Positions 1 through 64,000 of a stretch of 64,000 nt of DNA are shown here, in pieces (position 1 is the first letter of the stretch; each line of letters opens with the position of its first letter). The position numbers and the translations under genes are program-made. Origin of the DNA: Evansella sp. LMS18 (GTDB taxonomy: Bacteria; Bacillota; Bacilli; Bacillales; Salisediminibacteriaceae); the NCBI RefSeq assembly GCF_024362785.1, contig NZ_CP093301.1:3782001-3846000 (forward strand), written 5' to 3'. The notes under the pieces were generated by a model. That model was not told where the DNA came from. It saw only the letters and a program-made list of their open reading frames with translations, and did no database searches.

Positions 1-925
1 ATTCACCAGGTTTTTCTGCCTTCCATAAATGCCTCCAGGGAACCCAGGCGTATTTATTGCCGGTTCTGCCAAGCTCAGCCTCTGACCATGTTTTACCTTT
101 ATCAGTACTCACCTGAACACTTCGAATGGTGCCTTCACCAGACCACGCCAGCCCTTGAATATAATGAGAACCAGGTGAAAGGATAGAATAATTCTGGGGC
201 TTCTGGATGATTGATTTTACATTAATGGTTGTTACAGGAAAAGAGGGCATCTCCGCTTCATTTGCAGGGTAATAAACATAATCTTCTGTCTGGAAACGGC
301 CTTCAAATTCTTGATCGACCACAGTTATATTTGTAAGCCATTTAACGGAAGCCATCCCATACCACTGTGGCACAATGAGTCGAAGCGGGCCTCCATTTTT
401 AAACGGAATTGGTCTCCCTTCATATTGAAAGGCGATAATAGTATCTTCATGGAGAGCCTTTTTTATAGGGAGGCTCCGGGCAAACGGTTCTGAAATCTTG
501 CCGGAATCGGCCCCTGTAAAGACAATCTCTTTCGCAGTGTTTTTAAGGGCGGTGTACTCCAGTAAAAGACGCAGTGGAACGCCTCTCCATCTCCCATGAC
601 TCACTGCTCCGTTTTTCCATTGCTCGCCATAAACCCCAGGCTCGAAAAAAGAACGTCCGTTACCTGCACATTCAAGAGTGAAATAAATATCTTTCTGAGG
701 CAGCCGCAGCAGGTTTTCAAAAGTAATAAACAGTGGCTGCAGCACGTCCCCGCTGATTTGTACACTGCCGGGTGTTTTCGTAAAAGGAGGATAAGGAAAG
801 TGGTTTCTTTTGAATAGATATGGCTCACTTGTTGTGTACTCCTTCAGAAAGTGTATTGGAGATTCCTGATTTTCAGGGGCCAGGCCCCTTGTTGTTAAAT
901 AAGGTCTGCTCACTCGTCTGTCCAT
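1..925 (-). CDS. Sulfite-oxidase-like molybdopterin oxidoreductase (partial, C-terminus outside window)
   Basis: Reading the minus strand from an ATG at 925 gives 308 codons open to the window edge. AAAGGAGG lies seven bases before the ATG. The protein matches the oxidoreductase molybdopterin-binding (sulfite oxidase) fold. Cys86 in FTLECAGNGR is the expected molybdenum ligand. It is followed by GRWRGVPL (about 111-118) and GGPLRLVVPQWYGMASVKWL (178-197), which bind the pterin. After about residue 220 the sequence resembles the Mo-cofactor dimerisation domain (QVSTDKGKTWSEAEL). There is no N-terminal signal peptide or haem domain, so a cytoplasmic protein is likely. The electron acceptor is unknown. 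It is transcribed away from the membrane protein at 1115. Confidence 0.85.
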   Translation of the reverse strand, partial: MDRRVSRPYLTTRGLAPENQESPIHFLKEYTTSEPYLFKRNHFPYPPFTKTPGSVQISGDVLQPLFITFENLLRLPQKDIYFTLECAGNGRSFFEPGVYGEQWKNGAVSHGRWRGVPLRLLLEYTALKNTAKEIVFTGADSGKISEPFARSLPIKKALHEDTIIAFQYEGRPIPFKNGGPLRLIVPQWYGMASVKWLTNITVVDQEFEGRFQTEDYVYYPANEAEMPSFPVTTINVKSIIQKPQNYSILSPGSHYIQGLAWSGEGTIRSVQVSTDKGKTWSEAELGRTGNKYAWVPWRHLWKAEKPGE

Positions 926-1114
926 GTTCTGCCTCCTTTATTGATCGTTCAAATTTCTTTCTGGCAGCCTAAACTGTATTGATTGGAAAGTTGTAATTTA
1001 GACTTTCTCATCCTGCTGTGATGTTTCTGTGAACTCAGGCCAGGAAAAACATAGTTTCTTTCTTACTGAACAAAATAACGAGAAAGCCTTTAATTTAACT
1101 TCCTGGAGGTTTAT

Positions 1115-2113
1115 ATGAAAAAACTTATTGTTTCTTTTATGGCAGGAGCGGTTCTCCTGTTAACTCCTGCATTAGTGAGCGGACATGTGAAATGGTTTAC
1201 AGAGACAGAACCTGTTAAGGAACCTATCGAAGAGATTATTAGTCCATTTTTCATTTTTGCTGCACTGTTTACAGCAGTTGTTCTGTCAGTTCTGCCTCAA
1301 ATACTCCCAAGGCTTATGAATGTGGAGCCTGTGAGAAAGCTGGATAAAAAACTGGAGGCAATGAGGCCATATACCTTTCCGATCTTAAGGTACGGAACAG
1401 CTGCCGCTTTGATTATTCAGGTCCTTACGGGAGGCTTATTTGCTCCTGAACTGGCGTATGAAACAGTGCTTGTTCCGTTACTGACATGGGCTGCGGTTGG
1501 CGCTTTAATTATCCCCCACCGTTTCGCAGTAAGAATCGGAGCCGTTATCGTTCTATGTCTGTTTTTAAATAAAGTTTTTCAATATGGCATTTTTCATATG
1601 CTTGATTACGCTTTTTATCTCGCTGTAATCTTCGTGCTGTTTATGGCCGGTACGAAATATGAAAAATGGGGATTCCCTCTGCTGTATCTGGTTACCGGAC
1701 TGTCTTTATGCTGGGTTGCGGTCGAAAAGTGGGTTTACCCGGGCATGGCTGAAGATATAATCTTGTCACACGGAGTTCCTACTTTTGGCTTTGCCGCTGA
1801 TACTTTTGTAAGTCTAAGTGCTTTTATTGAATTTGTCGTAGGATATTTGCTTGTTGTAGGAATACTAAACCGGCTGCTTGCCTTCGTATTGACTGGGATA
1901 TTTATGATGACTACAACATTATTTGGTTTTGTGGAAATCGTTGGCCATTTTATGATCCATATAATATTGGTGACATTTATTATTGAAGGTGTTTCATTTT
2001 ATAAGCCGCCAATCAGTATACATAAAACTATTATTGATCAGATGGTCTTTGTATTCTTAAATTTTATATTTGTTCTTTGCACTTTTCTGCTTATTTATTA
2101 CCGGTTCGCATGA
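1115..2113 (+). CDS. Polytopic membrane protein with export signal, DoxX-like character
   Basis: The protein has 332 residues and its ATG is preceded by CTGGAGG. A signal-type N-terminus (MKKLIVSFMAGAVLLLTPAL) ends near residue 23 and is followed by HVKWF, so the mature N-terminus is probably outside the membrane. About eight to ten hydrophobic segments follow, with little soluble sequence between them. The general pattern is that of DoxX/CopD-like small-molecule membrane proteins, but I see no diagnostic catalytic motif. The neighbour on the opposite strand is the sulfite-oxidase-like gene, so a shared intergenic promoter region and a link to sulfur or redox chemistry are possible; this is inference only. 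Confidence 0.6.
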   Translation: MKKLIVSFMAGAVLLLTPALVSGHVKWFTETEPVKEPIEEIISPFFIFAALFTAVVLSVLPQILPRLMNVEPVRKLDKKLEAMRPYTFPILRYGTAAALIIQVLTGGLFAPELAYETVLVPLLTWAAVGALIIPHRFAVRIGAVIVLCLFLNKVFQYGIFHMLDYAFYLAVIFVLFMAGTKYEKWGFPLLYLVTGLSLCWVAVEKWVYPGMAEDIILSHGVPTFGFAADTFVSLSAFIEFVVGYLLVVGILNRLLAFVLTGIFMMTTTLFGFVEIVGHFMIHIILVTFIIEGVSFYKPPISIHKTIIDQMVFVFLNFIFVLCTFLLIYYRFA

Positions 2114-2326
2114 AGGGGAGATGGCGAAGAACTATAAAACACCATTAAGATATAGTAATTTAGACATTGATAAGCCTTTATTTCTAACATTAAAGCCTGG
2201 TAAATAGCCCTATAAATTACTTTCTTGAAGGGAGAAAACCTTCTTTTGTCGAAAAATTGAATCAAGGTAGTTAAATTCAAGAAAATCTATTTTTTTCATG
2301 CTTCTATTCAAAAAGGGGTGAGAAGA

Positions 2327-3601
2327 ATGCATATCGGCAGAAGGCTGGCGTATTTGAGGAGGAAAAGAGGTTTTTCTCAGGAGGGTGTTGCAGCCGGAGT
2401 CGTGTCCCGTGGCCACTACAGCAATCTTGAAGCAGGCAGATACAGAGCTATGAACGATATCTTAATAAGCCTGGCTGATAAACTGGATGTGCCTGCAAAT
2501 TACTTGCTTCAATGGGAGTCGTCGAACCCTGTACTTGAGCACTATTTAATCAAATTTCAATACAGTCTTGACAATTATGAGTATAAAGAGGCCGAGAGTT
2601 TTATGGAGACAATCAGGAAAGAGTTTCCGTATATTAATTCTCTTCATCAGGAAATACATTTCATCCTTCTAAAATCCTTGTTCTATATAAAAATTAAAGA
2701 TTATCCTAAGACAAAGGGGGTAATAGAAAAATTACAATATTTAACGGACGAGGGAAAAATGCTGCCAGAATGTCTTAAATATTTGTTTTACTACGTTACC
2801 GGAGCATGGTTTTACGTAGCGGGTGCTTATGACAAAAGCATTGAACACTTCAGAATAGCATTGGAAAAAGCCCACAGTAAAGACAGAAAAGCAAGATTAT
2901 ATTATAATATTGCTCTCGTATTATATGAAACATACGAGAGGGGCAAGGCGGCTGATTACGGAAAAAGGGCACTGGAGATATTCATTAACGAGCACAAGTG
3001 GATTCATGTGATATATATCTATCTCCTCTTAGGAGTTATCCACTGGGACAAAAGAGAATTTAGTGAGTCCGAGGCATACCTCCATAAAGCACTTGACCTT
3101 GTTAAACTTTATGGAAATGATGAGCTGGAAGGAAAGGTTTACCATAACCTTGGTCTTGTTTACGATTCAAAACAGGACAAAGAGAAAAGTATAAAGTATT
3201 TAATCCTCAGCGTGGATAAGAAATTAGCGGATAACTGTGAATCAATCATAATTACTTATGGAGTACTGGCAGAAGTACTGATTTCTGCAGGACAGATAAC
3301 AAGAGCCGGGGAAGTGGTGAGAGCGGCAAGGGAATATGCAAGATCTGAAGAAGACTTTTCTATGTTGATGGCAATTGAGGCGAAGATTCACTATACAAGA
3401 GAAAACTGGGCAAAGTATGAGGAAATAATGGAGAGGCTGATTACTTATTACAGGGAAAGTGAAAGATGGACCGATGTGAGGACATTATCGGAAGAATATT
3501 CCGAATATTTAGGTAATATATTTAAGTATAAGGATGCTTTCTACTATTCCAGAGCAGCATTGGAAGCATACCGTAAGCTTGCAGAAAAAGGGGGGGCATA
3601 A
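2327..3601 (+). CDS. HTH-TPR transcription regulator of the RRNPP (NprR/PlcR-like) type
   Basis: I chose ATG 2327 because AAGGGGTGA lies at the right distance; a GTG at 2318 is nine bases upstream inside that ribosome binding site. The 424-residue product begins with a Cro/C1-type HTH (about 1-62: RRLAYLRRKRGFSQ, then SRGHYSNLEAGRYRAM). The rest consists of tandem tetratricopeptide-like helical hairpins (about 70-424), for example GAWFYVAGAYDKSIEHF and YHNLGLVYDSKQDKEKSIKY. Length and order fit NprR/PlcR-type receptors that bind re-imported oligopeptides and switch DNA binding. One base after its stop lies a gene for a 39-residue exported peptide, the arrangement seen for nprR-nprX and plcR-papR. 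Confidence 0.85.
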   Translation: MHIGRRLAYLRRKRGFSQEGVAAGVVSRGHYSNLEAGRYRAMNDILISLADKLDVPANYLLQWESSNPVLEHYLIKFQYSLDNYEYKEAESFMETIRKEFPYINSLHQEIHFILLKSLFYIKIKDYPKTKGVIEKLQYLTDEGKMLPECLKYLFYYVTGAWFYVAGAYDKSIEHFRIALEKAHSKDRKARLYYNIALVLYETYERGKAADYGKRALEIFINEHKWIHVIYIYLLLGVIHWDKREFSESEAYLHKALDLVKLYGNDELEGKVYHNLGLVYDSKQDKEKSIKYLILSVDKKLADNCESIIITYGVLAEVLISAGQITRAGEVVRAAREYARSEEDFSMLMAIEAKIHYTRENWAKYEEIMERLITYYRESERWTDVRTLSEEYSEYLGNIFKYKDAFYYSRAALEAYRKLAEKGGA

Positions 3602-3602
3602 G

Positions 3603-3722
3603 ATGAAGAAAGCCGTACTGTTATTATTTGCTCTTGCGCTTTTGTCACTGCCTGTGCAACTTGGTGAACCGGGAGGAATGTCTGAAGAGGCGAAAAAAGG
3701 AGATACTGGCGGAATAATGTGA
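3603..3722 (+). CDS. Putative pro-peptide of the adjacent RRNPP regulator (quorum-sensing pre-pheromone)
   Basis: This 39-codon gene starts one base after the regulator's stop codon. Its ribosome binding site (GGGGGGG) lies inside the regulator's last codons. The peptide has a lysine pair, a hydrophobic core of about 14 residues (AVLLLFALALLSLPVQL) and a polar tail ending in KKGDTGGIM. That is the layout of Phr, NprX and PapR precursors, which are exported, trimmed and re-imported; the active form is usually the last 5-10 residues. No homology is claimed: the call rests on position, length and signal-peptide shape. The mature peptide could be a C-terminal fragment such as GDTGGIM. Confidence 0.7.
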   Translation: MKKAVLLLFALALLSLPVQLGEPGGMSEEAKKGDTGGIM

Positions 3723-3794
3723 TTGTCTGCTTGTATAAAAGCAAGCAAAAGCTGATATTTATTCACTAAACAAGCAAAAAAAGTGGTGTTGCTT

Positions 3795-3830
3795 AACCTT
3801 CCTTATCCAGGGAGGTTTCTTTATTTTTTA
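3795..3830 (+). terminator. Rho-independent terminator after the regulator-peptide pair
   Basis: AACCTTCC (3795-3802) pairs with GGGAGGTT (3810-3817) with one G-U pair, and a T-rich run ending in TTTTTT follows. It separates the regulator-peptide transcript from the secreted-protein gene. Confidence 0.65.
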
Positions 3831-3871
3831 AGAGAATAGATTACATAATCTTTGAAAAAAAGAGGAACGTC

Positions 3872-3889
3872 CATCCAGTTTACTGGATG
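3872..3889 (+). promoter_or_regulatory. Leader hairpin upstream of the secreted-protein gene
   Basis: CATCCAG-TTTA-CTGGATG is a perfect 7-bp stem, 22 bases before the ATG at 3912 and just ahead of its GAGAGGAG ribosome binding site. It could be an mRNA-stabilising 5' hairpin or an operator; the sequence alone cannot decide. Confidence 0.4.
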
Positions 3890-3911
3890 AGAAAAGAGAG
3901 GAGATCATATC

Positions 3912-4325
3912 ATGAAGAAGAAGCTTGTGGTAGTGCTGTTAGTCGTTGTTTTGTACACCGGGCTGGCGCTTCCGTCTCAAGTGGAAACTGTTACAGGGGA
4001 ACACGGCTTTTATCTTTTGGAGGAAGACGCTGCACTAACTTGCTTCCTGGTTCTGAACACTGCCTCTGGTGGCCCTGTCTTCTATGAAATGACATATGCC
4101 TCTGACACGATGTTCGTTTTAGGTAAGATGAATGAGTTTAACTTTAACAATTTGGTTTGCGAAAAAATCGTTATAGTCAGCAAATCTCAATATAAGAGTC
4201 CGGCAATTCCAATCAATAATAACTTCTCCTGGATTCCTGCTCCAGGGGAGGTCGGCAGCATTCTCCGCAACTTGTTCAAAGGGTGGATTGAAAACGGTAT
4301 TTGGTTCCAGTTGCTCTTTTTTTAA
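3912..4325 (+). CDS. Small secreted protein of unknown function, downstream of the peptide-regulator module
   Basis: The product has 137 residues, starting at ATG 3912 behind GAGAGGAG. The first 22 or so residues (MKKKLVVVLLVVVLYTGLAL) are a clear signal peptide. The rest has two cysteines about 50 residues apart (LTCFLVL, LVCEKI), no recognisable domain and a hydrophobic, aromatic C-terminus (IWFQLLFF). I do not recognise a family. It has its own terminator downstream and one upstream, so it is transcribed alone. Its position makes it a candidate target of the neighbouring regulator, but no operator is identifiable. Confidence 0.6.
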   Translation: MKKKLVVVLLVVVLYTGLALPSQVETVTGEHGFYLLEEDAALTCFLVLNTASGGPVFYEMTYASDTMFVLGKMNEFNFNNLVCEKIVIVSKSQYKSPAIPINNNFSWIPAPGEVGSILRNLFKGWIENGIWFQLLFF

Positions 4326-4332
4326 GATAACC

Positions 4333-4362
4333 AGCTCCTTCCCTCAAGGAAGGAGCTATTTA
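4333..4362 (+). terminator. Rho-independent terminator
   Basis: AGCTCCTTCC (4333-4342) and GGAAGGAGCT (4348-4357) form a perfect 10-bp stem with loop CTCAA, followed by ATTTATAT. It closes the secreted-protein transcript. Confidence 0.75.
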
Positions 4363-4387
4363 TATCCAGAAGAAATCGTCCGTAAAA

Positions 4388-4416
4388 TCCCCACTGATTG
4401 AAGGCTCGCTTTATGT
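4388..4416 (+). repeat. Half copy of hairpin repeat family A
   Basis: CCCCACTGATTGAAGG followed by a diverged CTCGCTTTATG matches the right half of the repeat found complete at 26331, 28948, 49433 and 55131. The left arm is missing here. Confidence 0.7.
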
Positions 4417-4508
4417 AAAAAGACGAAATTTCTTTTCCTGTCTACTTATACAAACGTCCATAAACTTTAGGCAGAAAGGAATAATTTTTCCTTCCCGGGA
4501 TATGAGAC

Positions 4509-4538
4509 CACCCAAGCAATGTGGGTGGACATATAGTA
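4509..4538 (+). promoter_or_regulatory. Putative sigma-K promoter for cotS-cotSA
   Basis: CACC at 4509-4512 and CATATAGTA at 4530-4538 are separated by 17 bases. They fit the mother-cell sigma-K pattern (mACm, then CATAnnnTA). The position, about 30 bases before the cotS ATG, and late sporulation genes downstream support the call. Confidence 0.5.
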
Positions 4539-4568
4539 ATTATTAGATTAAAGCCGGGAGGGGAAGAA

Positions 4569-5669
4569 ATGAGCGAAGAACAACAGATAACTCCTTGGAA
4601 CTTAGATGGAGCATTAGGCGAATGGTATGTGCCTCCCTATATAGAAGATATGGCAGAGGAAGTACTTCGCCAGTATGATTTTAAAACAACAGCCAGAACT
4701 GTGATGGCTTTAAAGAATGAATTCGGGGGACTAATCTGGAAGCTTGAAACAGACGATGGACCAAAAAGTTTGAAAATCCTGCACAGGCCTCCAATAAGAA
4801 GTCTATTCAGCATAGCAGCACAGGAGTATTTAGTAAAAAAAGGAGCGAAAGTTCCAGAGGTAATTAAGACAAAGCAGGGTGACAGCTTTGTTAACAAAGG
4901 TGAAAAACTTTGGTTTGTAGCCGAATGGATTGACCCGCTATGGCAGGTTGGTGAGGACCTTCACGGTGCAAAGCTATTATCCGGAGCAATTGCCGATTTC
5001 CATGAGCGTTCTAAAGGTTTCGAGCCTCCGGAAAGGTGTGTTAAATCTTCAAGGTTAAAACGGTGGCCAAAAAAATACTCGAAAATCATCACTAAAATGA
5101 ACTGGTTCAAAGAAATAACCGAGCTGTACGGAGAAATGCCTGCAAGCCCGGTTATTCAGGAGGCGCTGCCTATTTTTGAAAAACAGGCTGTGACAGCACA
5201 TGAAAAATTACTGAGTTCACCATACGGGAAGCTGACACAAAGAGGGGATAAAGCATGGGGGCTTGCCCACCAGGATTACGGTTCGTCTAATGGACAGCAA
5301 AGCAGCGATGGGATGTGGATTATTGACCTTGACGGAGTTGCCTTTGATCTTCCTGTTCGTGACATGAGGAAATTAATTGATGAGTATATGTATAATCTTG
5401 GCTACTGGGACCTTGAGTGGGTGATGACCATGCTGGAAGCATATGATGAAGTGAATCCTATTGAACAGGAATTGTTTGAAGTGCTGTTGGTTGATATGGC
5501 GCTTCCTAACTTGTTTTATAAGCATGTAAAACATATGGTGTACGAACCGGAATTCTTTCTTGGCGAAGAAACTAAAGAAGAGATAGAGAGAGTTCTTCAG
5601 CTTGAAAAAACAAAATGGAAGGTCATCTCTGAGCTGCGCAGAGAATGGAAAGGAGGGAAAAGGCGGTGA
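4569..5669 (+). CDS. cotS: CotS-family spore coat protein (kinase-like fold)
   Basis: The 366-residue protein starts at ATG 4569, preceded by GGGAGGGG; an upstream in-frame ATG at 4521 overlaps the promoter-like sequence and is less likely. The sequence matches the CotS/CotI/YutH group of spore coat proteins, which share the fold of aminoglycoside phosphotransferases. AHQDYGSSN (about 233-241) and IIDLDG (about 251-256) correspond to the catalytic-loop and metal-binding motifs of that fold, so residual kinase activity is possible. The stop overlaps the start of cotSA, as in Bacillus, where the two proteins belong to the coat and depend on each other for assembly. Confidence 0.82.
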   Translation: MSEEQQITPWNLDGALGEWYVPPYIEDMAEEVLRQYDFKTTARTVMALKNEFGGLIWKLETDDGPKSLKILHRPPIRSLFSIAAQEYLVKKGAKVPEVIKTKQGDSFVNKGEKLWFVAEWIDPLWQVGEDLHGAKLLSGAIADFHERSKGFEPPERCVKSSRLKRWPKKYSKIITKMNWFKEITELYGEMPASPVIQEALPIFEKQAVTAHEKLLSSPYGKLTQRGDKAWGLAHQDYGSSNGQQSSDGMWIIDLDGVAFDLPVRDMRKLIDEYMYNLGYWDLEWVMTMLEAYDEVNPIEQELFEVLLVDMALPNLFYKHVKHMVYEPEFFLGEETKEEIERVLQLEKTKWKVISELRREWKGGKRR

Positions 5670-7141
5670 AAGTACTGATTATCTGTACGGAAAAACTTCC
5701 TCTTCCACCTGTTCTCGGAGGGGCAATTCAGACTTATATTGCCGGAGTAGTTCCGGTTCTTAAAGAAAAACATTCAGTAACGATATTAGGCGTCAACGAC
5801 CCGTCTCTACCCGATGAAGAAATGATAGACGGAATAAACTATGTAAGGGTACCTGGAAAATTGCTTGAGATATACCGTGACGGGGTGAAGGACTACGTAA
5901 AAAATAACCGCTTTGATCTCATTCATATTTTTAACCGTCCGAGGCTTGTACCTGCTGTGAGGGAAGCCGCCCCCGATGCAAGGCTAATTCTCAGTATGCA
6001 TAATGATATGTTCAAGCGTGAGAAGATTGATCCTGAAACAGCTAATCGTGCGATTGAGGAACTGGATAAAATAATTACTATAAGTGATTATATAGGACAA
6101 ACGATAAAGGAATTTTATCCACAGGCTGAAGGAAAACTTCAGACAATTTATTCCGGAGTAGATTTGGATAGGTTTGTGCCAGCGTACACGGTGAAAGGTA
6201 AAAAGCTGAGCAGGCTGATACGTGAAGAACATAATCTGAATTCTAAAAAAATAGTCCTCTTTGCTGGCAGGCTGTCACCAAATAAGGGGCCCGATGTTCT
6301 TGTTCGGGCAATGCGTCTTCTTCATAAGGAACATCCGGATGCAGTACTTGTAATAGTAGGAAGCAAGTGGTTCAGCGAGGAAGGTCTGACAGATTATATT
6401 GCATATTTAAGGGCGATAGCTGCAAGAAGCCCGATTCCTGTTATTACTACAGGATTTGTTTCACCGGCAGAAATTCATAAATGGTTTGCTGCAGCGGATG
6501 TATTTGTTTGCACGTCCCGCTGGCAGGAACCTCTCGCCCGTGTTCATTATGAGGCTATGGCTGCAGGGCTGCCGATCATAACGACAAACCGCGGAGGAAA
6601 CACTGAAGTTATGGAAGAAGGGAAAAACGGGCTTATTGTAGATAATGCGGAAGAGCCAGAGGAGTTTGCCCGGCATCTTTCACACCTCCTTTCAGACAGT
6701 GCCCTGTGCAGAAAAATGGGAGAGTACGGCAGAATGCTGGCGGAAAAGAATTATAACTGGAACAGGGTAGTAAGCGACATTTCAGGAGTCTGGGATGAAA
6801 TTGAACTAAGAATTAACAACAATATTCCAATCGCTGCTCTATCAGCGGAAAAACAGGAGTCAGTTACTGAAGAAATTATAACTCTTAACAACACAGTGAG
6901 TGAAGAAGCGGACAAATTGGACTCTGAAGAAAAAGAACTGGCAGCTGTGGATCAAACCGCAGAAGAAGCAGAAGAGGCCAGCAAAAAAGTAATTGAAGAA
7001 ATCGAGAAACCTGAAAAAGCCGAAAAACATGAAGAAAAAACGGAAAAACCAGTTATACGAGGTAAAAACCACGTCTTAAACAGGCTTGGTAAAACATTTC
7101 CTAAAAATCCGTATTACCCGCATTTTAAATGGGTGCGTTAA
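5666..7141 (+). CDS. cotSA: CotSA-like spore coat glycosyltransferase with acidic/basic C-terminal extension
   Basis: I place the start at GTG 5666, which shares GTGA with the cotS stop and has AAAGGAGG ten bases upstream; ATG 5645 lies within cotS, ahead of that site. Residues 1 to about 385 are a GT4-type (GT-B) glycosyltransferase. The glycine-rich N-terminus (EKLPLPPVLGGAIQTYI) and the donor-site stretch QEPLARVHYEAMAAGLPIIT match B. subtilis CotSA closely. The total length, 491, exceeds the usual 377 or so. The extra 100 residues are a Glu/Lys-rich low-complexity segment followed by a basic aromatic tail (KNPYYPHFKWVR). The extension could anchor the enzyme in the coat. Confidence 0.88.
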   Translation: MKVLIICTEKLPLPPVLGGAIQTYIAGVVPVLKEKHSVTILGVNDPSLPDEEMIDGINYVRVPGKLLEIYRDGVKDYVKNNRFDLIHIFNRPRLVPAVREAAPDARLILSMHNDMFKREKIDPETANRAIEELDKIITISDYIGQTIKEFYPQAEGKLQTIYSGVDLDRFVPAYTVKGKKLSRLIREEHNLNSKKIVLFAGRLSPNKGPDVLVRAMRLLHKEHPDAVLVIVGSKWFSEEGLTDYIAYLRAIAARSPIPVITTGFVSPAEIHKWFAAADVFVCTSRWQEPLARVHYEAMAAGLPIITTNRGGNTEVMEEGKNGLIVDNAEEPEEFARHLSHLLSDSALCRKMGEYGRMLAEKNYNWNRVVSDISGVWDEIELRINNNIPIAALSAEKQESVTEEIITLNNTVSEEADKLDSEEKELAAVDQTAEEAEEASKKVIEEIEKPEKAEKHEEKTEKPVIRGKNHVLNRLGKTFPKNPYYPHFKWVR

Positions 7142-7147
7142 TTATAA

Positions 7148-7305
7148 AGGGAACCTTCAATCAGTGGGGGTTTTGTTCATCCCCCACTGATTGTTAGTTG
7201 AACCAATCGGGATGATAGCGTCCCTTATCTCACGCATAAAGAGCATCTTCGCTTCCACTCCTGTTTTGAGGCGGGAGTTTTACGGGAGGTTACATCGGGA
7301 TAAAA
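7148..7305 (-). repeat. Long copy of hairpin repeat family A (with ~95-bp extension)
   Basis: AACCTTCAATCAGTGGGGG ... CCCCCACTGATTGTTAGTT is followed by an extension to about 7305 containing CTTCGCTTCCACTCCTG and GGCGGGAGTTTTACGG. The whole unit is the reverse complement of 28948-29104. It sits directly after cotSA, where its stem may end transcription. The short open frame at 7191-7433 derives from this repeat and is not a gene. Confidence 0.8.
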
Positions 7306-7344
7306 AGGAAAAGGGGACAGTTAAGCAGGTTGGTGCCGTTGACG

Positions 7345-7394
7345 CAAATAACACAATGACAATACTTTGCTGTCATTGTGTTATTTGTATTTTA
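7345..7394. terminator. Perfect 17-bp hairpin, probable bidirectional terminator
   Basis: CAAATAACACAATGACA (7345-7361) is exactly complementary to 7371-7387, with a 9-base loop, and TATTTT follows. It lies between cotSA (+) and the epimerase (-). Confidence 0.7.
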
Positions 7395-7442
7395 ATTGTC
7401 ATGCTGTTTCGAAAGTTGCTTTCAACAGATTAATTTAATAGA

Positions 7443-7485
7443 GGAATGAGAATCCATAAAAATAGATGTAAAGGATTCTCATTCC
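7443..7485. repeat. Inverted repeat of 13 bp
   Basis: GGAATGAGAATCC (7443-7455) pairs with GGATTCTCATTCC (7473-7485) around a 17-base loop. It is the third hairpin in a 340-base stretch without genes; there is no T-run on either side. Confidence 0.55.
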
Positions 7486-7605
7486 GGTAAACTACATACT
7501 AGGAATTTAACGAGACAGCGAATGGAGCATATCCGTTACAAGCACATTCCCTGTTCCGTAACCTTCACCAGTCTTAGAAATAAATCAAACTCAAACTATC
7601 CAGGT

Positions 7606-8562
7606 TCAGCTGTCATATTTATATAATTTTTTAATATAGTCGGTCTGCTTCTTTAACCCTTCCCTCAGTGTTGTACCAGGTTTGTAATTGAGTACTTCCT
7701 CTGCTTTGCTGATATCTGCCCATGTATGCAGGGGCTCTCCTTTTTGTTTATCTGTATACATCACATTGGCTTTTTTTCCTGTCAATTCTTCGAGTATGGC
7801 AATCACTTCATTTAAGGAAGCTCTTTCTTTCCCCCCGATATTGATAATTTCTCCGGTAGTTTTTCCGGCGGAGATTACAGATGCTGTCCCCTTTACACAA
7901 TCATCAATATAGGTGAAATCCCGTGTTTGTGTCCCATCTCCATAGACAGTTATGGTCTCCCCCTTCAGGATAGCTTTTAGAAATTTATGAAAAGCCATAT
8001 CTGGCCGCTGGCCGGGACCATATACCGTAAAGTACCTGAGAATTGTTACGGGGATGTTTTCGTTGTATTCGTACACCTTGCAGAGATGTTCCCCTGTAAG
8101 TTTTGTTACACCATATGGAGAAAGAGGTGCAGTGGTTTCCTGCTCAGATACTTTCCCGGTTTTTTCACCATAAACAGACGAAGTGGAAGCAAAGATAAAT
8201 TTGTCCACTGAAAGGCTGCTGCAGGCTTCAAGCAGACGTTGGGTCACAGAAATATTATTCGTTACATAACTGGAAAAGTTACTTCCCCAGCTGTTGCGAA
8301 CGCCAGGCATACCGGCAAGATGATAGACGACACAGTCGTCAGCCAGGTATTTTTTCCAGTCAAGAGTAGTTAAATCCTCCGCCGCTAACTGAAACCTGGA
8401 GCTTTTATTCAGTTCCTCCATATTAAGTTTACTGTAACGGTCCTTTCCGTGATTAGTAAAACAATCGATCCCTGTAACCTTATTATTTTTATCCTTCAGT
8501 AAATAGCGGCATAAGTGACTGCCTATAAAACCCGCGGCACCGGTTACTATTATATTTTTCAC
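7606..8562 (-). CDS. NAD-dependent nucleotide-sugar epimerase (GalE/UDP-glucuronate-epimerase type)
   Basis: The 318-residue protein starts with GTG at 8562 (GGAG eleven bases upstream). It is an extended short-chain dehydrogenase: the NAD motif GAAGFIGSH is at residues 8-16, and the catalytic Ser and YxxxK are in STSSVYG and SPYGVTK (Y about 150). The C-terminal half contains the substrate-binding RYFTVYGPGQRPDMAF and YGDGTQTRDFTYIDD segments typical of UDP-sugar 4-epimerases. The exact sugar cannot be read from the sequence. The divergent neighbour makes UDP-glucose, which suggests a shared role in surface-glycan precursors. Confidence 0.83.
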   Translation of the reverse strand: MKNIIVTGAAGFIGSHLCRYLLKDKNNKVTGIDCFTNHGKDRYSKLNMEELNKSSRFQLAAEDLTTLDWKKYLADDCVVYHLAGMPGVRNSWGSNFSSYVTNNISVTQRLLEACSSLSVDKFIFASTSSVYGEKTGKVSEQETTAPLSPYGVTKLTGEHLCKVYEYNENIPVTILRYFTVYGPGQRPDMAFHKFLKAILKGETITVYGDGTQTRDFTYIDDCVKGTASVISAGKTTGEIINIGGKERASLNEVIAILEELTGKKANVMYTDKQKGEPLHTWADISKAEEVLNYKPGTTLREGLKKQTDYIKKLYKYDS

Positions 8563-8859
8563 GTCTGTCCAGCTCCAGAGTGTGAAACGGAAATTGGGTC
8601 AAATTTGAATTGCTTCTTTCTGAAAATAAATGTTTTACAGCTGTTTATCATCGTACTGCTCCTTCCTGAATCGTACTGGCTGTTAATTAAAAATAAAGCT
8701 GTATTATTATATTTTTGGAGGGAAAGAGCGTGATAGTTTATCAATGAATGTGGATTTTTAACATAGATTGGGCGGATTTGTAGCAAGCTGATGACAAAGG
8801 AATAAATATAATTAAGGAACTATTCAAATAACGCGGCAAAGAAGGGAGTTCTGTTACTG

Positions 8860-9672
8860 GTGAGTGTAAAGAAAGCGATAATTCCTGCCGCAGGTTATGG
8901 CACCCGGAGCCTTCCGATTACAAAAGCAGTACCTAAAGAAATGTTTCCCGTGGCAGGAAAGCCAGCGATACAATATGTGGTAGAAGAAGCCATTGCTTCA
9001 GGGATAGAGGAAATTCTGATTGTATTATCACGCAATAAATCATTAATCATGGATTATTTTGACCGCTCCCTTGAATATGAAGCTTTTCTGGAAAAAGTGA
9101 ACAAACAGCATCTTATTGGCAAAATAGATACACCGGATATACACCTGCAGTATATAAGGCAGCCATTTGCTGAAGGGCTTGGTGCCGCTGTTAAACTAGG
9201 CCGGCGATTTGCCGGAAACGAACCTTTTGCTGTACTTCTTCCTGATGATATTTTTATCGGGGACGAAGCACCGGCGCTGGCTCAGCTTTCAGACCTTCAT
9301 AATGAGACGGGTTTTTCAGTTGTTGGCCTGAAGAAAGTAAAAAATGAGCTGCTGAAAAACTACGGAGTAATAAAAGAAGAAAAGGTTTCGGAAGGGAAGT
9401 ACCGGCTGATTGATATAGTGGAAAAGCCAAAGGAGTCGCCGCCTTCCAACCTTGCTGTCAGCGGAAGGTATATATTTACTCCTTCGTTGTTTGATCATCT
9501 CGAAAAAACAACAAAGGGTGCAGGCGGAGAACTGCAGCTGACAGATGCAGTGAAAAGCCTTCTGAAGGAAGAAAAATGCTATGGCATGGAAATAAGCAGG
9601 AACCGGTATGACATAGGATCAGAAGCGGATTATTTAAGATTGATCCAATCGATAATGGAGAGTGGAAGGTAA
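8860..9672 (+). CDS. galU: UTP-glucose-1-phosphate uridylyltransferase
   Basis: The product has 270 residues and starts with GTG 8860; GAAGGGAG lies 12 bases upstream. It makes UDP-glucose from UTP and glucose-1-phosphate. The N-terminal nucleotide-binding signature (IIPAAGYGTR, then TKAVPKEMFPV), the LLPDDIF metal-binding segment (about residues 126-132) and VEKPKE all match GalU/GtaB. It is about 20 residues shorter than B. subtilis GtaB, the difference being at the C-terminus. UDP-glucose feeds glycolipids and teichoic-acid glycosylation. It is followed by a terminator, so it is a single-gene transcript. Confidence 0.92.
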   Translation: MSVKKAIIPAAGYGTRSLPITKAVPKEMFPVAGKPAIQYVVEEAIASGIEEILIVLSRNKSLIMDYFDRSLEYEAFLEKVNKQHLIGKIDTPDIHLQYIRQPFAEGLGAAVKLGRRFAGNEPFAVLLPDDIFIGDEAPALAQLSDLHNETGFSVVGLKKVKNELLKNYGVIKEEKVSEGKYRLIDIVEKPKESPPSNLAVSGRYIFTPSLFDHLEKTTKGAGGELQLTDAVKSLLKEEKCYGMEISRNRYDIGSEADYLRLIQSIMESGR

Positions 9673-9704
9673 GGACAGCATAAGGAAGAATGCTGTCTTT
9701 TTAC
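9671..9704 (+). terminator. Rho-independent terminator of galU
   Basis: GACAGCAT (9674-9681) pairs with ATGCTGTC (9690-9697), followed by TTTTT. Confidence 0.75.
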
Positions 9705-9768
9705 ATATTAGCTGAATGACTATGGATTTAAGAGGAATACTTTTGATGTATATGTTTAAGCAGTCTGC

Positions 9769-9797
9769 TTGATATTAAATCACAATGTTAATATAGT
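9769..9797 (+). promoter_or_regulatory. Sigma-A-type promoter of zwf
   Basis: TTGATA (9769-9774), a 17-base spacer and TATAGT (9792-9797), 60 bases before the zwf ATG. Confidence 0.6.
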
Positions 9798-9856
9798 GAA
9801 TACCTGACGGTAATATAAACTCCTGATAAACAACAAAGAAAAGCGAGGCATACATA

Positions 9857-11350
9857 ATGGAGACAATAAATAAACCAAAAACAACGATTGTCATCTTCGG
9901 GGTAACAGGGGATTTAGCAAAACGAAAGCTTTTCCCATCCATTTACAATCTTTTTAAAAAGGGGCTCCTCTCAGAAAACTTTGCGGTAGTGGGAGTTGCC
10001 AGACGTCCGTGGACGAATGAAATACTCCGGTCGAATGTCTGTGAGGCGGTGAAAAATGAAGTGGATCCCGATGCTGGAGAGCTTGAAGGGTTTTGCAGCC
10101 ATTTTCATTACCTGCCATTCGATGTTTCACGTGAAGAATCTTTTGATGAACTGAATAGTCTTATTGGTGACTTGGAAGAAAAGCACTCCATACCCGGTAA
10201 CAGGATTTTTTATATGGCTATGGCACCGCAGTTTTTCGGAACAATCGCTTCAAGCTTAAAATCAAGAGGACTAACGGAAACGGAAGGCTGGAGCCGGCTT
10301 GTTATTGAAAAACCATTTGGCCATAACCTCCCTTCAGCAAAGGAACTGAATGAACAGATTCGCGAGGCGTTTAATGAGGATCAGATTTATCGTATAGACC
10401 ATTATCTTGGCAAAGAGATGGTTCAGAATATCGAAGTAATCAGATTCGCTAACGCAATGTTTGAGCCGCTGTGGAACAACAGGTATATATCCAATATCCA
10501 GATAACCTCCAGTGAGAGCCTCGGAGTCGAGGACAGGGGCGGATATTATGATACTTCCGGAGCGCTGAGGGATATGGTGCAGAACCACATGCTGCAAATG
10601 GTCTCTCTTTTGGCAATGGACCCTCCAATCAGGCTGACCACAGAAGAGATAAGAAGTGAAAAAATAAAAGTGCTGAGAGCAATGCGAAAGGTATCTTCCG
10701 ACGAAGTAGAGGACTACTTTGTAAGAGGACAGTACGGTCCTGGAGAAATAAAAGGGAAAGAAGTTCCTGGCTACAGAAGTGAAAACAATATAAATCCGGA
10801 TTCTCAGACGGAAACGTTTGTGGCAGGTAAATTAATGATAGACAACCATCGCTGGGCCGGAGTACCTTTCTATATCCGCACAGGGAAGCGGATGGCAGTT
10901 AAATCAACGAAAATCGTTATCCAGTTTAAAGAACTGCCAATGAATATCTACGAGACGAAAAACTCAGATACCCATCCTAATTTACTTGTCATCCATATCC
11001 AGCCTGACGAAGGAATCACCTTACTGCTGAACAGCAAGAAAAACGATTCTTCAGGAGGAACTGCTCCTGTCCATCTGCATTTCAGCAATAACAGCGTCAA
11101 TACTGTGAATACTCCTGAAGCATACGAGAGGCTGCTGCATGACTGTATGCTTGGTGATGCCACTAATTTCACCCATTGGGATGAGGTGGATCTTTCCTGG
11201 GCGTTTATTGATACTATTTCTGAATACTGGGAAAACAGTAAAGAAGAACTGCCGAACTATTCGTCAGGGACAATGGGGCCGGAAGAATCGGACGAGCTGC
11301 TGAAAAAAGACGGTTTCCATTGGTGGCCATTAAACGAAGATGGTGAATAG
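9857..11350 (+). CDS. zwf: Glucose-6-phosphate 1-dehydrogenase
   Basis: This 497-residue enzyme oxidises glucose-6-phosphate to 6-phosphogluconolactone with NADP, the first step of the oxidative pentose-phosphate pathway. Visible motifs are the nucleotide-binding GVTGDLAKRKLFPSIY (near residue 14), the substrate-binding signature RIDHYLGKEMVQN (about 178-190, with Asp-His for catalysis) and IRTGKRM near residue 341. The length is normal for the family. 6-phosphogluconate dehydrogenase lies downstream in convergent orientation, with one unrelated hydrolase gene between, so the two oxidative steps are close together but not co-transcribed. Confidence 0.96.
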   Translation: METINKPKTTIVIFGVTGDLAKRKLFPSIYNLFKKGLLSENFAVVGVARRPWTNEILRSNVCEAVKNEVDPDAGELEGFCSHFHYLPFDVSREESFDELNSLIGDLEEKHSIPGNRIFYMAMAPQFFGTIASSLKSRGLTETEGWSRLVIEKPFGHNLPSAKELNEQIREAFNEDQIYRIDHYLGKEMVQNIEVIRFANAMFEPLWNNRYISNIQITSSESLGVEDRGGYYDTSGALRDMVQNHMLQMVSLLAMDPPIRLTTEEIRSEKIKVLRAMRKVSSDEVEDYFVRGQYGPGEIKGKEVPGYRSENNINPDSQTETFVAGKLMIDNHRWAGVPFYIRTGKRMAVKSTKIVIQFKELPMNIYETKNSDTHPNLLVIHIQPDEGITLLLNSKKNDSSGGTAPVHLHFSNNSVNTVNTPEAYERLLHDCMLGDATNFTHWDEVDLSWAFIDTISEYWENSKEELPNYSSGTMGPEESDELLKKDGFHWWPLNEDGE

Positions 11351-11434
11351 CTGCCACTGAGGGGACATGTTAACAGGGCAAGAATGTCAGGGAAGCCTGA
11401 TTAAACAGAAGTATTTTTGAAAGGGGAATTATTA

Positions 11435-12058
11435 ATGAAAATTATTGACATTAGCGCGCCAATTTATGAAGGCATGCCTGTTTATAAAAATAAGGACGAG
11501 AAACAGCCGAAAATAACAACCGTAACAAACAAACATGTTACTGAATCAAGGATTGACCTTGATCTCCATACAGGGACTCATATTGACTCGCCGCTTCATA
11601 TGATCAACGACGGAGATACCTTTGAAACTATCCCGCTGGAAAAGCTGTACAGAGAATGCAAGGTATTTGATCTTACAGCTGCCGAAGACCGTATTACAGC
11701 GGAAGACCTCAAAGATCTGGACATTGAGGAAAATGACTTTATCCTGTTTAAAACTAAGAATTCCTTCGAAGAAGAATTTAATTTTGAGTTCATTTATCTG
11801 GCTGAAGATGGTGCTAAACTATTAGCGGAAAAAGGAATCGATGGAGTAGGGATCGATTCTCTCGGTGTAGAAAGGAGCCAGCCAGATCATCCAACTCATA
11901 AAACGTTATTCGGTAACGGAATCATCGTTATGGAAGGTCTGCGTCTTAAAGATGTGGAGCCAGGGAGTTATTTTATGGCGGCATCTCCGTTAAAACTCTC
12001 AGACACAGATGCTTCACCTGCGAGGGTGGTACTACTTGAAGGCATCAAATCTAATTAA
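11435..12058 (+). CDS. Cyclase-family (KynB-like) metal-dependent hydrolase
   Basis: I use ATG 11435 (AAAGGGG upstream) and not TTG 11417. The 207-residue protein belongs to the cyclase/kynurenine-formamidase family. The metal-binding HTGTHIDSPLH motif (about 45-55) is complete and is followed by a conserved DSLGVE segment. It is clearly a paralogue of the kynB product at 34494 (compare HLGTHIDAPFH) but lies outside any tryptophan context, so formamidase activity should not be assumed. It may be co-transcribed with zwf, 84 bases upstream, and is followed by a strong terminator. Confidence 0.75.
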   Translation: MKIIDISAPIYEGMPVYKNKDEKQPKITTVTNKHVTESRIDLDLHTGTHIDSPLHMINDGDTFETIPLEKLYRECKVFDLTAAEDRITAEDLKDLDIEENDFILFKTKNSFEEEFNFEFIYLAEDGAKLLAEKGIDGVGIDSLGVERSQPDHPTHKTLFGNGIIVMEGLRLKDVEPGSYFMAASPLKLSDTDASPARVVLLEGIKSN

Positions 12059-12063
12059 ATAAG

Positions 12064-12100
12064 AAAAAACGGGTGGGGACAATATCCCCGCCCGTTTTTT
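12064..12100. terminator. Strong bidirectional terminator between the hydrolase gene and gnd
   Basis: AAAAAACGGGTGGGGA (12064-12079) pairs with TCCCCGCCCGTTTTTT (12085-12100); one G-T pair, loop CAATA. T-runs occur on both strands, serving both convergent genes. The gnd stop codon lies in its edge. Confidence 0.9.
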
Positions 12101-13511
12101 AATCAAGCCACTCTGTATGGAAAGTTCCTTCTTTGTCTGTTCTCTGGTACGTATGTGCTCCGAAATAATCCCGCTGTGCCTGCAGAAGGTTGGCAGGAAG
12201 GCGTTCGGTTCTGTAACTGTCATAGTAGGCTATAGCCGCGGAGAAAGCAGGAAGAGGAATCCCGTGTTTTATTCCAAGGGCGACGACTTCCCTTAATGCG
12301 GTTTGATATTCAGCAGTTATCTTCTGGAAATATGGGTCGATCAGTAAATTTGCCAGTTCCGGATCTCTGTCATATGCGTCTTTTATGTTTTGCAGGAACC
12401 CGGCCCGGATAATGCATCCTCCCCGGAAGATCATTGCGATATCTCCTAAAGGAAGGTTCCAGCCATACTCCCCGGAAGCTGCTTTTAACTGGGCGAACCC
12501 TTGGGCATATGAACAAAGCTTGCTCATATAAAGAGCTTTACGTATAGCTTCTGCCCATTCTTCTTTATTTTCAGCAACACCTGATGCCTGTTCAGGTCCC
12601 TTTAAAATTCCGCTCGCTTTTACTCGCTCATCCTTTATAGCTGAAAGGAACCGTGCAAAAACAGATTCGGTAATGATTGGAAGAGGAACCCCATGGTCGA
12701 GGGCGTTTTTGCTTGTCCATTTACCTGTGCCCTTTTGTCCGGCAGTATCAAGAATAACATCGACTAATGGCTTCCCTGTATCCCTGTCAGTCTTTGTGAA
12801 TATATCAGCAGTGATTTCAATCAGATAACTGTCCAGTTCACCCTTATTCCATTCTGCAAACGTATCATGGAGCTTTTCTGCTCCATAGCCCAGCACCTGC
12901 TCCATTAGAAAGTATGCTTCGCAGATCAGCTGCATATCACCGTATTCGATTCCGTTATGCACCATTTTGACATAATGTCCGGCACCATCAGGGCCTATAT
13001 ATGTGCAGCATGGATCCCCATCAACTTTTGCTGCGATATCTTTCAGCATTGGAGCAACGAGTTCATATGCTTCCTTCTGGCCTCCTGGCATAATCGAAGG
13101 GCCTTTCAACGCCCCTTCCTCTCCGCCGGAAACGCCTGCTCCAATAAAATGTACCCCTTTTTCAGCAAGGTAATTGTTTCTTCTCATTGTGTCTTCGAAA
13201 TAAGTATTTCCGCCATCAATTAAAATATCTTTTTCAGAAAGATGGGGAAGCAGTGATTCAATTGCTTTATCTGTGACTTCGCCTGCCTGAACCATGAGGA
13301 GGATTTTCTTAGGGCTTTCCAGTGACTGTACAAATTCTTCGATGCTGTATGTACCTGTCAGCGGCTTATCGCTGTTTGTATCCACGATCTCTTTGACACG
13401 CTCTGCTGCTATATCATATATGGATACACTATATCCATTATTTGCAAAGTTAAGAGCAATACTTTTGCCCATTACTCCTGTTCCTAATACTCCAATGTTG
13501 TTTTCTGCCAT
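12099..13511 (-). CDS. gnd: 6-phosphogluconate dehydrogenase, decarboxylating
   Basis: This 470-residue protein converts 6-phosphogluconate to ribulose-5-phosphate, CO2 and NADPH. The N-terminal Rossmann motif is [20 protein letters not shown]-like (GxGxxG at about 8-13). The signature [14 protein letters not shown] (about 184-197) carries the catalytic Lys/Asn/Glu residues. The C-terminal region has the substrate-binding tail YFGAHTYQR near residue 450. The length equals the family norm (about 469). AAGGGAAG precedes the ATG. Together with zwf it supplies NADPH and pentose phosphates. Confidence 0.95.
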
Positions 13512-13785
13512 AGCTGTTTAACTTCCCTTCTGAAATTGAGAATCATTTTGTTCCTCATTAGATTTAACATATAACATGCAATAACCACAAGTTTTATGCA
13601 TACCGCTGTATCCTTAGTTTGCTTTGGAATGTAAAATTTTATGTTTTTATTCCACTTTTCGATACTGGTGTGTGATTTTTTTCTTCGAAAGGAAAAAACC
13701 AATTGAATTGAATCCTTATACATAATCCATCTGAAAAATTAAACAATAATAACAAGACTAAATGAGAAACAATGGGGGAGAGGAC

Positions 13786-14751
13786 ATGACATTATTCCGG
13801 CTTGGTTATGTAGCAATGAGTATGGAACTGAAGAATAGTTCTCCGTCGCAGACGATGACATATGCCCAATTTGAGAAAATAGCGAATCATGAAGGTGCTA
13901 AAAGGAAACTGGAAAGAATCGCCCAGTCAAACCTGAAGAATTGTCTCCGCCTGCTGAAACATAATGCAGCACATGATATCCGGTTTTTTCGTTTCAGTTC
14001 AAGAATTATACCTCTTGCTAACCATGAAGCTCTTGAGGAATGGGATTTTATGGCTCCATTGACAAGCCAGTTAAATGAAATTGGTGAATTTGTCAGCCGG
14101 AATAATATGAGAACAGGGTTCCATCCCGATCATTTTGTGTTACTTAATTCCCCGAAAAAAGAAATACTGAAAGCTTCTCTTCAGAATCTTCAGCTCCATT
14201 ATGATTTGCTAAAGAAAATGGGTAACGGAACGAAACATAAATGTGTCATCCATGTGGGGGGAAGTTATAAAAATAAAGAGATAGCTCTTGAACGTTTCGT
14301 AGAACACTGGGCATTTGTCCCCCGGCATATACAGGAAATGATTATTCTTGAAAATGATGATAAAACATTTAATCTGCAGAATACGTTGTATTTGTGCGAG
14401 AAGCTGAATATACCATGCGTTTTTGATTATCATCACCATCTTGCTAACCATGATGAAGCAAACTGGGTGGACTACTGGCCAAGAATTGTATCGACATGGG
14501 AGAGCTCTCCCCTGCCGGTTAAAATGCATATATCCAGCCCGAGGAGTCAGGAGCAGTTCAGAGCTCATAATGATTTTATAGACCTGGAGATGTTTCTGCG
14601 TTTTTTAAGAGAAGTGAATGGGACCGTTCCCCAGGTTGACTGCATGATTGAAGCTAAACAGAAGGACAGGGCTCTTTTTCGGCTCGTAAAAGAAATTGGT
14701 GAACGGGAGGATGTAACTCTCATTGATCATGCAAGCTTTAAAATAAGTTAA
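13786..14751 (+). CDS. uvsE: UV damage endonuclease UvsE
   Basis: The start is ATG 13786 behind GGGGGAGAGG; an upstream ATG at 13762 has no site. The 321-residue protein is a UvdE/UvsE TIM-barrel nuclease, which nicks DNA 5' of UV photoproducts and abasic sites. Conserved pieces visible are FRLGYVAMSM at the N-terminus, FRFSSRIIPL, TGFHPDHFVLLNSP (metal-binding His), IHVGGSYKNKE, ILENDDKTF (Glu ligand) and CVFDYHHH (Asp/His ligands). UvsE is common in Bacillus spores and desiccation-tolerant bacteria. It may be co-transcribed with the FAD oxidoreductase 25 bases downstream. Confidence 0.92.
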   Translation: MTLFRLGYVAMSMELKNSSPSQTMTYAQFEKIANHEGAKRKLERIAQSNLKNCLRLLKHNAAHDIRFFRFSSRIIPLANHEALEEWDFMAPLTSQLNEIGEFVSRNNMRTGFHPDHFVLLNSPKKEILKASLQNLQLHYDLLKKMGNGTKHKCVIHVGGSYKNKEIALERFVEHWAFVPRHIQEMIILENDDKTFNLQNTLYLCEKLNIPCVFDYHHHLANHDEANWVDYWPRIVSTWESSPLPVKMHISSPRSQEQFRAHNDFIDLEMFLRFLREVNGTVPQVDCMIEAKQKDRALFRLVKEIGEREDVTLIDHASFKIS

Positions 14752-14776
14752 CATTAAAAGAAGGGAGTGGTGGCAG

Positions 14777-15865
14777 ATGGCTGGAAAAATAAAAGTAGCA
14801 ATAATGGGAGCGGGGCTTTCAGGGTTGGCCTCAGCTATTATCCTTGAAAGACATGGTATAAAACCAGTTATTTTTGAAAAGCGAAGCCGCGTGGGCGATC
14901 GTTTTATAAATGGGGAAGCCCTGTTTTCTATTTTAAGCAGACCGGTTTACGACCCCGTCAGGTATCTTGCCGAACAGTTTCAGATTTATATTAAGCCAGT
15001 CAGCCATATTAATCGTCTGGAAATCAACGCACCTAACAAAAGAGCTGAAATAAATGAACAGATTGGTTTTATAAACTTGCGGGGAAGGCACCAGGACTCT
15101 TTTGACAGCCAGTTAGCGGAACAGGTGGCATCTGATATATTTTTCCATTCAGATTTTACATACGAGGAATTGCTCACTGCATATACGCATGTAATCGTGG
15201 CTACGGGGGACGCCAGGGATGCAATTAAACAAAATAATTACAAGGTGGACCGGACGGTAACGATAAAAGGGGCAACAGTTGAGGGCCGGTTCGATAATTA
15301 TTCGGTTCCTGTATGGCTGGACAACGATCTTCTTCCGAATGGCTATGCATATTTGCTTCCTTTCTCTGAAAAAGAAGCAGGTATAGCATTCGCATTGCCG
15401 GAACAAGAGGCTGTATCGTTCCATACTGACTTGATGTGGGAAGAGTTACACAGCAGGGTTTGTCAATATTACGAACAGCCTCTTAAGCTGACAGACCAGT
15501 TTCATATAAACGGGTACCAAATAGGAATAAGCAGACATTCCAGGATAGGGAACACTTTTTATACAGGCAATAACTTTGGATCGATTATGCCTTTTCTCGG
15601 TTTCGGACAGTTTGAGGCGATCCTTACAGGGGTTTTTGCTGCTCTCGACATATGTGGAAAAGGAAGCTACGAAAAATTGACAGAACCTCTTCGCAAGAGT
15701 TATTCTCGTTCTCTTACATTAAGGAACGCTTTTGAATCTCTTACCAATGATAAATATGATTTTATTGTCGGCAGGCTTAACGGCCAATTAGGAGAAAAGT
15801 TCTTCGAACGAAACGGGAGCAATCCATTAAAAATCATCAGTTTATTACTAAGACCCTTCGTATAA
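14777..15865 (+). CDS. FAD-dependent oxidoreductase of the geranylgeranyl-reductase-like group
   Basis: The 362-residue protein has an N-terminal dinucleotide-binding motif (GAGLSGLASAIILERHG, about 12-28, ending at the acidic residue in FEKR). A second FAD-associated motif, VIVATGDARDA, follows about residue 138. TGNNFGSIMPFLGFGQFEAI (about 272-291) resembles the GDAAGxxxPxxGxG region of PHBH/geranylgeranyl-reductase flavoproteins, but the usual Asp is replaced by Asn-Asn. The first part of the motif around residue 40 (RVGDRFINGEA) also fits. The substrate is not evident. It follows uvsE by 25 bases and ends in a terminator. Confidence 0.7.
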   Translation: MAGKIKVAIMGAGLSGLASAIILERHGIKPVIFEKRSRVGDRFINGEALFSILSRPVYDPVRYLAEQFQIYIKPVSHINRLEINAPNKRAEINEQIGFINLRGRHQDSFDSQLAEQVASDIFFHSDFTYEELLTAYTHVIVATGDARDAIKQNNYKVDRTVTIKGATVEGRFDNYSVPVWLDNDLLPNGYAYLLPFSEKEAGIAFALPEQEAVSFHTDLMWEELHSRVCQYYEQPLKLTDQFHINGYQIGISRHSRIGNTFYTGNNFGSIMPFLGFGQFEAILTGVFAALDICGKGSYEKLTEPLRKSYSRSLTLRNAFESLTNDKYDFIVGRLNGQLGEKFFERNGSNPLKIISLLLRPFV

Positions 15866-15881
15866 TTGCATAAATGATTGC

Positions 15882-15916
15882 AAATCCGGATTGGAATATT
15901 CTGATCCGGATTTTCT
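15882..15916 (+). terminator. Rho-independent terminator
   Basis: AAATCCGGAT (15882-15891) pairs with ATCCGGATTT (15904-15913), loop of 12, followed by TCTGTTTG. Confidence 0.6.
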
Positions 15917-15959
15917 GTTTGTATCTCGATACGTGCGGTCCGGGGTTAAAAAAGGTTAT

Positions 15960-16261
15960 TTAGTTTTTCTGTCGAATGAGTTAATTATTGAACTACTCAC
16001 CGCTTAACGACCTTACGGTCTGTTTGAAGCGGGAGATTCCTGCGAACACCAATGTATCCACTAGTTATTGAGCAGGCTCTACCCGTCGTCCCGACGGTGA
16101 AAGCTTAACTATCTTGTACGTTGGACTCGCCATACGCCCTACTTTAGCTTGGTTTTCGCAACTTCGGTGCGTATGGAGGCGATTAGAACGTTGAAGATTT
16201 TACCTAGCAGACGAATTTCCTGCTAGAACCTCATATCTTCAGTTTTCAAAGAACAACTTAC
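15960..16261 (-). ncRNA. Structured non-coding RNA resembling an omega-RNA / IS605-superfamily right end (no transposon protein)
   Basis: On the minus strand, a strong promoter (16268-16295) reads into about 300 bases with no open frame but many stems. These include TAGCAG/CTGCTA (near 16220), CCATACGC/GCGTATGG (about 16169 and 16129), and CCGTCG/CGACGG (near 16096). The 3' part reads GCAGGAATCTCCCGCTTC, then a hairpin containing GACCGTAAGGTC, then GTGAGTAGTTCA. This is the signature of the right ends of IS200/IS605/TnpB and IscB elements, where the element overlaps an RNA guide scaffold. The segment CGAGTCCAACG...GTTAAGC recalls my memory of HEARO-type scaffolds. No tnpB or iscB remnant is seen. 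Homology was not tested. Confidence 0.5.
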
Positions 16262-16267
16262 AAGTAT

Positions 16268-16295
16268 ATTATAGCGAATTTGTTCGAATTGTTAA
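16268..16295 (-). promoter_or_regulatory. Strong sigma-A promoter driving the structured RNA
   Basis: On the minus strand: TTAACA (16295-16290), 16-base spacer, perfect TATAAT (16273-16268). It is followed in the early transcript by GTTCTTTGAAAACTG (16254-16240), which resembles rRNA-operon boxA/spacer sequences of Bacillus. Confidence 0.7.
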
Positions 16296-16394
16296 ACAGT
16301 TTTGGCTAAAGTAAACCGACATTCATCTCCCCCTTATTTCTGGGCTATGCCTGCACAAAATTGAAGAGGGAGTCTTCTGTCGGAAAATGATAAA

Positions 16395-16800
16395 ATGAGT
16401 GAATTTCATATATAGGCTTTGAATAAAAAGGGGAACATTACTTTTCGATTGCAGCGTAAGACGGCGGTGACTGTCTCTTCCTCTGCTCCTGCGGTTACTC
16501 GTCGCAAAAAAAAAGACCTGCTCCTGCGGTTACTCGTCGCAAAAAGAGTTTTGCCAGCTTAGCTCCGTAGAATATACGTAGAGACAACTCGTTGTATTTG
16601 CGTGATGAAGATGCTCGTTCTTGCGGGAAAAACATGAGAAGCTGAAAATCCATTTTTGAGGATGTACAGCGGTCAAAAATTAATTGAAGCCGTGCTCGCA
16701 GAACGCGTCCGTCTGAAGTGTAAATCGAACAATAAAGTAACATTTTAAGATAGTGTTCGTATTAAAGATGAAAATCTTCAATTATGAAATTGATTCAAAT
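16395..16800. repeat. Mosaic repeat family B, long copy with internal family-C segment
   Basis: The outer parts (GAATTTCATATATAGGCT, TTTTCGATTGCAGCGTAAGA, GCAGAACGCGTCCGTCTGAA, TAAAGTAACATTTTAAGATA) are shared with 45206-45445. Between them, this copy has about 140 extra bases starting CTGTCTCTTCCTCTGC that belong to family C (60729, 62670). Within the insert a 28-base unit, CTGCTCCTGCGGTTACTCGT plus CGCAAAAA, occurs twice (16483-16510 and 16518-16545). The minus-strand open frame here is a by-product of the repeat. Confidence 0.8.
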
Positions 16801-16843
16801 GATTATAAATTTATATTCTGGAAGGAAATAACGGAGGGATACT

Positions 16844-17680
16844 GTGAAGCTTATTTCGATTTGCCCCAGTAATACAGAGCTCCTAGCTTATCTTGGGCTT
16901 ACTTCATCGCTGGCAGGAGTTGACGACTATTCCGACTGGCCGGAGGAGATAAATGATCTCCCCCGCGTTGGTCCGGATTTAAATATTGATATGGATAAAG
17001 TAGAGGAATTAAATCCGGATCTCGTTCTTGCTTCCCTGACTGTTCCAGGAATGGAAAAGAACATTGAGGAATTGGAGAAACGCCGGATTCCTTACTATAT
17101 TGTTCCGAATCCTGAGACGCTCACTGAAGTTGGCGACCAGCTTCTTCTCCTGGGAGAACTGACAAATCAGCAGAAAGCAGCAGAAAAGATGCATGATAAA
17201 TTTACTGCTGTTCTGAATGAATACAGGAAACTGAGCAGCACGGTCACAAAGAAAAAAAGTATTTACTGGGAGTGGTGGGCCAAGCCTGTCTTTACTCCAG
17301 GTGCAGGAAACTGGCTGACAGAGATCAGTGAACTAGCCGGAGGATATAATGTGTTTAAAGATAAGGAAGAAGCAAGTGTGCAAACGGACTGGGAGGATGT
17401 GAGGCTGAGAGAGCCGGAGATTATCGCTGTAGTCTGGGTAGGGGTCAGAAAAGAAAAGGTGAAGCCGGAAATCATCCTTAAAAGGCCATTATGGAAAGAA
17501 ATGGAGGCGGTGAAGAAACAAAACCTGTTTATTCTGGAAGAACCGCTTTTTTGCAGACCATCTCCAAGGCTGTTAACCGGTCTTCAAAGAATAGCGTCAC
17601 TGGCACATCCTGATATATTCCCAATGTACAAAGAGGGAAGCGACGTGCTCCTTGGTGATAAAGATGAATATGGCAAGTAG
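16844..17680 (+). CDS. Cytosolic cobalamin/iron-type substrate-binding domain protein (BtuF-like)
   Basis: The 278-residue protein starts with GTG 16844 behind GGAGGG. It has the fold of periplasmic-binding proteins for cobalamin and iron-siderophores: the N-terminal CPSNTELLAYLG...GVDDYSDWP, the first-lobe NPDLVLAS and a second lobe with PGAGNWLTEISELAGG followed by W.DV.LREPEII. Unlike transporter subunits it has no signal peptide or lipobox, so it is cytoplasmic, and no ABC permease or ATPase gene is nearby. Such soluble relatives are often annotated as cobalamin-binding proteins; the ligand here is inferred only. Confidence 0.7.
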   Translation: MKLISICPSNTELLAYLGLTSSLAGVDDYSDWPEEINDLPRVGPDLNIDMDKVEELNPDLVLASLTVPGMEKNIEELEKRRIPYYIVPNPETLTEVGDQLLLLGELTNQQKAAEKMHDKFTAVLNEYRKLSSTVTKKKSIYWEWWAKPVFTPGAGNWLTEISELAGGYNVFKDKEEASVQTDWEDVRLREPEIIAVVWVGVRKEKVKPEIILKRPLWKEMEAVKKQNLFILEEPLFCRPSPRLLTGLQRIASLAHPDIFPMYKEGSDVLLGDKDEYGK

Positions 17681-17785
17681 CTGTATGCTTATCTGTGCGG
17701 CTTTTTGTGAGCCTGCATGGCAAAGTCAAAGTATTGCTGCCCCGTCAATTGACTAAGCGCATTGGGGGAGGCCAGGAGGGATCCG

Positions 17786-18361
17786 ATGGAGAAAATAATT
17801 GTTACAGGTGTTTCCGCAGGTGCCGGTAAATCCACCTTTGCAAGAAAACTAGGAGAAGCACTCGATTTACCTGTCTACCATCTTGACAGTTATTACTGGA
17901 AGCCTGGCTGGAAGGAAGCGCCGGAGGAAGAATTTGTTAATGCCCAAAAAGAAATTACCGCAAAAGAGAAATGGATTATTGAGGGAAACTACAGCAGCAC
18001 CTTATCGGTAAGGACAGATCCGGCGGATACCATATTCTTTATAAACCAGCCTCTTTATAAATGTTTATACAGAGTTATGAAACGGCGTATCCAGTTCCAT
18101 AACAAATCAAGGCCTGATATAGCCAGGGGCTGCCCGGAAAAACTCGATTGGAAATTTATTAAATTCATTATTGGCACGTATAAGAGGCGGAAAGAAAGCC
18201 TGCCGGAACATTTTCGGAAGATAAGTATGGAAGATATGAATAAATCTGTATACATCTTTGAAAACGACAGGGAAATGGAATCTTTCCTAATGAAATTTAA
18301 ACGAGGCAGGAAAGACCAATTACTTCATGGTTCAGCTCAAAAAAGTAAATTAGGGAAATAA
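17786..18361 (+). CDS. P-loop nucleoside/nucleotide-kinase-like protein (FlaR/adenylate-kinase-like)
   Basis: The start ATG 17786 has AGGAGG upstream; the in-frame start at 17762 precedes that site. The 191-residue protein begins with a Walker A motif (VSAGAGKSTFARKL, about 10-23) and continues with the HLDSYYWKPGW segment typical of the COG0563-like 'topology modulation'/FlaR group. WIIEGNYSSTL and a basic segment (RVMKRRIQ) also fit. The last 20 residues are highly basic. Substrate and role are unknown. It lies 14 bases before the amidase gene, so the two are probably co-transcribed. Confidence 0.7.
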   Translation: MEKIIVTGVSAGAGKSTFARKLGEALDLPVYHLDSYYWKPGWKEAPEEEFVNAQKEITAKEKWIIEGNYSSTLSVRTDPADTIFFINQPLYKCLYRVMKRRIQFHNKSRPDIARGCPEKLDWKFIKFIIGTYKRRKESLPEHFRKISMEDMNKSVYIFENDREMESFLMKFKRGRKDQLLHGSAQKSKLGK

Positions 18362-18374
18362 AAGAGGTGGTTTA

Positions 18375-19883
18375 ATGAAGGGGTTTTCCTATAAAGAATA
18401 CGATGCCCTTGGTATTGCAGAACTTATCAGAGCAAAAGAAATTACACCTTCTGAAGTAGTGGATGAAGCTGTAAAAAGAATCGAACTTCTTAACCCAGAA
18501 CTAAATGCTGTCATTCATAAAATGTATGAAAAAGCAGAAGATGCAGCAGCAAACCTAAGTGTTGCAGCCGGCCCCCTGGCTGGTGCCCCGGTACTGTTAA
18601 AAAATATGACTCAGGAGATAGAGGGAGAGCCGATTACTTCCGGCTCGAAAGCTCTCAAAAACTACAAGGCCGAAAGAGACGCCAATTATGTGAAACGTCT
18701 GAGAGAAGCAGGAATGATATTTCTCGGACAGACGAATGTTCCGGAATTTTCCCTGATGGGTATAACAGAGCCGCAATTGCACGGGCCTACGAAAAATCCG
18801 TGGCATACGGATTATACTCCAGGAGGGTCCAGTGGCGGAGCTGCCGCAGCAGTGGCCTCGGGAATGGTTCCGGTTGCAGGAGCGAATGATGGCGGTGGCT
18901 CCATTCGAATTCCCGCAGCTTATTGTGGTCTTTTTGGCCTGAAACCAACACGGGGACGGACTCCGGTCGGCCCTAAAGCAGGCAGGCACTGGCAGGGAGC
19001 TTCCGTTGACCATGTAATAACAAGGACTGTAAGGGACAGTGCCGCAATACTTGATATGTTAAACATACATGAGAAGGAGGCGGCATTTCAGGCACCGGTG
19101 TTTAATGGGTCTTATCTTGACTCCTTAGATAAGCCTTTGGATGGGCGTCTGAAGATAGCTTTTTCCATGGAATCACCTATCGGTACGGAAGTTCATTCCG
19201 ACTGTGCTGAAGCAGTTAAACAAACTGCGGTTTTATTAGAACGGATGGGCCACCATATTGAGGAAAAGAATGCGCCGGCAGATGGGAATGCCATTGCGGC
19301 TGCTTATTTGACAATGTATTTTGGTGAAGTTGCCGCAAGTATCTCAAGTCTGGAAGAAGTGCTGGGGAGAAAAGCGAAAAGCAGTGATGTGGAACCATCT
19401 ACCTGGCTCCTGGGACTTCTGGGGAGAGCCACTTCGGCGGAAGAAATAGTCTTAAGCCTGAGGGAGTGGGATCAGGCAGCATTTGCCATGGAGGGTTTCC
19501 ATGAAGAATTTGACTTGTATATGACCCCGGCAACCGCCTATCCACCTGCTAAAATTGGGGAACTGGAGTTGAAGTCATTAGAAAAGCTGCTTATTAAGGC
19601 AGTTGGCAGCTTTGGAATGGGAAGCTTATTAAAGAAAAGCGGGATGGTAGAACAAATTGCAGAACAGAGCCTAAAGAGAACACCATTCACACAGCTTGCT
19701 AATCTGACCGGGCAGCCTGCCATGTCTGCTCCCTTGGGGAAAACGGCGGAAGGGCTGCCTGCAGGTGTACAGTTCAGCGCTGCAAGAGGAAGAGAAGACC
19801 TTCTCTTTCAGCTTGCGGCCGAACTTGAAAAGACAGACAGCTGGACTGACGTGAAGGAGAACAAGTTTTTCCAAATGAGATAG
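18375..19883 (+). CDS. Amidase-signature family amidohydrolase
   Basis: The 502-residue protein has the Ser-Ser-Lys catalytic set of the amidase signature family. The catalytic Lys is in PVLLKNM (about residue 75), and the serine-rich signature [14 protein letters not shown] (about 151-164) and [21 protein letters not shown] (175-195; split by the family's conserved Ser nucleophile) follow. The C-terminal domain ends with the typical [10 protein letters not shown]...PAGVQF strand. Such enzymes hydrolyse amides including peptide and fatty amides. It is not GatA, since no gatC or gatB is adjacent. GAGGTGG precedes the ATG. Confidence 0.85.
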
Positions 19884-19887
19884 AGCA

Positions 19888-20064
19888 TTATTTCTCCTGG
19901 TCCTTTTCAAGAAGCTTTTGTACATTTTCTTTCGGTTCCCAGCAGTTAAACTTATAATCAGGTTTCGTTTCATAACCGAGTCTTTTGCAGCGGTACCTGG
20001 TTTTACCGTCAGCTTTATAAGTTTCAAAGTTTATGCATGTTGCGCAGAAATGGTAATCTTTCAT
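19888..20064 (-). CDS. Small cysteine-containing protein (58 aa), zinc-ribbon-like
   Basis: A minus-strand frame from ATG 20064 (GAGGGG upstream) to TAA 19888 gives 58 residues. Four cysteines occur in the order C7-x2-C10, C26 and C41 (HFCATC, YRCKRLG, FNCWEPK), which could bind zinc or form a small ribbon. The protein is lysine- and aromatic-rich and ends KDQEK. It overlaps nothing and stops five bases from the amidase stop. It resembles the small uncharacterised cysteine proteins found in Bacillus; no function can be assigned. Confidence 0.65.
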   Translation of the reverse strand: MKDYHFCATCINFETYKADGKTRYRCKRLGYETKPDYKFNCWEPKENVQKLLEKDQEK

Positions 20065-20083
20065 AAGAGCCGCCCCTCAAAAA

Positions 20084-20110
20084 AACAGGTGCTGTAAGTC
20101 AGCACCTGTT
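20084..20110. terminator. Hairpin terminator downstream of the wall-hydrolase gene
   Basis: AACAGGTGCTG (20084-20094) pairs perfectly with CAGCACCTGTT (20100-20110). T-rich sequence follows on the minus strand (TTTTTTGAGG), so it ends the 20139-20711 gene; it lies directly upstream of the 58-residue gene. Confidence 0.75.
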
Positions 20111-20138
20111 TGTTCTTATACATATAGAATAACATAAT

Positions 20139-20711
20139 TTATTTTGCAAAAACATGGTTTCCAATAGTTATTGTGTGTGTTCTTGTAGCGTTCCAGTGAT
20201 TTGTAGCAATCGCTGGATTGTAAAAGAAGAGAGAACCGCTCCCCTGGCCTCTGAAAGCAATCGCTTCATTAACGGCTCTTACGGCTGAGGCAGTTGGCGC
20301 CTGGTTGATGGATCCATTGCTGACTGGGGTAAACTGTCCCCGCTCATATATAACGCCGCGAATTGTGTTTGGGAATTTGCTGCTGTCCACCCGGTTTAAG
20401 ATAACTGTAGCTACTGCAACTTGTCCTGCATAAGGTTCGCCTTTTGCTTCAGCTGTTACAAGCTGGGCCAGGAGCCTTCTGTCAGCTGCAGAAACTGCTG
20501 CCGGTATTGTTAATCGTTCACCTGCATAAATCATATTGCCGCTTTTGTTATTAGCCTGTTTAATTCCGTTCACAGAAACCCCGTAATTGTTAGCAATCTT
20601 CCAGAGTGTATCGCCGCTTTTTACAGTGTGCACGGAAGAGGCAGAAACAGCTGACATTCCTGAAAATAAAATCGCTGTTACCAGCATAAGAGTGATGATG
20701 AATTTCTTCAT
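20139..20711 (-). CDS. LysM cell-wall hydrolase of the SleB/CwlJ (Hydrolase_2) family
   Basis: The 190-residue secreted protein has a signal peptide (1-24, MKKFIITLMLVTAILFSGMS), one LysM peptidoglycan-binding domain (about 26-70, HTVKSGDTLWKIANNYGV) and a C-terminal SleB-type domain (about 75-190). The latter includes LVTAEAKGEPYAGQVAVA, with the conserved Glu, and GQFTPVSNGSINQAPT. This architecture matches B. subtilis YkvT and SleB-related spore cortex or vegetative wall enzymes, which cleave muramic delta-lactam or glycan strands. It lacks the SleB-type PG_binding_1 domain. GGAGG precedes the ATG. Confidence 0.88.
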   Translation of the reverse strand: MKKFIITLMLVTAILFSGMSAVSASSVHTVKSGDTLWKIANNYGVSVNGIKQANNKSGNMIYAGERLTIPAAVSAADRRLLAQLVTAEAKGEPYAGQVAVATVILNRVDSSKFPNTIRGVIYERGQFTPVSNGSINQAPTASAVRAVNEAIAFRGQGSGSLFFYNPAIATNHWNATRTHTITIGNHVFAK

Positions 20712-20965
20712 AAGAAAGATAACCTCCTGAATAATTTCCTATCCTTTTCTCGTTTACAAGGCTAACAGTTTTATAGACTAGTATCATTAGGTAATTGATG
20801 GTAAAAAAGCTGGAGGGCCTGGAGAATAAGGGAGAAGGGGATTAATGAGAGATGCCAGGTGCTGCCTTATTTATCCTCTATGTGATAAAACTGGAAAAAT
20901 AACATATTGTACATTGCACCATTTCTGGGCAAAGTAGGCTTAAAAGGAAAAAAGGAGCTCAGAAT

Positions 20966-22081
20966 ATGGAGAATACTACATCATCTGAAGGCAGGAACAA
21001 AAAGAAACTAATTGAGCGGACGGTTGCATTGCTGGTTATTTTACTGACATCCTTTTCCGCTTTTGCAGGAGGAGTTTCAGCAGAGGAGTCTTCCTTTCCC
21101 GAAGCTCCGGTTTTTGTAGATGGGAACCCTGTTACGACGAAATATTTTCTGAAGGAAGGACATTTAATGGTACCTGCTTTATTTATGAAGCACACCGGCG
21201 CACGTGTAGACTGGAATGAGGAGTATCAGTCCATTGTGTTCCGTCATGGGGATGTCCATTTTGCGGCACCTGTGAACAAAAAATTTACAGATGACTTTGA
21301 CAGGCGAACCAATACATGGAAAAGGGGGACAATCGCGACAGCCCCGGTTATGAATAATGGAACTGTTTACATACCTCTTGCTGATGTTGCCAGGAAAATG
21401 GGGATGAGCGTCTCATATAATTTTGAGACCCACAGGACTTTTATAACTACCCAACAAAAAACTGTATCAAGGAGAATAGCGACTGGAGACAGAAGGCAGA
21501 AGCTTGTGGCACTGACTTTTGACGACGGACCGGAAAACCATTATACACCGCAAATTCTTGATATTTTGAAAGAAAAAGGTGTTCCGGCAACCTTTTTTGT
21601 TGTGGGAAGACAAATTCAGCGGCATCCCGCAATGATGCGGCGCATCATAAACGAAGGACATGGTGCAGGGAATCATACGTGGAGCCATCCCTCGCTTCCA
21701 GGCATTATGACGAACAACGTAGTTGCAGAGGTAAGGAACACGCAAAACGAACTGGCGAGAGTGACAGGCAGAAGGCCGGATTTATTCCGCCCTCCATATG
21801 GCGCGATAACAAGATCTGACGAACAGCTTCTTCATGAACTTGGTTTCCGCCAAATTTTCTGGTCTGTAGACACGCTGGACTGGACAGGTCTTTCCGGAGA
21901 ACAAATTTTGTCTATTGTACGAAGGGACATTACTCCAGGGGGGATCATCCTTCAGCATAATATTGAAACTTCACCAGATCTTCTGCGGGGCACCGTCGAA
22001 GCCCTCCCGAGGATAATTGAAGAACTTCAGGCACAGGGTTATAAATTTGTGACAGTACAGACGCTACTTGATCAGCAGTAA
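20966..22081 (+). CDS. Secreted polysaccharide deacetylase with N-terminal copper-amine-oxidase-like domain
   Basis: The protein has 371 residues. The N-terminus has a basic start and a hydrophobic segment (about 17-40) ending in AEESS, a signal peptide or anchor. Residues about 45-155 form a stalk-type Cu_amine_oxidN1 domain (FVDGNPVTTKYFLKEGHLMV, YIPLADVARKMG). Residues about 170-371 are a NodB domain: TFDDGPENH with the metal/catalytic Asp pair, HTWSHPSL with two metal His, and RPPYGA. It is expected to remove acetyl groups from peptidoglycan or another N-acetylglucosamine polymer at the surface. It is a single gene with its own terminator. Confidence 0.88.
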   Translation: MENTTSSEGRNKKKLIERTVALLVILLTSFSAFAGGVSAEESSFPEAPVFVDGNPVTTKYFLKEGHLMVPALFMKHTGARVDWNEEYQSIVFRHGDVHFAAPVNKKFTDDFDRRTNTWKRGTIATAPVMNNGTVYIPLADVARKMGMSVSYNFETHRTFITTQQKTVSRRIATGDRRQKLVALTFDDGPENHYTPQILDILKEKGVPATFFVVGRQIQRHPAMMRRIINEGHGAGNHTWSHPSLPGIMTNNVVAEVRNTQNELARVTGRRPDLFRPPYGAITRSDEQLLHELGFRQIFWSVDTLDWTGLSGEQILSIVRRDITPGGIILQHNIETSPDLLRGTVEALPRIIEELQAQGYKFVTVQTLLDQQ

Positions 22082-22107
22082 TGCAGGAAACATAACGAAG
22101 CGAAAGT

Positions 22108-22137
22108 AAACTCGCCATAGTGGCGAGTTTCTTTATT
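22108..22137 (+). terminator. Rho-independent terminator
   Basis: AAACTCGCCA-TAG-TGGCGAGTTT, perfect 10-bp stem (22108-22130), followed by CTTTATT. Confidence 0.8.
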
Positions 22138-22331
22138 AGGGATATTAAATTTTTTATCCCGATGTACAGCTACTTCATTGATTCCTGGAAATTAATTATT
22201 ACTGAAATGAGTTTTAACCGAAAAAAATTACGGGTATATATAACGTTAAATAAAAATGATGTTTAAAAATAGAGCATGTAAGGAATACGAGTTAAGAACT
22301 ATGTCCGGCAACGGAACAAGGAGGTGGAAAA

Positions 22332-22439
22332 GTGGAGGAATATGGCCTTACGGGTGCCACTGCGTTCTGGCTTTTTGTACCCATGGTTACGTTGATTGTG
22401 TTATCTGTATTAACTTTTTTCACTGAAAGGAGAGAATAA
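22332..22439 (+). CDS. Symporter small accessory protein (35 aa), upstream of putP
   Basis: GTG 22332 follows an excellent AGGAGGTG site. The 35-residue product has a single membrane helix (TAFWLFVPMVTLIVLSVLTF) and ends in a charged TERRE. Its stop is five bases before the putP start, so translation is coupled. Proteins of this size and position are known beside sodium:solute symporters of Bacillaceae and are annotated 'symporter small accessory protein'. I assign it on position and membrane topology; the function is unproven. Confidence 0.75.
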   Translation: MEEYGLTGATAFWLFVPMVTLIVLSVLTFFTERRE

Positions 22440-22444
22440 TTGTT

Positions 22445-23932
22445 TTGAATGAAGCTACATTAACGACATTTATAGTCTACTTAGTTGGTTTATTAGTTTT
22501 GGGGATCATCGCTTACCGAATGACCAGCAACTTATCAGACTATGTGCTTGGAGGAAGGCGCCTTGGCGGGGGAGTTGCTGCATTAAGTGCAGGAGCATCT
22601 GATTTGAGCGGCTGGCTGCTTCTTGGTCTTCCAGGTGCTTTGTACGCTGGTGGTATGGGAGAAATGTGGATTGGTGTAGGATTGGCAATAGGAGCATACA
22701 TAAACTGGCAGTTCATTGCTAAACGTTTAAGGCAATATACGGAAATTGCCAAAGATTCCATCACGCTGCCTGATTACTTTGAAAACCGATTTCATGATGA
22801 TACGAAAATACTGCGTGCTATCTCAGCAGTTTTTATTCTTCTGTTCTATGCATTTTATACTTCTTCAGGCCTTGTTGGCGGAGCAATTCTATTTGAAGCT
22901 TCTTTCGGGCTTGAGTATACAACTGCGTTATGGATAGGAGCCATTGTTATTATCTCTTATACTTTCCTTGGTGGATTTCTTGCCGTCAGCTGGACAGACT
23001 TTTTTCAGGGAACCTTGATGTTTCTGGCAATTATCATTGTACCGATTGTAGCAATTCAGGAAATGGGAGGCTGGAATGAAACGGCCCAGCTTATTGGTGA
23101 GATTGACCCAACTCATCTTGACGCGTTTTCAGGTATTACATTTATCGGGATAATTTCCCTTCTTGCATGGGGTCTTGGATATTTCGGGCAGCCTCATATT
23201 ATCAACAGATTTATGTCGGTAAAATCTTCGAGGGAAATACCGAAAGCAAGGCTGATCGGTATGGTATGGCTCGTTATCTGTTTAATGGGTGCCATGTTTG
23301 TGGGCCTTGTTGGTATCGCTTACTTTGAAAACTTCACTAACGCTCCTCTGGACGATTCGGAGCAGGTTTTCATCATGTTCACTCAGGTGTTATTTAATCC
23401 TTGGGTGTCTGGTTTCCTTCTTGCGGCGATCCTGTCAGCGATTATGAGTACAATAGATTCCCAGCTGCTCGTCTCTTCAAGTGCTTTAACAGAAGATTTT
23501 TATAAAGCAATGTTCAGGAAGCAGGCAACCCAGACGGAGCTTGTCTGGGTTGGAAGAATTGGCGTGCTCGTCATTGCGTTCATCGCTATTGCGCTTGCAT
23601 ACAATCCGGAAAGTACAGTGCTTGAGCTTGTTGCTTATGCATGGGCTGGTTTTGGTGCAGCATTCGGACCAGTAATAATTGTTTCTCTTTTCTGGAGAAG
23701 GATGACGAGAAACGGAGCGATTGCTGGTATTATTACTGGAGGCGTTACCGTTATGGTCTGGGCGAATCTGGGTACCTGGTTCGGTCTGGAAGCGGAGATC
23801 TGGACCTTGTATGAGATTGTTCCAGGTTTTATACTCGGGCTTGCGGCAATTTTCATTTTCAGCCTTATTGATAAGGAGCCTTCCAGAGAAGTTATGGAAG
23901 AGTTCGACTCCGTGAAACATTCAGATATTTAA
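22445..23932 (+). CDS. putP: Sodium/proline symporter PutP
   Basis: The 495-residue protein starts with TTG 22445 and has about 13 membrane helices. The N-terminal region contains VLGGRRLGGGVAALSAGASD, with the sodium-site residues of the SSS family, and the middle contains GQPHIINRFMSVKS, the PutP hallmark. ILSAIMSTIDSQLLVSSSAL corresponds to the core sodium-binding helix (TM8). PutP imports L-proline with Na+ as nutrient or osmoprotectant, important in saline or alkaline habitats. Ends with a terminator. It is co-transcribed with the 35-residue protein. Confidence 0.93.
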   Translation: MNEATLTTFIVYLVGLLVLGIIAYRMTSNLSDYVLGGRRLGGGVAALSAGASDLSGWLLLGLPGALYAGGMGEMWIGVGLAIGAYINWQFIAKRLRQYTEIAKDSITLPDYFENRFHDDTKILRAISAVFILLFYAFYTSSGLVGGAILFEASFGLEYTTALWIGAIVIISYTFLGGFLAVSWTDFFQGTLMFLAIIIVPIVAIQEMGGWNETAQLIGEIDPTHLDAFSGITFIGIISLLAWGLGYFGQPHIINRFMSVKSSREIPKARLIGMVWLVICLMGAMFVGLVGIAYFENFTNAPLDDSEQVFIMFTQVLFNPWVSGFLLAAILSAIMSTIDSQLLVSSSALTEDFYKAMFRKQATQTELVWVGRIGVLVIAFIAIALAYNPESTVLELVAYAWAGFGAAFGPVIIVSLFWRRMTRNGAIAGIITGGVTVMVWANLGTWFGLEAEIWTLYEIVPGFILGLAAIFIFSLIDKEPSREVMEEFDSVKHSDI

Positions 23933-23944
23933 TCTTTGGATCTT

Positions 23945-23981
23945 CCAGTCCGTATGTTCTTTATATACGGGCTGGTTTTTT
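23945..23981 (+). terminator. Rho-independent terminator of putP
   Basis: CCAGTCCGTAT (23945-23955) pairs with ATACGGGCTGG (23965-23975), one G-T pair, followed by TTTTTT. Confidence 0.85.
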
Positions 23982-24210
23982 GCCTAGAAGATTAAATTTA
24001 TTCAACTAAGACAGGAAACAATCCTGTCTGGGAAAAAAGTGGCTTATTCTGTTTACAATGTGGAGAAGGTATGATAAAGTATAATTAATACTTGATGTTC
24101 GGAATAAGATTGATGGAAGAAATGGCCGATTCAGGAATTTCATCTTGAAAGATATTGTGAGCAAAGAAGTAAATTTTTGCGGTAAGTTCCGCTATGGAGG
24201 AAACAAAATT

Positions 24211-24408
24211 ATGACTCAAGGTACAGTAAAATGGTTTAATGCAGAAAAAGGTTTCGGATTTATTGAAGTAGAAGGACAAGACGACGTATTTGTTCACTTT
24301 TCTGCAATTCAAGGCGAAGGCTTCAAAACTCTTGAAGAAGGCCAAACAGTAAACTTCGACATCGAGCAAGGTCAAAGAGGACCACAAGCAGCTAACGTAA
24401 CTAAGTAA
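24211..24408 (+). CDS. Cold-shock protein (CspA/CspB family)
   Basis: The true start is ATG 24211 (ATGGAGG upstream), not 24145, giving 65 residues. The nucleic-acid-binding motifs RNP1 (KGFGFIEV) and RNP2 (VFVHFSAI) are intact. The protein binds single-stranded RNA/DNA and acts as an RNA chaperone. The preceding 130 bases, with a TATAAT-like box at 24079 and no open frame, may be a long 5' leader like those that control csp expression. The gene is unlinked to its neighbours and followed by a strong terminator. Confidence 0.95.
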
Positions 24409-24415
24409 TAATATT

Positions 24416-24443
24416 AAAGGCCCCTGTTTAGGGGCCTTTTTTT
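24416..24443 (+). terminator. Rho-independent terminator of csp
   Basis: AAAGGCCCC-TGTTTA-GGGGCCTTT then TTTT; perfect 9-bp stem. Confidence 0.92.
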
Positions 24444-24573
24444 ATATGGTAATGAAGATACATAACCTTTGGGCAATTGGTCCCGAAGAAGGAAAGATTA
24501 ACTAACCTTCTGTTTTTTTATTTTTATAATCAGGGAAGACCATTCTTCCTTATCGCCCATTTAAAAACGGTCC

Positions 24574-24646
24574 CATGAGCCAGTCATACGACTGTTCAGA
24601 GTGGATGCGCGTGAAACTGTCGCATGAGCCAGTCATACGACCGTTC
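24574..24646. repeat. Direct repeat of 24 bp in a 483-base gap
   Basis: CATGAGCCAGTCATACGAC plus YGTTC occurs at 24574-24597 and 24623-24646, 49 bases apart. Each carries the small palindrome AGTCATACGACT or a near match. The rest of the gap (24444-24891) contains a weak hairpin with T-run (AGAAGG/CCTTCT near 24488-24520) and no convincing gene. Confidence 0.6.
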
Positions 24647-24891
24647 TTCCTCATGGACCCTGTAAAAACAGTCATATAAATCTCTGGGCTTTTAATGAAT
24701 CCTTAGTTGCGCACAAATCACCAGTCTGAGAAAATATTATATAATCAGCCAAAATATTAACTCAGGGCTATAGTGCTATATCAGCACCTTTTTAAACGAA
24801 GAAGACTGTTTAATTTCAGCAAGAGATTATAATACAAGCGAAAAGGGAATTGACATACAAAACGAGATAAACAGACAGAGGATGGTTCGTA

Positions 24892-25968
24892 GTGATAAAA
24901 GTAATAAGCGGGCTATTGGGTATTGCATTGCTTGTCATGCTTGTTTCCAGTTTATTATTTACAAGCTACTCTGCATACAAAGAAGCAGAAACAAGCTGGG
25001 AAAGACATGCTCACCCACAGGAGGCCGGCTGGTCATCCGATAAGCTGGAAGAAGCAAGGCAGTATTTTATATCTTTAAATTCAACTGCAGCTATCGGGAT
25101 ATATAAAGGTAAAATATTGTTTGAGTGGGGAGACACATCGAAAAATACCAATGTCCATTCTGTTCGTAAGAGCTTTCTGAGCGCACTTTACGGAATTTAT
25201 GAGGAAGAGGGAAAAATCCAGCTCGATTCCACTCTTGAAGAACTGGATATTGGTGAAGGCGGCGAATTAACAGAAAAAGAGAGAGAGGCAAAAGTGGAGG
25301 ACCTGCTCACCTCACGCTCAGGTGTATTTCTTCCTGCGGGGGAGGAATCCAGGTCGATGATCCAGAATCGCCCGCCCCGGGAAAGCCAGCCTAGCGGCAC
25401 TTATTTTTATTATAATAACTGGGATTTCAATGCTCTCGGAACAATCTTCAATTTAGCATCATCTGCTGATGTATTTCAGGAGTTTCAGGAAAAGATTGCC
25501 GAACCGATTGGAATGGAAAACTTTACGTTAAATAATACAATGTACCGTCTTGAAGAAAACCGTTCGTATCATCCATCCTATTTATTTAGTGTTTCAGCAA
25601 GGGACATGGCCAGATTTGGCCAGCTGTATTTGCAGAACGGAGAATGGGAAGGAGAGCAAATTGTTCCGGAAGAATGGATTGAAAGAAGTACGAAGCCACA
25701 TGCAGAAACAGGTAACGAAATCTATGACTATGGTTATTTATGGTGGGTGGCAAAGGAAGGGCCACTGAAGGATGCGGGACTTTATTCCGCAGTGGGACGC
25801 CATGGACAGTCTATCGATATCCTTCCGGAGTATGATTTCGTTTTTGTTCACAGGGTGGACTCCACGAAGCCTTCTGTAAGATTTTTATACCGGGATGTAA
25901 GCCAGAAACAAAGACTGAGGCTCCTGGAGATGGTCCTTGATGCAAAGCTGCCTGACGAAGGGGAATAG
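24892..25968 (+). CDS. Membrane-anchored serine hydrolase of the class C beta-lactamase family
   Basis: The 358-residue protein starts at GTG 24892. A single N-terminal membrane helix (about 3-24) anchors an extracytoplasmic domain of the beta-lactamase/DD-peptidase fold. The SxxK motif is in HSVRKSF (about residue 85) and the YxN motif in YYNNWDFNALG (about 174). The third box is probably the Gly-rich VGRHGQSI stretch near 305. Family members include esterases, D-aminopeptidases and penicillin-binding-protein-like enzymes. Resistance to beta-lactams should not be inferred. The ribosome binding site (GAGGATG) is modest. Confidence 0.82.
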   Translation: MIKVISGLLGIALLVMLVSSLLFTSYSAYKEAETSWERHAHPQEAGWSSDKLEEARQYFISLNSTAAIGIYKGKILFEWGDTSKNTNVHSVRKSFLSALYGIYEEEGKIQLDSTLEELDIGEGGELTEKEREAKVEDLLTSRSGVFLPAGEESRSMIQNRPPRESQPSGTYFYYNNWDFNALGTIFNLASSADVFQEFQEKIAEPIGMENFTLNNTMYRLEENRSYHPSYLFSVSARDMARFGQLYLQNGEWEGEQIVPEEWIERSTKPHAETGNEIYDYGYLWWVAKEGPLKDAGLYSAVGRHGQSIDILPEYDFVFVHRVDSTKPSVRFLYRDVSQKQRLRLLEMVLDAKLPDEGE

Positions 25969-26019
25969 GAAGAATAAGTACTCAAATACAACACATTAAG
26001 TTAGTTCCGAAATTGGTAA

Positions 26020-26060
26020 ACAGAACGCCTGGATTTTATTTTTCCAGGCGTTCTGTTTGT
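26020..26060 (+). terminator. Strong Rho-independent terminator of the serine hydrolase gene
   Basis: ACAGAACGCCTGGA (26020-26033) pairs perfectly with TCCAGGCGTTCTGT (26043-26056); loop TTTTATTTT; TTGTT follows. Confidence 0.8.
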
Positions 26061-26270
26061 TAAATTGCCTTTATCAACTTAGCGTTTAGTCAGATTAATT
26101 GCTTCGCATTCAGAGTAGGGTCTCTTGTAGATTTACTGCTTGTGCTGTTTAATTTTCACTGACTAAACTGAAAGATAGCTGTATTAAAAATTCATTTGAG
26201 TCTATTCGCCGGCCTGGCCCTCATCCAGGCGATTGAGACGGCTGTACGAATGTATATCCAAACATAGCAA

Positions 26271-26325
26271 AAAAAGAGGTATTTCTCATAGGTCACCATT
26301 AGCACCTTGAGAGAACACCTCTTTT
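26271..26325 (-). terminator. Hairpin downstream of the acyltransferase gene
   Basis: AAAAAGAGGT (26271-26280) pairs with ACCTCTTTT (26317-26325), with inner pairing of GGT/ACC. On the minus strand it ends in TTTTTTT, so it can terminate the 26391-27524 gene. Confidence 0.6.
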
Positions 26326-26330
26326 ATACT

Positions 26331-26394
26331 GATTGGTTCAACTAATAATTAGTGGGGAATGTTAAAACCCCTACTGATTGAAGGTTCACTTTAT
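26331..26394 (+). repeat. Hairpin repeat family A, full copy
   Basis: ATTGGTTCAACTAATAATTA, GTGGGG...CCCCTAC, then TGATTGAAGGTTCACTTTAT. The end of the acyltransferase reading frame (stop at 26391) lies in the repeat's last bases. Confidence 0.85.
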
Positions 26395-27524
26395 TTGACA
26401 GCCTCTTCCCGGAGACTTCCTCTTTTTTCAGTTAGTGCCGGGGCAGGGGCTTTCCCGGCGGAAGCCGATTTTGTCCCCACACCGATTTTTCCGATAAAAT
26501 ATTTCCCGTATTTCCACTGGTTAATATAGTAGATTGATACGACGGACAGACCAGTGCTGAAAATGAACAGGATAAAAATATAAGCCGGTCCAAGCTGTAA
26601 TGGGAACTGCTGATACAGAAAGTCGATTGCTGAGATAAAAAACATGTGCAAAAGATAAATCCCGAAAGAATACTGGCTTATCCTTACAAGGAAATCCGGA
26701 ACTCGTTTCATTCTGCCTGTTACATAAAAGAGAAATAAGGCAACAGCTGTCGTGTGTATGATGATGTCAACACGTTTTGAACTGTGCACAGCCAGCAGGT
26801 CGCTATGGTATAAAAACAGAAGTAAGGCTGTAGTGAATACCGGAGCAGCTAAGATAACCTGCTTATGTTTTTGCAGGAAGCTCAGAAAGTTTTCATAATA
26901 GTAGCCGGCATAATAGCCGAGGACGAAATAAAAGATCCATCCTAAAAACGGCACCCAGTAAAACCTCGTCCATAAATATTCTCCATGCATTATAAGAGGA
27001 GGAGAAATAAAATTAAAAACAGCAAGGTACCCGGCATTAATGAGAAAGGCAATTAACAGCACGGCCTTCGGATTCCACTTTTTCAGGAACGGGTGCAGGA
27101 GCAGATGCAGTAAATAAAACTGGAAAATGATTAAGACGAAGTATCCGTGAAAGTCGCCGATTACTGCGTTTAAAAATAGTTTTGAACTCCACTCTGAAAA
27201 GGAACTCATGTATGGCAGTGAATAAAAGAGTGCCATAAACAGGAATGGGAGAAAGATATATTTAAATCTTTTGCTCAGGAAATGCCCTGGAATCTTCTTA
27301 TTGCGGTATGAATAAGCGATAAGTAACTCTGACATGAAGATAAAGAGCGGTGTGCCAAAGTATAGAAATATATTAACTGAATCAAAAAAATAAGTTGTTC
27401 CAGTGCCAATTCCAAGGCTGCCGGAGGATTCAAGGGCAACGCCTACAGCATGAAGAAAGACAATACTGAGGCAGGCGATGCTCCTTAATGCAAACAACTC
27501 ATTTATCATTTTTGAATTTTGCAT
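26391..27524 (-). CDS. Membrane acyltransferase, acyltransferase-3 (OatA/WecH-like) family
   Basis: The 377-residue protein starts at ATG 27524 (GGTGGGATC upstream). About ten membrane helices are visible. The N-terminal LFALRSIACLSIVFLHAVGV has the conserved Arg and His used in acyl transfer. The region FGTPLFIFMSELLIAY and the late SQYSFGIYLLHMFF are typical of the family. Such enzymes O-acetylate wall or exopolysaccharide sugars. The C-terminal 35 residues are a basic cytoplasmic tail without the extracellular SGNH domain of OatA, so the acceptor is unknown. Confidence 0.85.
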   Translation of the reverse strand: MQNSKMINELFALRSIACLSIVFLHAVGVALESSGSLGIGTGTTYFFDSVNIFLYFGTPLFIFMSELLIAYSYRNKKIPGHFLSKRFKYIFLPFLFMALFYSLPYMSSFSEWSSKLFLNAVIGDFHGYFVLIIFQFYLLHLLLHPFLKKWNPKAVLLIAFLINAGYLAVFNFISPPLIMHGEYLWTRFYWVPFLGWIFYFVLGYYAGYYYENFLSFLQKHKQVILAAPVFTTALLLFLYHSDLLAVHSSKRVDIIIHTTAVALFLFYVTGRMKRVPDFLVRISQYSFGIYLLHMFFISAIDFLYQQFPLQLGPAYIFILFIFSTGLSVVSIYYINQWKYGKYFIGKIGVGTKSASAGKAPAPALTEKRGSLREEAVK

Positions 27525-27768
27525 AATGATCCCACCAATTTTATAGTATTAGTCACCGTAAACGGGCAGCTGGAAACTGGTAATAATCATCCATTTTACT
27601 GGTAACAATGATACCACACTTTTTCCCTTGAATAGTCGCAGTTTTGCAGAAGTAATGTATAAAATTATGTGATTTTCTAAAGCTGTTTAATTTAGAGTGG
27701 TAAAGCAGGAAATTGAAACAGTAAAGGAGAAGTTACTAGAGATACATATTTTAATGGAGTGTGATTTT

Positions 27769-28941
27769 ATGAACAAGCAATTGAACCCGCCGCAGCGTAT
27801 ATTAATGGGACCAGGACCGAGTGACGTCTATCCAGGTGTACTTCGTTCCATGAGCACCCCGCTGCTGGGGCATCTTGACCCTGCCTTTTTAACAATTATG
27901 AATGATACGATGGATCTGTTAAGGCATGTCTACCAGACTGAAAACAAACTCACGATTGCTATGCCTGGTACTGGAAGTGCTGGTATGGAAACCGTGTTTG
28001 TAAATCTCCTTGAGCCAGGGGATAAAGCTGTTATTGGCATTAACGGCCTTTTTGGCACACGGATGGCGGATATAGCAGAACGCTGTGGAGCTGAAGTGAT
28101 TAAAGTGGAGGCTGACTGGGGAACGATCATTCCCCCAGAAAAAATCCAAGAAGTTCTAAATGAACATTCAAACGTGAAGCTTGTGGCTGTTGTTCACGCA
28201 GAAACATCTACCGGAGTGTTACAGCCGCTGGAAGAATTAAGTGAAATTGTACACAATTATGGTGCCCTGTTCGTTTGCGACATGGTTACATCGATTGGCG
28301 GAACACCAACAGAGATTGATAAGTATAAGGTTGACGCAGCATACAGCGGCACACAGAAATGTCTGAGTGCTCCTCCAGGTCTCGCACCTGTCACCTTCAG
28401 CGAGAGAGCCGGGGAAGTTATTAATAAGCGGAAAACTAAGGTACAGAGCTGGTACCTTGATCTTACCATGATTCAGGATTACTGGAGCGGGGACAGGGCA
28501 TACCATCATACAGCTCCTATATCCATGGTGTATTCTTTATATGAAGCGTTAAGGTCAATTAAAGAAGAAGGGCTGGAAAACGTATACAGCCGCCACGAAC
28601 AATTTGGACGAGCGCTTCATTCCGGACTGGAAGCTATGGGACTGGAGCTGCTTGTAAAAAAAGAGCACCGTCTCAAACAGCTTACTTCTGTAATAGTTCC
28701 TGAAGGCATTGATGAAGCTGAAACAAGGAAATTATTACTGGATAAGTATGGAATCGAGATAGGCGGCGGTCTTGGCAGCCTGAAAGGGAAGATATGGAGA
28801 ATTGGTTTAATGGGGTATAATGCAAAAATGACAAATGTGAACATGGTCCTTTCAGCCCTTGAAGATGTGTTAAGGCAGCAAGGATACGAAGCGCCAGGTG
28901 GAGCGGCTTTAAAAGCTGCATCTGAAGCTGCTGCACAATAG
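27769..28941 (+). CDS. PLP-dependent alanine-glyoxylate-type aminotransferase (PucG-like)
   Basis: I use ATG 27769 (GGAG ten bases upstream), giving 390 residues; two earlier starts lack a good site. The protein belongs to class-V aminotransferases: GPGPSDVYPGVLRSMSTPLL at the N-terminus, the cofactor-binding GTGSAGME (about 68-75), the DMVTSIGGTP Asp and the PLP lysine in SGTQKCLSAPPGL (about 200). B. subtilis PucG, (S)-ureidoglycine-glyoxylate aminotransferase, is the closest relative I recognise, which would fit with the purine-oxidising genes at 50-53.6 kb, but serine- or alanine-glyoxylate activity is equally possible. The last 20 residues are Ala-rich. Confidence 0.78.
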   Translation: MNKQLNPPQRILMGPGPSDVYPGVLRSMSTPLLGHLDPAFLTIMNDTMDLLRHVYQTENKLTIAMPGTGSAGMETVFVNLLEPGDKAVIGINGLFGTRMADIAERCGAEVIKVEADWGTIIPPEKIQEVLNEHSNVKLVAVVHAETSTGVLQPLEELSEIVHNYGALFVCDMVTSIGGTPTEIDKYKVDAAYSGTQKCLSAPPGLAPVTFSERAGEVINKRKTKVQSWYLDLTMIQDYWSGDRAYHHTAPISMVYSLYEALRSIKEEGLENVYSRHEQFGRALHSGLEAMGLELLVKKEHRLKQLTSVIVPEGIDEAETRKLLLDKYGIEIGGGLGSLKGKIWRIGLMGYNAKMTNVNMVLSALEDVLRQQGYEAPGGAALKAASEAAAQ

Positions 28942-28947
28942 AATATA

Positions 28948-29104
28948 TTTTATCCTGATGTAACCATCCGTAAAACTCCCGCCTCAAAACAGGAGTGGAA
29001 GCGAAGATGTTCAGGCGGGAGATAACAGACGCTAACATCCCGATTGGTTTAACTAACAATCAGTGGGGGATGAATACCCCCCACTGATTGAAGGTTCACT
29101 TTAT
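28948..29104 (+). repeat. Long copy of hairpin repeat family A
   Basis: Starts TTTTATCCTGATGTAACC, includes AACTCCCGCCTCAAAACAGG and CTAACATCCCGATTGGTTT, and ends with the hairpin core and TTCACTTTAT. It is the inverted counterpart of 7148-7305 with several differences. It sits seven bases after the aminotransferase stop. Confidence 0.85.
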
Positions 29105-29214
29105 ATTCAGAAAGAAAAGCCGCATGCTGGTTGAATTGCGGCTTCTTTCTTTATGTTCCACTTTATTAAGGCAAAATATTTTGTCGCTGAGGTTGAAAGG
29201 CTAAAATATTAAAC

Positions 29215-29961
29215 TCAGCGAAGCATCCTGGGGAGTGTTTTCTTACGTTTTTTGATGGGGAGAGCTATACTTATAATCAACAGGGCTGCAAGAATAAAAG
29301 TGAAGTAGGCAATAAATGTTCTTTCCTGAAAGTTTTCCACTCCGATTGCTATAAAGGCCCAGACAAATACAAGTGTGTAGACTCTGTCGTGAAACCTGGT
29401 TCCTGCTGTATAAGCCACAAGTGCCGCAAATAGGAGCATAAGCATCGTCCAGGAAAACTGGTCCGATCCTGTACCCAGGAGGTCATATTCTTTCAGGACG
29501 AAACTGAGATTAGCGATAACCGCGACAGACACCCATCCGTAATAAACGGAAAACGGAAGCCTTTCGGGGAAGGAAGCATTTGCTGCAAGTAAGTTCCTGT
29601 ACAGAAGATGGAGTGAGAACAGCAGCGCAGCCATAATGAGAATGCTTATAAGGAACTGCTCATAATGCCAGAATATGAGCCATAAACCATTTAAAATACT
29701 GGAAATCACAAATAACAGATTTGTTTTCTGGTAAACTGGAAGCTCCCGGCGCCCTTTTGGGATCTGGCTGACCAGCCATAAGGCAAGAAGTATATATATG
29801 ACACTCCAAATGGAAAAAGCGTAGCCTGCAGGAGTGAAAAAAACAATATTTCTTTCTTCTATTTCACCGGTGGTATTTCCGCCAAGGGGCAATACGTTAG
29901 CCAAAATGTTAACTGTTATCATAAATAAAAATGCCAGCCAGTTTAATATTAGTTTGTTCAT
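29215..29961 (-). CDS. TspO/MBR-related tryptophan-rich membrane protein
   Basis: ATG 29961 is preceded by AGAGGAGG, so I prefer it to TTG 29967; 248 residues. Six to eight hydrophobic helices are visible. The segments FFTPAGYAFSIWSVIYILLA and GLWLIFWHYEQF match the TspO core (PxGYAFxIWxxIY), but the protein is longer than bacterial TspO (about 155) and belongs to the extended group with two or three extra helices. Ligand or role (tetrapyrrole or lipid sensing in TspO) is not established for this group. A gap of about 120 bases separates it from the divergent EamA transporter gene. Confidence 0.75.
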   Translation of the reverse strand: MNKLILNWLAFLFMITVNILANVLPLGGNTTGEIEERNIVFFTPAGYAFSIWSVIYILLALWLVSQIPKGRRELPVYQKTNLLFVISSILNGLWLIFWHYEQFLISILIMAALLFSLHLLYRNLLAANASFPERLPFSVYYGWVSVAVIANLSFVLKEYDLLGTGSDQFSWTMLMLLFAALVAYTAGTRFHDRVYTLVFVWAFIAIGVENFQERTFIAYFTFILAALLIISIALPIKKRKKTLPRMLR

Positions 29962-30078
29962 AAGCAACAGCCTCCTCTTTGCTAACTACTTCCACAAATT
30001 TCAGGTTATAAACAACGGTTTGGGCAGGGTAGTGAAGAAAAGATACAGATGGATAATACAATTTATTGAAAGAAGGGA

Positions 30079-31032
30079 TTGAAACTGTCACGTGGATTAA
30101 CTTACAGCCTCCTGATTGTTGTAATGATTATATGGGGGCTAAATGTAACAGCTGTAAAATTTTTAGTTGATCATTTCCCTCCGGTTGCGATGCAGGGATT
30201 TCGGATTCTTGTCGCAGGGGCTACAGCAATCATTGTTTTATACTTTATGAAAGATTTACGCCGCCTCACCAGAAAAGAGTGGGTTTATGTTTTAACTGCT
30301 GCTGTTTTCGGGCAGCTTTGCCATCACGGCTTCCTTGCTGCAGGTCTTGTAGAAACAACGGCCTCCAATGCTTCTTTAATACTTGGGCTGATTCCAATTA
30401 CCACTTCTATCATGGCGATTATATTTTTCAGGGATCGTCTGACCTTGCTGCGGACGATCGGTATCTTCCTGGGATTTGCCGGTGTATCCCTAGTTGTTAT
30501 TGAAAATAATGGAGCAGCAGGAATTTCAAGAGGGGACCTCTTTGTTTTTATTTCCATGCTCGCCCAGGCGTTCAGTTTCATCCTTATTAAGAAGCTGACC
30601 GAAACAATGTCATCGAAACAGGCGACAGCTATAATGCTGTTAATCGGGTCAACCATGCTTATCAGCACGAGCTTTATCCTTGAGGGGGAAAGTGTCGGGG
30701 ACATGGCCTCTGGCACACCGTTAGTCTGGACTGTATTTTTTGTCTCTGCCATCCTGGCAACTGGACTTGGCCATATATTGTACAATAGTGCCATTCATCA
30801 TATCGGAGCTGGCCAGACAGCTGTATTTAATAACCTGGTTCCGTTATTTGCCCTTACAGGAGCGGTTATTTTTCTCGGAGAATCTTTGTATTACCGGCAG
30901 GTTGCAGGGTTTATACTAATCGTTACCGGCGTTCTTTTTGGAACGGGTTACATAGATACAAAGCTTCAGGCCAGGAAAAGAAAAGAATGGACGAACGACG
31001 GCAGATACAGGAGAAAGAAATCATCCGGATAA
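30079..31032 (+). CDS. EamA/DMT-family transporter
   Basis: The 317-residue protein has ten predicted membrane helices in two EamA repeats (about 8-140 and 150-285), for example VMIIWGLNVTAVKFLVDHFP and GLGHILYNSAIHHIGAGQTA. The substrate (metabolite or amino-acid export is usual) cannot be told. TTG 30079 is taken as start, but the GAAGGG site is very close to it, and CTG 30085 is also possible. The basic C-terminal tail (KLQARKRKEWTNDGRYRRKK) is cytoplasmic. Nine bases separate it from the next gene, so an operon is likely. Confidence 0.82.
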   Translation: MKLSRGLTYSLLIVVMIIWGLNVTAVKFLVDHFPPVAMQGFRILVAGATAIIVLYFMKDLRRLTRKEWVYVLTAAVFGQLCHHGFLAAGLVETTASNASLILGLIPITTSIMAIIFFRDRLTLLRTIGIFLGFAGVSLVVIENNGAAGISRGDLFVFISMLAQAFSFILIKKLTETMSSKQATAIMLLIGSTMLISTSFILEGESVGDMASGTPLVWTVFFVSAILATGLGHILYNSAIHHIGAGQTAVFNNLVPLFALTGAVIFLGESLYYRQVAGFILIVTGVLFGTGYIDTKLQARKRKEWTNDGRYRRKKSSG

Positions 31033-31041
31033 AGCAGAAGA

Positions 31042-31851
31042 ATGCAGGTGAAGCAATTGGAAACTGTTATAAAAGAAAAACTGCAGCAAATGGAAAAAGA
31101 TTATAAGATAAAAATCATATTCGCGTGTGAAGGGGGGAGCAGATCCAGGGAGCTCTCCTCCCCAGACAGTGACTATGATGTGAGATTTATTTATGTTCAT
31201 CCCCCGGAGTGGTATTTATCCGTTAAGGCTAAAAAAGATGTGATTGAGCTTCCCGTAGCCGGAAAACTTGAGTTCCATGGCTGGGATATTCGGAAAGCTT
31301 TATTTCTGCTAAGTAAATCTAACCCCCAGCTGCTTGAATGGCTTAATTCTTCAGTAGTGTACTGTGAAAGATCGAAGCTGAGCAGGCTGTTTAGAGAGAA
31401 AAGCAGCGAGCACTTTAACCGGGCGGCACTTATACACCATTATGTGAGTATGGCTGTAAACAATAAACGACAGCTCGGGAAGGGACATGATGAAGTTAAA
31501 CTCGTGCTGAACATATTAAGACCTGTACTTGCATGCAGGTGGGCAGAAAAATATGCATCCGTCCCTCCCGCTTCCTTTTATTCTCTGCTTGAAGCTGCCG
31601 GGACAGAAGATTCGTTAAGAGATGAAGTTCTTAAACTAGCGGAATCGAAGAAAAAGCGAACGTATGGTAAAAATGAGAATATACCACTACTTATTTTTGA
31701 ATATATTGAAAAGGAACTGTCGAGGCTGAAAGAATTTGCGGCAGGTCTGGGAAAGGCTGACAGGAGCGCTGCAGAGGAGGATTTGGATGAGCTATTCAGA
31801 TATAGTATTGCAGAAATGTGGGGGCGGAGTTTCCAGGTGGGGAATGAATAA
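31042..31851 (+). CDS. Nucleotidyltransferase-fold protein, YcgL/COG3541 family
   Basis: The 269-residue protein has the minimal nucleotidyltransferase core: ACEGGSRSRELSSPDSDYDV (about 29-48) gives the G-S...DxD motif, followed by RFIYVHPPEWYL. This resembles the COG3541 group, found in phages and Bacillus and of unknown substrate. A helical C-terminal domain (about 120-260) follows. The final codons, FQVGNE, and the TAA stop lie in a copy of repeat family A, so the native C-terminus may have been altered by repeat insertion. The gene has no strong ribosome binding site before ATG 31042. Confidence 0.72.
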   Translation: MQVKQLETVIKEKLQQMEKDYKIKIIFACEGGSRSRELSSPDSDYDVRFIYVHPPEWYLSVKAKKDVIELPVAGKLEFHGWDIRKALFLLSKSNPQLLEWLNSSVVYCERSKLSRLFREKSSEHFNRAALIHHYVSMAVNNKRQLGKGHDEVKLVLNILRPVLACRWAEKYASVPPASFYSLLEAAGTEDSLRDEVLKLAESKKKRTYGKNENIPLLIFEYIEKELSRLKEFAAGLGKADRSAAEEDLDELFRYSIAEMWGRSFQVGNE

Positions 31852-31880
31852 AACCCCCACTGATTGAAGGTTCACTATAT
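31836..31880 (+). repeat. Hairpin repeat family A, partial copy overlapping a stop codon
   Basis: GTGGGGAATG...CCCCCAC and TGATTGAAGGTTCACTATAT match the right part of family A. The nucleotidyltransferase stop codon (31849-31851) is in its loop. Confidence 0.75.
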
Positions 31881-32057
31881 AAAATATTAACTGTTGTGGA
31901 TTCTCGGTTTAAAACATTTATTCTGAGTGGAATAGAACGATAGGGTTAATTAAAAGTGCTGACATGCGCCTTTGCGCAGTTGGCTCTTTTTATTAATATG
32001 GGAGTAGCCTTGTTATGTTAACTGTTCTATAAAATTTCCGCGACTGGAGTGTTCTTT

Positions 32058-32876
32058 GTGAACAATATTTACCGTCTCATAATAATTTTCGCAGCTTCTG
32101 TCATTCTCGGGTTCGCTTTCAATATGTTCCTTCTCCCCCATGAAGTACTTACCGGCGGGGTAACAGGTCTGGCCATGGTGTTTGGTCTTTTGCTGCCCCT
32201 GAATACAGGAATCTGGATTATTATTCTGAATATACCTATCCTTATTTTAGGATGGCTGAAACTTGGGAAGATGTTTATCGGAAACAGTGTTTTTTCTGTT
32301 CTTGTAACTTCTATCTCTATGCAGTATATTCCTGTTCAGAGTGTAACTGATGACGCTCTCCTTTCCGCGGTTTTCGGCGGGGTTATCGCAGGTATTGCGG
32401 TCGGCTTTATTATTAAATACTACGGTTCTACAGGGGGCTTTGATGTCGTTTCCCTCATGCTGATAAAAAAATGGGATATTCCACTCGGAGGGCTGATTTT
32501 CGCGCTGAACAGTATCGTGGTTTTCATATCCGGCTTTGTTTTTGCATGGGATCTCGCTCTCTACACGATGGCTTCCATTTATATAACCGGGATAGTCATT
32601 GACAGGATCCATACACGGCATATTAAATTGAGTCTTATGGTTGTCACTAACAAAGGGGACGAGCTGAAAAAAGAACTTCTGAATAATCTCGTAAGGGGAA
32701 TAACTGTAATAGAAGGGAAAGGTGCTTACTCTAATACGAGACGGGAAGTGCTGTTTACAGTAATTTCCCGCTACGAACTGGCAATTGTCAGGCCAATCAT
32801 TTATGAGATAGATCCGGAAGCCTTTGTAAGTGTCAGTGAGACAATGGAAGTAATGGGGAACTTCCGAAGAGAATAA
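32058..32876 (+). CDS. YitT-family membrane protein with C-terminal DUF2179 domain
   Basis: GTG 32058 is preceded by GGAG at eight bases; the upstream GTG 32049 lies on that site. The 272-residue protein has five or six membrane helices (about 5-170) with the family motif LPHEVLTGGVTGLAMVFG and YYGSTGGFDVVSLML, then a cytoplasmic ACT-like DUF2179 domain (about 190-270: IVRPIIYEIDPEAFVSVSET). Function in Bacillus is not established; members are widely annotated as membrane proteins of unknown role. A shorter relative lacking the C-terminal domain is at 60982-61617. Confidence 0.85.
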   Translation: MNNIYRLIIIFAASVILGFAFNMFLLPHEVLTGGVTGLAMVFGLLLPLNTGIWIIILNIPILILGWLKLGKMFIGNSVFSVLVTSISMQYIPVQSVTDDALLSAVFGGVIAGIAVGFIIKYYGSTGGFDVVSLMLIKKWDIPLGGLIFALNSIVVFISGFVFAWDLALYTMASIYITGIVIDRIHTRHIKLSLMVVTNKGDELKKELLNNLVRGITVIEGKGAYSNTRREVLFTVISRYELAIVRPIIYEIDPEAFVSVSETMEVMGNFRRE

Positions 32877-32908
32877 CATGGATTAGCAGAGGCAGTGTCC
32901 CTTGAAAA

Positions 32909-33043
32909 TGGGTGTTGCTTCGAACGAGGGAACGAAAGAGGCGTATTCGTTCCCTGAGCAGTGGCGTTGCTCCGAACGAGGGAACGAATGGGGTAGATTC
33001 GTTCCCTGAGTAGTGGCGTTGCTTCGAGTGAGGGAACGAATGT
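32909..33043. repeat. Tandem repeat, 52-bp unit, 2.7 copies, each with an inverted repeat
   Basis: Units begin at 32909, 32961 and 33013 and read GTGGCGTTGCTTCGAACGAG, then GGAACGAA...TTCGTTCCCTGAGCA. The GAGGGAACGAA/TTCGTTCCCT arms form a hairpin in each full unit. The array lies between yitT and the kyn promoter, in the 334-base gap. Confidence 0.8.
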
Positions 33044-33135
33044 TTTAGCCAGTTCTCTTAACTTGATAGGTATGGGGAACACTCGGAAAGGTTGTCCTTT
33101 TTCATATTTAACCTGGGAAGCCTGCAGATCTTGCT

Positions 33136-33164
33136 TTGACGCAGGGAGAAACGTGATTTATACT
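33136..33164 (+). promoter_or_regulatory. Sigma-A-type promoter of the kyn operon
   Basis: TTGACG (33136-33141), 17-base spacer, TATACT (33159-33164), 47 bases ahead of the kynU ATG. No operator was recognised. Confidence 0.65.
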
Positions 33165-33210
33165 TTTATTGTAACTGTATTCGAAGTATTCTGAGATCGG
33201 AGGGCTGAAA

Positions 33211-34494
33211 ATGGAGAATAACGGGCGACTAAGCCTGGAAAAAGCCGTTCAGCTGGATAAAACGGATGAGCTGGCAAAGTACAGAAACGAGTTTTACATA
33301 AATAAAGAAAAGATTTATCTCGACGGGAATTCACTTGGCCTCCTATCAAAACGAGCAGAAGCATCCCTTTTAAGTATCCTCGAATCATGGAAGTCTCTGG
33401 GGATCGATGGCTGGACAGAAGGTGACAATCCCTGGTTTTATTTAGCGGAGAGTCTCGGGGAGAAGATGGCGCCTCTTGTGGGAGCTGAACCAAATGAAGT
33501 AATTGTTACTGGTTCCACAACGATCAACCTGCACCAGCTTGCAGCTACCTTTTTTAAGCCTGAAAAGAACAGGAGAAAGATCCTTGCAGACAGCCTGGCC
33601 TTTCCTACGGATATATATGCTTTAAAGAGCCAGCTTGAGCTAAAAGGGTGTGACCCTGAAGAAGACCTGGTAAAAGTGGAAAGCAGGGACGGACATACAC
33701 TGTAAGAAGAGGATATAATCAATGCTATGAATGAGGAGATCGCATTGATTGTCCTGCCTGGTGTCTTATACCGGAGCGGTCAGGTACTTGATATGGAAAG
33801 GCTGACGAAAGAAGCGCATAAGCATGGAATTTTGATTGGCTTCGATTTGTGTCACTCAGCAGGTTCTGTTCCTCACGATCTTAGCCGCTGGGGTACGGAT
33901 TTTGCCTTCTGGTGCACATATAAACATTTAAACGGAGGGCCTGGAGCCACAGGTGCCCTTTATGTAAATAAGCGTCATTTCGGGAAAGCACCTGGACTTG
34001 CAGGTTGGTTCAGTTCAAAGAAGGACAAGCAGTTTGATATGGAACATCATTTGGAACATGAGGAGAGTGCAGGAGCATTCCAGACAGGAACGCCAAATAT
34101 ACTCAGTTCCGCCCCACTAATCGGTTCCCTGGAAATCTTTAAAGAAGCGGGGATCGACAATGTCAGGAATAAATCCCTGAAGCTTACTGAATTTATGCTT
34201 AAGGCGTTAAAGCAGGAGCTGGACGGGTACGGATTTAAAGTCCTGAGCCCGGAAGATGAAACGAGACGAGGCGGTCATATTTTTCTGGAACATAAAGAGG
34301 CAGCAAGAATCTGTAAGGCATTAAAGGCAGAAGGTGTAATCCCTGATTTCCGGGCACCGGATGGCATCCGCCTTGCTCCGGTTGCTTTATACAACAGCTT
34401 TTCGGAAGTGTGGGTGGCAGTAACTGTCCTGAAAAGGGTTATGGATGAAAAACTGTACGAAAAATATGAAAATAAACGTGGAGTGATAGCCTGA
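33211..34494 (+). pseudogene. kynU: Kynureninase, interrupted by an in-frame TAA codon
   Basis: The full frame from ATG 33211 (GGAGGG upstream) to TGA 34494 is 427 codons, the normal kynureninase length, but codon 165 (33703-33705) is TAA. Downstream of it the same frame continues without shift; an internal ATG at 33727 could restart at residue 173. The two halves are otherwise well conserved: [14 protein letters not shown] at the N-terminus, [14 protein letters not shown], and [13 protein letters not shown] and [13 protein letters not shown], with the PLP lysine, in the second half. Kynureninase cleaves L-kynurenine to anthranilate and alanine. The gene is probably inactive unless the stop is suppressed, the parts complement, or the base is a sequencing error. 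Confidence 0.85.
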
Positions 34495-35144
34495 TGCCTG
34501 GAGAAAACACGAAAAAAGCAGCCGGGGGCTGGATTGATATTTCTATTCCTTTAAAGGATAATACAGCCCACTGGCCTGGCGACACACCATTTTCTTATGA
34601 AGTCTCTGCCACAAAAGAACAAACTGGATCTGTGAACATTGGAAAAATTACTATGAGCACACATCTGGGTACTCATATAGATGCTCCGTTTCATTTTTTA
34701 AATGATGGGGAGAAAGTTTCAGGTCTTGATCTTGACGTATATATTGGACAGTGCAGGGTTGTGGATGCTTCCAGGTTTACTGTGTTAAGCCGGGAGACGT
34801 TAAGCAGCCTTCCTGTGGAGGGAACGGAAAGACTCCTTATCAAGACTAGTGTTCCTAACAATTATGAACAATTTCCGGAGAAGATTCCTTATATCACGAA
34901 AGATGGGGCTGATTATCTCGGGGAATCCGGTATCAGGCTGGCAGGACTCGATGTGCCTTCCGTGGATCCTTTGGACAGTAAAGAACTGGAAGCGCATCAT
35001 CAGCTGTATAAGAATGGCATTTATATTCTGGAAAATATCATGCTTGATACAGTTCCGCCAGGGGATTATGAACTGATCGCACTGCCGCTCGCTATTGAGG
35101 AAGGTGACGGCAGCCCTGTACGGGCGGTAATCAGACCGGTGTAA
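34494..35144 (+). CDS. kynB: Kynurenine formamidase (arylformamidase)
   Basis: The 216-residue protein overlaps the kynU stop by one base (TGATG), so translation is coupled. It hydrolyses N-formylkynurenine to kynurenine and formate. The metal-binding motif HLGTHIDAPFHFLNDG (residues about 61-76) and the WPGDTPF N-terminus match KynB. The C-terminal AGLDVPSVDPLDSKE and NIMLDTVPPGDYELIALPL also fit. It shares about one fold with the hydrolase at 11435, but the operon context makes the formamidase assignment firm. Confidence 0.92.
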   Translation: MPGENTKKAAGGWIDISIPLKDNTAHWPGDTPFSYEVSATKEQTGSVNIGKITMSTHLGTHIDAPFHFLNDGEKVSGLDLDVYIGQCRVVDASRFTVLSRETLSSLPVEGTERLLIKTSVPNNYEQFPEKIPYITKDGADYLGESGIRLAGLDVPSVDPLDSKELEAHHQLYKNGIYILENIMLDTVPPGDYELIALPLAIEEGDGSPVRAVIRPV

Positions 35145-35338
35145 CAGTGTATTGGAATGAATTTAAAACTAAATGAATATGTCGTTAGCTCAGACTGACT
35201 ATATTATTCTTGTTATAACTGAGGCGTTGCCCGAGGAAAGCGAGTTTGTGGAGATCTCAGCAACACAGCCTTATTTATAGTAACAATGAAATTCTGAGCA
35301 AAAGAGATACTCATATAAAACTATTTAGAGGTGACTAA

Positions 35339-36187
35339 ATGGAAGAGCGGAAAAAGTCTAAAGCAGCTGATACTGAAGCACAGATTCATACTGACTTCTC
35401 GAAAGACATGACATACGGTGAGTACCTTCAGCTTGATCAAATTCTCTCCGCACAAAAACGGCTCTCAGACCACCATGATGAAATGCTGTTTATTGTCATT
35501 CACCAGGTAAGTGAACTATGGATGAAACTGATTCTTCACGAGCTGAAAGCGGCTATAGCATCTATTGAAGAAGACGATTTTCAGACAGCTTTTAAAACAT
35601 TGGCAAGAGTTTCAAAAACACAGACGCAAATCATCCAGGCATGGGATGTCCTTTCCACACTTACACCAGCGGAATATCTGGAGTTCAGAGACGCTCTTGG
35701 GCAGGCTTCAGGGTTTCAGTCATTCCAATACAGAATGATTGAGTTCGCCCTTGGATATAAAACAGAGCATGCACTAAAAATATATGAAAAAGATCCGGAA
35801 CTCCACAGCCAGCTGGAAGAGGCATATCATGCACCAGGGTTGTACGATGCAGCTATAAAAGCATTGATAAGAAAAGGTTTTCCAGTCAATGAAAGTGTAA
35901 TCAAGCGGGATTATACAGAGCAGTATGAATCAGACGAGTCCGTAAAAGCGGCCTGGGCGGCGATTTACAGAAATACTGATAAATACTGGGATTTATATGA
36001 ACTTGCAGAAAAGCTTGTAGATATCGAGGACTGGCTGCAGCAGTGGCGTTTCAGGCACATGAAAACAGTAGAAAGAATAATAGGTTTTAAACAAGGAACC
36101 GGCGGCTCTTCCGGCGTGAATTATCTGAAGCGTGTACTAGACCACAGGTTCTTCCCTGAATTATGGGATATCAGAACGGAACTCTAA
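35339..36187 (+). CDS. kynA: Tryptophan 2,3-dioxygenase
   Basis: The 282-residue haem enzyme opens the indole ring of tryptophan to give N-formylkynurenine, the first step of the pathway. Motifs include [37 protein letters not shown] (with the catalytic His) and, near the C-terminus, [14 protein letters not shown] with the proximal haem His, then [17 protein letters not shown] precedes the ATG. A gap of 194 bases separates it from kynB; it contains a fragment of the interspersed repeat type (GGCGTTGCCCGAGGAAAGCG). Ends with a terminator. Confidence 0.95.
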
Positions 36188-36200
36188 ACGAAACTTAAAA

Positions 36201-36237
36201 ACACGGCACCTGTTAAGCAGGTGTTTGTTTTTTTTAG
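36201..36237 (+). terminator. Rho-independent terminator of the kyn operon
   Basis: CACCTG-TTAAG-CAGGTG stem at 36207-36223, followed by TTTGTTTTTTTT. Confidence 0.75.
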
Positions 36238-36353
36238 CCGGACAACGATGATACAATGAAAAGCATAGTATGGGCTGTTGATTTACGTGCTGCATCTAAT
36301 TTTATATTCTAAGTTTGCCAGATACATAATGAGAAATGTGAGGAGCGGAGCTA

Positions 36354-37667
36354 ATGGATACAATTAAAGATTTTCAGGATAATTTTCTGAATGATTTGTT
36401 AGAAGACTTCGATGGAGAACTTAATCACTCAGGGGTTAATGGAAAAAGAGTTGCGGAAAGGCTCGCAGCACTTGCCGGGATTGGTCTGAATGAGCATGGC
36501 GGCTCAAGCAGGATGGGGTTCTCACCAGAAGAGCGACAGGCAAAAGAATTAGTGAAAACATGGATGCAGCAGGCTGGCCTTGCAGTCTATGAAGACGGCG
36601 CGGGAAATGTTATCGGTAGAGTATCCGGAAAGAATGACGGAGAAGCAGCAGTAATGAGCGGCTCACATGTTGACACAGTCCCAAACGGCGGCCATTTTGA
36701 CGGAACACTTGGTGTAATTGCTGCGCTGGAAGTAGCTGAAGCCTGGAAAGGTACAGGGTTTAAGCCGGAAAAGGCATTCGAGGCAGTCATCTTTTCAGAA
36801 GAAGAGGGATCCCGGTTTAACAGCGGGTTGCTTGGGAGCGCAGCAATGTTCGGGGAGACGGACAGAAAAAGGCAGATTAACCTCACTGACAATCAAGGCA
36901 ATTCATTTAAGGAGGTACTTGAAAAAGACGGTCTTCACGTTGACCGTTTCTTCGAATCAAAGCGTAACCCTCGTGATATCGCTGCCTTTCTGGAAGTACA
37001 TATTGAGCAGGGGAAACAGCTTGAAAGAGAAAACCTTCCAGCTGGAATAGTAACTGGTATCGCGGGTCCTTGCTGGCTGGAGCTGACTTTTACAGGGGAA
37101 GCCGGCCATGCAGGGAACACACCTATGGGTGACAGGTCTGACGCGCTGGCTGCTGCCGGTGAGTTTGTCAGTGAGCTTGAAAAGCTCCCTTTGGGAATAA
37201 GTGATTCTGCTGTCGCTACTGTAGGGCGCCTTCATGTGGAACCAAATGGGATCAACGTCATTCCAGGCAGAGTACAGCTAACAGTTGATATAAGAGATAT
37301 CTATCCGGAAACGAGGGACCGTCTCGTTAATGAGGTGAGTAAGCTTGCGGAAACCATTGCCGACAAACGGGGGATTAATCTGTATCAAAACGAGAATATC
37401 AGAATTATGCCAGTGCCTGTCAGTGGATCGATGCAGGAAAAAGTGAAGGAAGCTGTTGAGTCAACAGGGATAACACCTTATTTTCTTCCAAGTGGAGCAG
37501 GACATGATGCCATGATAGCGGGACGCTATGTACCTGCAGCAATGATTTTCGTAAGGAGCAGGGAAGGGATCAGCCATAACCCGAAAGAATGGTCCACGCT
37601 GGATGATTGTGTGAAGGCGGTCCATGTGCTGAAAAATCTTGCTGAGAAGTTGTGCACCAATTCTTGA
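36354..37667 (+). CDS. M20-family zinc amidohydrolase (N-carbamoyl-amino-acid hydrolase / allantoate deiminase type, AtcC-like)
   Basis: The 437-residue protein has the metal-binding set of the family: GSHVDTVPNGGHFDGTLGV (His and the bridging Asp, about 102-120), the EEEGSRF glutamates (about 148-154), HIEQG (about 216) and a late HDAMIAGRYVPAAMIFV with the last His. The insertion domain GEAGHAGNTPMGDRSDAL is typical for L-carbamoylases. It removes a carbamoyl group from an N-carbamoyl substrate. Its partner 22 bases downstream is an ATC-hydrolase-family gene, so N-carbamoyl-L-cysteine is the attractive substrate; allantoate is the alternative. GGAGCGGAG precedes the ATG. Confidence 0.85.
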   Translation: MDTIKDFQDNFLNDLLEDFDGELNHSGVNGKRVAERLAALAGIGLNEHGGSSRMGFSPEERQAKELVKTWMQQAGLAVYEDGAGNVIGRVSGKNDGEAAVMSGSHVDTVPNGGHFDGTLGVIAALEVAEAWKGTGFKPEKAFEAVIFSEEEGSRFNSGLLGSAAMFGETDRKRQINLTDNQGNSFKEVLEKDGLHVDRFFESKRNPRDIAAFLEVHIEQGKQLERENLPAGIVTGIAGPCWLELTFTGEAGHAGNTPMGDRSDALAAAGEFVSELEKLPLGISDSAVATVGRLHVEPNGINVIPGRVQLTVDIRDIYPETRDRLVNEVSKLAETIADKRGINLYQNENIRIMPVPVSGSMQEKVKEAVESTGITPYFLPSGAGHDAMIAGRYVPAAMIFVRSREGISHNPKEWSTLDDCVKAVHVLKNLAEKLCTNS

Positions 37668-37689
37668 AGAATGGAAAGGAGCGGGAATC

Positions 37690-38484
37690 GTGGAAAAAAC
37701 GCGAAAACAGGCTGACAGTTTACGGCCTGTCACTATGTACGAAATAACTGAAAAATTATACAGGCAGTTAAAAAGTGTTTTTGGAGAATATTTTGATACT
37801 GCAGGGGAAGAGTTGCTGCAGGAAGGGTTAAAAGAGCTGCACAATGACCAGATAAAGTCGCTGAGCACAACTAATTCACCCGATGTCCACGCGACTTCTC
37901 AAGATGCAGCGGGTTATTTGTTTACGGAAGAGATTTTACAGAAAAGTGAAAAAATTAAACGGTCGTTTAAAAAATATGAAAGTATGCTGGTCAGCATCGG
38001 GAAAGAGCCGTTAAATATGTATTCCTTGATGGCTAAAATGTTTGCTTATATCTCCAGAGCAGCCTCCATAAAGTTCGGTAAGGAAGGGGAGGAAGCCGCC
38101 ATGGAAGCGGTGCGCCGTTTTGGGGAAGAGAGGGGAAGGGACATTGCCAGGAGAGCAGCAGCTGTTGGGGAACCGAATGGCATAGATAATTATCTAACTA
38201 ATTATGATATGGGAAGAAGTGAACTGTTTACCTTTGACACTGATTTCCATTCAGGAGAGATTGAACAGACTTTTACTAAATGTGCATTTGCAGATCAATG
38301 GAAAAAAGATGGGATGGAGGAGTACGGCATTCTTTATTGCCATATGATTGATCCGGCAGTAGCTGCAGGCTATAACCCTAAATTCGAAGTAGTCCACGAT
38401 AAATATATTTTGAAAGAAAACGAGGGAGTCTGCCATTTTCGTTTTCAGATGAAAGAAAGTCATGAAGGCAGCGACGGGAAATAA
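37690..38484 (+). CDS. L-2-amino-thiazoline-4-carboxylic acid hydrolase family protein (AtcB-like)
   Basis: The start is GTG 37690, with AAAGGAGCGG upstream; the longer frame from 37639 is inside the previous gene. The 264-residue product carries the ATC-hydrolase-family C-terminal block: TKCAFADQWKKDG, YGILYCHMIDPAVAAGYNPKF and a final VCHFRFQM with conserved Cys and His. In Pseudomonas, AtcB opens DL-2-amino-thiazoline-4-carboxylate and AtcC removes the carbamoyl group to give L-cysteine. The gene order hydrolase then AtcB-like fits. The N-terminal 90 residues are not recognised. The actual substrate here is not known. Confidence 0.75.
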   Translation: MEKTRKQADSLRPVTMYEITEKLYRQLKSVFGEYFDTAGEELLQEGLKELHNDQIKSLSTTNSPDVHATSQDAAGYLFTEEILQKSEKIKRSFKKYESMLVSIGKEPLNMYSLMAKMFAYISRAASIKFGKEGEEAAMEAVRRFGEERGRDIARRAAAVGEPNGIDNYLTNYDMGRSELFTFDTDFHSGEIEQTFTKCAFADQWKKDGMEEYGILYCHMIDPAVAAGYNPKFEVVHDKYILKENEGVCHFRFQMKESHEGSDGK

Positions 38485-38608
38485 CCGGAAAACCATCGGT
38501 ATATGTCGGTTCCTGCGCTTGCCCAGGAAATAGTAAAGCAGTAAAAAATTATTGCCCCATATATGCATGGGGCGATTCTTTTGTGCAGTAAAATAGCTGC
38601 TGGAATAT

Positions 38609-38698
38609 TGCAACAAGATGCGGTATCGCAACAAGGACCAATTGTTTCGCAACAAGACAACGTTATTCCGCAACAAGGGAGTGTGAATTCGCAACAAG
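38609..38698. repeat. Five-copy CGCAACAAG array with 21-bp spacing
   Basis: CGCAACAAG (first copy TGCAACAAG) starts at 38609, 38627, 38648, 38669 and 38690. Spacings are 18, 21, 21, 21 bases with unrelated bases between. The array lies in the 239-base gap between two convergent genes. The minus-strand frame across it encodes a Cys-Cys-rich string only because of the repeat. Confidence 0.75.
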
Positions 38699-38723
38699 GC
38701 ATGCCAATTGTTTGTTTTTAACT

Positions 38724-39434
38724 TTACCAAGCCTTTCGATTTTTAAAATAGAAAGGTAAATATAGAATCAGGTATACTCCAGCAGCGATCAGCTGCAGTT
38801 GAAATATATACCAGGGAAAAGGGCCAAGGTAATCAAGGAGACTGGGACCGCTCGGTTTTTCAGCAAGGAACATATAATTGGAACCGATCAGCTGGTTTAC
38901 CCAGAAAACGAAGAAGGCAATCACGTTTATAACGGCATAAGATTTAATGGCCGATTTAATTGTAACCGTGTATTTTTTTACCCAGACCATGTATAGAATT
39001 CCAAGAATTACAGCCATATGAGCAAGAAAAAAATGAAAAAAACGATAATGAGGGAACGTGTAAAATAAGTCAGGAGTCAATAATGCCTGCATGACGCCTC
39101 CAATACCGAAAAAATACAGCACTTCAAAGACTTTATAGGAATTTCTCCATAGCATATAGGCACATAAATATATGCTGAGATTGGAGAGGTGGAGGGGGAG
39201 ATAGTTCTGAATACTCCACTGTCCTGTTGCCAAACTCCAAATATGCAGACTTATTTCGGAAAGGATGATAATAAGCAGCAAAATCCAGCGGACAGAGGAT
39301 ATACACTGTTTATTTCTGTTAAGGTACAGCAATATTACGGAGCTGAAGAAGATAGCCAGAATTATGATGTGCGGCGTGGAAAGGAAAATAGCATCTTCTC
39401 TGAATGTTTGTGGATGGAAAAATTGCTCCAGCAT
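38724..39434 (-). CDS. TIGR02206-family membrane protein (YwaF-like)
   Basis: The 236-residue protein has six or seven membrane helices and no large soluble part. The conserved pieces include YLPLHLSNLSIYLCAYMLW, PHYRFFHFFLAHMAVI and GSNYMFLAEKPSGPSLLDYL, followed by a final helix and a basic tail. This matches the B. subtilis YwaF group, uncharacterised integral membrane proteins with a PxxxC/H-rich face. No partner is apparent in the neighbourhood. The ATG has no strong ribosome binding site visible. Confidence 0.75.
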   Translation of the reverse strand: MLEQFFHPQTFREDAIFLSTPHIIILAIFFSSVILLYLNRNKQCISSVRWILLLIIILSEISLHIWSLATGQWSIQNYLPLHLSNLSIYLCAYMLWRNSYKVFEVLYFFGIGGVMQALLTPDLFYTFPHYRFFHFFLAHMAVILGILYMVWVKKYTVTIKSAIKSYAVINVIAFFVFWVNQLIGSNYMFLAEKPSGPSLLDYLGPFPWYIFQLQLIAAGVYLILYLPFYFKNRKAW

Positions 39435-39535
39435 AAATCACACCTCAATACCAGGGATTAATTGCTTCAACGCAGCAAACAGAGCAGGACAGGCGACGGA
39501 GCTAAGTAAAAAAGAAAAAAGTCAAGACCTCAGTA

Positions 39536-39568
39536 AAAATAGTGCGGGGCCAGACCCCGCACTATTTT
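39536..39568. terminator. Bidirectional terminator at the 3' end of the gas-vesicle cluster
   Basis: AAAATAGTGCGGGG pairs perfectly with CCCCGCACTATTTT, loop CCAGA. It overlaps the gvpG stop region and closes the minus-strand gvp transcript. Confidence 0.9.
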
Positions 39569-39809
39569 ACTGGTCTGTTAAACTGTCAAGCTCACGCTGT
39601 TTTGCTATTTCATACCGTTCTACGAGCTCATCTTCTTTTGCCTGGAACTCTTCTTCGCTGATTTCATTCATCTCATACTGAAGCTGCAGGTTAACTAGTT
39701 TTCTTTGAATTGCTTCGAGGTCATACAGTTCCTTTTCAGCTTCTTCATAAACTTTTTCCCCTACAAATCTGACTGTATCGATCGGCCAGGTAAACAATTT
39801 AAAGATCAT
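39567..39809 (-). CDS. gvpG: Gas vesicle protein GvpG
   Basis: The 80-residue protein is mostly alpha-helical and charged, with a hydrophobic start (MIFKLFTWPIDTVRFVGEKV) that matches GvpG. The middle EAEKELYDLEAIQRKLVNLQ is the typical coiled-coil stretch. GvpG is a minor accessory protein needed for gas vesicle assembly. Its ATG overlaps the gvpF/L stop by four bases (ATGA). It is the last gene of the cluster. Confidence 0.88.
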   Translation of the reverse strand: MIFKLFTWPIDTVRFVGEKVYEEAEKELYDLEAIQRKLVNLQLQYEMNEISEEEFQAKEDELVERYEIAKQRELDSLTDQ

Positions 39810-40570
39810 ACAGCACCCTCCGCTTTAAATTTTAATTCAATAAAGTTATAGGCAGGCCATGGTCCGGAATAATTAAATTCGACCTGATCGTTCATCTCTT
39901 CGTATAGTTCATTTACCTTCTTATCAAATTCATCTTCCATTGATTTTTCAATCAAAAAGGAGGCATTCATCAGCATTCTTTCGCTGACTGGCTCATTCAG
40001 TTTCGTACTGACACTTAACTTTTCAAGTGGAGAAGCAAGCTTAGTCTCATATTCTTCCCTTAGTGCGTATATAAAGTCTTTTGCTTTCTCACCGGCCTCA
40101 ATCTGGCGGTAATAGGAATCCTTTGCAGATACCTGATTCATTTTATTGAGCTTTGGATCCTTATGTACGCGCTCAGTGAGCCAGTCCTTTTTAGCAATAA
40201 CTTTTAACCCTACTTCTATCTTATTCTCGATTTTTGGAAAGGTTTCCTTCAGCTGAGGTTCAATTTTTTCCATGAGAAGCTTCACATCTTCTTCAGATGA
40301 GAGGACGGTTCCGTAGCTCATTGGGATAACAGAATGTTCCTTCATGACCTGGTTTATAACTTCCTGGTGTGCGAGAAGGTCGTCTTTTTTAGGCGCGTAT
40401 ATCTTAACCGGAAGGTCTGCCGCAACCATGCTTAATCCGTTATGGGAAATAGTTCTTACTTTACTGGGAACACCTGACATAGTTACTTCACCATATTCAG
40501 TATCTTGTTCATCCTGGTAAACACAAAATAAATAACATCCAAGGCTTTCATCGTTATTCATATTATTCAC
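39806..40570 (-). CDS. Gas vesicle protein GvpF/GvpL
   Basis: The 254-residue protein starts at ATG 40570 behind ACAGGAGTG. It matches the GvpF/L family: N-terminal YLFCVYQ-like strand, HQEVINQVMKEHSVIPMSYGTV (with the conserved VIPM-G) and the C-terminal GPWPAYNFIELKF. GvpF and GvpL are structurally related minor gas-vesicle proteins that act in nucleation with GvpA. Only one member is present here, whereas Bacillus megaterium carries both. It overlaps gvpG. Confidence 0.88.
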   Translation of the reverse strand: MNNMNNDESLGCYLFCVYQDEQDTEYGEVTMSGVPSKVRTISHNGLSMVAADLPVKIYAPKKDDLLAHQEVINQVMKEHSVIPMSYGTVLSSEEDVKLLMEKIEPQLKETFPKIENKIEVGLKVIAKKDWLTERVHKDPKLNKMNQVSAKDSYYRQIEAGEKAKDFIYALREEYETKLASPLEKLSVSTKLNEPVSERMLMNASFLIEKSMEDEFDKKVNELYEEMNDQVEFNYSGPWPAYNFIELKFKAEGAV

Positions 40571-40686
40571 TCCTGTTGTTTTACTTGTTTCATCTATTTC
40601 TGAATATCTTCATTTGTCGGAAAGAAGAACCACAGCAAAGCAGGGAGGTAAAGAGCCGGCCTGCAGCTGTTTATAAATGTGTCCTT

Positions 40687-41595
40687 CTATATTTTTTTAA
40701 CCTCCTGAATGATCAGCCGGCGGATTTTTTCAAAACGTTCATTTTTCAGAGACCTGTAGAGAAACGGTCCGAGAACGTCTGTGGCTAAAGCGATAAAGTC
40801 CTCATCAGATTCGTCTGCTTCTATATCGTAATCCCTGCTGATGCGCGCCAGCGTAAGGGAAGCTCTTAAACTTGGGCTCTGGCCGCTTTTATCCTGGCAT
40901 TTTTTTCGGACTGCAGCAGTTAAGTGTGCGATTTTTTCCGCAGCTTCTAAAGAAATATCAGTGATTTCTGAGATGAGCCGTGCCTCTGTATCTGTATCGG
41001 GGTAATCCATGTGCAAGGTGATCATCCGATCCACTAAAGCATCCTGGGAAGGGAAAACACCAGCATATTCTTCCGGATTACTCGTGAAAATAATCTTGAA
41101 ATCCTCGTGCACATGCAGGTAGTTTACCTTTTCATCTGTTCCGTAGATTGGCAGAATGCCCTCTTCTAAAATAGATAAAAACAGATTGTTAATTTCCGGT
41201 GTGGAACGGGTGAATTCATCATACACGACTATATACCCGTTTTTAACTGCTTCTGTCAGTCGTCCGGGAACAGAGCGGGGCATAAACTCTTCTGCTTGTT
41301 TGTATACTGTTCGGACAAAGTTATCTACTGTCTTACTGCTTTTGTAACCTGAAAAGCCTCCCAGCAGATCAAATGGAGACAAATCCTGGCGTCCATTCAT
41401 GAACATGACGGGCTGATCGAATTCGTTCGCTATGTTTAAGGCAAGTGAAGTTTTTCCAATACCGCTTGGCCCGGTAAAATGGAGGTGATAGCCACTATGC
41501 AGATAAACGAGACTGCGTTTTTTCATTCTTTCAAGCTCATCTGTAAAAATAATTTTTTCCGGAGACTTTTTCGTGCTGCTGATCTTCGTTGCCAT
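40687..41595 (-). CDS. gvpN: Gas vesicle protein GvpN, MoxR-type AAA+ ATPase
   Basis: The 302-residue protein is an AAA+ ATPase of the GvpN group. Walker A is FTGPSGIGKTSLAL (about 39-52) and Walker B is YIVVYDEFTRS (about 117-127), with sensor IIFTSNPEEYAG near 172. It is proposed to drive shell growth and width. The ATG shares a base with the gvpO stop (TAATG). A 116-base gap separates it from gvpF/L, larger than the overlaps elsewhere, so a weak secondary start of transcription is possible. Confidence 0.93.
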   Translation of the reverse strand: MATKISSTKKSPEKIIFTDELERMKKRSLVYLHSGYHLHFTGPSGIGKTSLALNIANEFDQPVMFMNGRQDLSPFDLLGGFSGYKSSKTVDNFVRTVYKQAEEFMPRSVPGRLTEAVKNGYIVVYDEFTRSTPEINNLFLSILEEGILPIYGTDEKVNYLHVHEDFKIIFTSNPEEYAGVFPSQDALVDRMITLHMDYPDTDTEARLISEITDISLEAAEKIAHLTAAVRKKCQDKSGQSPSLRASLTLARISRDYDIEADESDEDFIALATDVLGPFLYRSLKNERFEKIRRLIIQEVKKI

Positions 41596-41870
41596 TAACT
41601 GGTGGCCTCCTCTTCATATGCCATGCTTCTAGAGCGCATATTGATTCTTTTAAAAGATGTTACCTCCATTTCATCATCAAGGGTTACTTCATAAAGACCG
41701 ACTATCTGGTCCCGGGCATATTTTTGCATGTATTCTTTTTCTTCAATAACCTCCAGTTGCAAATACCAGCCTTCATCTGTTTTTTCAATCGCGGTAAACC
41801 GAAGCGGGGCATTTACATTTTCTTTGAAAAAGTCGGTTACCGTATCCATTACCTTATTTATCTTCATCAC
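41595..41870 (-). CDS. gvpO: Gas vesicle protein GvpO
   Basis: The 91-residue protein matches GvpO: LRFTAIEKTDEGWYLQLEVI and KYARDQIVGLYEVTLDDEM, ending in an arginine-rich tail (RINMRSRSMAYEEE). GvpO is required for vesicle formation in haloarchaea and is the counterpart of GvpR in Bacillus megaterium. It is translationally coupled to gvpN and separated from gvpA by 98 bases containing a strong hairpin. Its ribosome binding site (AAGGAG) is close to the start at 41870. Confidence 0.85.
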   Translation of the reverse strand: MMKINKVMDTVTDFFKENVNAPLRFTAIEKTDEGWYLQLEVIEEKEYMQKYARDQIVGLYEVTLDDEMEVTSFKRINMRSRSMAYEEEATS

Positions 41871-41911
41871 ATTTACTCCTTTGCTAAAAAAATATAACAG
41901 CTAATCAAATG

Positions 41912-41938
41912 GGGAAAAGGGCCTGCTGCCCTTTTCCC
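41912..41938 (-). promoter_or_regulatory. Intercistronic stem-loop between gvpA and gvpO
   Basis: GGGAAAAGGG (41912-41921) pairs perfectly with CCCTTTTCCC (41929-41938), loop CCTGCTG, with no T-run on the minus strand directly after it. Such a hairpin could stabilise the upstream gvpA message or partly terminate, giving more GvpA than the accessory proteins. Confidence 0.65.
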
Positions 41939-41968
41939 GATTCTCTTGCTGACTCACTTATGTTGTCC

Positions 41969-42247
41969 TTAGGAGAAATTAAGTCTGTTCTGGCTGTTTT
42001 CACTTTCTTCTTCTGAACCTTCGAGGGATTCAGTCATCACTTCATCACGAAGCAGACCAACTGCATCTGCATATCGAAGCCAGGTGTCCACACTTGCGAT
42101 AACCACTCTGGCTTCAACTGTAATCAGCTCGATACCTACAAGAGAAACCCTCGCATACAGGTCAACTACAACACCTTTATCAAGAATACGGTCAACTACT
42201 TCAGCGAGACTGGAAGAATCTGTACTTTTCTTAATTGCTGTTGCCAT
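41969..42247 (-). CDS. gvpA: Gas vesicle structural protein GvpA
   Basis: The 92-residue protein has the strongly conserved core of the gas vesicle shell protein: [40 protein letters not shown] and [15 protein letters not shown]. This forms the two helices and two beta-strands that stack into ribs. The C-terminal 25 residues are acidic and variable ([19 protein letters not shown]), as in the GvpA/GvpB of Bacillus megaterium. This is the only GvpA paralogue in the cluster, and no gvpJ- or gvpM/S-like copy is found. GTGGAAC precedes the ATG. Confidence 0.95.
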
Positions 42248-42261
42248 TATGTTCCACTCCT

Positions 42262-42783
42262 TTAATCTGCAGATTTAATATGGTTAACCCCTTTGACATC
42301 AGGATAACCTTTAATTTGGGTTGCTTTTGGAATATCGCTCGGCTTTTTGATGCCTTCATCATCATCGCTGCTGCTGCCGCCGATATTTTCCTTCACGTGT
42401 TCCTTCGCATCCTGTGCTTCTTCTTTTGCATTTTCACCAAGCTGCTGGAAATTCTCTTTCGCATTTTCGCCTTGTTCCTGCAGCTTTTCCTTCGCGTCTC
42501 CGAGATTGTCTTTCACGTCTTCCTTCACCCCCCGGAGTTTTTCAAAGGCATTATAAAATTTTTTACCGATGTAAGTCGCCTTAGCGGCATTTTTTGTTTT
42601 AGGCATATCATCAAGTAAATCTTCGCCCTGGTCTTTCGCTTCTTCTTTGGCTTTTTTCTTAGATTTCTGAAGCTTGTTCATTACCGTCTCTCTTGCATTA
42701 CTGTTTAACAGCATCGCTGCCCCTCCGGCAGCAGTTCCCAGAACGGTAACCAGGGCGAGCCGCGTTTTTGAGCTGCTTCCCAT
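42262..42783 (-). CDS. YtxH-domain gas-vesicle cluster protein (GvpQ/GvpP-like)
   Basis: I place the start at ATG 42783, with AAGGTGGTG upstream, and not at ATG 42855, which precedes the promoter; the product has 173 residues. A short hydrophobic segment ([20 protein letters not shown], about 8-27) is of YtxH type. It is followed by a long Lys/Glu/Gln-rich amphipathic helical region with repeats of [16 protein letters not shown] and an acidic Ser/Asp stretch. In Bacillus megaterium, GvpP/GvpQ are similar accessory proteins. The function is unclear. It is the first gene of the cluster, 15 bases before gvpA. Confidence 0.72.
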
Positions 42784-42822
42784 AAGTAGGCTCACCACCT
42801 TTTCAATGTGGTCTATCAACCC

Positions 42823-42848
42823 ATTCCCATTGACCGGGTGGTTAAAAC
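42823..42848 (-). promoter_or_regulatory. Putative sigma-B promoter of the gvp cluster
   Basis: On the minus strand GTTTTA (42848-42843), 14-base spacer, GGGAAT (42828-42823). This fits the general-stress sigma-B pattern (GTTTAA, N12-15, GGGWAT). It would start transcription about 35 bases before the first ribosome binding site. Confidence 0.5.
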
Positions 42849-43026
42849 AATCCAAAAGATGGATATAAGAAAAATTAGTGACTTGCAGTAAAAAACATGC
42901 TCTTTTTACCGTGAAGAAAGTACCGGAAGGGGAGAAGAGTATTCGTTATTCAGTAGATTTCTCTCGAACATTCGTTCTTCTTGTTGTATAATTTAAGGAA
43001 ATAACAGTGTCGGGCTGGTGAAACAA

Positions 43027-45189
43027 ATGAAAGTAATTATTGCGGAAAAACCGTCAGTTGCGAAAAACATTGCTGACGCCCTTAAGATAAAATCAAAAAA
43101 GGACGGATATTTTGAAGGGGAAGGGTATTTTATTACCTGGGCATTCGGCCATTTACTGCAGCTGTATGATGCTAAAGACTATGACTCTAAAATGACCCGC
43201 TGGAAAATGGAAAACTTTCCTTTCATTCCGGATCACTTTCAATATAAAGTGAAGTCTGATCCAAGAAACCGTGACAGGCAGGACGGCGGTGCAGCAAAAC
43301 AGCTGCGTACAATCAAGAGCCTTATAAAGAAGCGGGAAGTGGACGGAATTATCTCTGCCTGTGATTTTGACAGAGAAGGCCAGATTATTGGCGATACAAT
43401 TATTGAAAATATTAATGCAGGTAAAAGAGTATACAGGCTGCTCCTCAATGAATGGACACCTAATGCAATTTTACAAGGGCTGGCACAGCTCAAATCCAAT
43501 GAGGAGCTTCTTCCCCTTCGTAATGCAGGGGTGAGCAGGCAGTGGGCGGACTGGGTGATAGGGATTAACCTCACCTCCGCGGCGACACTGAAGTTTCAGA
43601 AAGGAAAAGGCCAGGCTCTGAATATTGGCAGGGTTCTGCTGCCTACATTAAAGATTATTTATGACCGTGATAAAGAAATTGAAAACTTTAAGCCGGAAAC
43701 GTTTTTTAAGCTTGCTGCTTTATTCAGAACAGAAGATGGAAAAGAGTATGAGGGTTTTTATACAGAGGGGAAAGAAGATAAATTTAAAACGAAGGAATAT
43801 CTGGACAATATCTCCGGCCAGTTAAACGGTGCGCCGGCGATAGTTGACGATAAAACGACAGAGAACAAGCGGGAACTTCCGCCATACCTGTTTAATCTTT
43901 CAAACCTCCAGGGATATATAACAAGCAAATATAAAGGCTGGACGTCGAGCAAGGTGCTGAAGACGGCGCAGTCACTGTATGAAAAAAAGTATATAACTTA
44001 TCCGAGAACTGCCAGTAATGTGCTTGATGACAGCCTGACAGGAAAAGCAGCGAAAGTACTTGAAGTAATGAAAAAAGGGCTTCCCTTTGAGGAAGAAGTC
44101 CGGTTCCGCAAGTCAAAGAGGGTTTTTAACTCCGCAAAGGTGGACAGCCACAGTGCAATTATGCCTACTTACCTTGTCCCTAAATCCCTCTCAAGAGATG
44201 AAGCAATCGTCTATGAAGCGGTAAAAAACCGGTTTATCATGCAGTTCATGCCTGCAGCGGAACATGAAGAGACAAAGATTTTAACCAAACTCCGTGATGC
44301 AGACCTGAAAGGATTCTTTGTCTCCAAAGGCAGGGTCCAGCTCACGGAAGGCTGGAAAAAAGTAGAGAACATTAAATCCAAAGAAGCTTTGCTCCCATCT
44401 GTCAATGTCAATGATGAGGTGGAAACTGTAAAAAATAAGGTGAGTTCCCATGAAACAAAACCGCCAAAACCCCATACGGAAAAAACATTGCTTAAAGTCA
44501 TGGAAACTTGCGGCAGAAGCTATAACGAGGAAGATACTACCGCGGAAGCCATGGAAGCAGTACTCAGCGGATTCAGTATCGGCACTCCGGCCACAAGGGC
44601 AGAAACAATCAAAAAGCTTACTGATACTGGCTATATATCAGCTTCAGGAAAAAATCTTCAATGTACAGATTTAGGAATGCGCCTTGTGGAGACGTTTCCT
44701 GTAAAAGAGCTTTTCGACCTGGAGTTTACCGGCCGTCTTGAAAAATCACTTGCTGATATTGAAAAGCAAAGATTTGATAAAGAACGCTTTTTACAGATGA
44801 TTTATCAATTTACAAAAGAAGCGGTACAGCAGATCAAGACCGGGGAAGACGTTATCATTCATGAAATTGCTTCAAGCAAGAGGAGCACAGAGGTATTAGG
44901 GAAATGTCCAGTATGCGGGCACGGGGTAATCGAAGGATTTAAAGGATTCGGTTGCAGCAACTGGAAAAACGGCTGCAAATTCGTTGTCTGGAAAAACGAT
45001 AAATTCCTGGCAACAATGAGAAAGAAGCCGACTAAGACTATGGTGAAACAGCTTCTAACGAAGGGAAGCGCTAATGTTAAAGGGCTTACCAGCAAAAAGG
45101 GGAATAAATTTAACGCAATTCTTAAATACGAAAAAAATCCGGAAAATGATTATTTCAGCTGGAAAATGGAGTTCGACAAAAAGTTTTAA
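43027..45189 (+). CDS. topB: DNA topoisomerase III (type IA)
   Basis: I take ATG 43027; GTG 43018 is an alternative and neither has a strong ribosome binding site. The product has 720 residues. The TOPRIM domain (1 to about 140) includes IIAEKPSVAKNIADAL and SACDFDREGQIIGD with the DxD pair. The active tyrosine is in KKYITYPRTASNVL (about residue 327). The C-terminal part has a zinc-finger segment CPVCGHGV...GCSNWKNGCK (about 640-660). Type IA enzymes resolve single-stranded and catenated DNA; TopB supports chromosome separation. It is divergent from the gas-vesicle cluster. Confidence 0.94.
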   Translation: MKVIIAEKPSVAKNIADALKIKSKKDGYFEGEGYFITWAFGHLLQLYDAKDYDSKMTRWKMENFPFIPDHFQYKVKSDPRNRDRQDGGAAKQLRTIKSLIKKREVDGIISACDFDREGQIIGDTIIENINAGKRVYRLLLNEWTPNAILQGLAQLKSNEELLPLRNAGVSRQWADWVIGINLTSAATLKFQKGKGQALNIGRVLLPTLKIIYDRDKEIENFKPETFFKLAALFRTEDGKEYEGFYTEGKEDKFKTKEYLDNISGQLNGAPAIVDDKTTENKRELPPYLFNLSNLQGYITSKYKGWTSSKVLKTAQSLYEKKYITYPRTASNVLDDSLTGKAAKVLEVMKKGLPFEEEVRFRKSKRVFNSAKVDSHSAIMPTYLVPKSLSRDEAIVYEAVKNRFIMQFMPAAEHEETKILTKLRDADLKGFFVSKGRVQLTEGWKKVENIKSKEALLPSVNVNDEVETVKNKVSSHETKPPKPHTEKTLLKVMETCGRSYNEEDTTAEAMEAVLSGFSIGTPATRAETIKKLTDTGYISASGKNLQCTDLGMRLVETFPVKELFDLEFTGRLEKSLADIEKQRFDKERFLQMIYQFTKEAVQQIKTGEDVIIHEIASSKRSTEVLGKCPVCGHGVIEGFKGFGCSNWKNGCKFVVWKNDKFLATMRKKPTKTMVKQLLTKGSANVKGLTSKKGNKFNAILKYEKNPENDYFSWKMEFDKKF

Positions 45190-45205
45190 ATCCGCTGAAA
45201 GGTGA

Positions 45206-45445
45206 ATGAATTTCATATATAGGCTGTGAATAAAAAAGACGAACATTACTTTTCGATTGCAGCGTAAGACGGCGACTCTGGCGGGAAAAGCATGAGAAGC
45301 TGAAAACCATTTTTGACGGCTTTCAGCCGTCAAAAATTAGTTGAAGCCGTGCCCGCAGAACGCGTCCGTCTGAAGCGTACATCGAACAATAAAGTAACAT
45401 TTTAAGATAAGTTCGTATTACAGATGATAATTTTGAATTATGAAA
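45206..45445. repeat. Mosaic repeat family B, shorter copy
   Basis: Shares both ends and several internal blocks with 16395-16800 (GAATTTCATATATAGGCT, TTTTCGATTGCAGCGTAAGA, GCAGAACGCGTCCGTCTGAA) but lacks the family-C insert. Contains a TTTTTGACGGCT/AGCCGTCAAAAA palindrome. Fills most of the 391-base gap after topB. Confidence 0.8.
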
Positions 45446-45580
45446 TTGATTCAGGTAAACAACAATTATATGAAAGTAAAGAAACAGGAATGCCGGTCAT
45501 CACAGGCCGGCGGTTCTTGTTTTTTTCTTTTAATTAGCATATATCCAAGGGGAGACGAAACATAAAAGGAGAGTATAAAA

Positions 45581-46168
45581 TTGGATCGGATAAATATACT
45601 TGATTACTCGCCAATTTTTGAAGGCTCAAATGCTCGTGACGCGTTACTTCATACAAAAAACTTAGCCCAGCTGGCAGACAGCCTGGGATACTACAGGTAT
45701 TGGGTAGCAGAACACCACCAAGTCTTCTCTGTGGCAGGCAGTACTCCGGAAATGCTCATGATGCAACTGGCTGCTTCCACCAGCAGAATACGTATCGGCT
45801 CTGGAGGAGTTATGCTTCCCCATTACAGTGCTTATAAAGTTGCCGAGAATTTCCGTATGCTTGAAGCTTTTCATCCAGACAGAATTGATTTAGGGATAGG
45901 CAGATCCCCGAGTTTCCGTCTGGTAAATAAGGCATTAAATGAAGCGAGGGAAAAACGTTTACCGTACGAGCAGCAGGTAGCAGACCTGTATAAATACCTG
46001 ACAGATGATACTAAAGAAGAGCATCGGTTTAAGGATCTGGCCGCCACCCCGGTGACGAGGAGGCTCACCAGCCGCCCGAGGAAAGGGAAGTGTATTTCCG
46101 TAGCGGTATTTTTATCCTTGTTCGGATTCTCAATCTATCAACCACTTTTGTCCCAGCCACGTTGTTAA
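45581..46168 (+). pseudogene. Truncated luciferase-like (LLM-class) flavin-dependent monooxygenase
   Basis: Residues 1 to about 155 match the N-terminal half of LLM-class flavin oxidoreductases (330 aa in bacteria): ILDYSPIFEGSNARDALLHT, YWVAEHHQVFSVAGSTPEML and RMLEAFHPDRIDLGIGRSPS. From about residue 155 (46045 on), homology stops abruptly and the frame runs into an interspersed repeat (CGAGGAAAGGGAAGTGTATT). The remaining 40 residues are not family-like. The C-terminal half of the barrel is missing, so the enzyme cannot fold normally. TTG 45581 is the likely start (AAAGGAGAG). Confidence 0.8.
46045..46120 (+). repeat. Interspersed repeat family D fragment within the truncated gene
   Basis: GAGGCTCACCAGCCGCCCGA, then GGAAAGGGAAGTGTATTTCC and GTAGCGGTATTTTTATCC. 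Related to 60850-60910 (GCCCGCGGAACGCGAAGTAT) and to the fragment at 35221-35270. The boundary with the coding sequence is sharp. Confidence 0.6.
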
Positions 46169-46177
46169 TTCGGTGGT

Positions 46178-46831
46178 TCAGGAGGAAAGCACTCCATTTC
46201 TTTTTAGATAATCTTCTATATCTTTAAAATCGTTTACCGGGAAAAAAGGGGCCGCCTCCTTTTCTTTCAGAAGGCCGATCAAGGCATCCTTTGCAAAAGT
46301 GAGATCTGCGAAAGGGACAGCGTGGGAATCAGGTTCACTGTCGCCTGCGAAATAAACAACGTCATACTTCTCTTTAATGGACTGGATAACTTTTGCTTTA
46401 TCGATGCCATACCTTTCAGAAAAGTGGTTATGGTTCTCATCTATATCAAGATGAATATTCTTCTCCTGGAAAAAGCCCTTATTTGAGAAAACTTCCACTC
46501 CTGTGATGCCATACTTTTCAAGAACATGATTAATATAATAATCCGTACCGGCACTTAATATATAAAAATCCCCGCCATTTTCCTGAACACGCCTGATAAA
46601 AGAAGGAACATGTTCGTCTATGGGGATGGTAAGGATTTCCTGTTTGATTTCTTCTTCCTCTTTAAATATTGAGGCAAAAACGGTGCTCAAAAATTCAATG
46701 TCCTTCATCTCACCGTCTTTCCATCTGTTAAAAAGTTCATGGCCTTCCGGAAAGTATTTTTCAATAATAATCCAGTAAAAATCTTTTTTGGAAATAGTGC
46801 CGTCAAAATCAGAGACAAACGCCCATTTCAT
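46178..46831 (-). CDS. HAD-family phosphatase, MtnX-like
   Basis: The 217-residue protein starts MKWAFVSDFDGTISKKDFYW, with the HAD nucleophile pair Asp8 and Asp10 (DFDGT). The second motif is ILSAGTDYYI (about 96), and the third, VVYFAGDSEPDSHAV, holds Asp residues near 165. It is close to MtnX of the methionine salvage pathway (2-hydroxy-3-keto-5-methylthiopentenyl-1-P phosphatase), but no other mtn gene is nearby, so the substrate remains open; related phosphatases act on phosphoserine or pyridoxal phosphate. It is convergent with the broken luciferase-like gene. Confidence 0.78.
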   Translation of the reverse strand: MKWAFVSDFDGTISKKDFYWIIIEKYFPEGHELFNRWKDGEMKDIEFLSTVFASIFKEEEEIKQEILTIPIDEHVPSFIRRVQENGGDFYILSAGTDYYINHVLEKYGITGVEVFSNKGFFQEKNIHLDIDENHNHFSERYGIDKAKVIQSIKEKYDVVYFAGDSEPDSHAVPFADLTFAKDALIGLLKEKEAAPFFPVNDFKDIEDYLKRNGVLSS

Positions 46832-47054
46832 TTTGCATCACTCCATTTTTTTGCTCAGTTTAATACGTTTTCCCTTTACCAAAGGCAAAGAAGCATGTTT
46901 TTGTTTAAACTTGCTGTGCTGTACAAATGTTATTTTGTCACCTTTCCAGCATCAATACAAGCTTCCCACAACCTGCCTCTGATAAATCCTTCAGGCAAGG
47001 CAATAATAAGTATGCTCCACAAGAGCTAATACAACATACGGAGGCTGAAAACAG

Positions 47055-47231
47055 ATGGCAAACAATCGTGAAAGAAATAATCGATATGCTTCTGAAAACA
47101 ACCGTCAGTCGGCAAGGAACAACCAGCATAACAATGAAGAACTGGATGCTGCACTGAGCACTGAATTTGCAGACGAAAATGACGCACAAAACTTAAACAG
47201 CCGCAGCAACGCACGCAATAACGGTTGTTAA
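47055..47231 (+). CDS. Small acid-soluble-like spore protein (gamma-type SASP-like), 58 aa
   Basis: ATG 47055 has GGAGG ten bases upstream; the frame ends at TAA 47231 and a terminator follows. The 58-residue peptide is rich in Asn (16), Arg, Ala and Glu and contains ALSTEFADENDAQNLNSRSN. This resembles the TEFASETNAQ..N..S repeat of gamma-type SASPs, the amino-acid reserve proteins of Bacillaceae spores. It has only one such repeat. A single Cys is the last residue. The assignment is by composition and motif; the alternative is an unrelated Asn-rich small protein. Confidence 0.65.
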   Translation: MANNRERNNRYASENNRQSARNNQHNNEELDAALSTEFADENDAQNLNSRSNARNNGC

Positions 47232-47254
47232 CCAGGCCTCACGCTAAAGGAGAA

Positions 47255-47292
47255 GGGCAGTAAGCTGAAACAGGCTTACTGTCCTTTTTCTT
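47255..47292 (+). terminator. Rho-independent terminator
   Basis: GGGCAGTAAGC (47255-47265) pairs with GCTTACTGTCC (47274-47284), one G-T, then TTTTTCTTT. Confidence 0.85.
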
Positions 47293-47381
47293 TATAGGAT
47301 AGTCTAACACCTGCCGCAGGTGAATAGGATGTACAAGCAGCTTCTTGTTCATAGCTGCAAGTAATAATAGGGGCTGGTGGG

Positions 47382-48011
47382 ATGACTGTTTTTTTTACTT
47401 ATGTATTTCTTGGGCTTTCGCTCGCGGCACCGATTGGCCCGGTTAATGCTGCCCAGCTTGACCGGGGAATCAAGAACGGCTTTTTTCATGCGTGGCTTGT
47501 AGGGCTGGGGGCGACGGTAGCTGACGGACTGTATATGCTCTTAGTGTATCTGGGGGTCGTTCATCTTGTTGAGATACCGTTTGTTCAGTCCTTTTTATGG
47601 CTGTTTGGATTCTTCGTTTTAGTTTATACAGGAATAGAAAGCCTGAACGGGGCAGGGAAAATCAAGCTGGCCGGTACGAGAGCCGCAGGGGAGCCCTATA
47701 CCAAATCCTTTTTCTCAGGCTTCTTTATGTCTTTGTTTAACCCCCTGACGATCCTTTTCTGGCTTGGCATTTTCGGCTCAGTACTGGCCAAAACTCTTAC
47801 TTCCTATGGTCCTGAACAGGTAATCATTTATATTTGTGCCATATTTCTCGGTATAACTATATGGGATTTCACCATGGCCGGTTTTGCCAGCACTCTCAGA
47901 AGATTTCTGACTGAACGGCTTCTTAGAGGAATCTCAGTCATGTCCGGTTTATCTCTTATCGGCTTTGGCGTGTATTTCGGCATTCAGGCGGCAGGGATTT
48001 TATTTAAATAA
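47382..48011 (+). CDS. LysE-family amino-acid exporter
   Basis: The 209-residue protein has six membrane helices and the LysE/RhtB signature GLSLAAPIGPVNAAQLDRGI (about 11-30) and SLFNPLTILFWLGIFG (about 116-131). It is expected to export amino acids or related compounds; the specificity cannot be predicted. The GGCTGGTGGG before ATG 47382 is a moderate ribosome binding site. It is a single gene between two gaps and convergent with the APC permease. Confidence 0.85.
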   Translation: MTVFFTYVFLGLSLAAPIGPVNAAQLDRGIKNGFFHAWLVGLGATVADGLYMLLVYLGVVHLVEIPFVQSFLWLFGFFVLVYTGIESLNGAGKIKLAGTRAAGEPYTKSFFSGFFMSLFNPLTILFWLGIFGSVLAKTLTSYGPEQVIIYICAIFLGITIWDFTMAGFASTLRRFLTERLLRGISVMSGLSLIGFGVYFGIQAAGILFK

Positions 48012-48042
48012 GCGGGAATTACTCGCTTCATCCTGAAAACAT

Positions 48043-49404
48043 TTATTTTTCGAACAGGGAACCTGGAGAAGGGTCCTTCTCCTTGCCGGTTTTATTTTTC
48101 TTCCAGAAATACATCATAAGCAGAGTAATACCGCCTATTACAACAATAAAAAGGATGCTCACGTAAAAACCTGGCCTGCTAATACTGTGAAAAGCAGTGC
48201 CACCAATAGCTGTCAGCACAATTATAAATCCGGCCCAGCGTTTAAGCTGATCTAAAAATGACAGCTTCAGCAAGCGGTTATAGGAACCTAAAATGAAGAA
48301 CCAGTTGTAAAGAAGCATTAGCCCTGCAGCTGTAGTGAAGTATTCATAGATTCTTCCTGGCATAAGCAGTGACAGCACGATGGAAACAACGATTGCAATG
48401 GCTGTAACTCCGATAGCCGGAAGTGCCGTATTATTTTTTGTCGTTGTTCCGAGAAAGCCCGGGGCGTCCCGGCCGTTTGCCAGACTGACCAGAATTTTAA
48501 TCATCGCAAACATGGAGGCTACCATTGTGGAAAAACCAGCGATGATAAATACTCCATTAAAAATATGCGGCAAAAATGGGATCCTGTATTTATCAAGCGC
48601 GGTAACAAACGGGCTTTTTTCAGTACTGAAGCTGTCCCATGGAACAAGAATTAAAGCAAGTGATATAGAAGAAATATAAATCACCGCCAGAAGAGCGAAC
48701 ATTGCTTTACCGGCTTTGGTTGCGTCTTCCATTTTATTCAGCCGGATTGCAAGGAGGCCGATTATTTCAATCCCCGCAAAGCCGTAAAAACCGTAAATAA
48801 GAGCTGGCAGCAGCCCTGTCCAGCCTTCTGGCATAAAAGCGTCGAAGGAGCGTGGCAGGGGAACCGTTCCTCCTTTCTGTCCGAAAAGCCCCAGTAATGC
48901 AGCGGAAGCTAAGATGATAAACATGAGTATTGCTGCTATCTTTAACACAGCAAGTAAATTTTCAATACGGTCAAATCCTTTGGCCCCTGTTAATATAACG
49001 ATAATTGCCAGGACGGAGTATATCGCTGCGAAAATCCAGAGAGGTATTCCCGGAAACCAGAACTGGGTAAAGATCGATAATGCAGTGAGCTGGCTTCCCA
49101 TGATGAGCAGCTCAGACAGCCAGTATACCCAGCCGCAAGTGAAGCCAGCCCATCGGCCGTAGGCTTTTTTTGCATATATTCTGAAGGAGCCCCTTTGAGG
49201 GTCGGCAATCGTCAGTTTTGCCAGTGCTTCATAAACAAAATAAGTACCAATCGCCGCAATTGCAAAAGCGGCTATCACGGACGGCCCTGCTATGGAAATG
49301 GCAATGCTGGATCCAAGGAAGAATCCAGTTCCTATCGTACATGCAACCCCCAATAAAGAAAGCTGCCACCATTGCAGCTTTTTCTCGCTTTTAGCTCCAG
49401 ACAT
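48043..49404 (-). CDS. APC-family amino-acid permease
   Basis: The 453-residue protein has twelve membrane helices. The substrate-binding first helix is LLGVACTIGTGFFLGSSIAI (about 14-33) and the family hallmark GFYGFAGIEIIGLLAIRLNK (about 213-232) follows. The C-terminal tail is basic then acidic (KKNKTGKEKDPSPGSLFEK). Close relatives import amino acids such as serine or gamma-aminobutyrate. GTGAGGAGAAA precedes the ATG. Its 5' region holds a family-A repeat 29 bases from the start, so the promoter lies within or beyond the repeat. Confidence 0.85.
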   Translation of the reverse strand: MSGAKSEKKLQWWQLSLLGVACTIGTGFFLGSSIAISIAGPSVIAAFAIAAIGTYFVYEALAKLTIADPQRGSFRIYAKKAYGRWAGFTCGWVYWLSELLIMGSQLTALSIFTQFWFPGIPLWIFAAIYSVLAIIVILTGAKGFDRIENLLAVLKIAAILMFIILASAALLGLFGQKGGTVPLPRSFDAFMPEGWTGLLPALIYGFYGFAGIEIIGLLAIRLNKMEDATKAGKAMFALLAVIYISSISLALILVPWDSFSTEKSPFVTALDKYRIPFLPHIFNGVFIIAGFSTMVASMFAMIKILVSLANGRDAPGFLGTTTKNNTALPAIGVTAIAIVVSIVLSLLMPGRIYEYFTTAAGLMLLYNWFFILGSYNRLLKLSFLDQLKRWAGFIIVLTAIGGTAFHSISRPGFYVSILFIVVIGGITLLMMYFWKKNKTGKEKDPSPGSLFEK

Positions 49405-49432
49405 GTCTGTTTTCTCCTCACTTATATTCTGT

Positions 49433-49496
49433 TTATCCCGATTGGTTCAACTAACAATCAGTGGAACCCCCCACTGATTGAAGGTTCACTTGATAT
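49433..49496 (+). repeat. Hairpin repeat family A, full copy
   Basis: TTTATCCCGATTGGTTCAAC, TAACAATCAGTGG...CCACTGATTG and AAGGTTCACTTGATAT. Located upstream of the permease gene, so not only a 3'-end element. Confidence 0.85.
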
Positions 49497-49727
49497 TGTT
49501 GGAAAATAACTGGCTCTTTATGTAATAAAAGTCTTTAATCTGCAGGAGCAGGGATTTTCTCTCAGACTTTACTAACAGCAGAACGTCTATAAAAAGGTTA
49601 TAGGACACGCAATTTTTTCATATGTTTCATTGACAATAAAATAGCCACTGGATAGTTCAATCCGTCTGAGGTTGAATGAATGCCGCGCATGCATGCTCCA
49701 CAGAGGCAAAACAAAGGAGGAATACAC

Positions 49728-49883
49728 TTGATACCAGGTATACTTATTACAATTGCTTGGGTGCTGATTGCTGTTCGGTGTGGTCTTCGTTTCTTCCATT
49801 TAATAAATAATCGCTCAAAAGACTGGCTGGAAGTTCTTTTTCAGCTGTCTATAGTAATAATAGCTCTTGCCTTCCTCCTGTAG
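49728..49883 (+). CDS. Small membrane protein (51 aa), unknown
   Basis: TTG 49728 follows AAAGGAGG at a seven-base spacing; the longer frame from 49680 starts before this site. Two hydrophobic helices (GILITIAWVLIAV and LFQLSIVIIALAFLL) flank a short basic loop (NNRSKDW). No family was recognised. A terminator follows at 49900, so it is transcribed on its own. Confidence 0.6.
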   Translation: MIPGILITIAWVLIAVRCGLRFFHLINNRSKDWLEVLFQLSIVIIALAFLL

Positions 49884-49899
49884 AGCAGTTTTCTGTATA

Positions 49900-49950
49900 C
49901 CTCTCTCATAAGTCGTATGGATTCTATCCATTCTTTGGGAGAGGTTTTTA
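49900..49950 (+). terminator. Terminator with nested hairpin
   Basis: CCTCTC (49900-49905) pairs with GAGAGG (49939-49944), enclosing ATGGAT-TCT-ATCCAT; TTTTT follows. Confidence 0.6.
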
Positions 49951-50004
49951 ACTGTTTTTTTATAGTTTGCTGGGAACAGCAGTATCACCGGCTAAGGAGG
50001 GCTT

Positions 50005-52323
50005 ATGGAGATTATTGGAAAGAGCGTCATAAGAAAAGAAGCATTTGAGAAAGTAACCGGTAAGGCTAGGTATACAACTGATTATTCTGCCCAAGGCCAA
50101 TTATATGGACAGCTCGTGCTGAGTAAATACGCTCATGCGGAAATAATTTCAATTACAACAGACCGAGCTATGGAGATTCCAGGGGTAAGAGGAGTCCTTA
50201 CAGGCGAGGGCCTTCCCCTCACAGGAGAGGAGATGAAGGACCGGCCCCCAGTAGCATGGGGAAAAGTAAGATATCACGGAGAAGTCACGGCGGTAGTAAT
50301 CGCAGATGATCCAGTCACAGCTGCAAAGGCGGCAAATCTGGTGGAAATAGACTACAGTCCTTTACCGGTAGTCCAGACCCCCTCTGAAGCAGTAAAAGAA
50401 AATGCCCCTCTTGTCCATGAGAACACTGGACGTTATGAAAAAGATGAGGGTATCAACCCTATCCCGGGGACTAACATTGCAAGCCATACGAAAATAAGAA
50501 AAGGGAGCATCCAAAAGGGCAGGGAAGAAAGTGAAGTTACAATAGAGGAATCATTTTTTATTCCCCCATCTGACCATGCGGCAATGGAAACCCGCTCTGC
50601 CACAGCTGAAGTGAAACCTGATGGTAAAGTTATTATCACCACTTCATCGCAGGCGCCGTTCATGGTGAAAAAACTGATGAACAGTTATTTTGGCATAGAA
50701 CTTGGGAAGGTCGTTGTCCATACGCCGTTAGTTGGAGGAGGATATGGCGGGAAGGCATCAGTTCAGCAGGAAATTCTGGCATACCTCGCTTCCATGAAAG
50801 CCGGGGGAAGGCCAGTTAAAATCGTTTATCCCCGGGAGGCAGATCTTATCACAGCTCCATGCCATATGGGGATGGAGGCGACAATAAAGCTGTGGGCCAC
50901 AAGAGACGGTAAGCTCAAGGCAGCGGAAATCCAGTATCTTGTTGAAGCCGGAGCATACTCTGATAAAGCGATTCATCTGACTCGGGCTGCTGCAATTGAC
51001 TGCACAGGTCCTTATTTTATTGAAAATATATGGTGCGACTCCTACTGTGTTTATACTAACCATCCGTATCCTGCCCCATACAGAGGATTCAGCCATTCCG
51101 AGGTCCATTTCTGCTTCGAAAGGGCGATGGATATACTTGCGGAAAAACTCAGCATGGACCCTTTGGAATTACGGTACAAGAATGCTATACGGCCTGGCCA
51201 TACGACACCGACACAGTATAAAGTGAACCGCAGCACGGTAGGGGACCTCCCTGAATGTATAAGAAGACTGAAGAAGCTAATAAGGTGGGAAGAAGGGGCA
51301 GTTGTCCGGATAAATGAGAGGCGACTCAAAGTGAAAGGAATCAGCTGCCTCTGGAAAAATTCAACCATTCCTCCTGATTCCACTTCCGGTGCAATAATTA
51401 CCTTCAATGAAGACGGTACGGCTAATTTAATTTCAGGTGTAGTAGAAATAGGAACAGGCACAAAAACCGTTCTGGCACAGATTGTTGCAGAAACGTTGAA
51501 AATGGATATAAATGATATTTTTGTCCGGATGGAAATTGATACACAGACGACGCCGGAACATTGGAAGACGGTGGCCAGCCGTGGGACCCTGATGGGAGGG
51601 AGAGCTGCGATGGCAGCCGCTGAGGATGCTGCAAGACAGCTGAAAGCTATTGCCTCCTGTGTTTTGAGAACCAGGACTGAAGATCTTGATATTGCAGACA
51701 GCAGAGTTTTTATAAGAGAGGAGCCGGATAAAGGGCTTCATTTCAAGGATATAGCTTATGGTTATACTTTTCCGAACGGGAACTCTATTGGCGGCCAGAT
51801 TATCGGGAGGGGAAATTATATTCTGCGAAACCTTACCCACATTGACAAAGAGACTGGAAAAGGCAAGCCAGGCCCTGAATGGGCAGTAGGTGCGCAAGGT
51901 GTGGAAATAGAATTTGACTGCAGAGACTATACGTACAGAATTATCACAGCCATTTCAGTACTGGATGCAGGCAGGGTTCTTAATTGGAAAGCAGCCAGGG
52001 GCCAGGTGACTGGGGCCATGAGCATGGGTCTTGCTTTCGCAGGAAGGGAAGCTTTCATTTTTGACAAGGAAGGAAGAATTTTGAATCCTCAGCTGCGGAC
52101 ATACAGACCTCTCCATTTTTCAGAAAGACCGGAATATATTGTTGACTTTGTGGAAACTCCTCATGTTGACGCACCATTTGGAGCAAGGGGCCTTGGGGAA
52201 CAGGGACTGATCAGCCTGCCGGCAGCATTGGGTAATGCTTTATCTGCTGCTGTGGGGCTGCAGATTACCAGCCTCCCATTAACACCGGAGACTATTTGGC
52301 GGATGAAGGAGGCAGAGAGATGA
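50005..52323 (+). CDS. pucD: Xanthine-dehydrogenase-type molybdenum subunit
   Basis: The 772-residue protein is the large molybdenum-cofactor subunit of the xanthine oxidase family. ATG 50005 has AAGGAGGG. Visible are the N-terminal GKARYTTDY, the cofactor contact VVHTPLVGGGYGGKA (about 236-250), APYRGFSHSEVHF with the arginine loop, GEQGLIS near 731 (the conserved catalytic Glu region) and DAPFGARGLG. The three-subunit order Mo, FAD, 2Fe-2S with overlapping ends matches pucD-pucC-pucE of B. subtilis, which oxidises hypoxanthine and xanthine to urate. Other substrates (nicotinate, purine analogues) remain possible. No maturation genes (pucA, pucB) are in the window. Confidence 0.85.
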   Translation: MEIIGKSVIRKEAFEKVTGKARYTTDYSAQGQLYGQLVLSKYAHAEIISITTDRAMEIPGVRGVLTGEGLPLTGEEMKDRPPVAWGKVRYHGEVTAVVIADDPVTAAKAANLVEIDYSPLPVVQTPSEAVKENAPLVHENTGRYEKDEGINPIPGTNIASHTKIRKGSIQKGREESEVTIEESFFIPPSDHAAMETRSATAEVKPDGKVIITTSSQAPFMVKKLMNSYFGIELGKVVVHTPLVGGGYGGKASVQQEILAYLASMKAGGRPVKIVYPREADLITAPCHMGMEATIKLWATRDGKLKAAEIQYLVEAGAYSDKAIHLTRAAAIDCTGPYFIENIWCDSYCVYTNHPYPAPYRGFSHSEVHFCFERAMDILAEKLSMDPLELRYKNAIRPGHTTPTQYKVNRSTVGDLPECIRRLKKLIRWEEGAVVRINERRLKVKGISCLWKNSTIPPDSTSGAIITFNEDGTANLISGVVEIGTGTKTVLAQIVAETLKMDINDIFVRMEIDTQTTPEHWKTVASRGTLMGGRAAMAAAEDAARQLKAIASCVLRTRTEDLDIADSRVFIREEPDKGLHFKDIAYGYTFPNGNSIGGQIIGRGNYILRNLTHIDKETGKGKPGPEWAVGAQGVEIEFDCRDYTYRIITAISVLDAGRVLNWKAARGQVTGAMSMGLAFAGREAFIFDKEGRILNPQLRTYRPLHFSERPEYIVDFVETPHVDAPFGARGLGEQGLISLPAALGNALSAAVGLQITSLPLTPETIWRMKEAER

Positions 52324-53162
52324 TCCCATTCGACTTTGACTATTATAAACCTTCATCTATCAGTGAAGCGGTGGAATTGCACCGGCAGCTGGACGAAGCA
52401 GGTAAACAGCCGGTTTATTACTCAGGAGGGACGGAAATCATCACTCTTGGCCGGCTGAATTTATTTTATACAGAAGCCGTTATTGACATAAAGGGCATTC
52501 CGGAATGCTGTGTATGTGAGATAGATGGTTCAAATCTTCACTTAGGGGCGGGCCTGTCGCTGGCTGAAATAGAACGGGCAGATTATTTCCCGTTACTAAC
52601 CGTAACTTCAAAAGATATTGCGGATAACACGGCGAGAATGAAAATCACTTTAGGGGGGAATGTGTGCTCAGAACTTATATACAGAGAAGCAATCCTTCCC
52701 TTTCTGTTAAGTGACAGCCATGTTATAACAGCAGGTGCTTCAGGGGAAGTTTCCCGTCCTGTTAATGAGTTGTTTAACAAGGAGCTTGTTCTTGAAAGAG
52801 GCGAATTTCTGGTCAGGTTTATTACTGAAGAGCGTTTTCTGAGTGCACCTTACTTTCACACAAAAAGAAGAAAACAATGGAACACCGGCTATCCCCTTAT
52901 TACGGTTGCAGCACTGCAGGCCGAAGGGGAAACGAGGACTGCCTACAGTGGTTTGAGTTCATTTCCTTTCAGGTCTCAGGAAATGGATGAATCGCTGAAC
53001 CTAAGCAATACTCCGCTGAGAAGGAAAGCAGAACAAGCATTAAATAATATACCGCATGAAATAATCAGCGATTCAGAAGGGTCAGCGGAATACCGGAAGT
53101 TTGTGTTAAAAAATGTTTTAATGGATGTTATGACCAGGATGGGGAGGAGGGGACCTGAGTGA
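52320..53162 (+). CDS. pucC: Xanthine-dehydrogenase-type FAD-binding subunit
   Basis: ATG 52320 overlaps the pucD stop by four bases (ATGA), and GAAGGAGG is present in the end of pucD. The 280-residue protein is the medium, FAD-binding subunit: YYSGGTEIITLGRL (FAD-binding loop, about 33-46), LHLGAGLSLAEIE and DNTARMKITLGGNVCSEL (about 105-122, with the conserved TLGGN). The C-terminal CO_deh_flav_C domain (about 175-275) is present. It passes electrons from the iron-sulfur subunit to NAD or another acceptor. Confidence 0.85.
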   Translation: MIPFDFDYYKPSSISEAVELHRQLDEAGKQPVYYSGGTEIITLGRLNLFYTEAVIDIKGIPECCVCEIDGSNLHLGAGLSLAEIERADYFPLLTVTSKDIADNTARMKITLGGNVCSELIYREAILPFLLSDSHVITAGASGEVSRPVNELFNKELVLERGEFLVRFITEERFLSAPYFHTKRRKQWNTGYPLITVAALQAEGETRTAYSGLSSFPFRSQEMDESLNLSNTPLRRKAEQALNNIPHEIISDSEGSAEYRKFVLKNVLMDVMTRMGRRGPE

Positions 53163-53617
53163 CAGGGAGGGCAGCACTTTTTCATATAAATGGCGAAGAG
53201 TATAACGTATATATTCGACATGCTGATACACTGCTTGCCGTAATAAGGGGGAAGGCTGGATACACAGGGTCTAAGCCTGGATGCTTGAATGGTGATTGCG
53301 GGGCCTGTACTGTGATGGTTAACGGGTGGCCCGCGAAGTCATGCCTCATGCTTGCATTGGAAGCAGAAGGAGAAGAAATTATAACAGCGGAAGGGTTGCA
53401 TGGATCAGAAATACAAAAGGCATTTGTAAAGTACTTTGCCTTTCAGTGTGGTTATTGTACTCCAGGTTTTATATTGAACTGCCAGTCTCTGGTCACCCAA
53501 TATCCAGAGGCGGACAGAAATAAAATTAAGGAATGGCTTGATTCCAACATATGCCGCTGTACAAGTTATGAAGAAATAGAACAGGCTGTTTATTCAGTGC
53601 TCCGGGAACAACGATAG
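53159..53617 (+). CDS. pucE: Xanthine-dehydrogenase-type 2Fe-2S subunit
   Basis: GTG 53159 overlaps the pucC stop (GTGA). The 152-residue protein has two [2Fe-2S] centres. The plant-ferredoxin-type cluster is bound by CLNGDCGACTVMVNGWPAKSC (four Cys; last one a little separated), and the second by CGYCTPGF and CRCTSYEE. It completes the electron path from the molybdenum site to FAD. The length is normal for the small subunit. Confidence 0.92.
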   Translation: MTGRAALFHINGEEYNVYIRHADTLLAVIRGKAGYTGSKPGCLNGDCGACTVMVNGWPAKSCLMLALEAEGEEIITAEGLHGSEIQKAFVKYFAFQCGYCTPGFILNCQSLVTQYPEADRNKIKEWLDSNICRCTSYEEIEQAVYSVLREQR

Positions 53618-53731
53618 ACAGCCTTATGCATAGTCCGGCAGAAAGCGGAAAAATTTACAGATGAGAAGATAAGACGCTAAAATAAAAATTAGCAATCATG
53701 GTTGAAAATGAGCCGGACTGGAGTGAAGAAA

Positions 53732-54712
53732 ATGAATATGAAACCCTTATTTGGACAGCACCATGTATCCGCAATTACAGCAGATGCAGAAAAAAATTAT
53801 CAGTTTTATACAGAAATCATGGGAATGAGACTCGTTAAAAAGACAGTCAATCAGGATTCAACTTCCATGTATCACTTGTTTTATGCAGATGAACGGGGTA
53901 ACCCAGGAACTGACTTGACGTTTTTCGAGATTCAAAACGCGGGGAGGACTTACCCTGGAACTAACAGTATTACCGGGACATCATTAAGAGTCGCAGATGA
54001 TGCGGCCCTGGATTACTGGCTTCGGCGATTTGAGGACTTCAAGGTAGATCACGACGGAATTGAAAGGGTCGGCGGCAGAGCTCAAATAAGTTTTCGTGAC
54101 TTTGAAAACCAACGGCTGCTGCTCGTCTCAGATGAAACGAATAAAGGAGTCCCGGGTGGTACACCATGGGAGGGAAGCCCTGTACCCGGGGAGTTTGGCA
54201 TTCTGGGGCTGGGGCCTGTGCAGCTGACTGTTTCCCGGCCGGAACGGACTGCGAAAGTACTTACAGAGATTCTTGGGTTTCGGGAGACAGGAAGTATCTC
54301 TGCAGAAGGTGCTGAAGAAAAAAATATACGTGTCTTTCACACAGGGGAAGGAGGCACCGGAGCAGAAGTACAATTGATCGAAGAGGCGGATAAACCACGG
54401 GAACGCCCTGGCAGGGGAAGTGTCCATCATGTAGCTTTCAGGGTGGAATCAGAAGCTGAACTGAGAAAATGGACGGAATTTATTACTGAAGCAGGCTTTT
54501 CCAATTCCGGTTTTGTGGAGCGTTATTATTTCAAATCCTTGTATTTCCGTGAGCCGAATGGGATTTTGATTGAACTGGCTACCGACGGGCCGGGCTTTGA
54601 AAGTGATGAATCATTTGAAGAGCTAGGTGAGAACCTTGCTTTGCCTCCTTTTCTTGAGAGCAGAAGGGAAGAAATTGAAAAAAGCCTGAAGCCCCTCAAC
54701 ACAAAACAATAA
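53732..54712 (+). CDS. VOC-family ring-cleaving dioxygenase (MhqO/MhqA-like)
   Basis: Start ATG 53732 follows GGAG; the TTG 53702 start is unlikely. The 326-residue protein consists of two vicinal-oxygen-chelate modules. Metal-binding positions are visible as GQHHVSAITADAEKN (His about 9-10), SVHHVAFRV (His about 240) and ILIELATDGPG (Glu about 290). It matches Bacillus hydroquinone-type ring-cleaving dioxygenases that detoxify quinones; here its inducer is unknown. It lies about 110 bases downstream of pucE and may form a separate transcript. Confidence 0.82.
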   Translation: MNMKPLFGQHHVSAITADAEKNYQFYTEIMGMRLVKKTVNQDSTSMYHLFYADERGNPGTDLTFFEIQNAGRTYPGTNSITGTSLRVADDAALDYWLRRFEDFKVDHDGIERVGGRAQISFRDFENQRLLLVSDETNKGVPGGTPWEGSPVPGEFGILGLGPVQLTVSRPERTAKVLTEILGFRETGSISAEGAEEKNIRVFHTGEGGTGAEVQLIEEADKPRERPGRGSVHHVAFRVESEAELRKWTEFITEAGFSNSGFVERYYFKSLYFREPNGILIELATDGPGFESDESFEELGENLALPPFLESRREEIEKSLKPLNTKQ

Positions 54713-54816
54713 ACTATCTGCAACGTGTTTCTTCCCTTTCCCCCTATGTTTGCGGGGATCTGCAAACGGGAAATTGAGTTTTACATTACAGACTAAGGGA
54801 GGACTACCCGCCAGGT

Positions 54817-55110
54817 ATGCGAATATTAATATACATCATTAATTTTATATTAGGAGTTATTCAGTTCCTTCTTGGAATAAGGATTGTACTTCAGTTGTTT
54901 AATGCGAATGAAGAGGCGCCGTTTGTGCAGTGGATATTTGAAAACAGCGCTCCTCTTCTGGAGCCATTTGCCAATATTTTTCCGGTCATACAGTTGGACG
55001 GAAGATTTGAACTGGACTTGACGGCACTTTTTGCAATATTTATTTATTCCATTGCAGGCTATTTCCTGATGCAGATCATCGGAATGATTGGAGGAGGGAG
55101 AAGGAGGTAG
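54817..55110 (+). CDS. YggT-family small membrane protein
   Basis: The 97-residue protein has two or three hydrophobic helices (LIYIINFILGVIQFLLGIRI, ALFAIFIYSIAGYFLMQIIG) with VLQLFNANEEAPFVQWIFEN and EPFANIFPV between. This matches the YggT group (YlmG-like), membrane proteins linked to cell division in bacteria and chloroplasts. The tail is Gly/Arg-rich (GGGRRR). AAGGGAGGA is 12-18 bases before the ATG. Confidence 0.78.
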   Translation: MRILIYIINFILGVIQFLLGIRIVLQLFNANEEAPFVQWIFENSAPLLEPFANIFPVIQLDGRFELDLTALFAIFIYSIAGYFLMQIIGMIGGGRRR

Positions 55111-55130
55111 CTATTTCCTTTTCCTTCCGG

Positions 55131-55206
55131 TTTATCCCGATTGGTTCAACTAACAATCAGTGGGGGATGAACAAATCCGCCACTGATTGAAGGTTCACTT
55201 TATATT
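55131..55206 (+). repeat. Hairpin repeat family A, full copy
   Basis: TTTATCCCGATTGGTTCAAC, TAACAATCAGTGGGGG...CCGCCACTGATTG and AAGGTTCACTTTATAT. It ends 21 bases before the SnoaL-like gene. Confidence 0.88.
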
Positions 55207-55226
55207 ACATAATGGAGGTTTATTAT

Positions 55227-55568
55227 ATGGAAAGCAGAGCAGCCGACCTTGTCCAAAAACAGCTTGATGCTTATAACGCACAAAATCTTGAGGAGTTTTT
55301 AAGTGTATACAGTGAAGATGTGGAAATCCGTGATTTTCCGTCAAATAACCTTGTCTATAAGGGTATCGATAAGATGAGGGAAAGATACGGGAAACTTTTC
55401 AAAGACAATCCTCAGCAGCATGCCCAGCTTCTCGGAAGGATCGAGCAGGAAAACTTTGTTATCGACCACGAAAAGGTGACAGGGAGATCGAATGGAAAGG
55501 AAGTTTTTGCGATAGCTATGTATGAAACGGATGGTGCACATATTACGAAAGTCTGGTTCAAAAAGTAG
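55227..55568 (+). CDS. SnoaL-like/NTF2-fold small protein
   Basis: ATG 55227 is preceded by GGAGG; an in-frame ATG at 55212 overlaps that site. The 113-residue protein has the alpha+beta cone fold: AADLVQKQLDAYNAQNLEEF, YSEDVEIRDFPSNNLVYKG, RERYGKLFKDNP and a final ITKVWF strand. Such proteins are enzymes or binding domains of various roles; no catalytic pair is evident. It stands alone downstream of the repeat. Confidence 0.75.
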   Translation: MESRAADLVQKQLDAYNAQNLEEFLSVYSEDVEIRDFPSNNLVYKGIDKMRERYGKLFKDNPQQHAQLLGRIEQENFVIDHEKVTGRSNGKEVFAIAMYETDGAHITKVWFKK

Positions 55569-55678
55569 GCTGGTAATTCCTTTTTTTTTTGCATTGGATG
55601 TTGCATACTTGTCGCGAAGAAGCTATTGATTCAAATACGGGTGTAGCAGATGGTAACATAACGCTCCACACTATTGGG

Positions 55679-55706
55679 CTGTCTCTGTAAACAGAGGCAG
55701 TTTTTT
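55679..55706 (+). terminator. Rho-independent terminator in a 356-base gap
   Basis: CTGTCTCTGT pairs with ACAGAGGCAG (one G-T), followed by TTTTTT. The rest of the gap 55569-55924 holds nothing recognisable. Confidence 0.75.
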
Positions 55707-55924
55707 GGTGTGTGAAAATCGAAACTCGATGTGACTCTGTAATACAGCCTTTTCAGGTAATCAGTACCATGTATGAATACAGGAAACCATGCCATCTTAT
55801 AAGTGTATAACTGCCTTTTAATTCAGGCGCTGTTAAATCCTGTTGCAGTTCCGGAGCAAAATAGTAAACGCTATAAATAAATACAAACCTAAATATGTCG
55901 TAATGCAAGGAGATGAGACAGCTT

Positions 55925-57181
55925 TTGGCCAAAGAAAAGAGTAAGGGACTCGTAATTCTGGCAATAGGATCCATCCCGCTTATAATGACTCTTGGGAATT
56001 CCATGTTAATACCTATTCTGCCGCAAATGCAGTCAGAATTAGGAATAAGCGCTTTTCAGGCGAGTTTAACAATAACAGTTTTTTCGGTATCTGCAGCAAT
56101 TTTCATTCCGGTCTTAGGGTATTTATCTGACCGCATATCAAGAAAAGCTATCATAGTTCCAGCATTATTCCTATACGGCACAGGAGGACTTCTTGCCGGC
56201 CTTGCAGCTGCCTGGTTCGCCAACCCATATACGTGGATTATTGCCGGAAGGACAATGCAGGGAATTGGTGCAGCAGGCACTGCGCCGATAGCTATGGCTC
56301 TGACAGGGGATTTATTCAAAGGGGGGGCGCAGAGTAAAGTACTCGGTCTGGTCGAAGCATCAAACGGGTTTGGAAAAGTTCTCTCCCCGATAGCAGGGTC
56401 GCTTCTGGCGCTAATTGTCTGGTACGGCCCATTTTTAGGATTTCCTGTTTTTTGCCTGATCTCTATATTATTGACGATGTTTTTTATAAGAGAGAGGAAA
56501 AAGAAGAAAACACCGCCCCCTTTCGGAAAGTATATGCATGGACTGCTGACTGTGTTTAAGCATGAAGGCCGGTGGCTTTTTACTGCGTATCTTGCCGGGG
56601 CAGTGTGCCTGCTTACATTATTCGGAATCTTATTTTACCTGTCTGATACACTGGAAACCCAGTATGACATAAGGGGAGTCCTCAAAGGATTTGTCCTCGC
56701 AGTTCCCCTTTTGTTCATGATGACTACTTCCTATATAACAGGGAGCAAAATCGGAAAAATTATGAAGCGTATGAAATTGATGATTCTTATAGGATTCCTG
56801 CTGATGACTATTTCATTTGCGTCTCTTGTTTTCTTTACAAAGCTGGTTCCGTTTATTGCTGTCCTTGTGATCAGCAGCATTGGTACAGGGCTGGTGCTTC
56901 CGTGCCTGAACAGTCTGATTACAGGTTCTGTCGGAAAAGCGAGAAGAGGGTTTGTTACGTCGTTATATGGTTCCGTCCGTTTTCTCGGTGTTGCGGCAGG
57001 TCCGCCTATTTACGGCTGGCTGATGGGCTGGTCCAGAACAGGGATGTTTCTCATAACGGCCGGCTTGACTTTAAGTATAGGATTGCTTTGCCTCTTGCTT
57101 ATACACGTAAAAGATCCAAAGGAGCAGGAAAAAGACGATTCCGGCTCCGTCTTTACAAAACTCCAGGTTACTACAGAATAA
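55925..57181 (+). CDS. MFS drug/metabolite transporter
   Basis: The start is uncertain: AAGGAG lies directly before ATG 55913, too close for use, so TTG 55925 is chosen, giving 418 residues with 12 membrane helices. Motif A-like sequence is [15 protein letters not shown] (about 60-74) and motif C-like is [20 protein letters not shown] (about 136-155). The DHA1 fold fits. The substrate is unknown; relatives export drugs or siderophores. A small gene follows by 17 bases and is probably co-transcribed. Confidence 0.83.
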
Positions 57182-57197
57182 TAAGGAGGGAATTGGA

Positions 57198-57476
57198 GTG
57201 CAAATTTATTTTTCACCAGAATTTTTCAAACCTGAAGCACAAGTTCTGAATGTGGTAACAGATGCAAACAAGCCAGTAGGCTATCTGGCGTTTTTAATGG
57301 ACGAAAAAAAAATGTATGTGTACGGGCTACTGCAGGAGGAAGGTGTGACGGAAGACTTTAAGGATCTTGTGACACCGTACATTCAGGGACTGGCAAAACT
57401 TCAGCCTGATATGGAAGTCCTGTCCTATATATCTGTCGGCGGGAAAAAAATCGAGGTGGAAACGGAAAAAGAATAA
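57198..57476 (+). CDS. Conserved small cytoplasmic protein (92 aa), unknown
   Basis: GTG 57198 follows AAGGAGGGA. The protein has no signal peptide or membrane segment; predicted alternation of strands and one helix: MQIYFSPEFFKPEAQVLNVV, MYVYGLLQEEGV, PYIQGLAKLQPDMEVLSYIS. Acidic-lysine tail (IEVETEKE). I do not recognise the family. Its position after the MFS gene suggests co-expression. Confidence 0.65.
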   Translation: MQIYFSPEFFKPEAQVLNVVTDANKPVGYLAFLMDEKKMYVYGLLQEEGVTEDFKDLVTPYIQGLAKLQPDMEVLSYISVGGKKIEVETEKE

Positions 57477-57533
57477 CATTAAATGTGGTTTGGGCGAATA
57501 TCATATCCTAGCTTTTAGAATGGAGGCTGGGAT

Positions 57534-59495
57534 ATGGAATTCATCTGGCATGTATTTGAATTTTACCACATTATTATTCTTGTCCTCGGCTTATTTTTAG
57601 GTATTTTAATCGGGGCCCTTCCTGGATTGACTCCAACGATGGGAGTCGCTTTAATGATTCCTTTCACGTTCTCCCTTGGGGCGGCGGACGGACTTATTCT
57701 CCTGGGAGGCATTTACTGCGGCAGTGTATTTGGCGGATCCATTCCGGCAATCTTATTCAACGTGCCAGGGGCACCTGCTTCCGTCGCGACCACTTTTGAT
57801 GGTTATCCTATGGCACAGCAGGGCAAAGCCGGGAAAGCATTAGAACTGGCGGTAATTTCATCGGTTGCAGGCGGCTTGTTCGGGATGTTTCTGCTTATCT
57901 TCTTCGCACCATTTTTCACAAAATTCTCTCTGCAATTCGGACCTGCGGAGACGTTTTGGATAGCCGTCTTCGGAATCACAGTTATTGCGGCTATCTCTGA
58001 TGGGTCAGTGGGGAAAAACCTGATCGGCGGGGCAGTCGGCATACTTTTGTCTTTTATAGGGATTAGTACTGTAACAGGCACAGCAAGGTTTACGTTAGGC
58101 TTTGACGGGCTGGTCGGAGGTTTGCATATCGTAGCCGTTTTAATAGGCCTGTTTGCCTTTCCGCAGGCATTAAGGCTTATTGAATCACTGCCTCGCAGAG
58201 AAAAACTCATGAGAGCAGATGCTTCCAGGGGTAAATCAACATTAAGCCAGTCGTTCGCTGATGTGTTTAAACGTCCAAAATCCGTCACTATCGGAAGCGG
58301 GATTGGTGCTCTGATTGGAATAATACCTGGTGCTGGCGGAAACATCGCCAGTATACTCGCCTATAATGAAGCGAAACGTTTTTCAAAAGATAAATCAAGA
58401 TTCGGCAAAGGTGAAGCAAAAGGAGTTATCGCCGCCGAAAGTGCGAATAACGCGATGGTAGGAGCTTCGTTAATACCTCTCCTTACTCTTGGCATCCCCG
58501 GTTCGCCAACCGCGGCAATATTTCTTGGAGGACTCCTGATTCATGGTATCTGGCCCGGGAGAAACCTGTTTATTGACAATGCAGAAACAGCCTATGTGTT
58601 TTTATACAGTATGGTAGCTGCCCAGTTTGTACTGCTTTTTTTAGGGCTTCTGATGATAAAATATATGACACGGCTTACGAGTATTCCGGCATACTTCATG
58701 GCACCTGTGATATTATCATTTTCAATCATTGGCGCGTACACCACCCAGAACAGTGTTTTTGATATATATACAGTAGTAGTGATCGGCTGCCTTATGTTTC
58801 TTTTTCAAAAGTTTAAATTTTCGCCAGCACCAGTGGCTCTCGGGTTTATACTGGGCTCCATCGCGGAAGAAGGTTTTCTGCAGGGGCTTCAGGTAGGCAG
58901 TGCAAGAGGCTCGTCCTTTTTCTACTTTTTTTCCGGAGGCTGGAATATTGCCTTGTTCTGCTTAGTTGTTCTGACCATTGCCATTTCTGTTGTGCAGGGC
59001 TGGAAGAACAAAGAGAAAGTGACAGCGCGTTTTTCTATTAAAAAAATCTTGTCTGCTGCTGCTCTTTGCTGGATAGCTGCAGGCTCCTTAGCTGCTTTGT
59101 CCCTGTTATACTTAAACAGTCTTGTGTTTGAACTAAGAATATTTCCTCAAATTATCTTATTTGTCCTTATTGTATTAATTGGGGCTGAAGTAATTAAAGC
59201 GCTTCAGGATAGAGAAGCAGGGGAGATCACATCAGGGGAAAGGCGTCTGTCTGAACGGGCAGTCCTTATAGTGATTCTTATTGTGACTGCTGTATCTCTT
59301 TTAACGAATGTCCTGGGTTATTATTTGCAGGTGTTCATTTTAATGGTTAGCGTGCCGTTAGCAGTTTACTTGAAAAAATGGAACGGTATCTCCATCAAAA
59401 AGATTTTCCTCCTTGCAGTTGTTTTCACCCTAATTTTATATGTGGTTTTTACCCTTATTCTTAAAGTACCTTTGCCAGTCTTTCCTTCATGGTAG
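57534..59495 (+). CDS. TctA-TctB fusion, tripartite tricarboxylate transporter membrane component
   Basis: The 653-residue protein combines a TctA domain (1 to about 500: twelve helices, GLFLGILIGALPGLTPTMGV, NVPGAPASVATTFDGYPMA, LIGIIPGAGGNIASILAYNE and TLGIPGSPTAAIFLGGLL) with a four-helix TctB-like domain at about 510-650 (SLLYLNSLVFELRIFP and onward). TctA and TctB are usually separate proteins. This transporter uses a TctC-type binding protein and an ion gradient to import carboxylates. The TctC gene is convergent, directly downstream, unlike the usual co-directional order. GGAGG-like TGGAGGCTGG precedes the ATG. Confidence 0.88.
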   Translation: MEFIWHVFEFYHIIILVLGLFLGILIGALPGLTPTMGVALMIPFTFSLGAADGLILLGGIYCGSVFGGSIPAILFNVPGAPASVATTFDGYPMAQQGKAGKALELAVISSVAGGLFGMFLLIFFAPFFTKFSLQFGPAETFWIAVFGITVIAAISDGSVGKNLIGGAVGILLSFIGISTVTGTARFTLGFDGLVGGLHIVAVLIGLFAFPQALRLIESLPRREKLMRADASRGKSTLSQSFADVFKRPKSVTIGSGIGALIGIIPGAGGNIASILAYNEAKRFSKDKSRFGKGEAKGVIAAESANNAMVGASLIPLLTLGIPGSPTAAIFLGGLLIHGIWPGRNLFIDNAETAYVFLYSMVAAQFVLLFLGLLMIKYMTRLTSIPAYFMAPVILSFSIIGAYTTQNSVFDIYTVVVIGCLMFLFQKFKFSPAPVALGFILGSIAEEGFLQGLQVGSARGSSFFYFFSGGWNIALFCLVVLTIAISVVQGWKNKEKVTARFSIKKILSAAALCWIAAGSLAALSLLYLNSLVFELRIFPQIILFVLIVLIGAEVIKALQDREAGEITSGERRLSERAVLIVILIVTAVSLLTNVLGYYLQVFILMVSVPLAVYLKKWNGISIKKIFLLAVVFTLILYVVFTLILKVPLPVFPSW

Positions 59496-59512
59496 GGAGA
59501 GAAGAGTAATGG

Positions 59513-59550
59513 AAAACAGCCGGCAGGAGGAATATTCTGCCGGCTGCTGT
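59513..59550. terminator. Bidirectional terminator between tctA and tctC genes
   Basis: CAGCCGGCAG (59517-59526) pairs with CTGCCGGCTG (59537-59546); AAAA before and TTTT after. Serves both convergent genes. Confidence 0.85.
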
Positions 59551-59551
59551 T

Positions 59552-60529
59552 TTAATCTATAACTCCAATAGATTTTAACAACTCATTATAAGTTTCCGTG
59601 CGAACCTTCATATCCTCCATTACTTCTTCTCTGGTTAAAATCAGCATGTCTGCGCCTGCCTGTTCCATCTCTGCGAGAAAGTCTTCATCTTCCAGAATGT
59701 TCATAAAAGCTTCTTCCAGCTTTTTAATGACATCCTCAGGTGTTCCTTCCCTCGCTGCAATGCCCCGGTCGGTACTCATGTTCACTTCCGGATAGCCCAG
59801 TTCTGCAAATGTAGGTATATCAGGTGCGAAGGTGTGGCGTTCTTCGGTCGCTATCGCTAAAGGGATCACTTCGTCCCCGAGACGGTATATATCAGACAGA
59901 TTTCCGGAAACTACATCTGTATGGCCGCCCAGCACTGACGCGATAGCATCAGCGGCTCCTTGAAAAGGAACCGATTCAAGCTCAATCCCGGCTGAATCCT
60001 CAAGGAGCAAGGTGGCAAGATGCTGCCCCACATACATTCCGGCGTTTCCTACAGTTATTGAGCCTGGCGTATCCTCCGCTTTTTTGATCAGTTCTTCCAG
60101 GTTTGTAATCTCACTGTCCTTCGGAACCGCGAAAACAGTAGGATCACCGCCCCAGTTTACAAGGGGTTCAAATGTGTCCAGTTCGAAAGTGGTATCACTC
60201 ACAAGAGGCTGTGTAATGATATGAGGCAGATTATAGGCCGCAAGAGTATAGCCATCAGGGGCTACGGAAGCAAAAGAGTTCCACCCCACCTGTCCTCCGC
60301 CGCCAGGTTTATTTACAATAACCAGTTCCTGGCCTAAGTATTCCTGAGCATACTTCGAAATGATTCTCGCCTGTGTGTCGGTGGCAGCTCCTGGAGAAAA
60401 GGCTACAATCAGCTGAATGCTTTTCTCAGGAAACTGGTCATCAGCAGAATCGGAAGAGCAGGAAGCCAAGGTGAGTAACAGAAGACAAGCAAGTATCGAG
60501 GAAAAATAAAGCTTTACCCGTTTTTCCAT
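59552..60529 (-). CDS. TctC-type solute-binding lipoprotein
   Basis: Start ATG 60529 follows AAAGGCGG; the ATG at 60547 is ahead of it. The 325-residue protein has a signal peptide ending in the lipobox LTLASC (Cys about 24), so it is a membrane-anchored lipoprotein. The mature part matches TctC/Bug receptors: IVAFSPGAATDTQARII (about 43-59), VNKPGGGGQVGWNSF and VPFQGAADAIASVLGG. Bug proteins bind carboxylates such as citrate, tartrate or aromatic acids. It is the receptor for the TctAB fusion encoded in the opposite direction. Confidence 0.9.
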   Translation of the reverse strand: MEKRVKLYFSSILACLLLLTLASCSSDSADDQFPEKSIQLIVAFSPGAATDTQARIISKYAQEYLGQELVIVNKPGGGGQVGWNSFASVAPDGYTLAAYNLPHIITQPLVSDTTFELDTFEPLVNWGGDPTVFAVPKDSEITNLEELIKKAEDTPGSITVGNAGMYVGQHLATLLLEDSAGIELESVPFQGAADAIASVLGGHTDVVSGNLSDIYRLGDEVIPLAIATEERHTFAPDIPTFAELGYPEVNMSTDRGIAAREGTPEDVIKKLEEAFMNILEDEDFLAEMEQAGADMLILTREEVMEDMKVRTETYNELLKSIGVID

Positions 60530-60728
60530 TGTCTTACCGCCTTTCATTTTTTATGGATACATCTAAAACATATGCGGCAAGACGAAAAAGAAGAGATAGT
60601 TTAATTGAGAAACTTTTGCGACATCCAGAAGCTTTTCTTTGCGGGATGAAATAAAAAAAAGACTGGTCAAAGGTAAGTATAATTTTTGATAAAAAGAATG
60701 ATACATTCATTTGGCGTAGGAAATATAC

Positions 60729-60960
60729 GACTGTCTCTTCCTCTGCGAGCATTGCTTTGAAGGGTATCCGTCGAGACAAATCGACGCATTTGCGAAGAAG
60801 CTCATGCTCTTTCCTGCGGGAATAGCATGAGCCGAAGACCCCGCAGGTTGGTTTTTACCGAGGAGGCTGAGGCCATGCCCGCGGAACGCGAAGTATATTT
60901 CCGGAGCGGTGCGTACGCTCCTGTTTTGATATACGTTCGTTTTTTCTTTTAAATATACTT
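60729..60960. repeat. Family C repeat (CTGTCTCTTCCTC element)
   Basis: GACTGTCTCTTCCTCTGC, CGTCGAGACAAATCGACGCA, ATTTGCGAAGAAGCTCATGC, then GAGGCTGAGGCCATGCCCGC and a family-D tail. Shared blocks with 16465-16650 and 62670-63000. It occupies most of the 452-base gap after the tctC start. Confidence 0.8.
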
Positions 60961-60981
60961 TTATCTATGCGTCATATTTCT

Positions 60982-61617
60982 TTATTTCTTTCTCCAGGCC
61001 ACGGAAGCCGGTAAGTGAGTTACCTTTCTGATCCTCGGGTGGACTTCAATTTTAAAAACAATATCAACAATATGAGTGGAAATCCACTGTGAAGTGATTG
61101 CGAGAAGAATGATCATCCAGTCGATGACAGAAGCGGTGAGTATAAATATGGATCCGTTTAATAACAACAAAGGCCGTCCTGGAGGGATATCCCGGTATTT
61201 TGAAAAGAGAAGGGCAATAACACCCATCCCGCCGTTTGATACACCTTGTCTGAGAAGTATGCCAATCCCAAAACCAAGTATGACTGAACCAATTATTAAG
61301 TCAAACCACAGGTTCATAGAGGGCATTGGGAGAGTCACTGTGAAAAAGTGTATGCTCAGAGAGGTAATGGAAATGCCGTACATTGTACCAAGTGCACTTG
61401 CATTGCCCAGCCAGTATACAGCGACCACAAGGAGTGAAAAGTTAACGAACCATAAAGCAAAGCTAAGGGGGATGTTAAACCAGTAATTCAGCAGCACAGC
61501 AAGGCCGCCTGCACCTCCGGAAGGAATAGAGTTAGGGAAGAGAAACATAGCCATGGCAAACCCCTGTATCGCTGCTCCGCAAGTGACCAGCAGATAAGAT
61601 CTAACTGAACTGCGCAC
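60982..61617 (-). CDS. YitT-family membrane protein (short form)
   Basis: GTG 61617 follows AAAAAGAGG. The 211-residue protein has five or six membrane helices: FAMAMFLFPNSIPSGGAGGL (about 20-39) carries the family's PxxIPSGGxxGL signature, and ILLRQGVSNGGMGVIALLF (about 120-138) the second. It lacks the C-terminal DUF2179 domain that its paralogue at 32058 has. The function is unknown; it is flanked by repeats. Confidence 0.82.
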   Translation of the reverse strand: MRSSVRSYLLVTCGAAIQGFAMAMFLFPNSIPSGGAGGLAVLLNYWFNIPLSFALWFVNFSLLVVAVYWLGNASALGTMYGISITSLSIHFFTVTLPMPSMNLWFDLIIGSVILGFGIGILLRQGVSNGGMGVIALLFSKYRDIPPGRPLLLLNGSIFILTASVIDWMIILLAITSQWISTHIVDIVFKIEVHPRIRKVTHLPASVAWRKK

Positions 61618-61823
61618 TGCGGCCTCTTTTTCTGTTAGTCTTCACAGGATTTATAAAAAATGAGCCATTCATCCCCATTGAAATCTACTCCCCGTATCTT
61701 GTCCTGTTATTATTCTACTTGTCCAGTGAATATTTTATGTGAGAATCTTTTTCGCTTTGATGATAATAGCTGAATGTCCGAAAGTTTCTTGCTTGTGTGG
61801 ACAGCAGGCTTTTCAGGAAACGG

Positions 61824-61856
61824 AAAAAACTGCGGGGAAGCCTCTCCCGCAGTTTT
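61824..61856 (-). terminator. Terminator of the GNAT gene
   Basis: AAAAAACTGCGGG pairs with CCCGCAGTTTT (61824-61836 and 61846-61856). T-run on the minus strand. Confidence 0.8.
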
Positions 61857-62415
61857 ATGCTTCTCTTACATGCCCTTCCAGTACATCGATATTACTTTGA
61901 CGCATTGTGTGGAGAGTAAACAGATCTTTTGGAACCTCGTAAAGATTGAATTTTTTACTCCCCTGGTTAATTTCCTCAAATAATGCTTTTCGCGTTTCGT
62001 TAGCATTAATGGCATAAGGAAGTTTTTCCGCCGCTTTGTTAGAACGGAGATTTTCTTTTCTGATTTTCATATAAACGGTTTCGATCCCAAGCTCATAAAA
62101 AAGTTCAGCAAAAAATAAATCTTTCGCACGAGTATTAAAACCCATTCCGTGATATGGCTTGCCAATCCATGTGCCGAGGAAACCGGCCTTGTTATCGATA
62201 TCGAACAGGCTGATGGTGCCTGCAGGAATGCCCCAATCGTCGAGGATTGTCCTGGATATAATCAATCCTTGCTCTTCAGCCTCAATTGTATGTTTTGAAA
62301 TAAATAAAAACTCTTCATAAGAATCGGCTTTCTGGCGCACAAAAGGGAAGACATCGGGATGCACCATTAAGTCATAAAGAACATGACAGTCCTGCAAGTC
62401 ACGTTTTTTCAGCAT
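61855..62415 (-). CDS. GNAT-family N-acetyltransferase (RimJ/RimL-like)
   Basis: The 186-residue protein starts at ATG 62415 behind CTGGAGGAATAG. It has the GNAT fold with the substrate lobe KRDLQDCHVLYDLMVHPDVF and the acetyl-CoA-binding region IGKPYHGMGFNTRAKDLFFA (about 99-118; loop variant of QxxGxG). The VYMKIRKENLRSNKAAEKLP segment (about 133-152) holds the conserved N-x-(R/K)-S-x-x-x-x-x-K. Related enzymes acetylate ribosomal proteins or small molecules. The 5' region carries the structured leader element at 62450-62590. Confidence 0.82.
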   Translation of the reverse strand: MLKKRDLQDCHVLYDLMVHPDVFPFVRQKADSYEEFLFISKHTIEAEEQGLIISRTILDDWGIPAGTISLFDIDNKAGFLGTWIGKPYHGMGFNTRAKDLFFAELFYELGIETVYMKIRKENLRSNKAAEKLPYAINANETRKALFEEINQGSKKFNLYEVPKDLFTLHTMRQSNIDVLEGHVREA

Positions 62416-62449
62416 AGCTATTCCTCCAGTTAAGGGCAGAAATGCAACG

Positions 62450-62590
62450 GAAATAAACAGCGGATTTCCACCCTCGAAATTTTTTAACGTACAAAAATTT
62501 CGGGGTGGGAATCGAACCCACTAGAACCAGTAATGCTGGTGGCGCACCATTTGCCTTCCCATAAACAGCGATTCAGCGTTCGTGTGAACC
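62450..62590 (-). promoter_or_regulatory. Structured leader candidate with tRNA T-arm-like hairpin upstream of the GNAT gene
   Basis: On the minus strand three small hairpins follow in order: GGTG-CGC-CACC, CCAG-CATTA-CTGG and GTGGG-TTCGATT-CCCAC. The last is a perfect 5-bp, 7-base-loop T-arm (TTCGATT). It is followed by a long stem, CCACCCCGAAATTTTT with its complement at 62468-62484, which shares bases with the T-arm and so could form an alternative structure. The unit is flanked by direct repeats ATAAACAGCG (62452-62461 and 62561-62570). No acceptor stem or complete tRNA is seen. Confidence 0.45.
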
Positions 62591-62669
62591 TCTGTTATAT
62601 AAGACTAATTAAGTTTTTGGTAAAAAATGTTGATTTAAAAGAATTCTCAAGATTGAAGGTAAAAGCGCG

Positions 62670-63000
62670 AGACTGTCTCTTCCTCTTCCCGATTAGCTCC
62701 GTAGAATATACGTCGAGACAAATCGGAGCATTTGCGGAGAAGCGATGCTCTTGCCGGTCGGGAATAGCATTAGCCACGAGCATAGCATCTTGAATATACT
62801 ACGAGTTGTCTCGACGGATGCAGCTTCAGAGCGATACTAGTAGAGGAAGAGACAGTTATCCCGCAGGGACGAGCGACACTTCATGAATCCGCTGCGAGTT
62901 GTCTCGACATATCAACTACAAAGCAAAACTAGCAGAGGAAGAGACACATCTTTTTTCCCCAGGAAGCTGAGGCAATGCCCGAGGCAAGCGAGCGTCTTTT
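62670..63000. repeat. Family C repeats, compound array with inverted segments
   Basis: GACTGTCTCTTCCTCT at about 62670 recurs as AGAGGAAGAGACAG at about 62845 and AGAGGAAGAGACAC at about 62936, i.e. inverted. Between lie TACGTCGAGACAAATCGG, GAGTTGTCTCGACGGATG and GAGTTGTCTCGACATATC. It fills the gap between the GNAT leader and the dynamin gene; ends with GAAGCTGAGGCAATGCCCGA. Confidence 0.8.
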
Positions 63001-63254
63001 AGCGCAAATCAATACTTAAATTTCATCTCACATTACGTATAATACAAAAATTTTATCCAAAAGGGAACTGTTTTTTTCTGTCAGCTTATAAAATATTTTT
63101 CTGTGTTTTGAGAGGTGTGGAAGCATCCTGCCCTGGGAAAAAGTAAACAGAAAGGATATAAAAGCCGTAGATGAGAAAAAAGCGTTTTCTTCTTCAAATT
63201 TTCACGAAAATTCGCTATAGTTGATATGGTACGAAATTAGGAAGGTGGATTGCG

Positions 63255-64000
63255 ATGAGCATAACAGATGCACTTCATCAGCAGGAGGAAACAATCCCTT
63301 TTTCTGTTGAAGAGAAGTTTCGCTTGAAAAAGCTTGAGGATAAACAAAAAGAAAAGATATTCGAGGTGGCATTCTGCGGCCACTTTTCAGCAGGTAAATC
63401 AACTATTTTAAATAAACTTCTGGGAGCAGAGGTGCTGCCCACAAGCCCGATTCCGACCAGCGCTAACATTATCAGGATATCGAATGGTGAGCTGGGGCTC
63501 AAGGTTCAATCCGAGGAAGAAAAGGAAAAATCCTGGGAAGGAGAGATTCCATGGAACCAGGTTCGGGAGTGGGGGATGAACGGGAATGATATCTCCGGGA
63601 TGACGATAACAGCTCCTCTGCCATTCCTTGGGGAGCACAGCGCCATCCTTGATACACCAGGGGTGGACTCCACTGATGAAACTCATGAGGCAGTCACCCT
63701 GGAACAGCTGTATACGACAGACGTGATTGTTTATGCGATGGATTATAATCATGTGCAGTCTGAAACGAATCTATATTTCCTGAAACAGCTGAGCACAGAG
63801 AAAAAGCCTGTGTATATTTTAATTAACCAGGTTGATAAGCATAATGAAAACGAAATTCCGTTTTCAGTATTTAAACAGTCGGTTAAAGACGTATTCAGCC
63901 GCTGGGAAATCGATTACCTAGATTTGTTCTTTACAACGATGAAAGAGCCGGACCACCGTCTGAATGAATTTCCCCGATTTGAAAAAACGATAAAGTCACT
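63255..64000 (+). CDS. dynA: Dynamin-like GTPase DynA (partial, 5' part)
   Basis: ATG 63255 follows GAAGGTGG; 248 codons are open to the window edge. The GTPase domain motifs are GHFSAGKST (G1, about 47-55), the DTPGVDST switch-II (G3, about 134-141) and NQVDK (G4, about 192-196), with a conserved PTSPIPTSANI switch I. These match bacterial dynamins of the DynA/YpbR group, which fuse and protect membranes (for example against phage and antibiotics). The full protein should be about 1,200 residues if it follows the tandem DynA form. Confidence 0.88.
   Translation, partial: MSITDALHQQEETIPFSVEEKFRLKKLEDKQKEKIFEVAFCGHFSAGKSTILNKLLGAEVLPTSPIPTSANIIRISNGELGLKVQSEEEKEKSWEGEIPWNQVREWGMNGNDISGMTITAPLPFLGEHSAILDTPGVDSTDETHEAVTLEQLYTTDVIVYAMDYNHVQSETNLYFLKQLSTEKKPVYILINQVDKHNENEIPFSVFKQSVKDVFSRWEIDYLDLFFTTMKEPDHRLNEFPRFEKTIKS

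Follow-up and report, generated by a model that had tools for sequence, protein, structure and literature searches.

An ORF-less IS200/IS605-type element in Evansella that probably encodes a guide RNA for TnpB supplied in trans

The feature analyzed here lies in a 64,000-nucleotide stretch of the Evansella sp. LMS18 chromosome (the window; NZ_CP093301.1, positions 3,782,001 to 3,846,000) and is best explained, with a probability of about 0.7, as a non-autonomous IS200/IS605-type transposon whose only predicted product is a guide RNA for TnpB acting in trans. Its users are probably DNA-cutting TnpB proteins encoded at other loci of this bacterium. The parts of the model that the sequence establishes are the insertion, its ends, the homology of its guide-RNA scaffold, a conserved leader structure, and one matched target in an empty site (Table 1).

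The limits of the element are given by a same-genus genome (G017) that lacks it. In a pairwise alignment with locus L046 of that genome, adjacent bases 6107 and 6106 align to the window up to 15987 and from 16390 onward; the flanks are ∼90% identical and window positions 15988–16389 are absent. The empty site reads TTTAT/TAATTAAC and the filled site TTTAT/C...TTCAA/TAATTAAC; equivalently, TTTAT is followed by TAATTAACTCATTCGAC when empty and by CATTTTCCGACAG...GAGTAGTTCAA and then TAATTAACTCATTCGAC when filled. At this one empty site, insertion is precise, 3′ of a short target, and no target bases are duplicated, which is the signature of IS200/IS605-type insertion, as for ISDra2 (PMC8612924). 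By the TnpB rule, TTTAT is a probable TAM.

A second copy on the same chromosome (4418726–4419071) is 84% identical and likewise follows TTTAT. Its similarity to the window element ends at GTGAGTAGTTCAA. A reading made beforehand from the letters of the DNA (the sequence-only reading) had recognized an IS605-like right end within a feature spanning 15960–16300, and had proposed a search for further copies. The right end stands, since the second copy stops there; the extent is corrected to 15988–16389, the left-end hairpin having been missed. Subterminal hairpins are present at both ends in the sequence and in the alignments, one being the left-end hairpin and the other a right-end stem, and aligned copies carry the left-end hairpin at the same place with a different sequence. 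No ORF of at least 60 aa overlaps 15960–16300, in keeping with the earlier remark that no transposase, TnpB, or IscB frame remains.

Table 1. Positions of the element and its predicted parts in the window
Feature	Position	Strand	Basis or remark
Whole ORF-less IS200/IS605-type element, 402 bp	15988–16389	−	Empty-site alignment with same-genus genome G017
TTTAT left of element, insertion target	16390–16394	−	Present in the G017 empty site
Left-end imperfect hairpin, CCGACAG...TGTCGG	16316–16383	−	Read from sequence
Promoter, TTAACA-16-TATAAT	16268–16295	−	11/12 consensus matches
boxA-type sequence, TGTTCTTTGAAAACT	16241–16255	−	One mismatch from TGTTCCTTGAAAACT of rRNA leaders
Leader module: boxA, clamp P1, and hairpin P2	16189–16255	−	Covariation, 26 chosen rows
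Clamp P1 (TGAAGAT/ATCTTCA)	16235–16241 with 16192–16198	−	Encloses P2
Hairpin P2	16219–16226 with 16204–16211	−	Inside clamp P1
Hairpin P3, conserved loop GCGAAAACCAAGC (16147–16159)	16130–16176	−	Re-dealing of arms
Putative TnpB omega-RNA (reRNA) scaffold, ∼117 nt, ending GAGTAGTTCAA	15988–16104	−	R2 homology to own TnpB ends
Predicted guide, 16 nt, TAATTAACTCATTCGA (flanking DNA)	15972–15987	−	Equals the sequence after TTTAT in the empty site

Beside the insertion, window positions 16483–16545 hold two copies, or nearly so, of CTGCTCCTGCGGTTACTCGTCGCAAAAA, which G017 also has without the element; the gene downstream of them resembles one for a substrate-binding protein. A group II intron match (L002:402–482; 47.4 bits, gathering score 40) lies ∼1.1 kb upstream of the second element copy. 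A phage origin of the element was dropped, as there was no match in phage records and no exact match to the leader pattern in viral contigs. Four plasmid records match the element, covering 20%–77% of the query.

The 3′ part of the predicted RNA is homologous to TnpB-linked RNA ends. A search of the same genome for TnpB, which the sequence-only reading had suggested, finds two genes (L035 and L036) with scaffolds homologous to that of the window. Both proteins contain HTH_OrfB_IS605, OrfB_IS605, and TNB domains (Pfam), and that of L036 aligns with ISDra2 TnpB across the RuvC motifs (E 9.4e-91). The RuvC triad D, E, D is readable in both, at what we presume to be the catalytic positions. The model R2, comprising 24 scaffolds (21 from leader-bearing elements and three linked to TnpB at L014, L018, and L049, with the genome's own two excluded), detects both of this genome's TnpB elements at their 3′ ends, with scores of 93 and 88 bits. 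These elements begin after TTTAT or TTTAA and end in GTAGTTCAA. On the Bacillus methanolicus plasmid pBM20, a TnpB-like coding sequence, unannotated in the record, is followed by a 78%-identical scaffold. With these two TnpB elements, the window scaffold shares only 71% and 72% identity, which leaves its recognition in trans uncertain.

The earlier proposal that an IS605-type right end yields an omega-RNA-like transcript with its own promoter and no ORF is supported, and action of this RNA in trans is plausible. Placement of the guide at the 5′ end, as in IscB RNAs, is not supported: because the scaffold matches ends that lie directly after TnpB genes, whose guide is 3′, the guide should be the 3′ flank. 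TnpB guides lie 3′ of the scaffold, and the length of ∼16 nt adopted here is taken from PMC8612924. At sequence level, and for one site, the flank of the element is identical to the bases directly after TTTAT where the insertion is lacking.

The near-consensus minus-strand promoter described in the sequence-only reading is confirmed, and is the best of 13 sites in 14500–17500; with a threshold of 9/12 matches, shuffled sequences contain 5.2 such sites on average. Of 60 relatives, 41 have a TAYNNT −10 element at the corresponding position (shuffled mean 9.3, maximum 20); that of copy L002, read from its sequence, is weaker than the window's. The boxA-type sequence follows. Three of eight weak extra query matches in this genome lie 98–99 nt before 16S genes and read TGTTCCTTGAAAACTGAA, one base off the TGTTCTTTGAAAACTGAA of the element leader. 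A fourth rRNA leader of this genome reads TGACCTTTGAAAACT, in longer form TGACCTTTGAAAACTAAA, and two rRNA spacers read TGCCCTTTGAAAACTGGA; all three are boxA-like with more mismatches than the other leaders. The exact 14-mer GTTCTTTGAAAACT is present only in the two elements. Thus the rRNA-like GTTCTTTGAAAACTG, from which a guide against an rRNA-linked locus had been conceived, is, by this comparison, the boxA-type sequence of the transcript itself and not a guide, and we rejected an rRNA target on the grounds that this boxA-type stretch is common to the copies.

In E. coli, NusB/NusE bind at boxA, and termination by Rho is prevented by the Nus complex (PMC5725501). The gamma-proteobacterial boxA consensus is GYTCTTTAANA (PMC5725501). 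The element resembles the rRNA system in that an untranslated RNA carries a boxA-type sequence close to its 5′ end, and differs in that its boxA sits on a transposon guide RNA, where antitermination would be a deduction from sequence; an RNA of ∼290 nt may not need it. CRISPR arrays reportedly carry boxA leaders. Shortly after boxA, the rRNA leaders of G000 (e.g., L122:1385–1495) contain CCAAGCGAAGTGGG, like the CCAAGC(G/T)AA...GTAGG of the elements, a possible second rRNA-like signal that is statistically weak. With the leader model R1, one rRNA leader and two spacers reach 12.8–15.8 bits (E 0.13–0.72); a resemblance between the P3 loop motif and the rRNA leader outside boxA is suggestive only.

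The window RNA folds better than its shuffles (z −3.69, with 0 of 100 as good), in keeping with the several strong stems seen earlier. In an alignment of 26 divergent leaders (A5), 11 of the 15 pairs of the clamp and its enclosed hairpin are changed on both sides and 96.9% of cells are paired, a figure that leans toward structure, the ends having been picked by us from the visible clamp; with the partners slid, 37%–47% are paired. A5 omits L142, L144, L145, L147, L149, and L150 as degenerate or redundant, a choice of rows that adds to this lean. Among 30 window-type copies (A2), 22 of 44 predicted pairs show changes on both sides; this set comprises 26 of the 27 non-redundant members of 54 window-type elements (from 65 matches), plus the window, L002, L011, and L048.

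Hairpin P3 follows the leader module. Its mean best stem is 7.6 bp, compared with at most 6.8 bp in 1,000 re-dealings of the arms. Stems of at least 6 bp are found in 20 of 26 copies (re-dealt mean 14.5, maximum 20), which is weaker evidence than the mean length. In L140, L143, and L151, the loop motif GCGAAAACCAAGC lies inside the first hairpin, and in the window type it lies in the second, so this may be a conserved submodule that moved, perhaps a protein-binding site. The window type could allow a switch in the leader, with the middle ATCTTC pairing either upstream or downstream; it was set aside, as the downstream partner was not seen to be kept in the other types.

The leader is not confined to this genome. 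There are 65 occurrences of its pattern, TTCTTTGAAAACTGAAGATANNRRGTT, in 64 genome stretches, which are named Evansella, Peribacillus, Lederbergia, Domibacillus, Priestia, Heyndrickxia, Metabacillus, Niallia, Neobacillus, Bacillus, Exiguobacterium, Paenibacillus, Seinonella, Trichococcus, or Bacillaceae. A right-end motif follows 224–303 nt after the leader in 58 of the 65, with no RNA-strand ORF longer than 85 aa there; of the remaining seven, four run off the end of their stretch and three have no right end nearby. Of 60 relatives, 49 show TTTATC where the left edge is expected (shuffled mean 2.4, maximum 8), the base following TTCA is A in 52 of 53 copies, and the 45 copies with both ends measure 362–441 bp (median 401 bp). 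At E 1e-4, R1 matches in 37 of 397 genomes of the order, representing 25 of 135 genera; the best eight candidates at most were scored per genome, so copy numbers are lower bounds. Across 19 divergent loci (some truncated) together with L051 and L064, the same leader module precedes various right ends: GTAGTTCAA, GTAGTTCAC, ...GGGAGTATCAG, ...GAGAGGTTCAG, ...GGGTTGTTGAC, ...GGGAGTATTCA, and ...GGGAGTGTCAA.

No TnpB was found by tblastn with seven TnpB-type proteins in up to 1,900 nt after 94 leaders, of which 84 had at least 600 nt (one further stretch was too short); this set includes the window copy and counts some copies twice, as the contig and genome sets overlap. R1 did not detect the genome's own TnpB elements either. 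These two results indicate that, as far as tested, the leader replaces tnpB and is not its 5′ UTR.

The same 12 bases directly follow the element in Bacillus canaveralius and Bacillus sp. V3-13 (L059/L105), and likewise in Exiguobacterium sibiricum and Exiguobacterium sp. RIT594 (L079/L082), which suggests insertions kept across speciation.

Several right ends joined to the leader also occur beside TnpB genes: of the four types tested, GTAGTTCAA, GGGAGTATTCA, and GGGTTGTTGAC do so and GTAGTTCAC was not found there. TnpB-linked scaffolds were sought for three non-window right-end types using five protein references (L042 is not TnpB and L041 is partial). They were found for two, in G086 and G078, whose indicated TnpB frames are confirmed by Pfam; for the third (G109, G205, and G374), these references gave no TnpB-linked copy of the leader-type scaffold. 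In G078, the leader-bearing scaffold L180 is 94.5% identical (137/145) to L181, which lies directly after a TnpB gene. G086 has 26 scaffold matches (L153–L178), several of them cut by contig ends; 15 have the leader, five lie directly after TnpB genes, and six do neither by these tests. The TnpB-linked scaffolds show 69%–72% identity; the 15 leader copies are 89%–100% identical to one of their own number. At least 15 leader-bearing, ORF-less copies compared with five TnpB-linked scaffolds amounts to an expansion in one genome.

TnpB (PF07282) is present in 30 of 37 leader genomes compared with 137 of 360 others (Fisher p 7e-7, uncorrected for ancestry), and in 13 of 13 genomes with leader matches at E <1e-20. 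At the threshold used, it was not found in seven of the 37, including G206 and G277, which have fairly good leader matches. Y1_Tnp matches occur in 18 of 20 genomes searched. Those of this genome number four (34–58 bits, in frames of 183–240 aa), and none is a canonical-looking Y1 TnpA; current movement here is therefore unlikely, and the two copies in this genome may no longer move.

The alternative that survives best, though we consider it unlikely, is a decaying, MITE-like leftover, in which a TnpB element has lost its gene and what is left of its RNA features has no present function. It would account for an ORF-less element with only two copies in this genome, differing by 16%, for the want of a canonical TnpA here, and for truncated or degenerate copies such as L012, L050, L144, L149, and L150; ends-only IS605 elements that keep the right end are known (PMC7290912). 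Yet conservation or covariation of the promoter, boxA, and paired stems extends over many copies and genera, and the close similarity of the 15 leader copies in G086 fits poorly with decay. Simple deletion also seems an unlikely origin for these copies, as none of the TnpB elements tested was found to have the leader.

We regard as improbable a decoy or regulator that sequesters TnpB or antagonizes TnpB elements instead of guiding cleavage. A strong promoter joined to a scaffold would indeed compete for TnpB, and a region of the AmaTnpB mRNA inhibits cleavage by the complex (PMC10278001), but the right end of the element runs straight into the flank, giving a usable guide, and the matching target stands beside TTTAT in the empty site. 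A domesticated guide regulating a host gene in trans, TldR-like, is less probable still, despite the stand-alone, self-promoted RNA and the post-element bases shared between species by L059/L105 and L079/L082. The sequence-only reading had raised domestication, and against it the insertion is absent from G017, the guide is the local flank and varies between copies, and the L036 TnpB aligns with ISDra2-type TnpB across the RuvC motifs (the catalytic positions being our assumption). Least probable of all is an IscB-type omega-RNA (HEARO) with a 5′ guide: ORF-less, stand-alone IscB RNAs exist, but the 5′ end here is occupied by the boxA-type sequence, the scaffold is homologous to TnpB-linked ends, and the covariance search proposed earlier gave no HEARO match in the window at gathering score, nor in 15850–16500 at E up to 10.

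For a transposon encoding only a guide RNA, we propose the following mechanism. RNA polymerase would start ∼5 nt before boxA, NusB/NusE would bind boxA, and the polymerase would complete the untranslated RNA without Rho termination. TnpB from elsewhere in the chromosome would then bind the scaffold, guided by the ∼16 nt of flank at the RNA 3′ end, and its target would be an empty copy of the site, TTTAT plus flank. Should an empty site be cut, the cell would copy the element back from a filled chromosome, and the element would thereby be kept or spread at no coding cost; such retention by repair after cutting has been proposed for TnpB (PMC8612924). Movement of the element would need TnpA in trans. 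Transcription, binding and use by TnpB in trans, antitermination, cutting of the empty site, and retention by repair are the steps that we infer. A broader model, which we put forward tentatively and at somewhat under even odds, is that a portable rRNA-style leader (promoter, boxA, and clamped hairpin) was repeatedly joined to different TnpB scaffolds, yielding RNA-only selfish elements that parasitize the TnpB and transposases of other transposons and make their guide by rRNA antitermination.

None of 4,227 Rfam families matches in the window at gathering score, and a lax scan of 15850–16500 (E ≤10) returns three weak matches; this means only that no Rfam 15 model covers these RNAs well. A self-splicing intron or IStron was rejected, there being no intron family among the matches up to E 10 in this interval. 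One of the three weak matches, Ref70 (RF02841, Enterococcus sRNA 70), spans the window scaffold at 15.7 bits (E 7.5), and spans both own TnpB scaffolds, also below threshold (L035:1398–1484 and L036:1382–1484, minus strand; E 0.026 and 0.074). These scores are far below its gathering score of 115 bits, and the leader lies outside the match. Ref70 gives no match at L002, L018, and L049 (E 10) and at L014, L052, L055, L173, and L181 (E 1). It is perhaps a distant relative of the window scaffold, and enterococci may use it as a guide RNA of TnpB.

Cas12 is regarded as a descendant of TnpB, whose guide is normally cut out of the TnpB mRNA, tying guide and nuclease in cis. Stand-alone IscB omega-RNAs come from guide RNA loci that lack a protein gene and probably act in trans; they have an IscB scaffold and a 5′ guide, in contrast to the TnpB scaffold and 3′ guide predicted here. 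TnpB-less copies with guides may also have been reported among Geobacillus elements. The closest parallel is the ISDra2 TnpB reRNA, which likewise has a right-end scaffold, a 3′ guide from the flank, and a target motif at the insertion site, and whose TnpB is a close sequence relative of that of L036. The known reRNA overlaps the tnpB 3′ end and can be cut from its mRNA (PMC8612924; PMC10278001), whereas the element described here has no tnpB, with a promoter and leader in its place. Palindrome-associated transposable elements (PATEs) and other ends-only IS605 copies are similarly short and ORF-less with both ends present, as in the ∼271-nt Halanaerobium PATE, which keeps the right end (PMC7290912), but the present family has a conserved leader common to many genera and several right-end types. 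RAGATH-18, the reRNA of IS607 TnpB, is also a TnpB guide scaffold that does not always lie beside TnpB: 64% (10,258/16,029) adjoin IS607 TnpB and 36% do not (PMC11061315). It belongs to another element family, and the accessible sections of PMC11061315 mention no boxA leader for it.

Among titles and opening parts of abstracts, mostly from open-access literature, none described a TnpB guide RNA with a boxA-type leader. What is new, as judged by these comparisons, is a leader made of a promoter, boxA, and a covarying clamped hairpin that precedes several right-end types. If the model is correct, this widespread family, whose guide has a promoter and leader to itself and whose members encode no nuclease, would show guide and nuclease parting in nature, resembling the step to the trans guides of CRISPR, and would be a direct parasite of RNA-guided transposons. 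R1 and R2 serve as search models for an RNA family that Rfam 15 covers poorly.

One contig bearing a leader copy, L075 (NZ_VTQV01000003.1, labeled Bacillus subtilis DE0224), matches L055 of Lederbergia galactosidilytica in spacing and in the position of its longest frame, and its species label may be worth checking.
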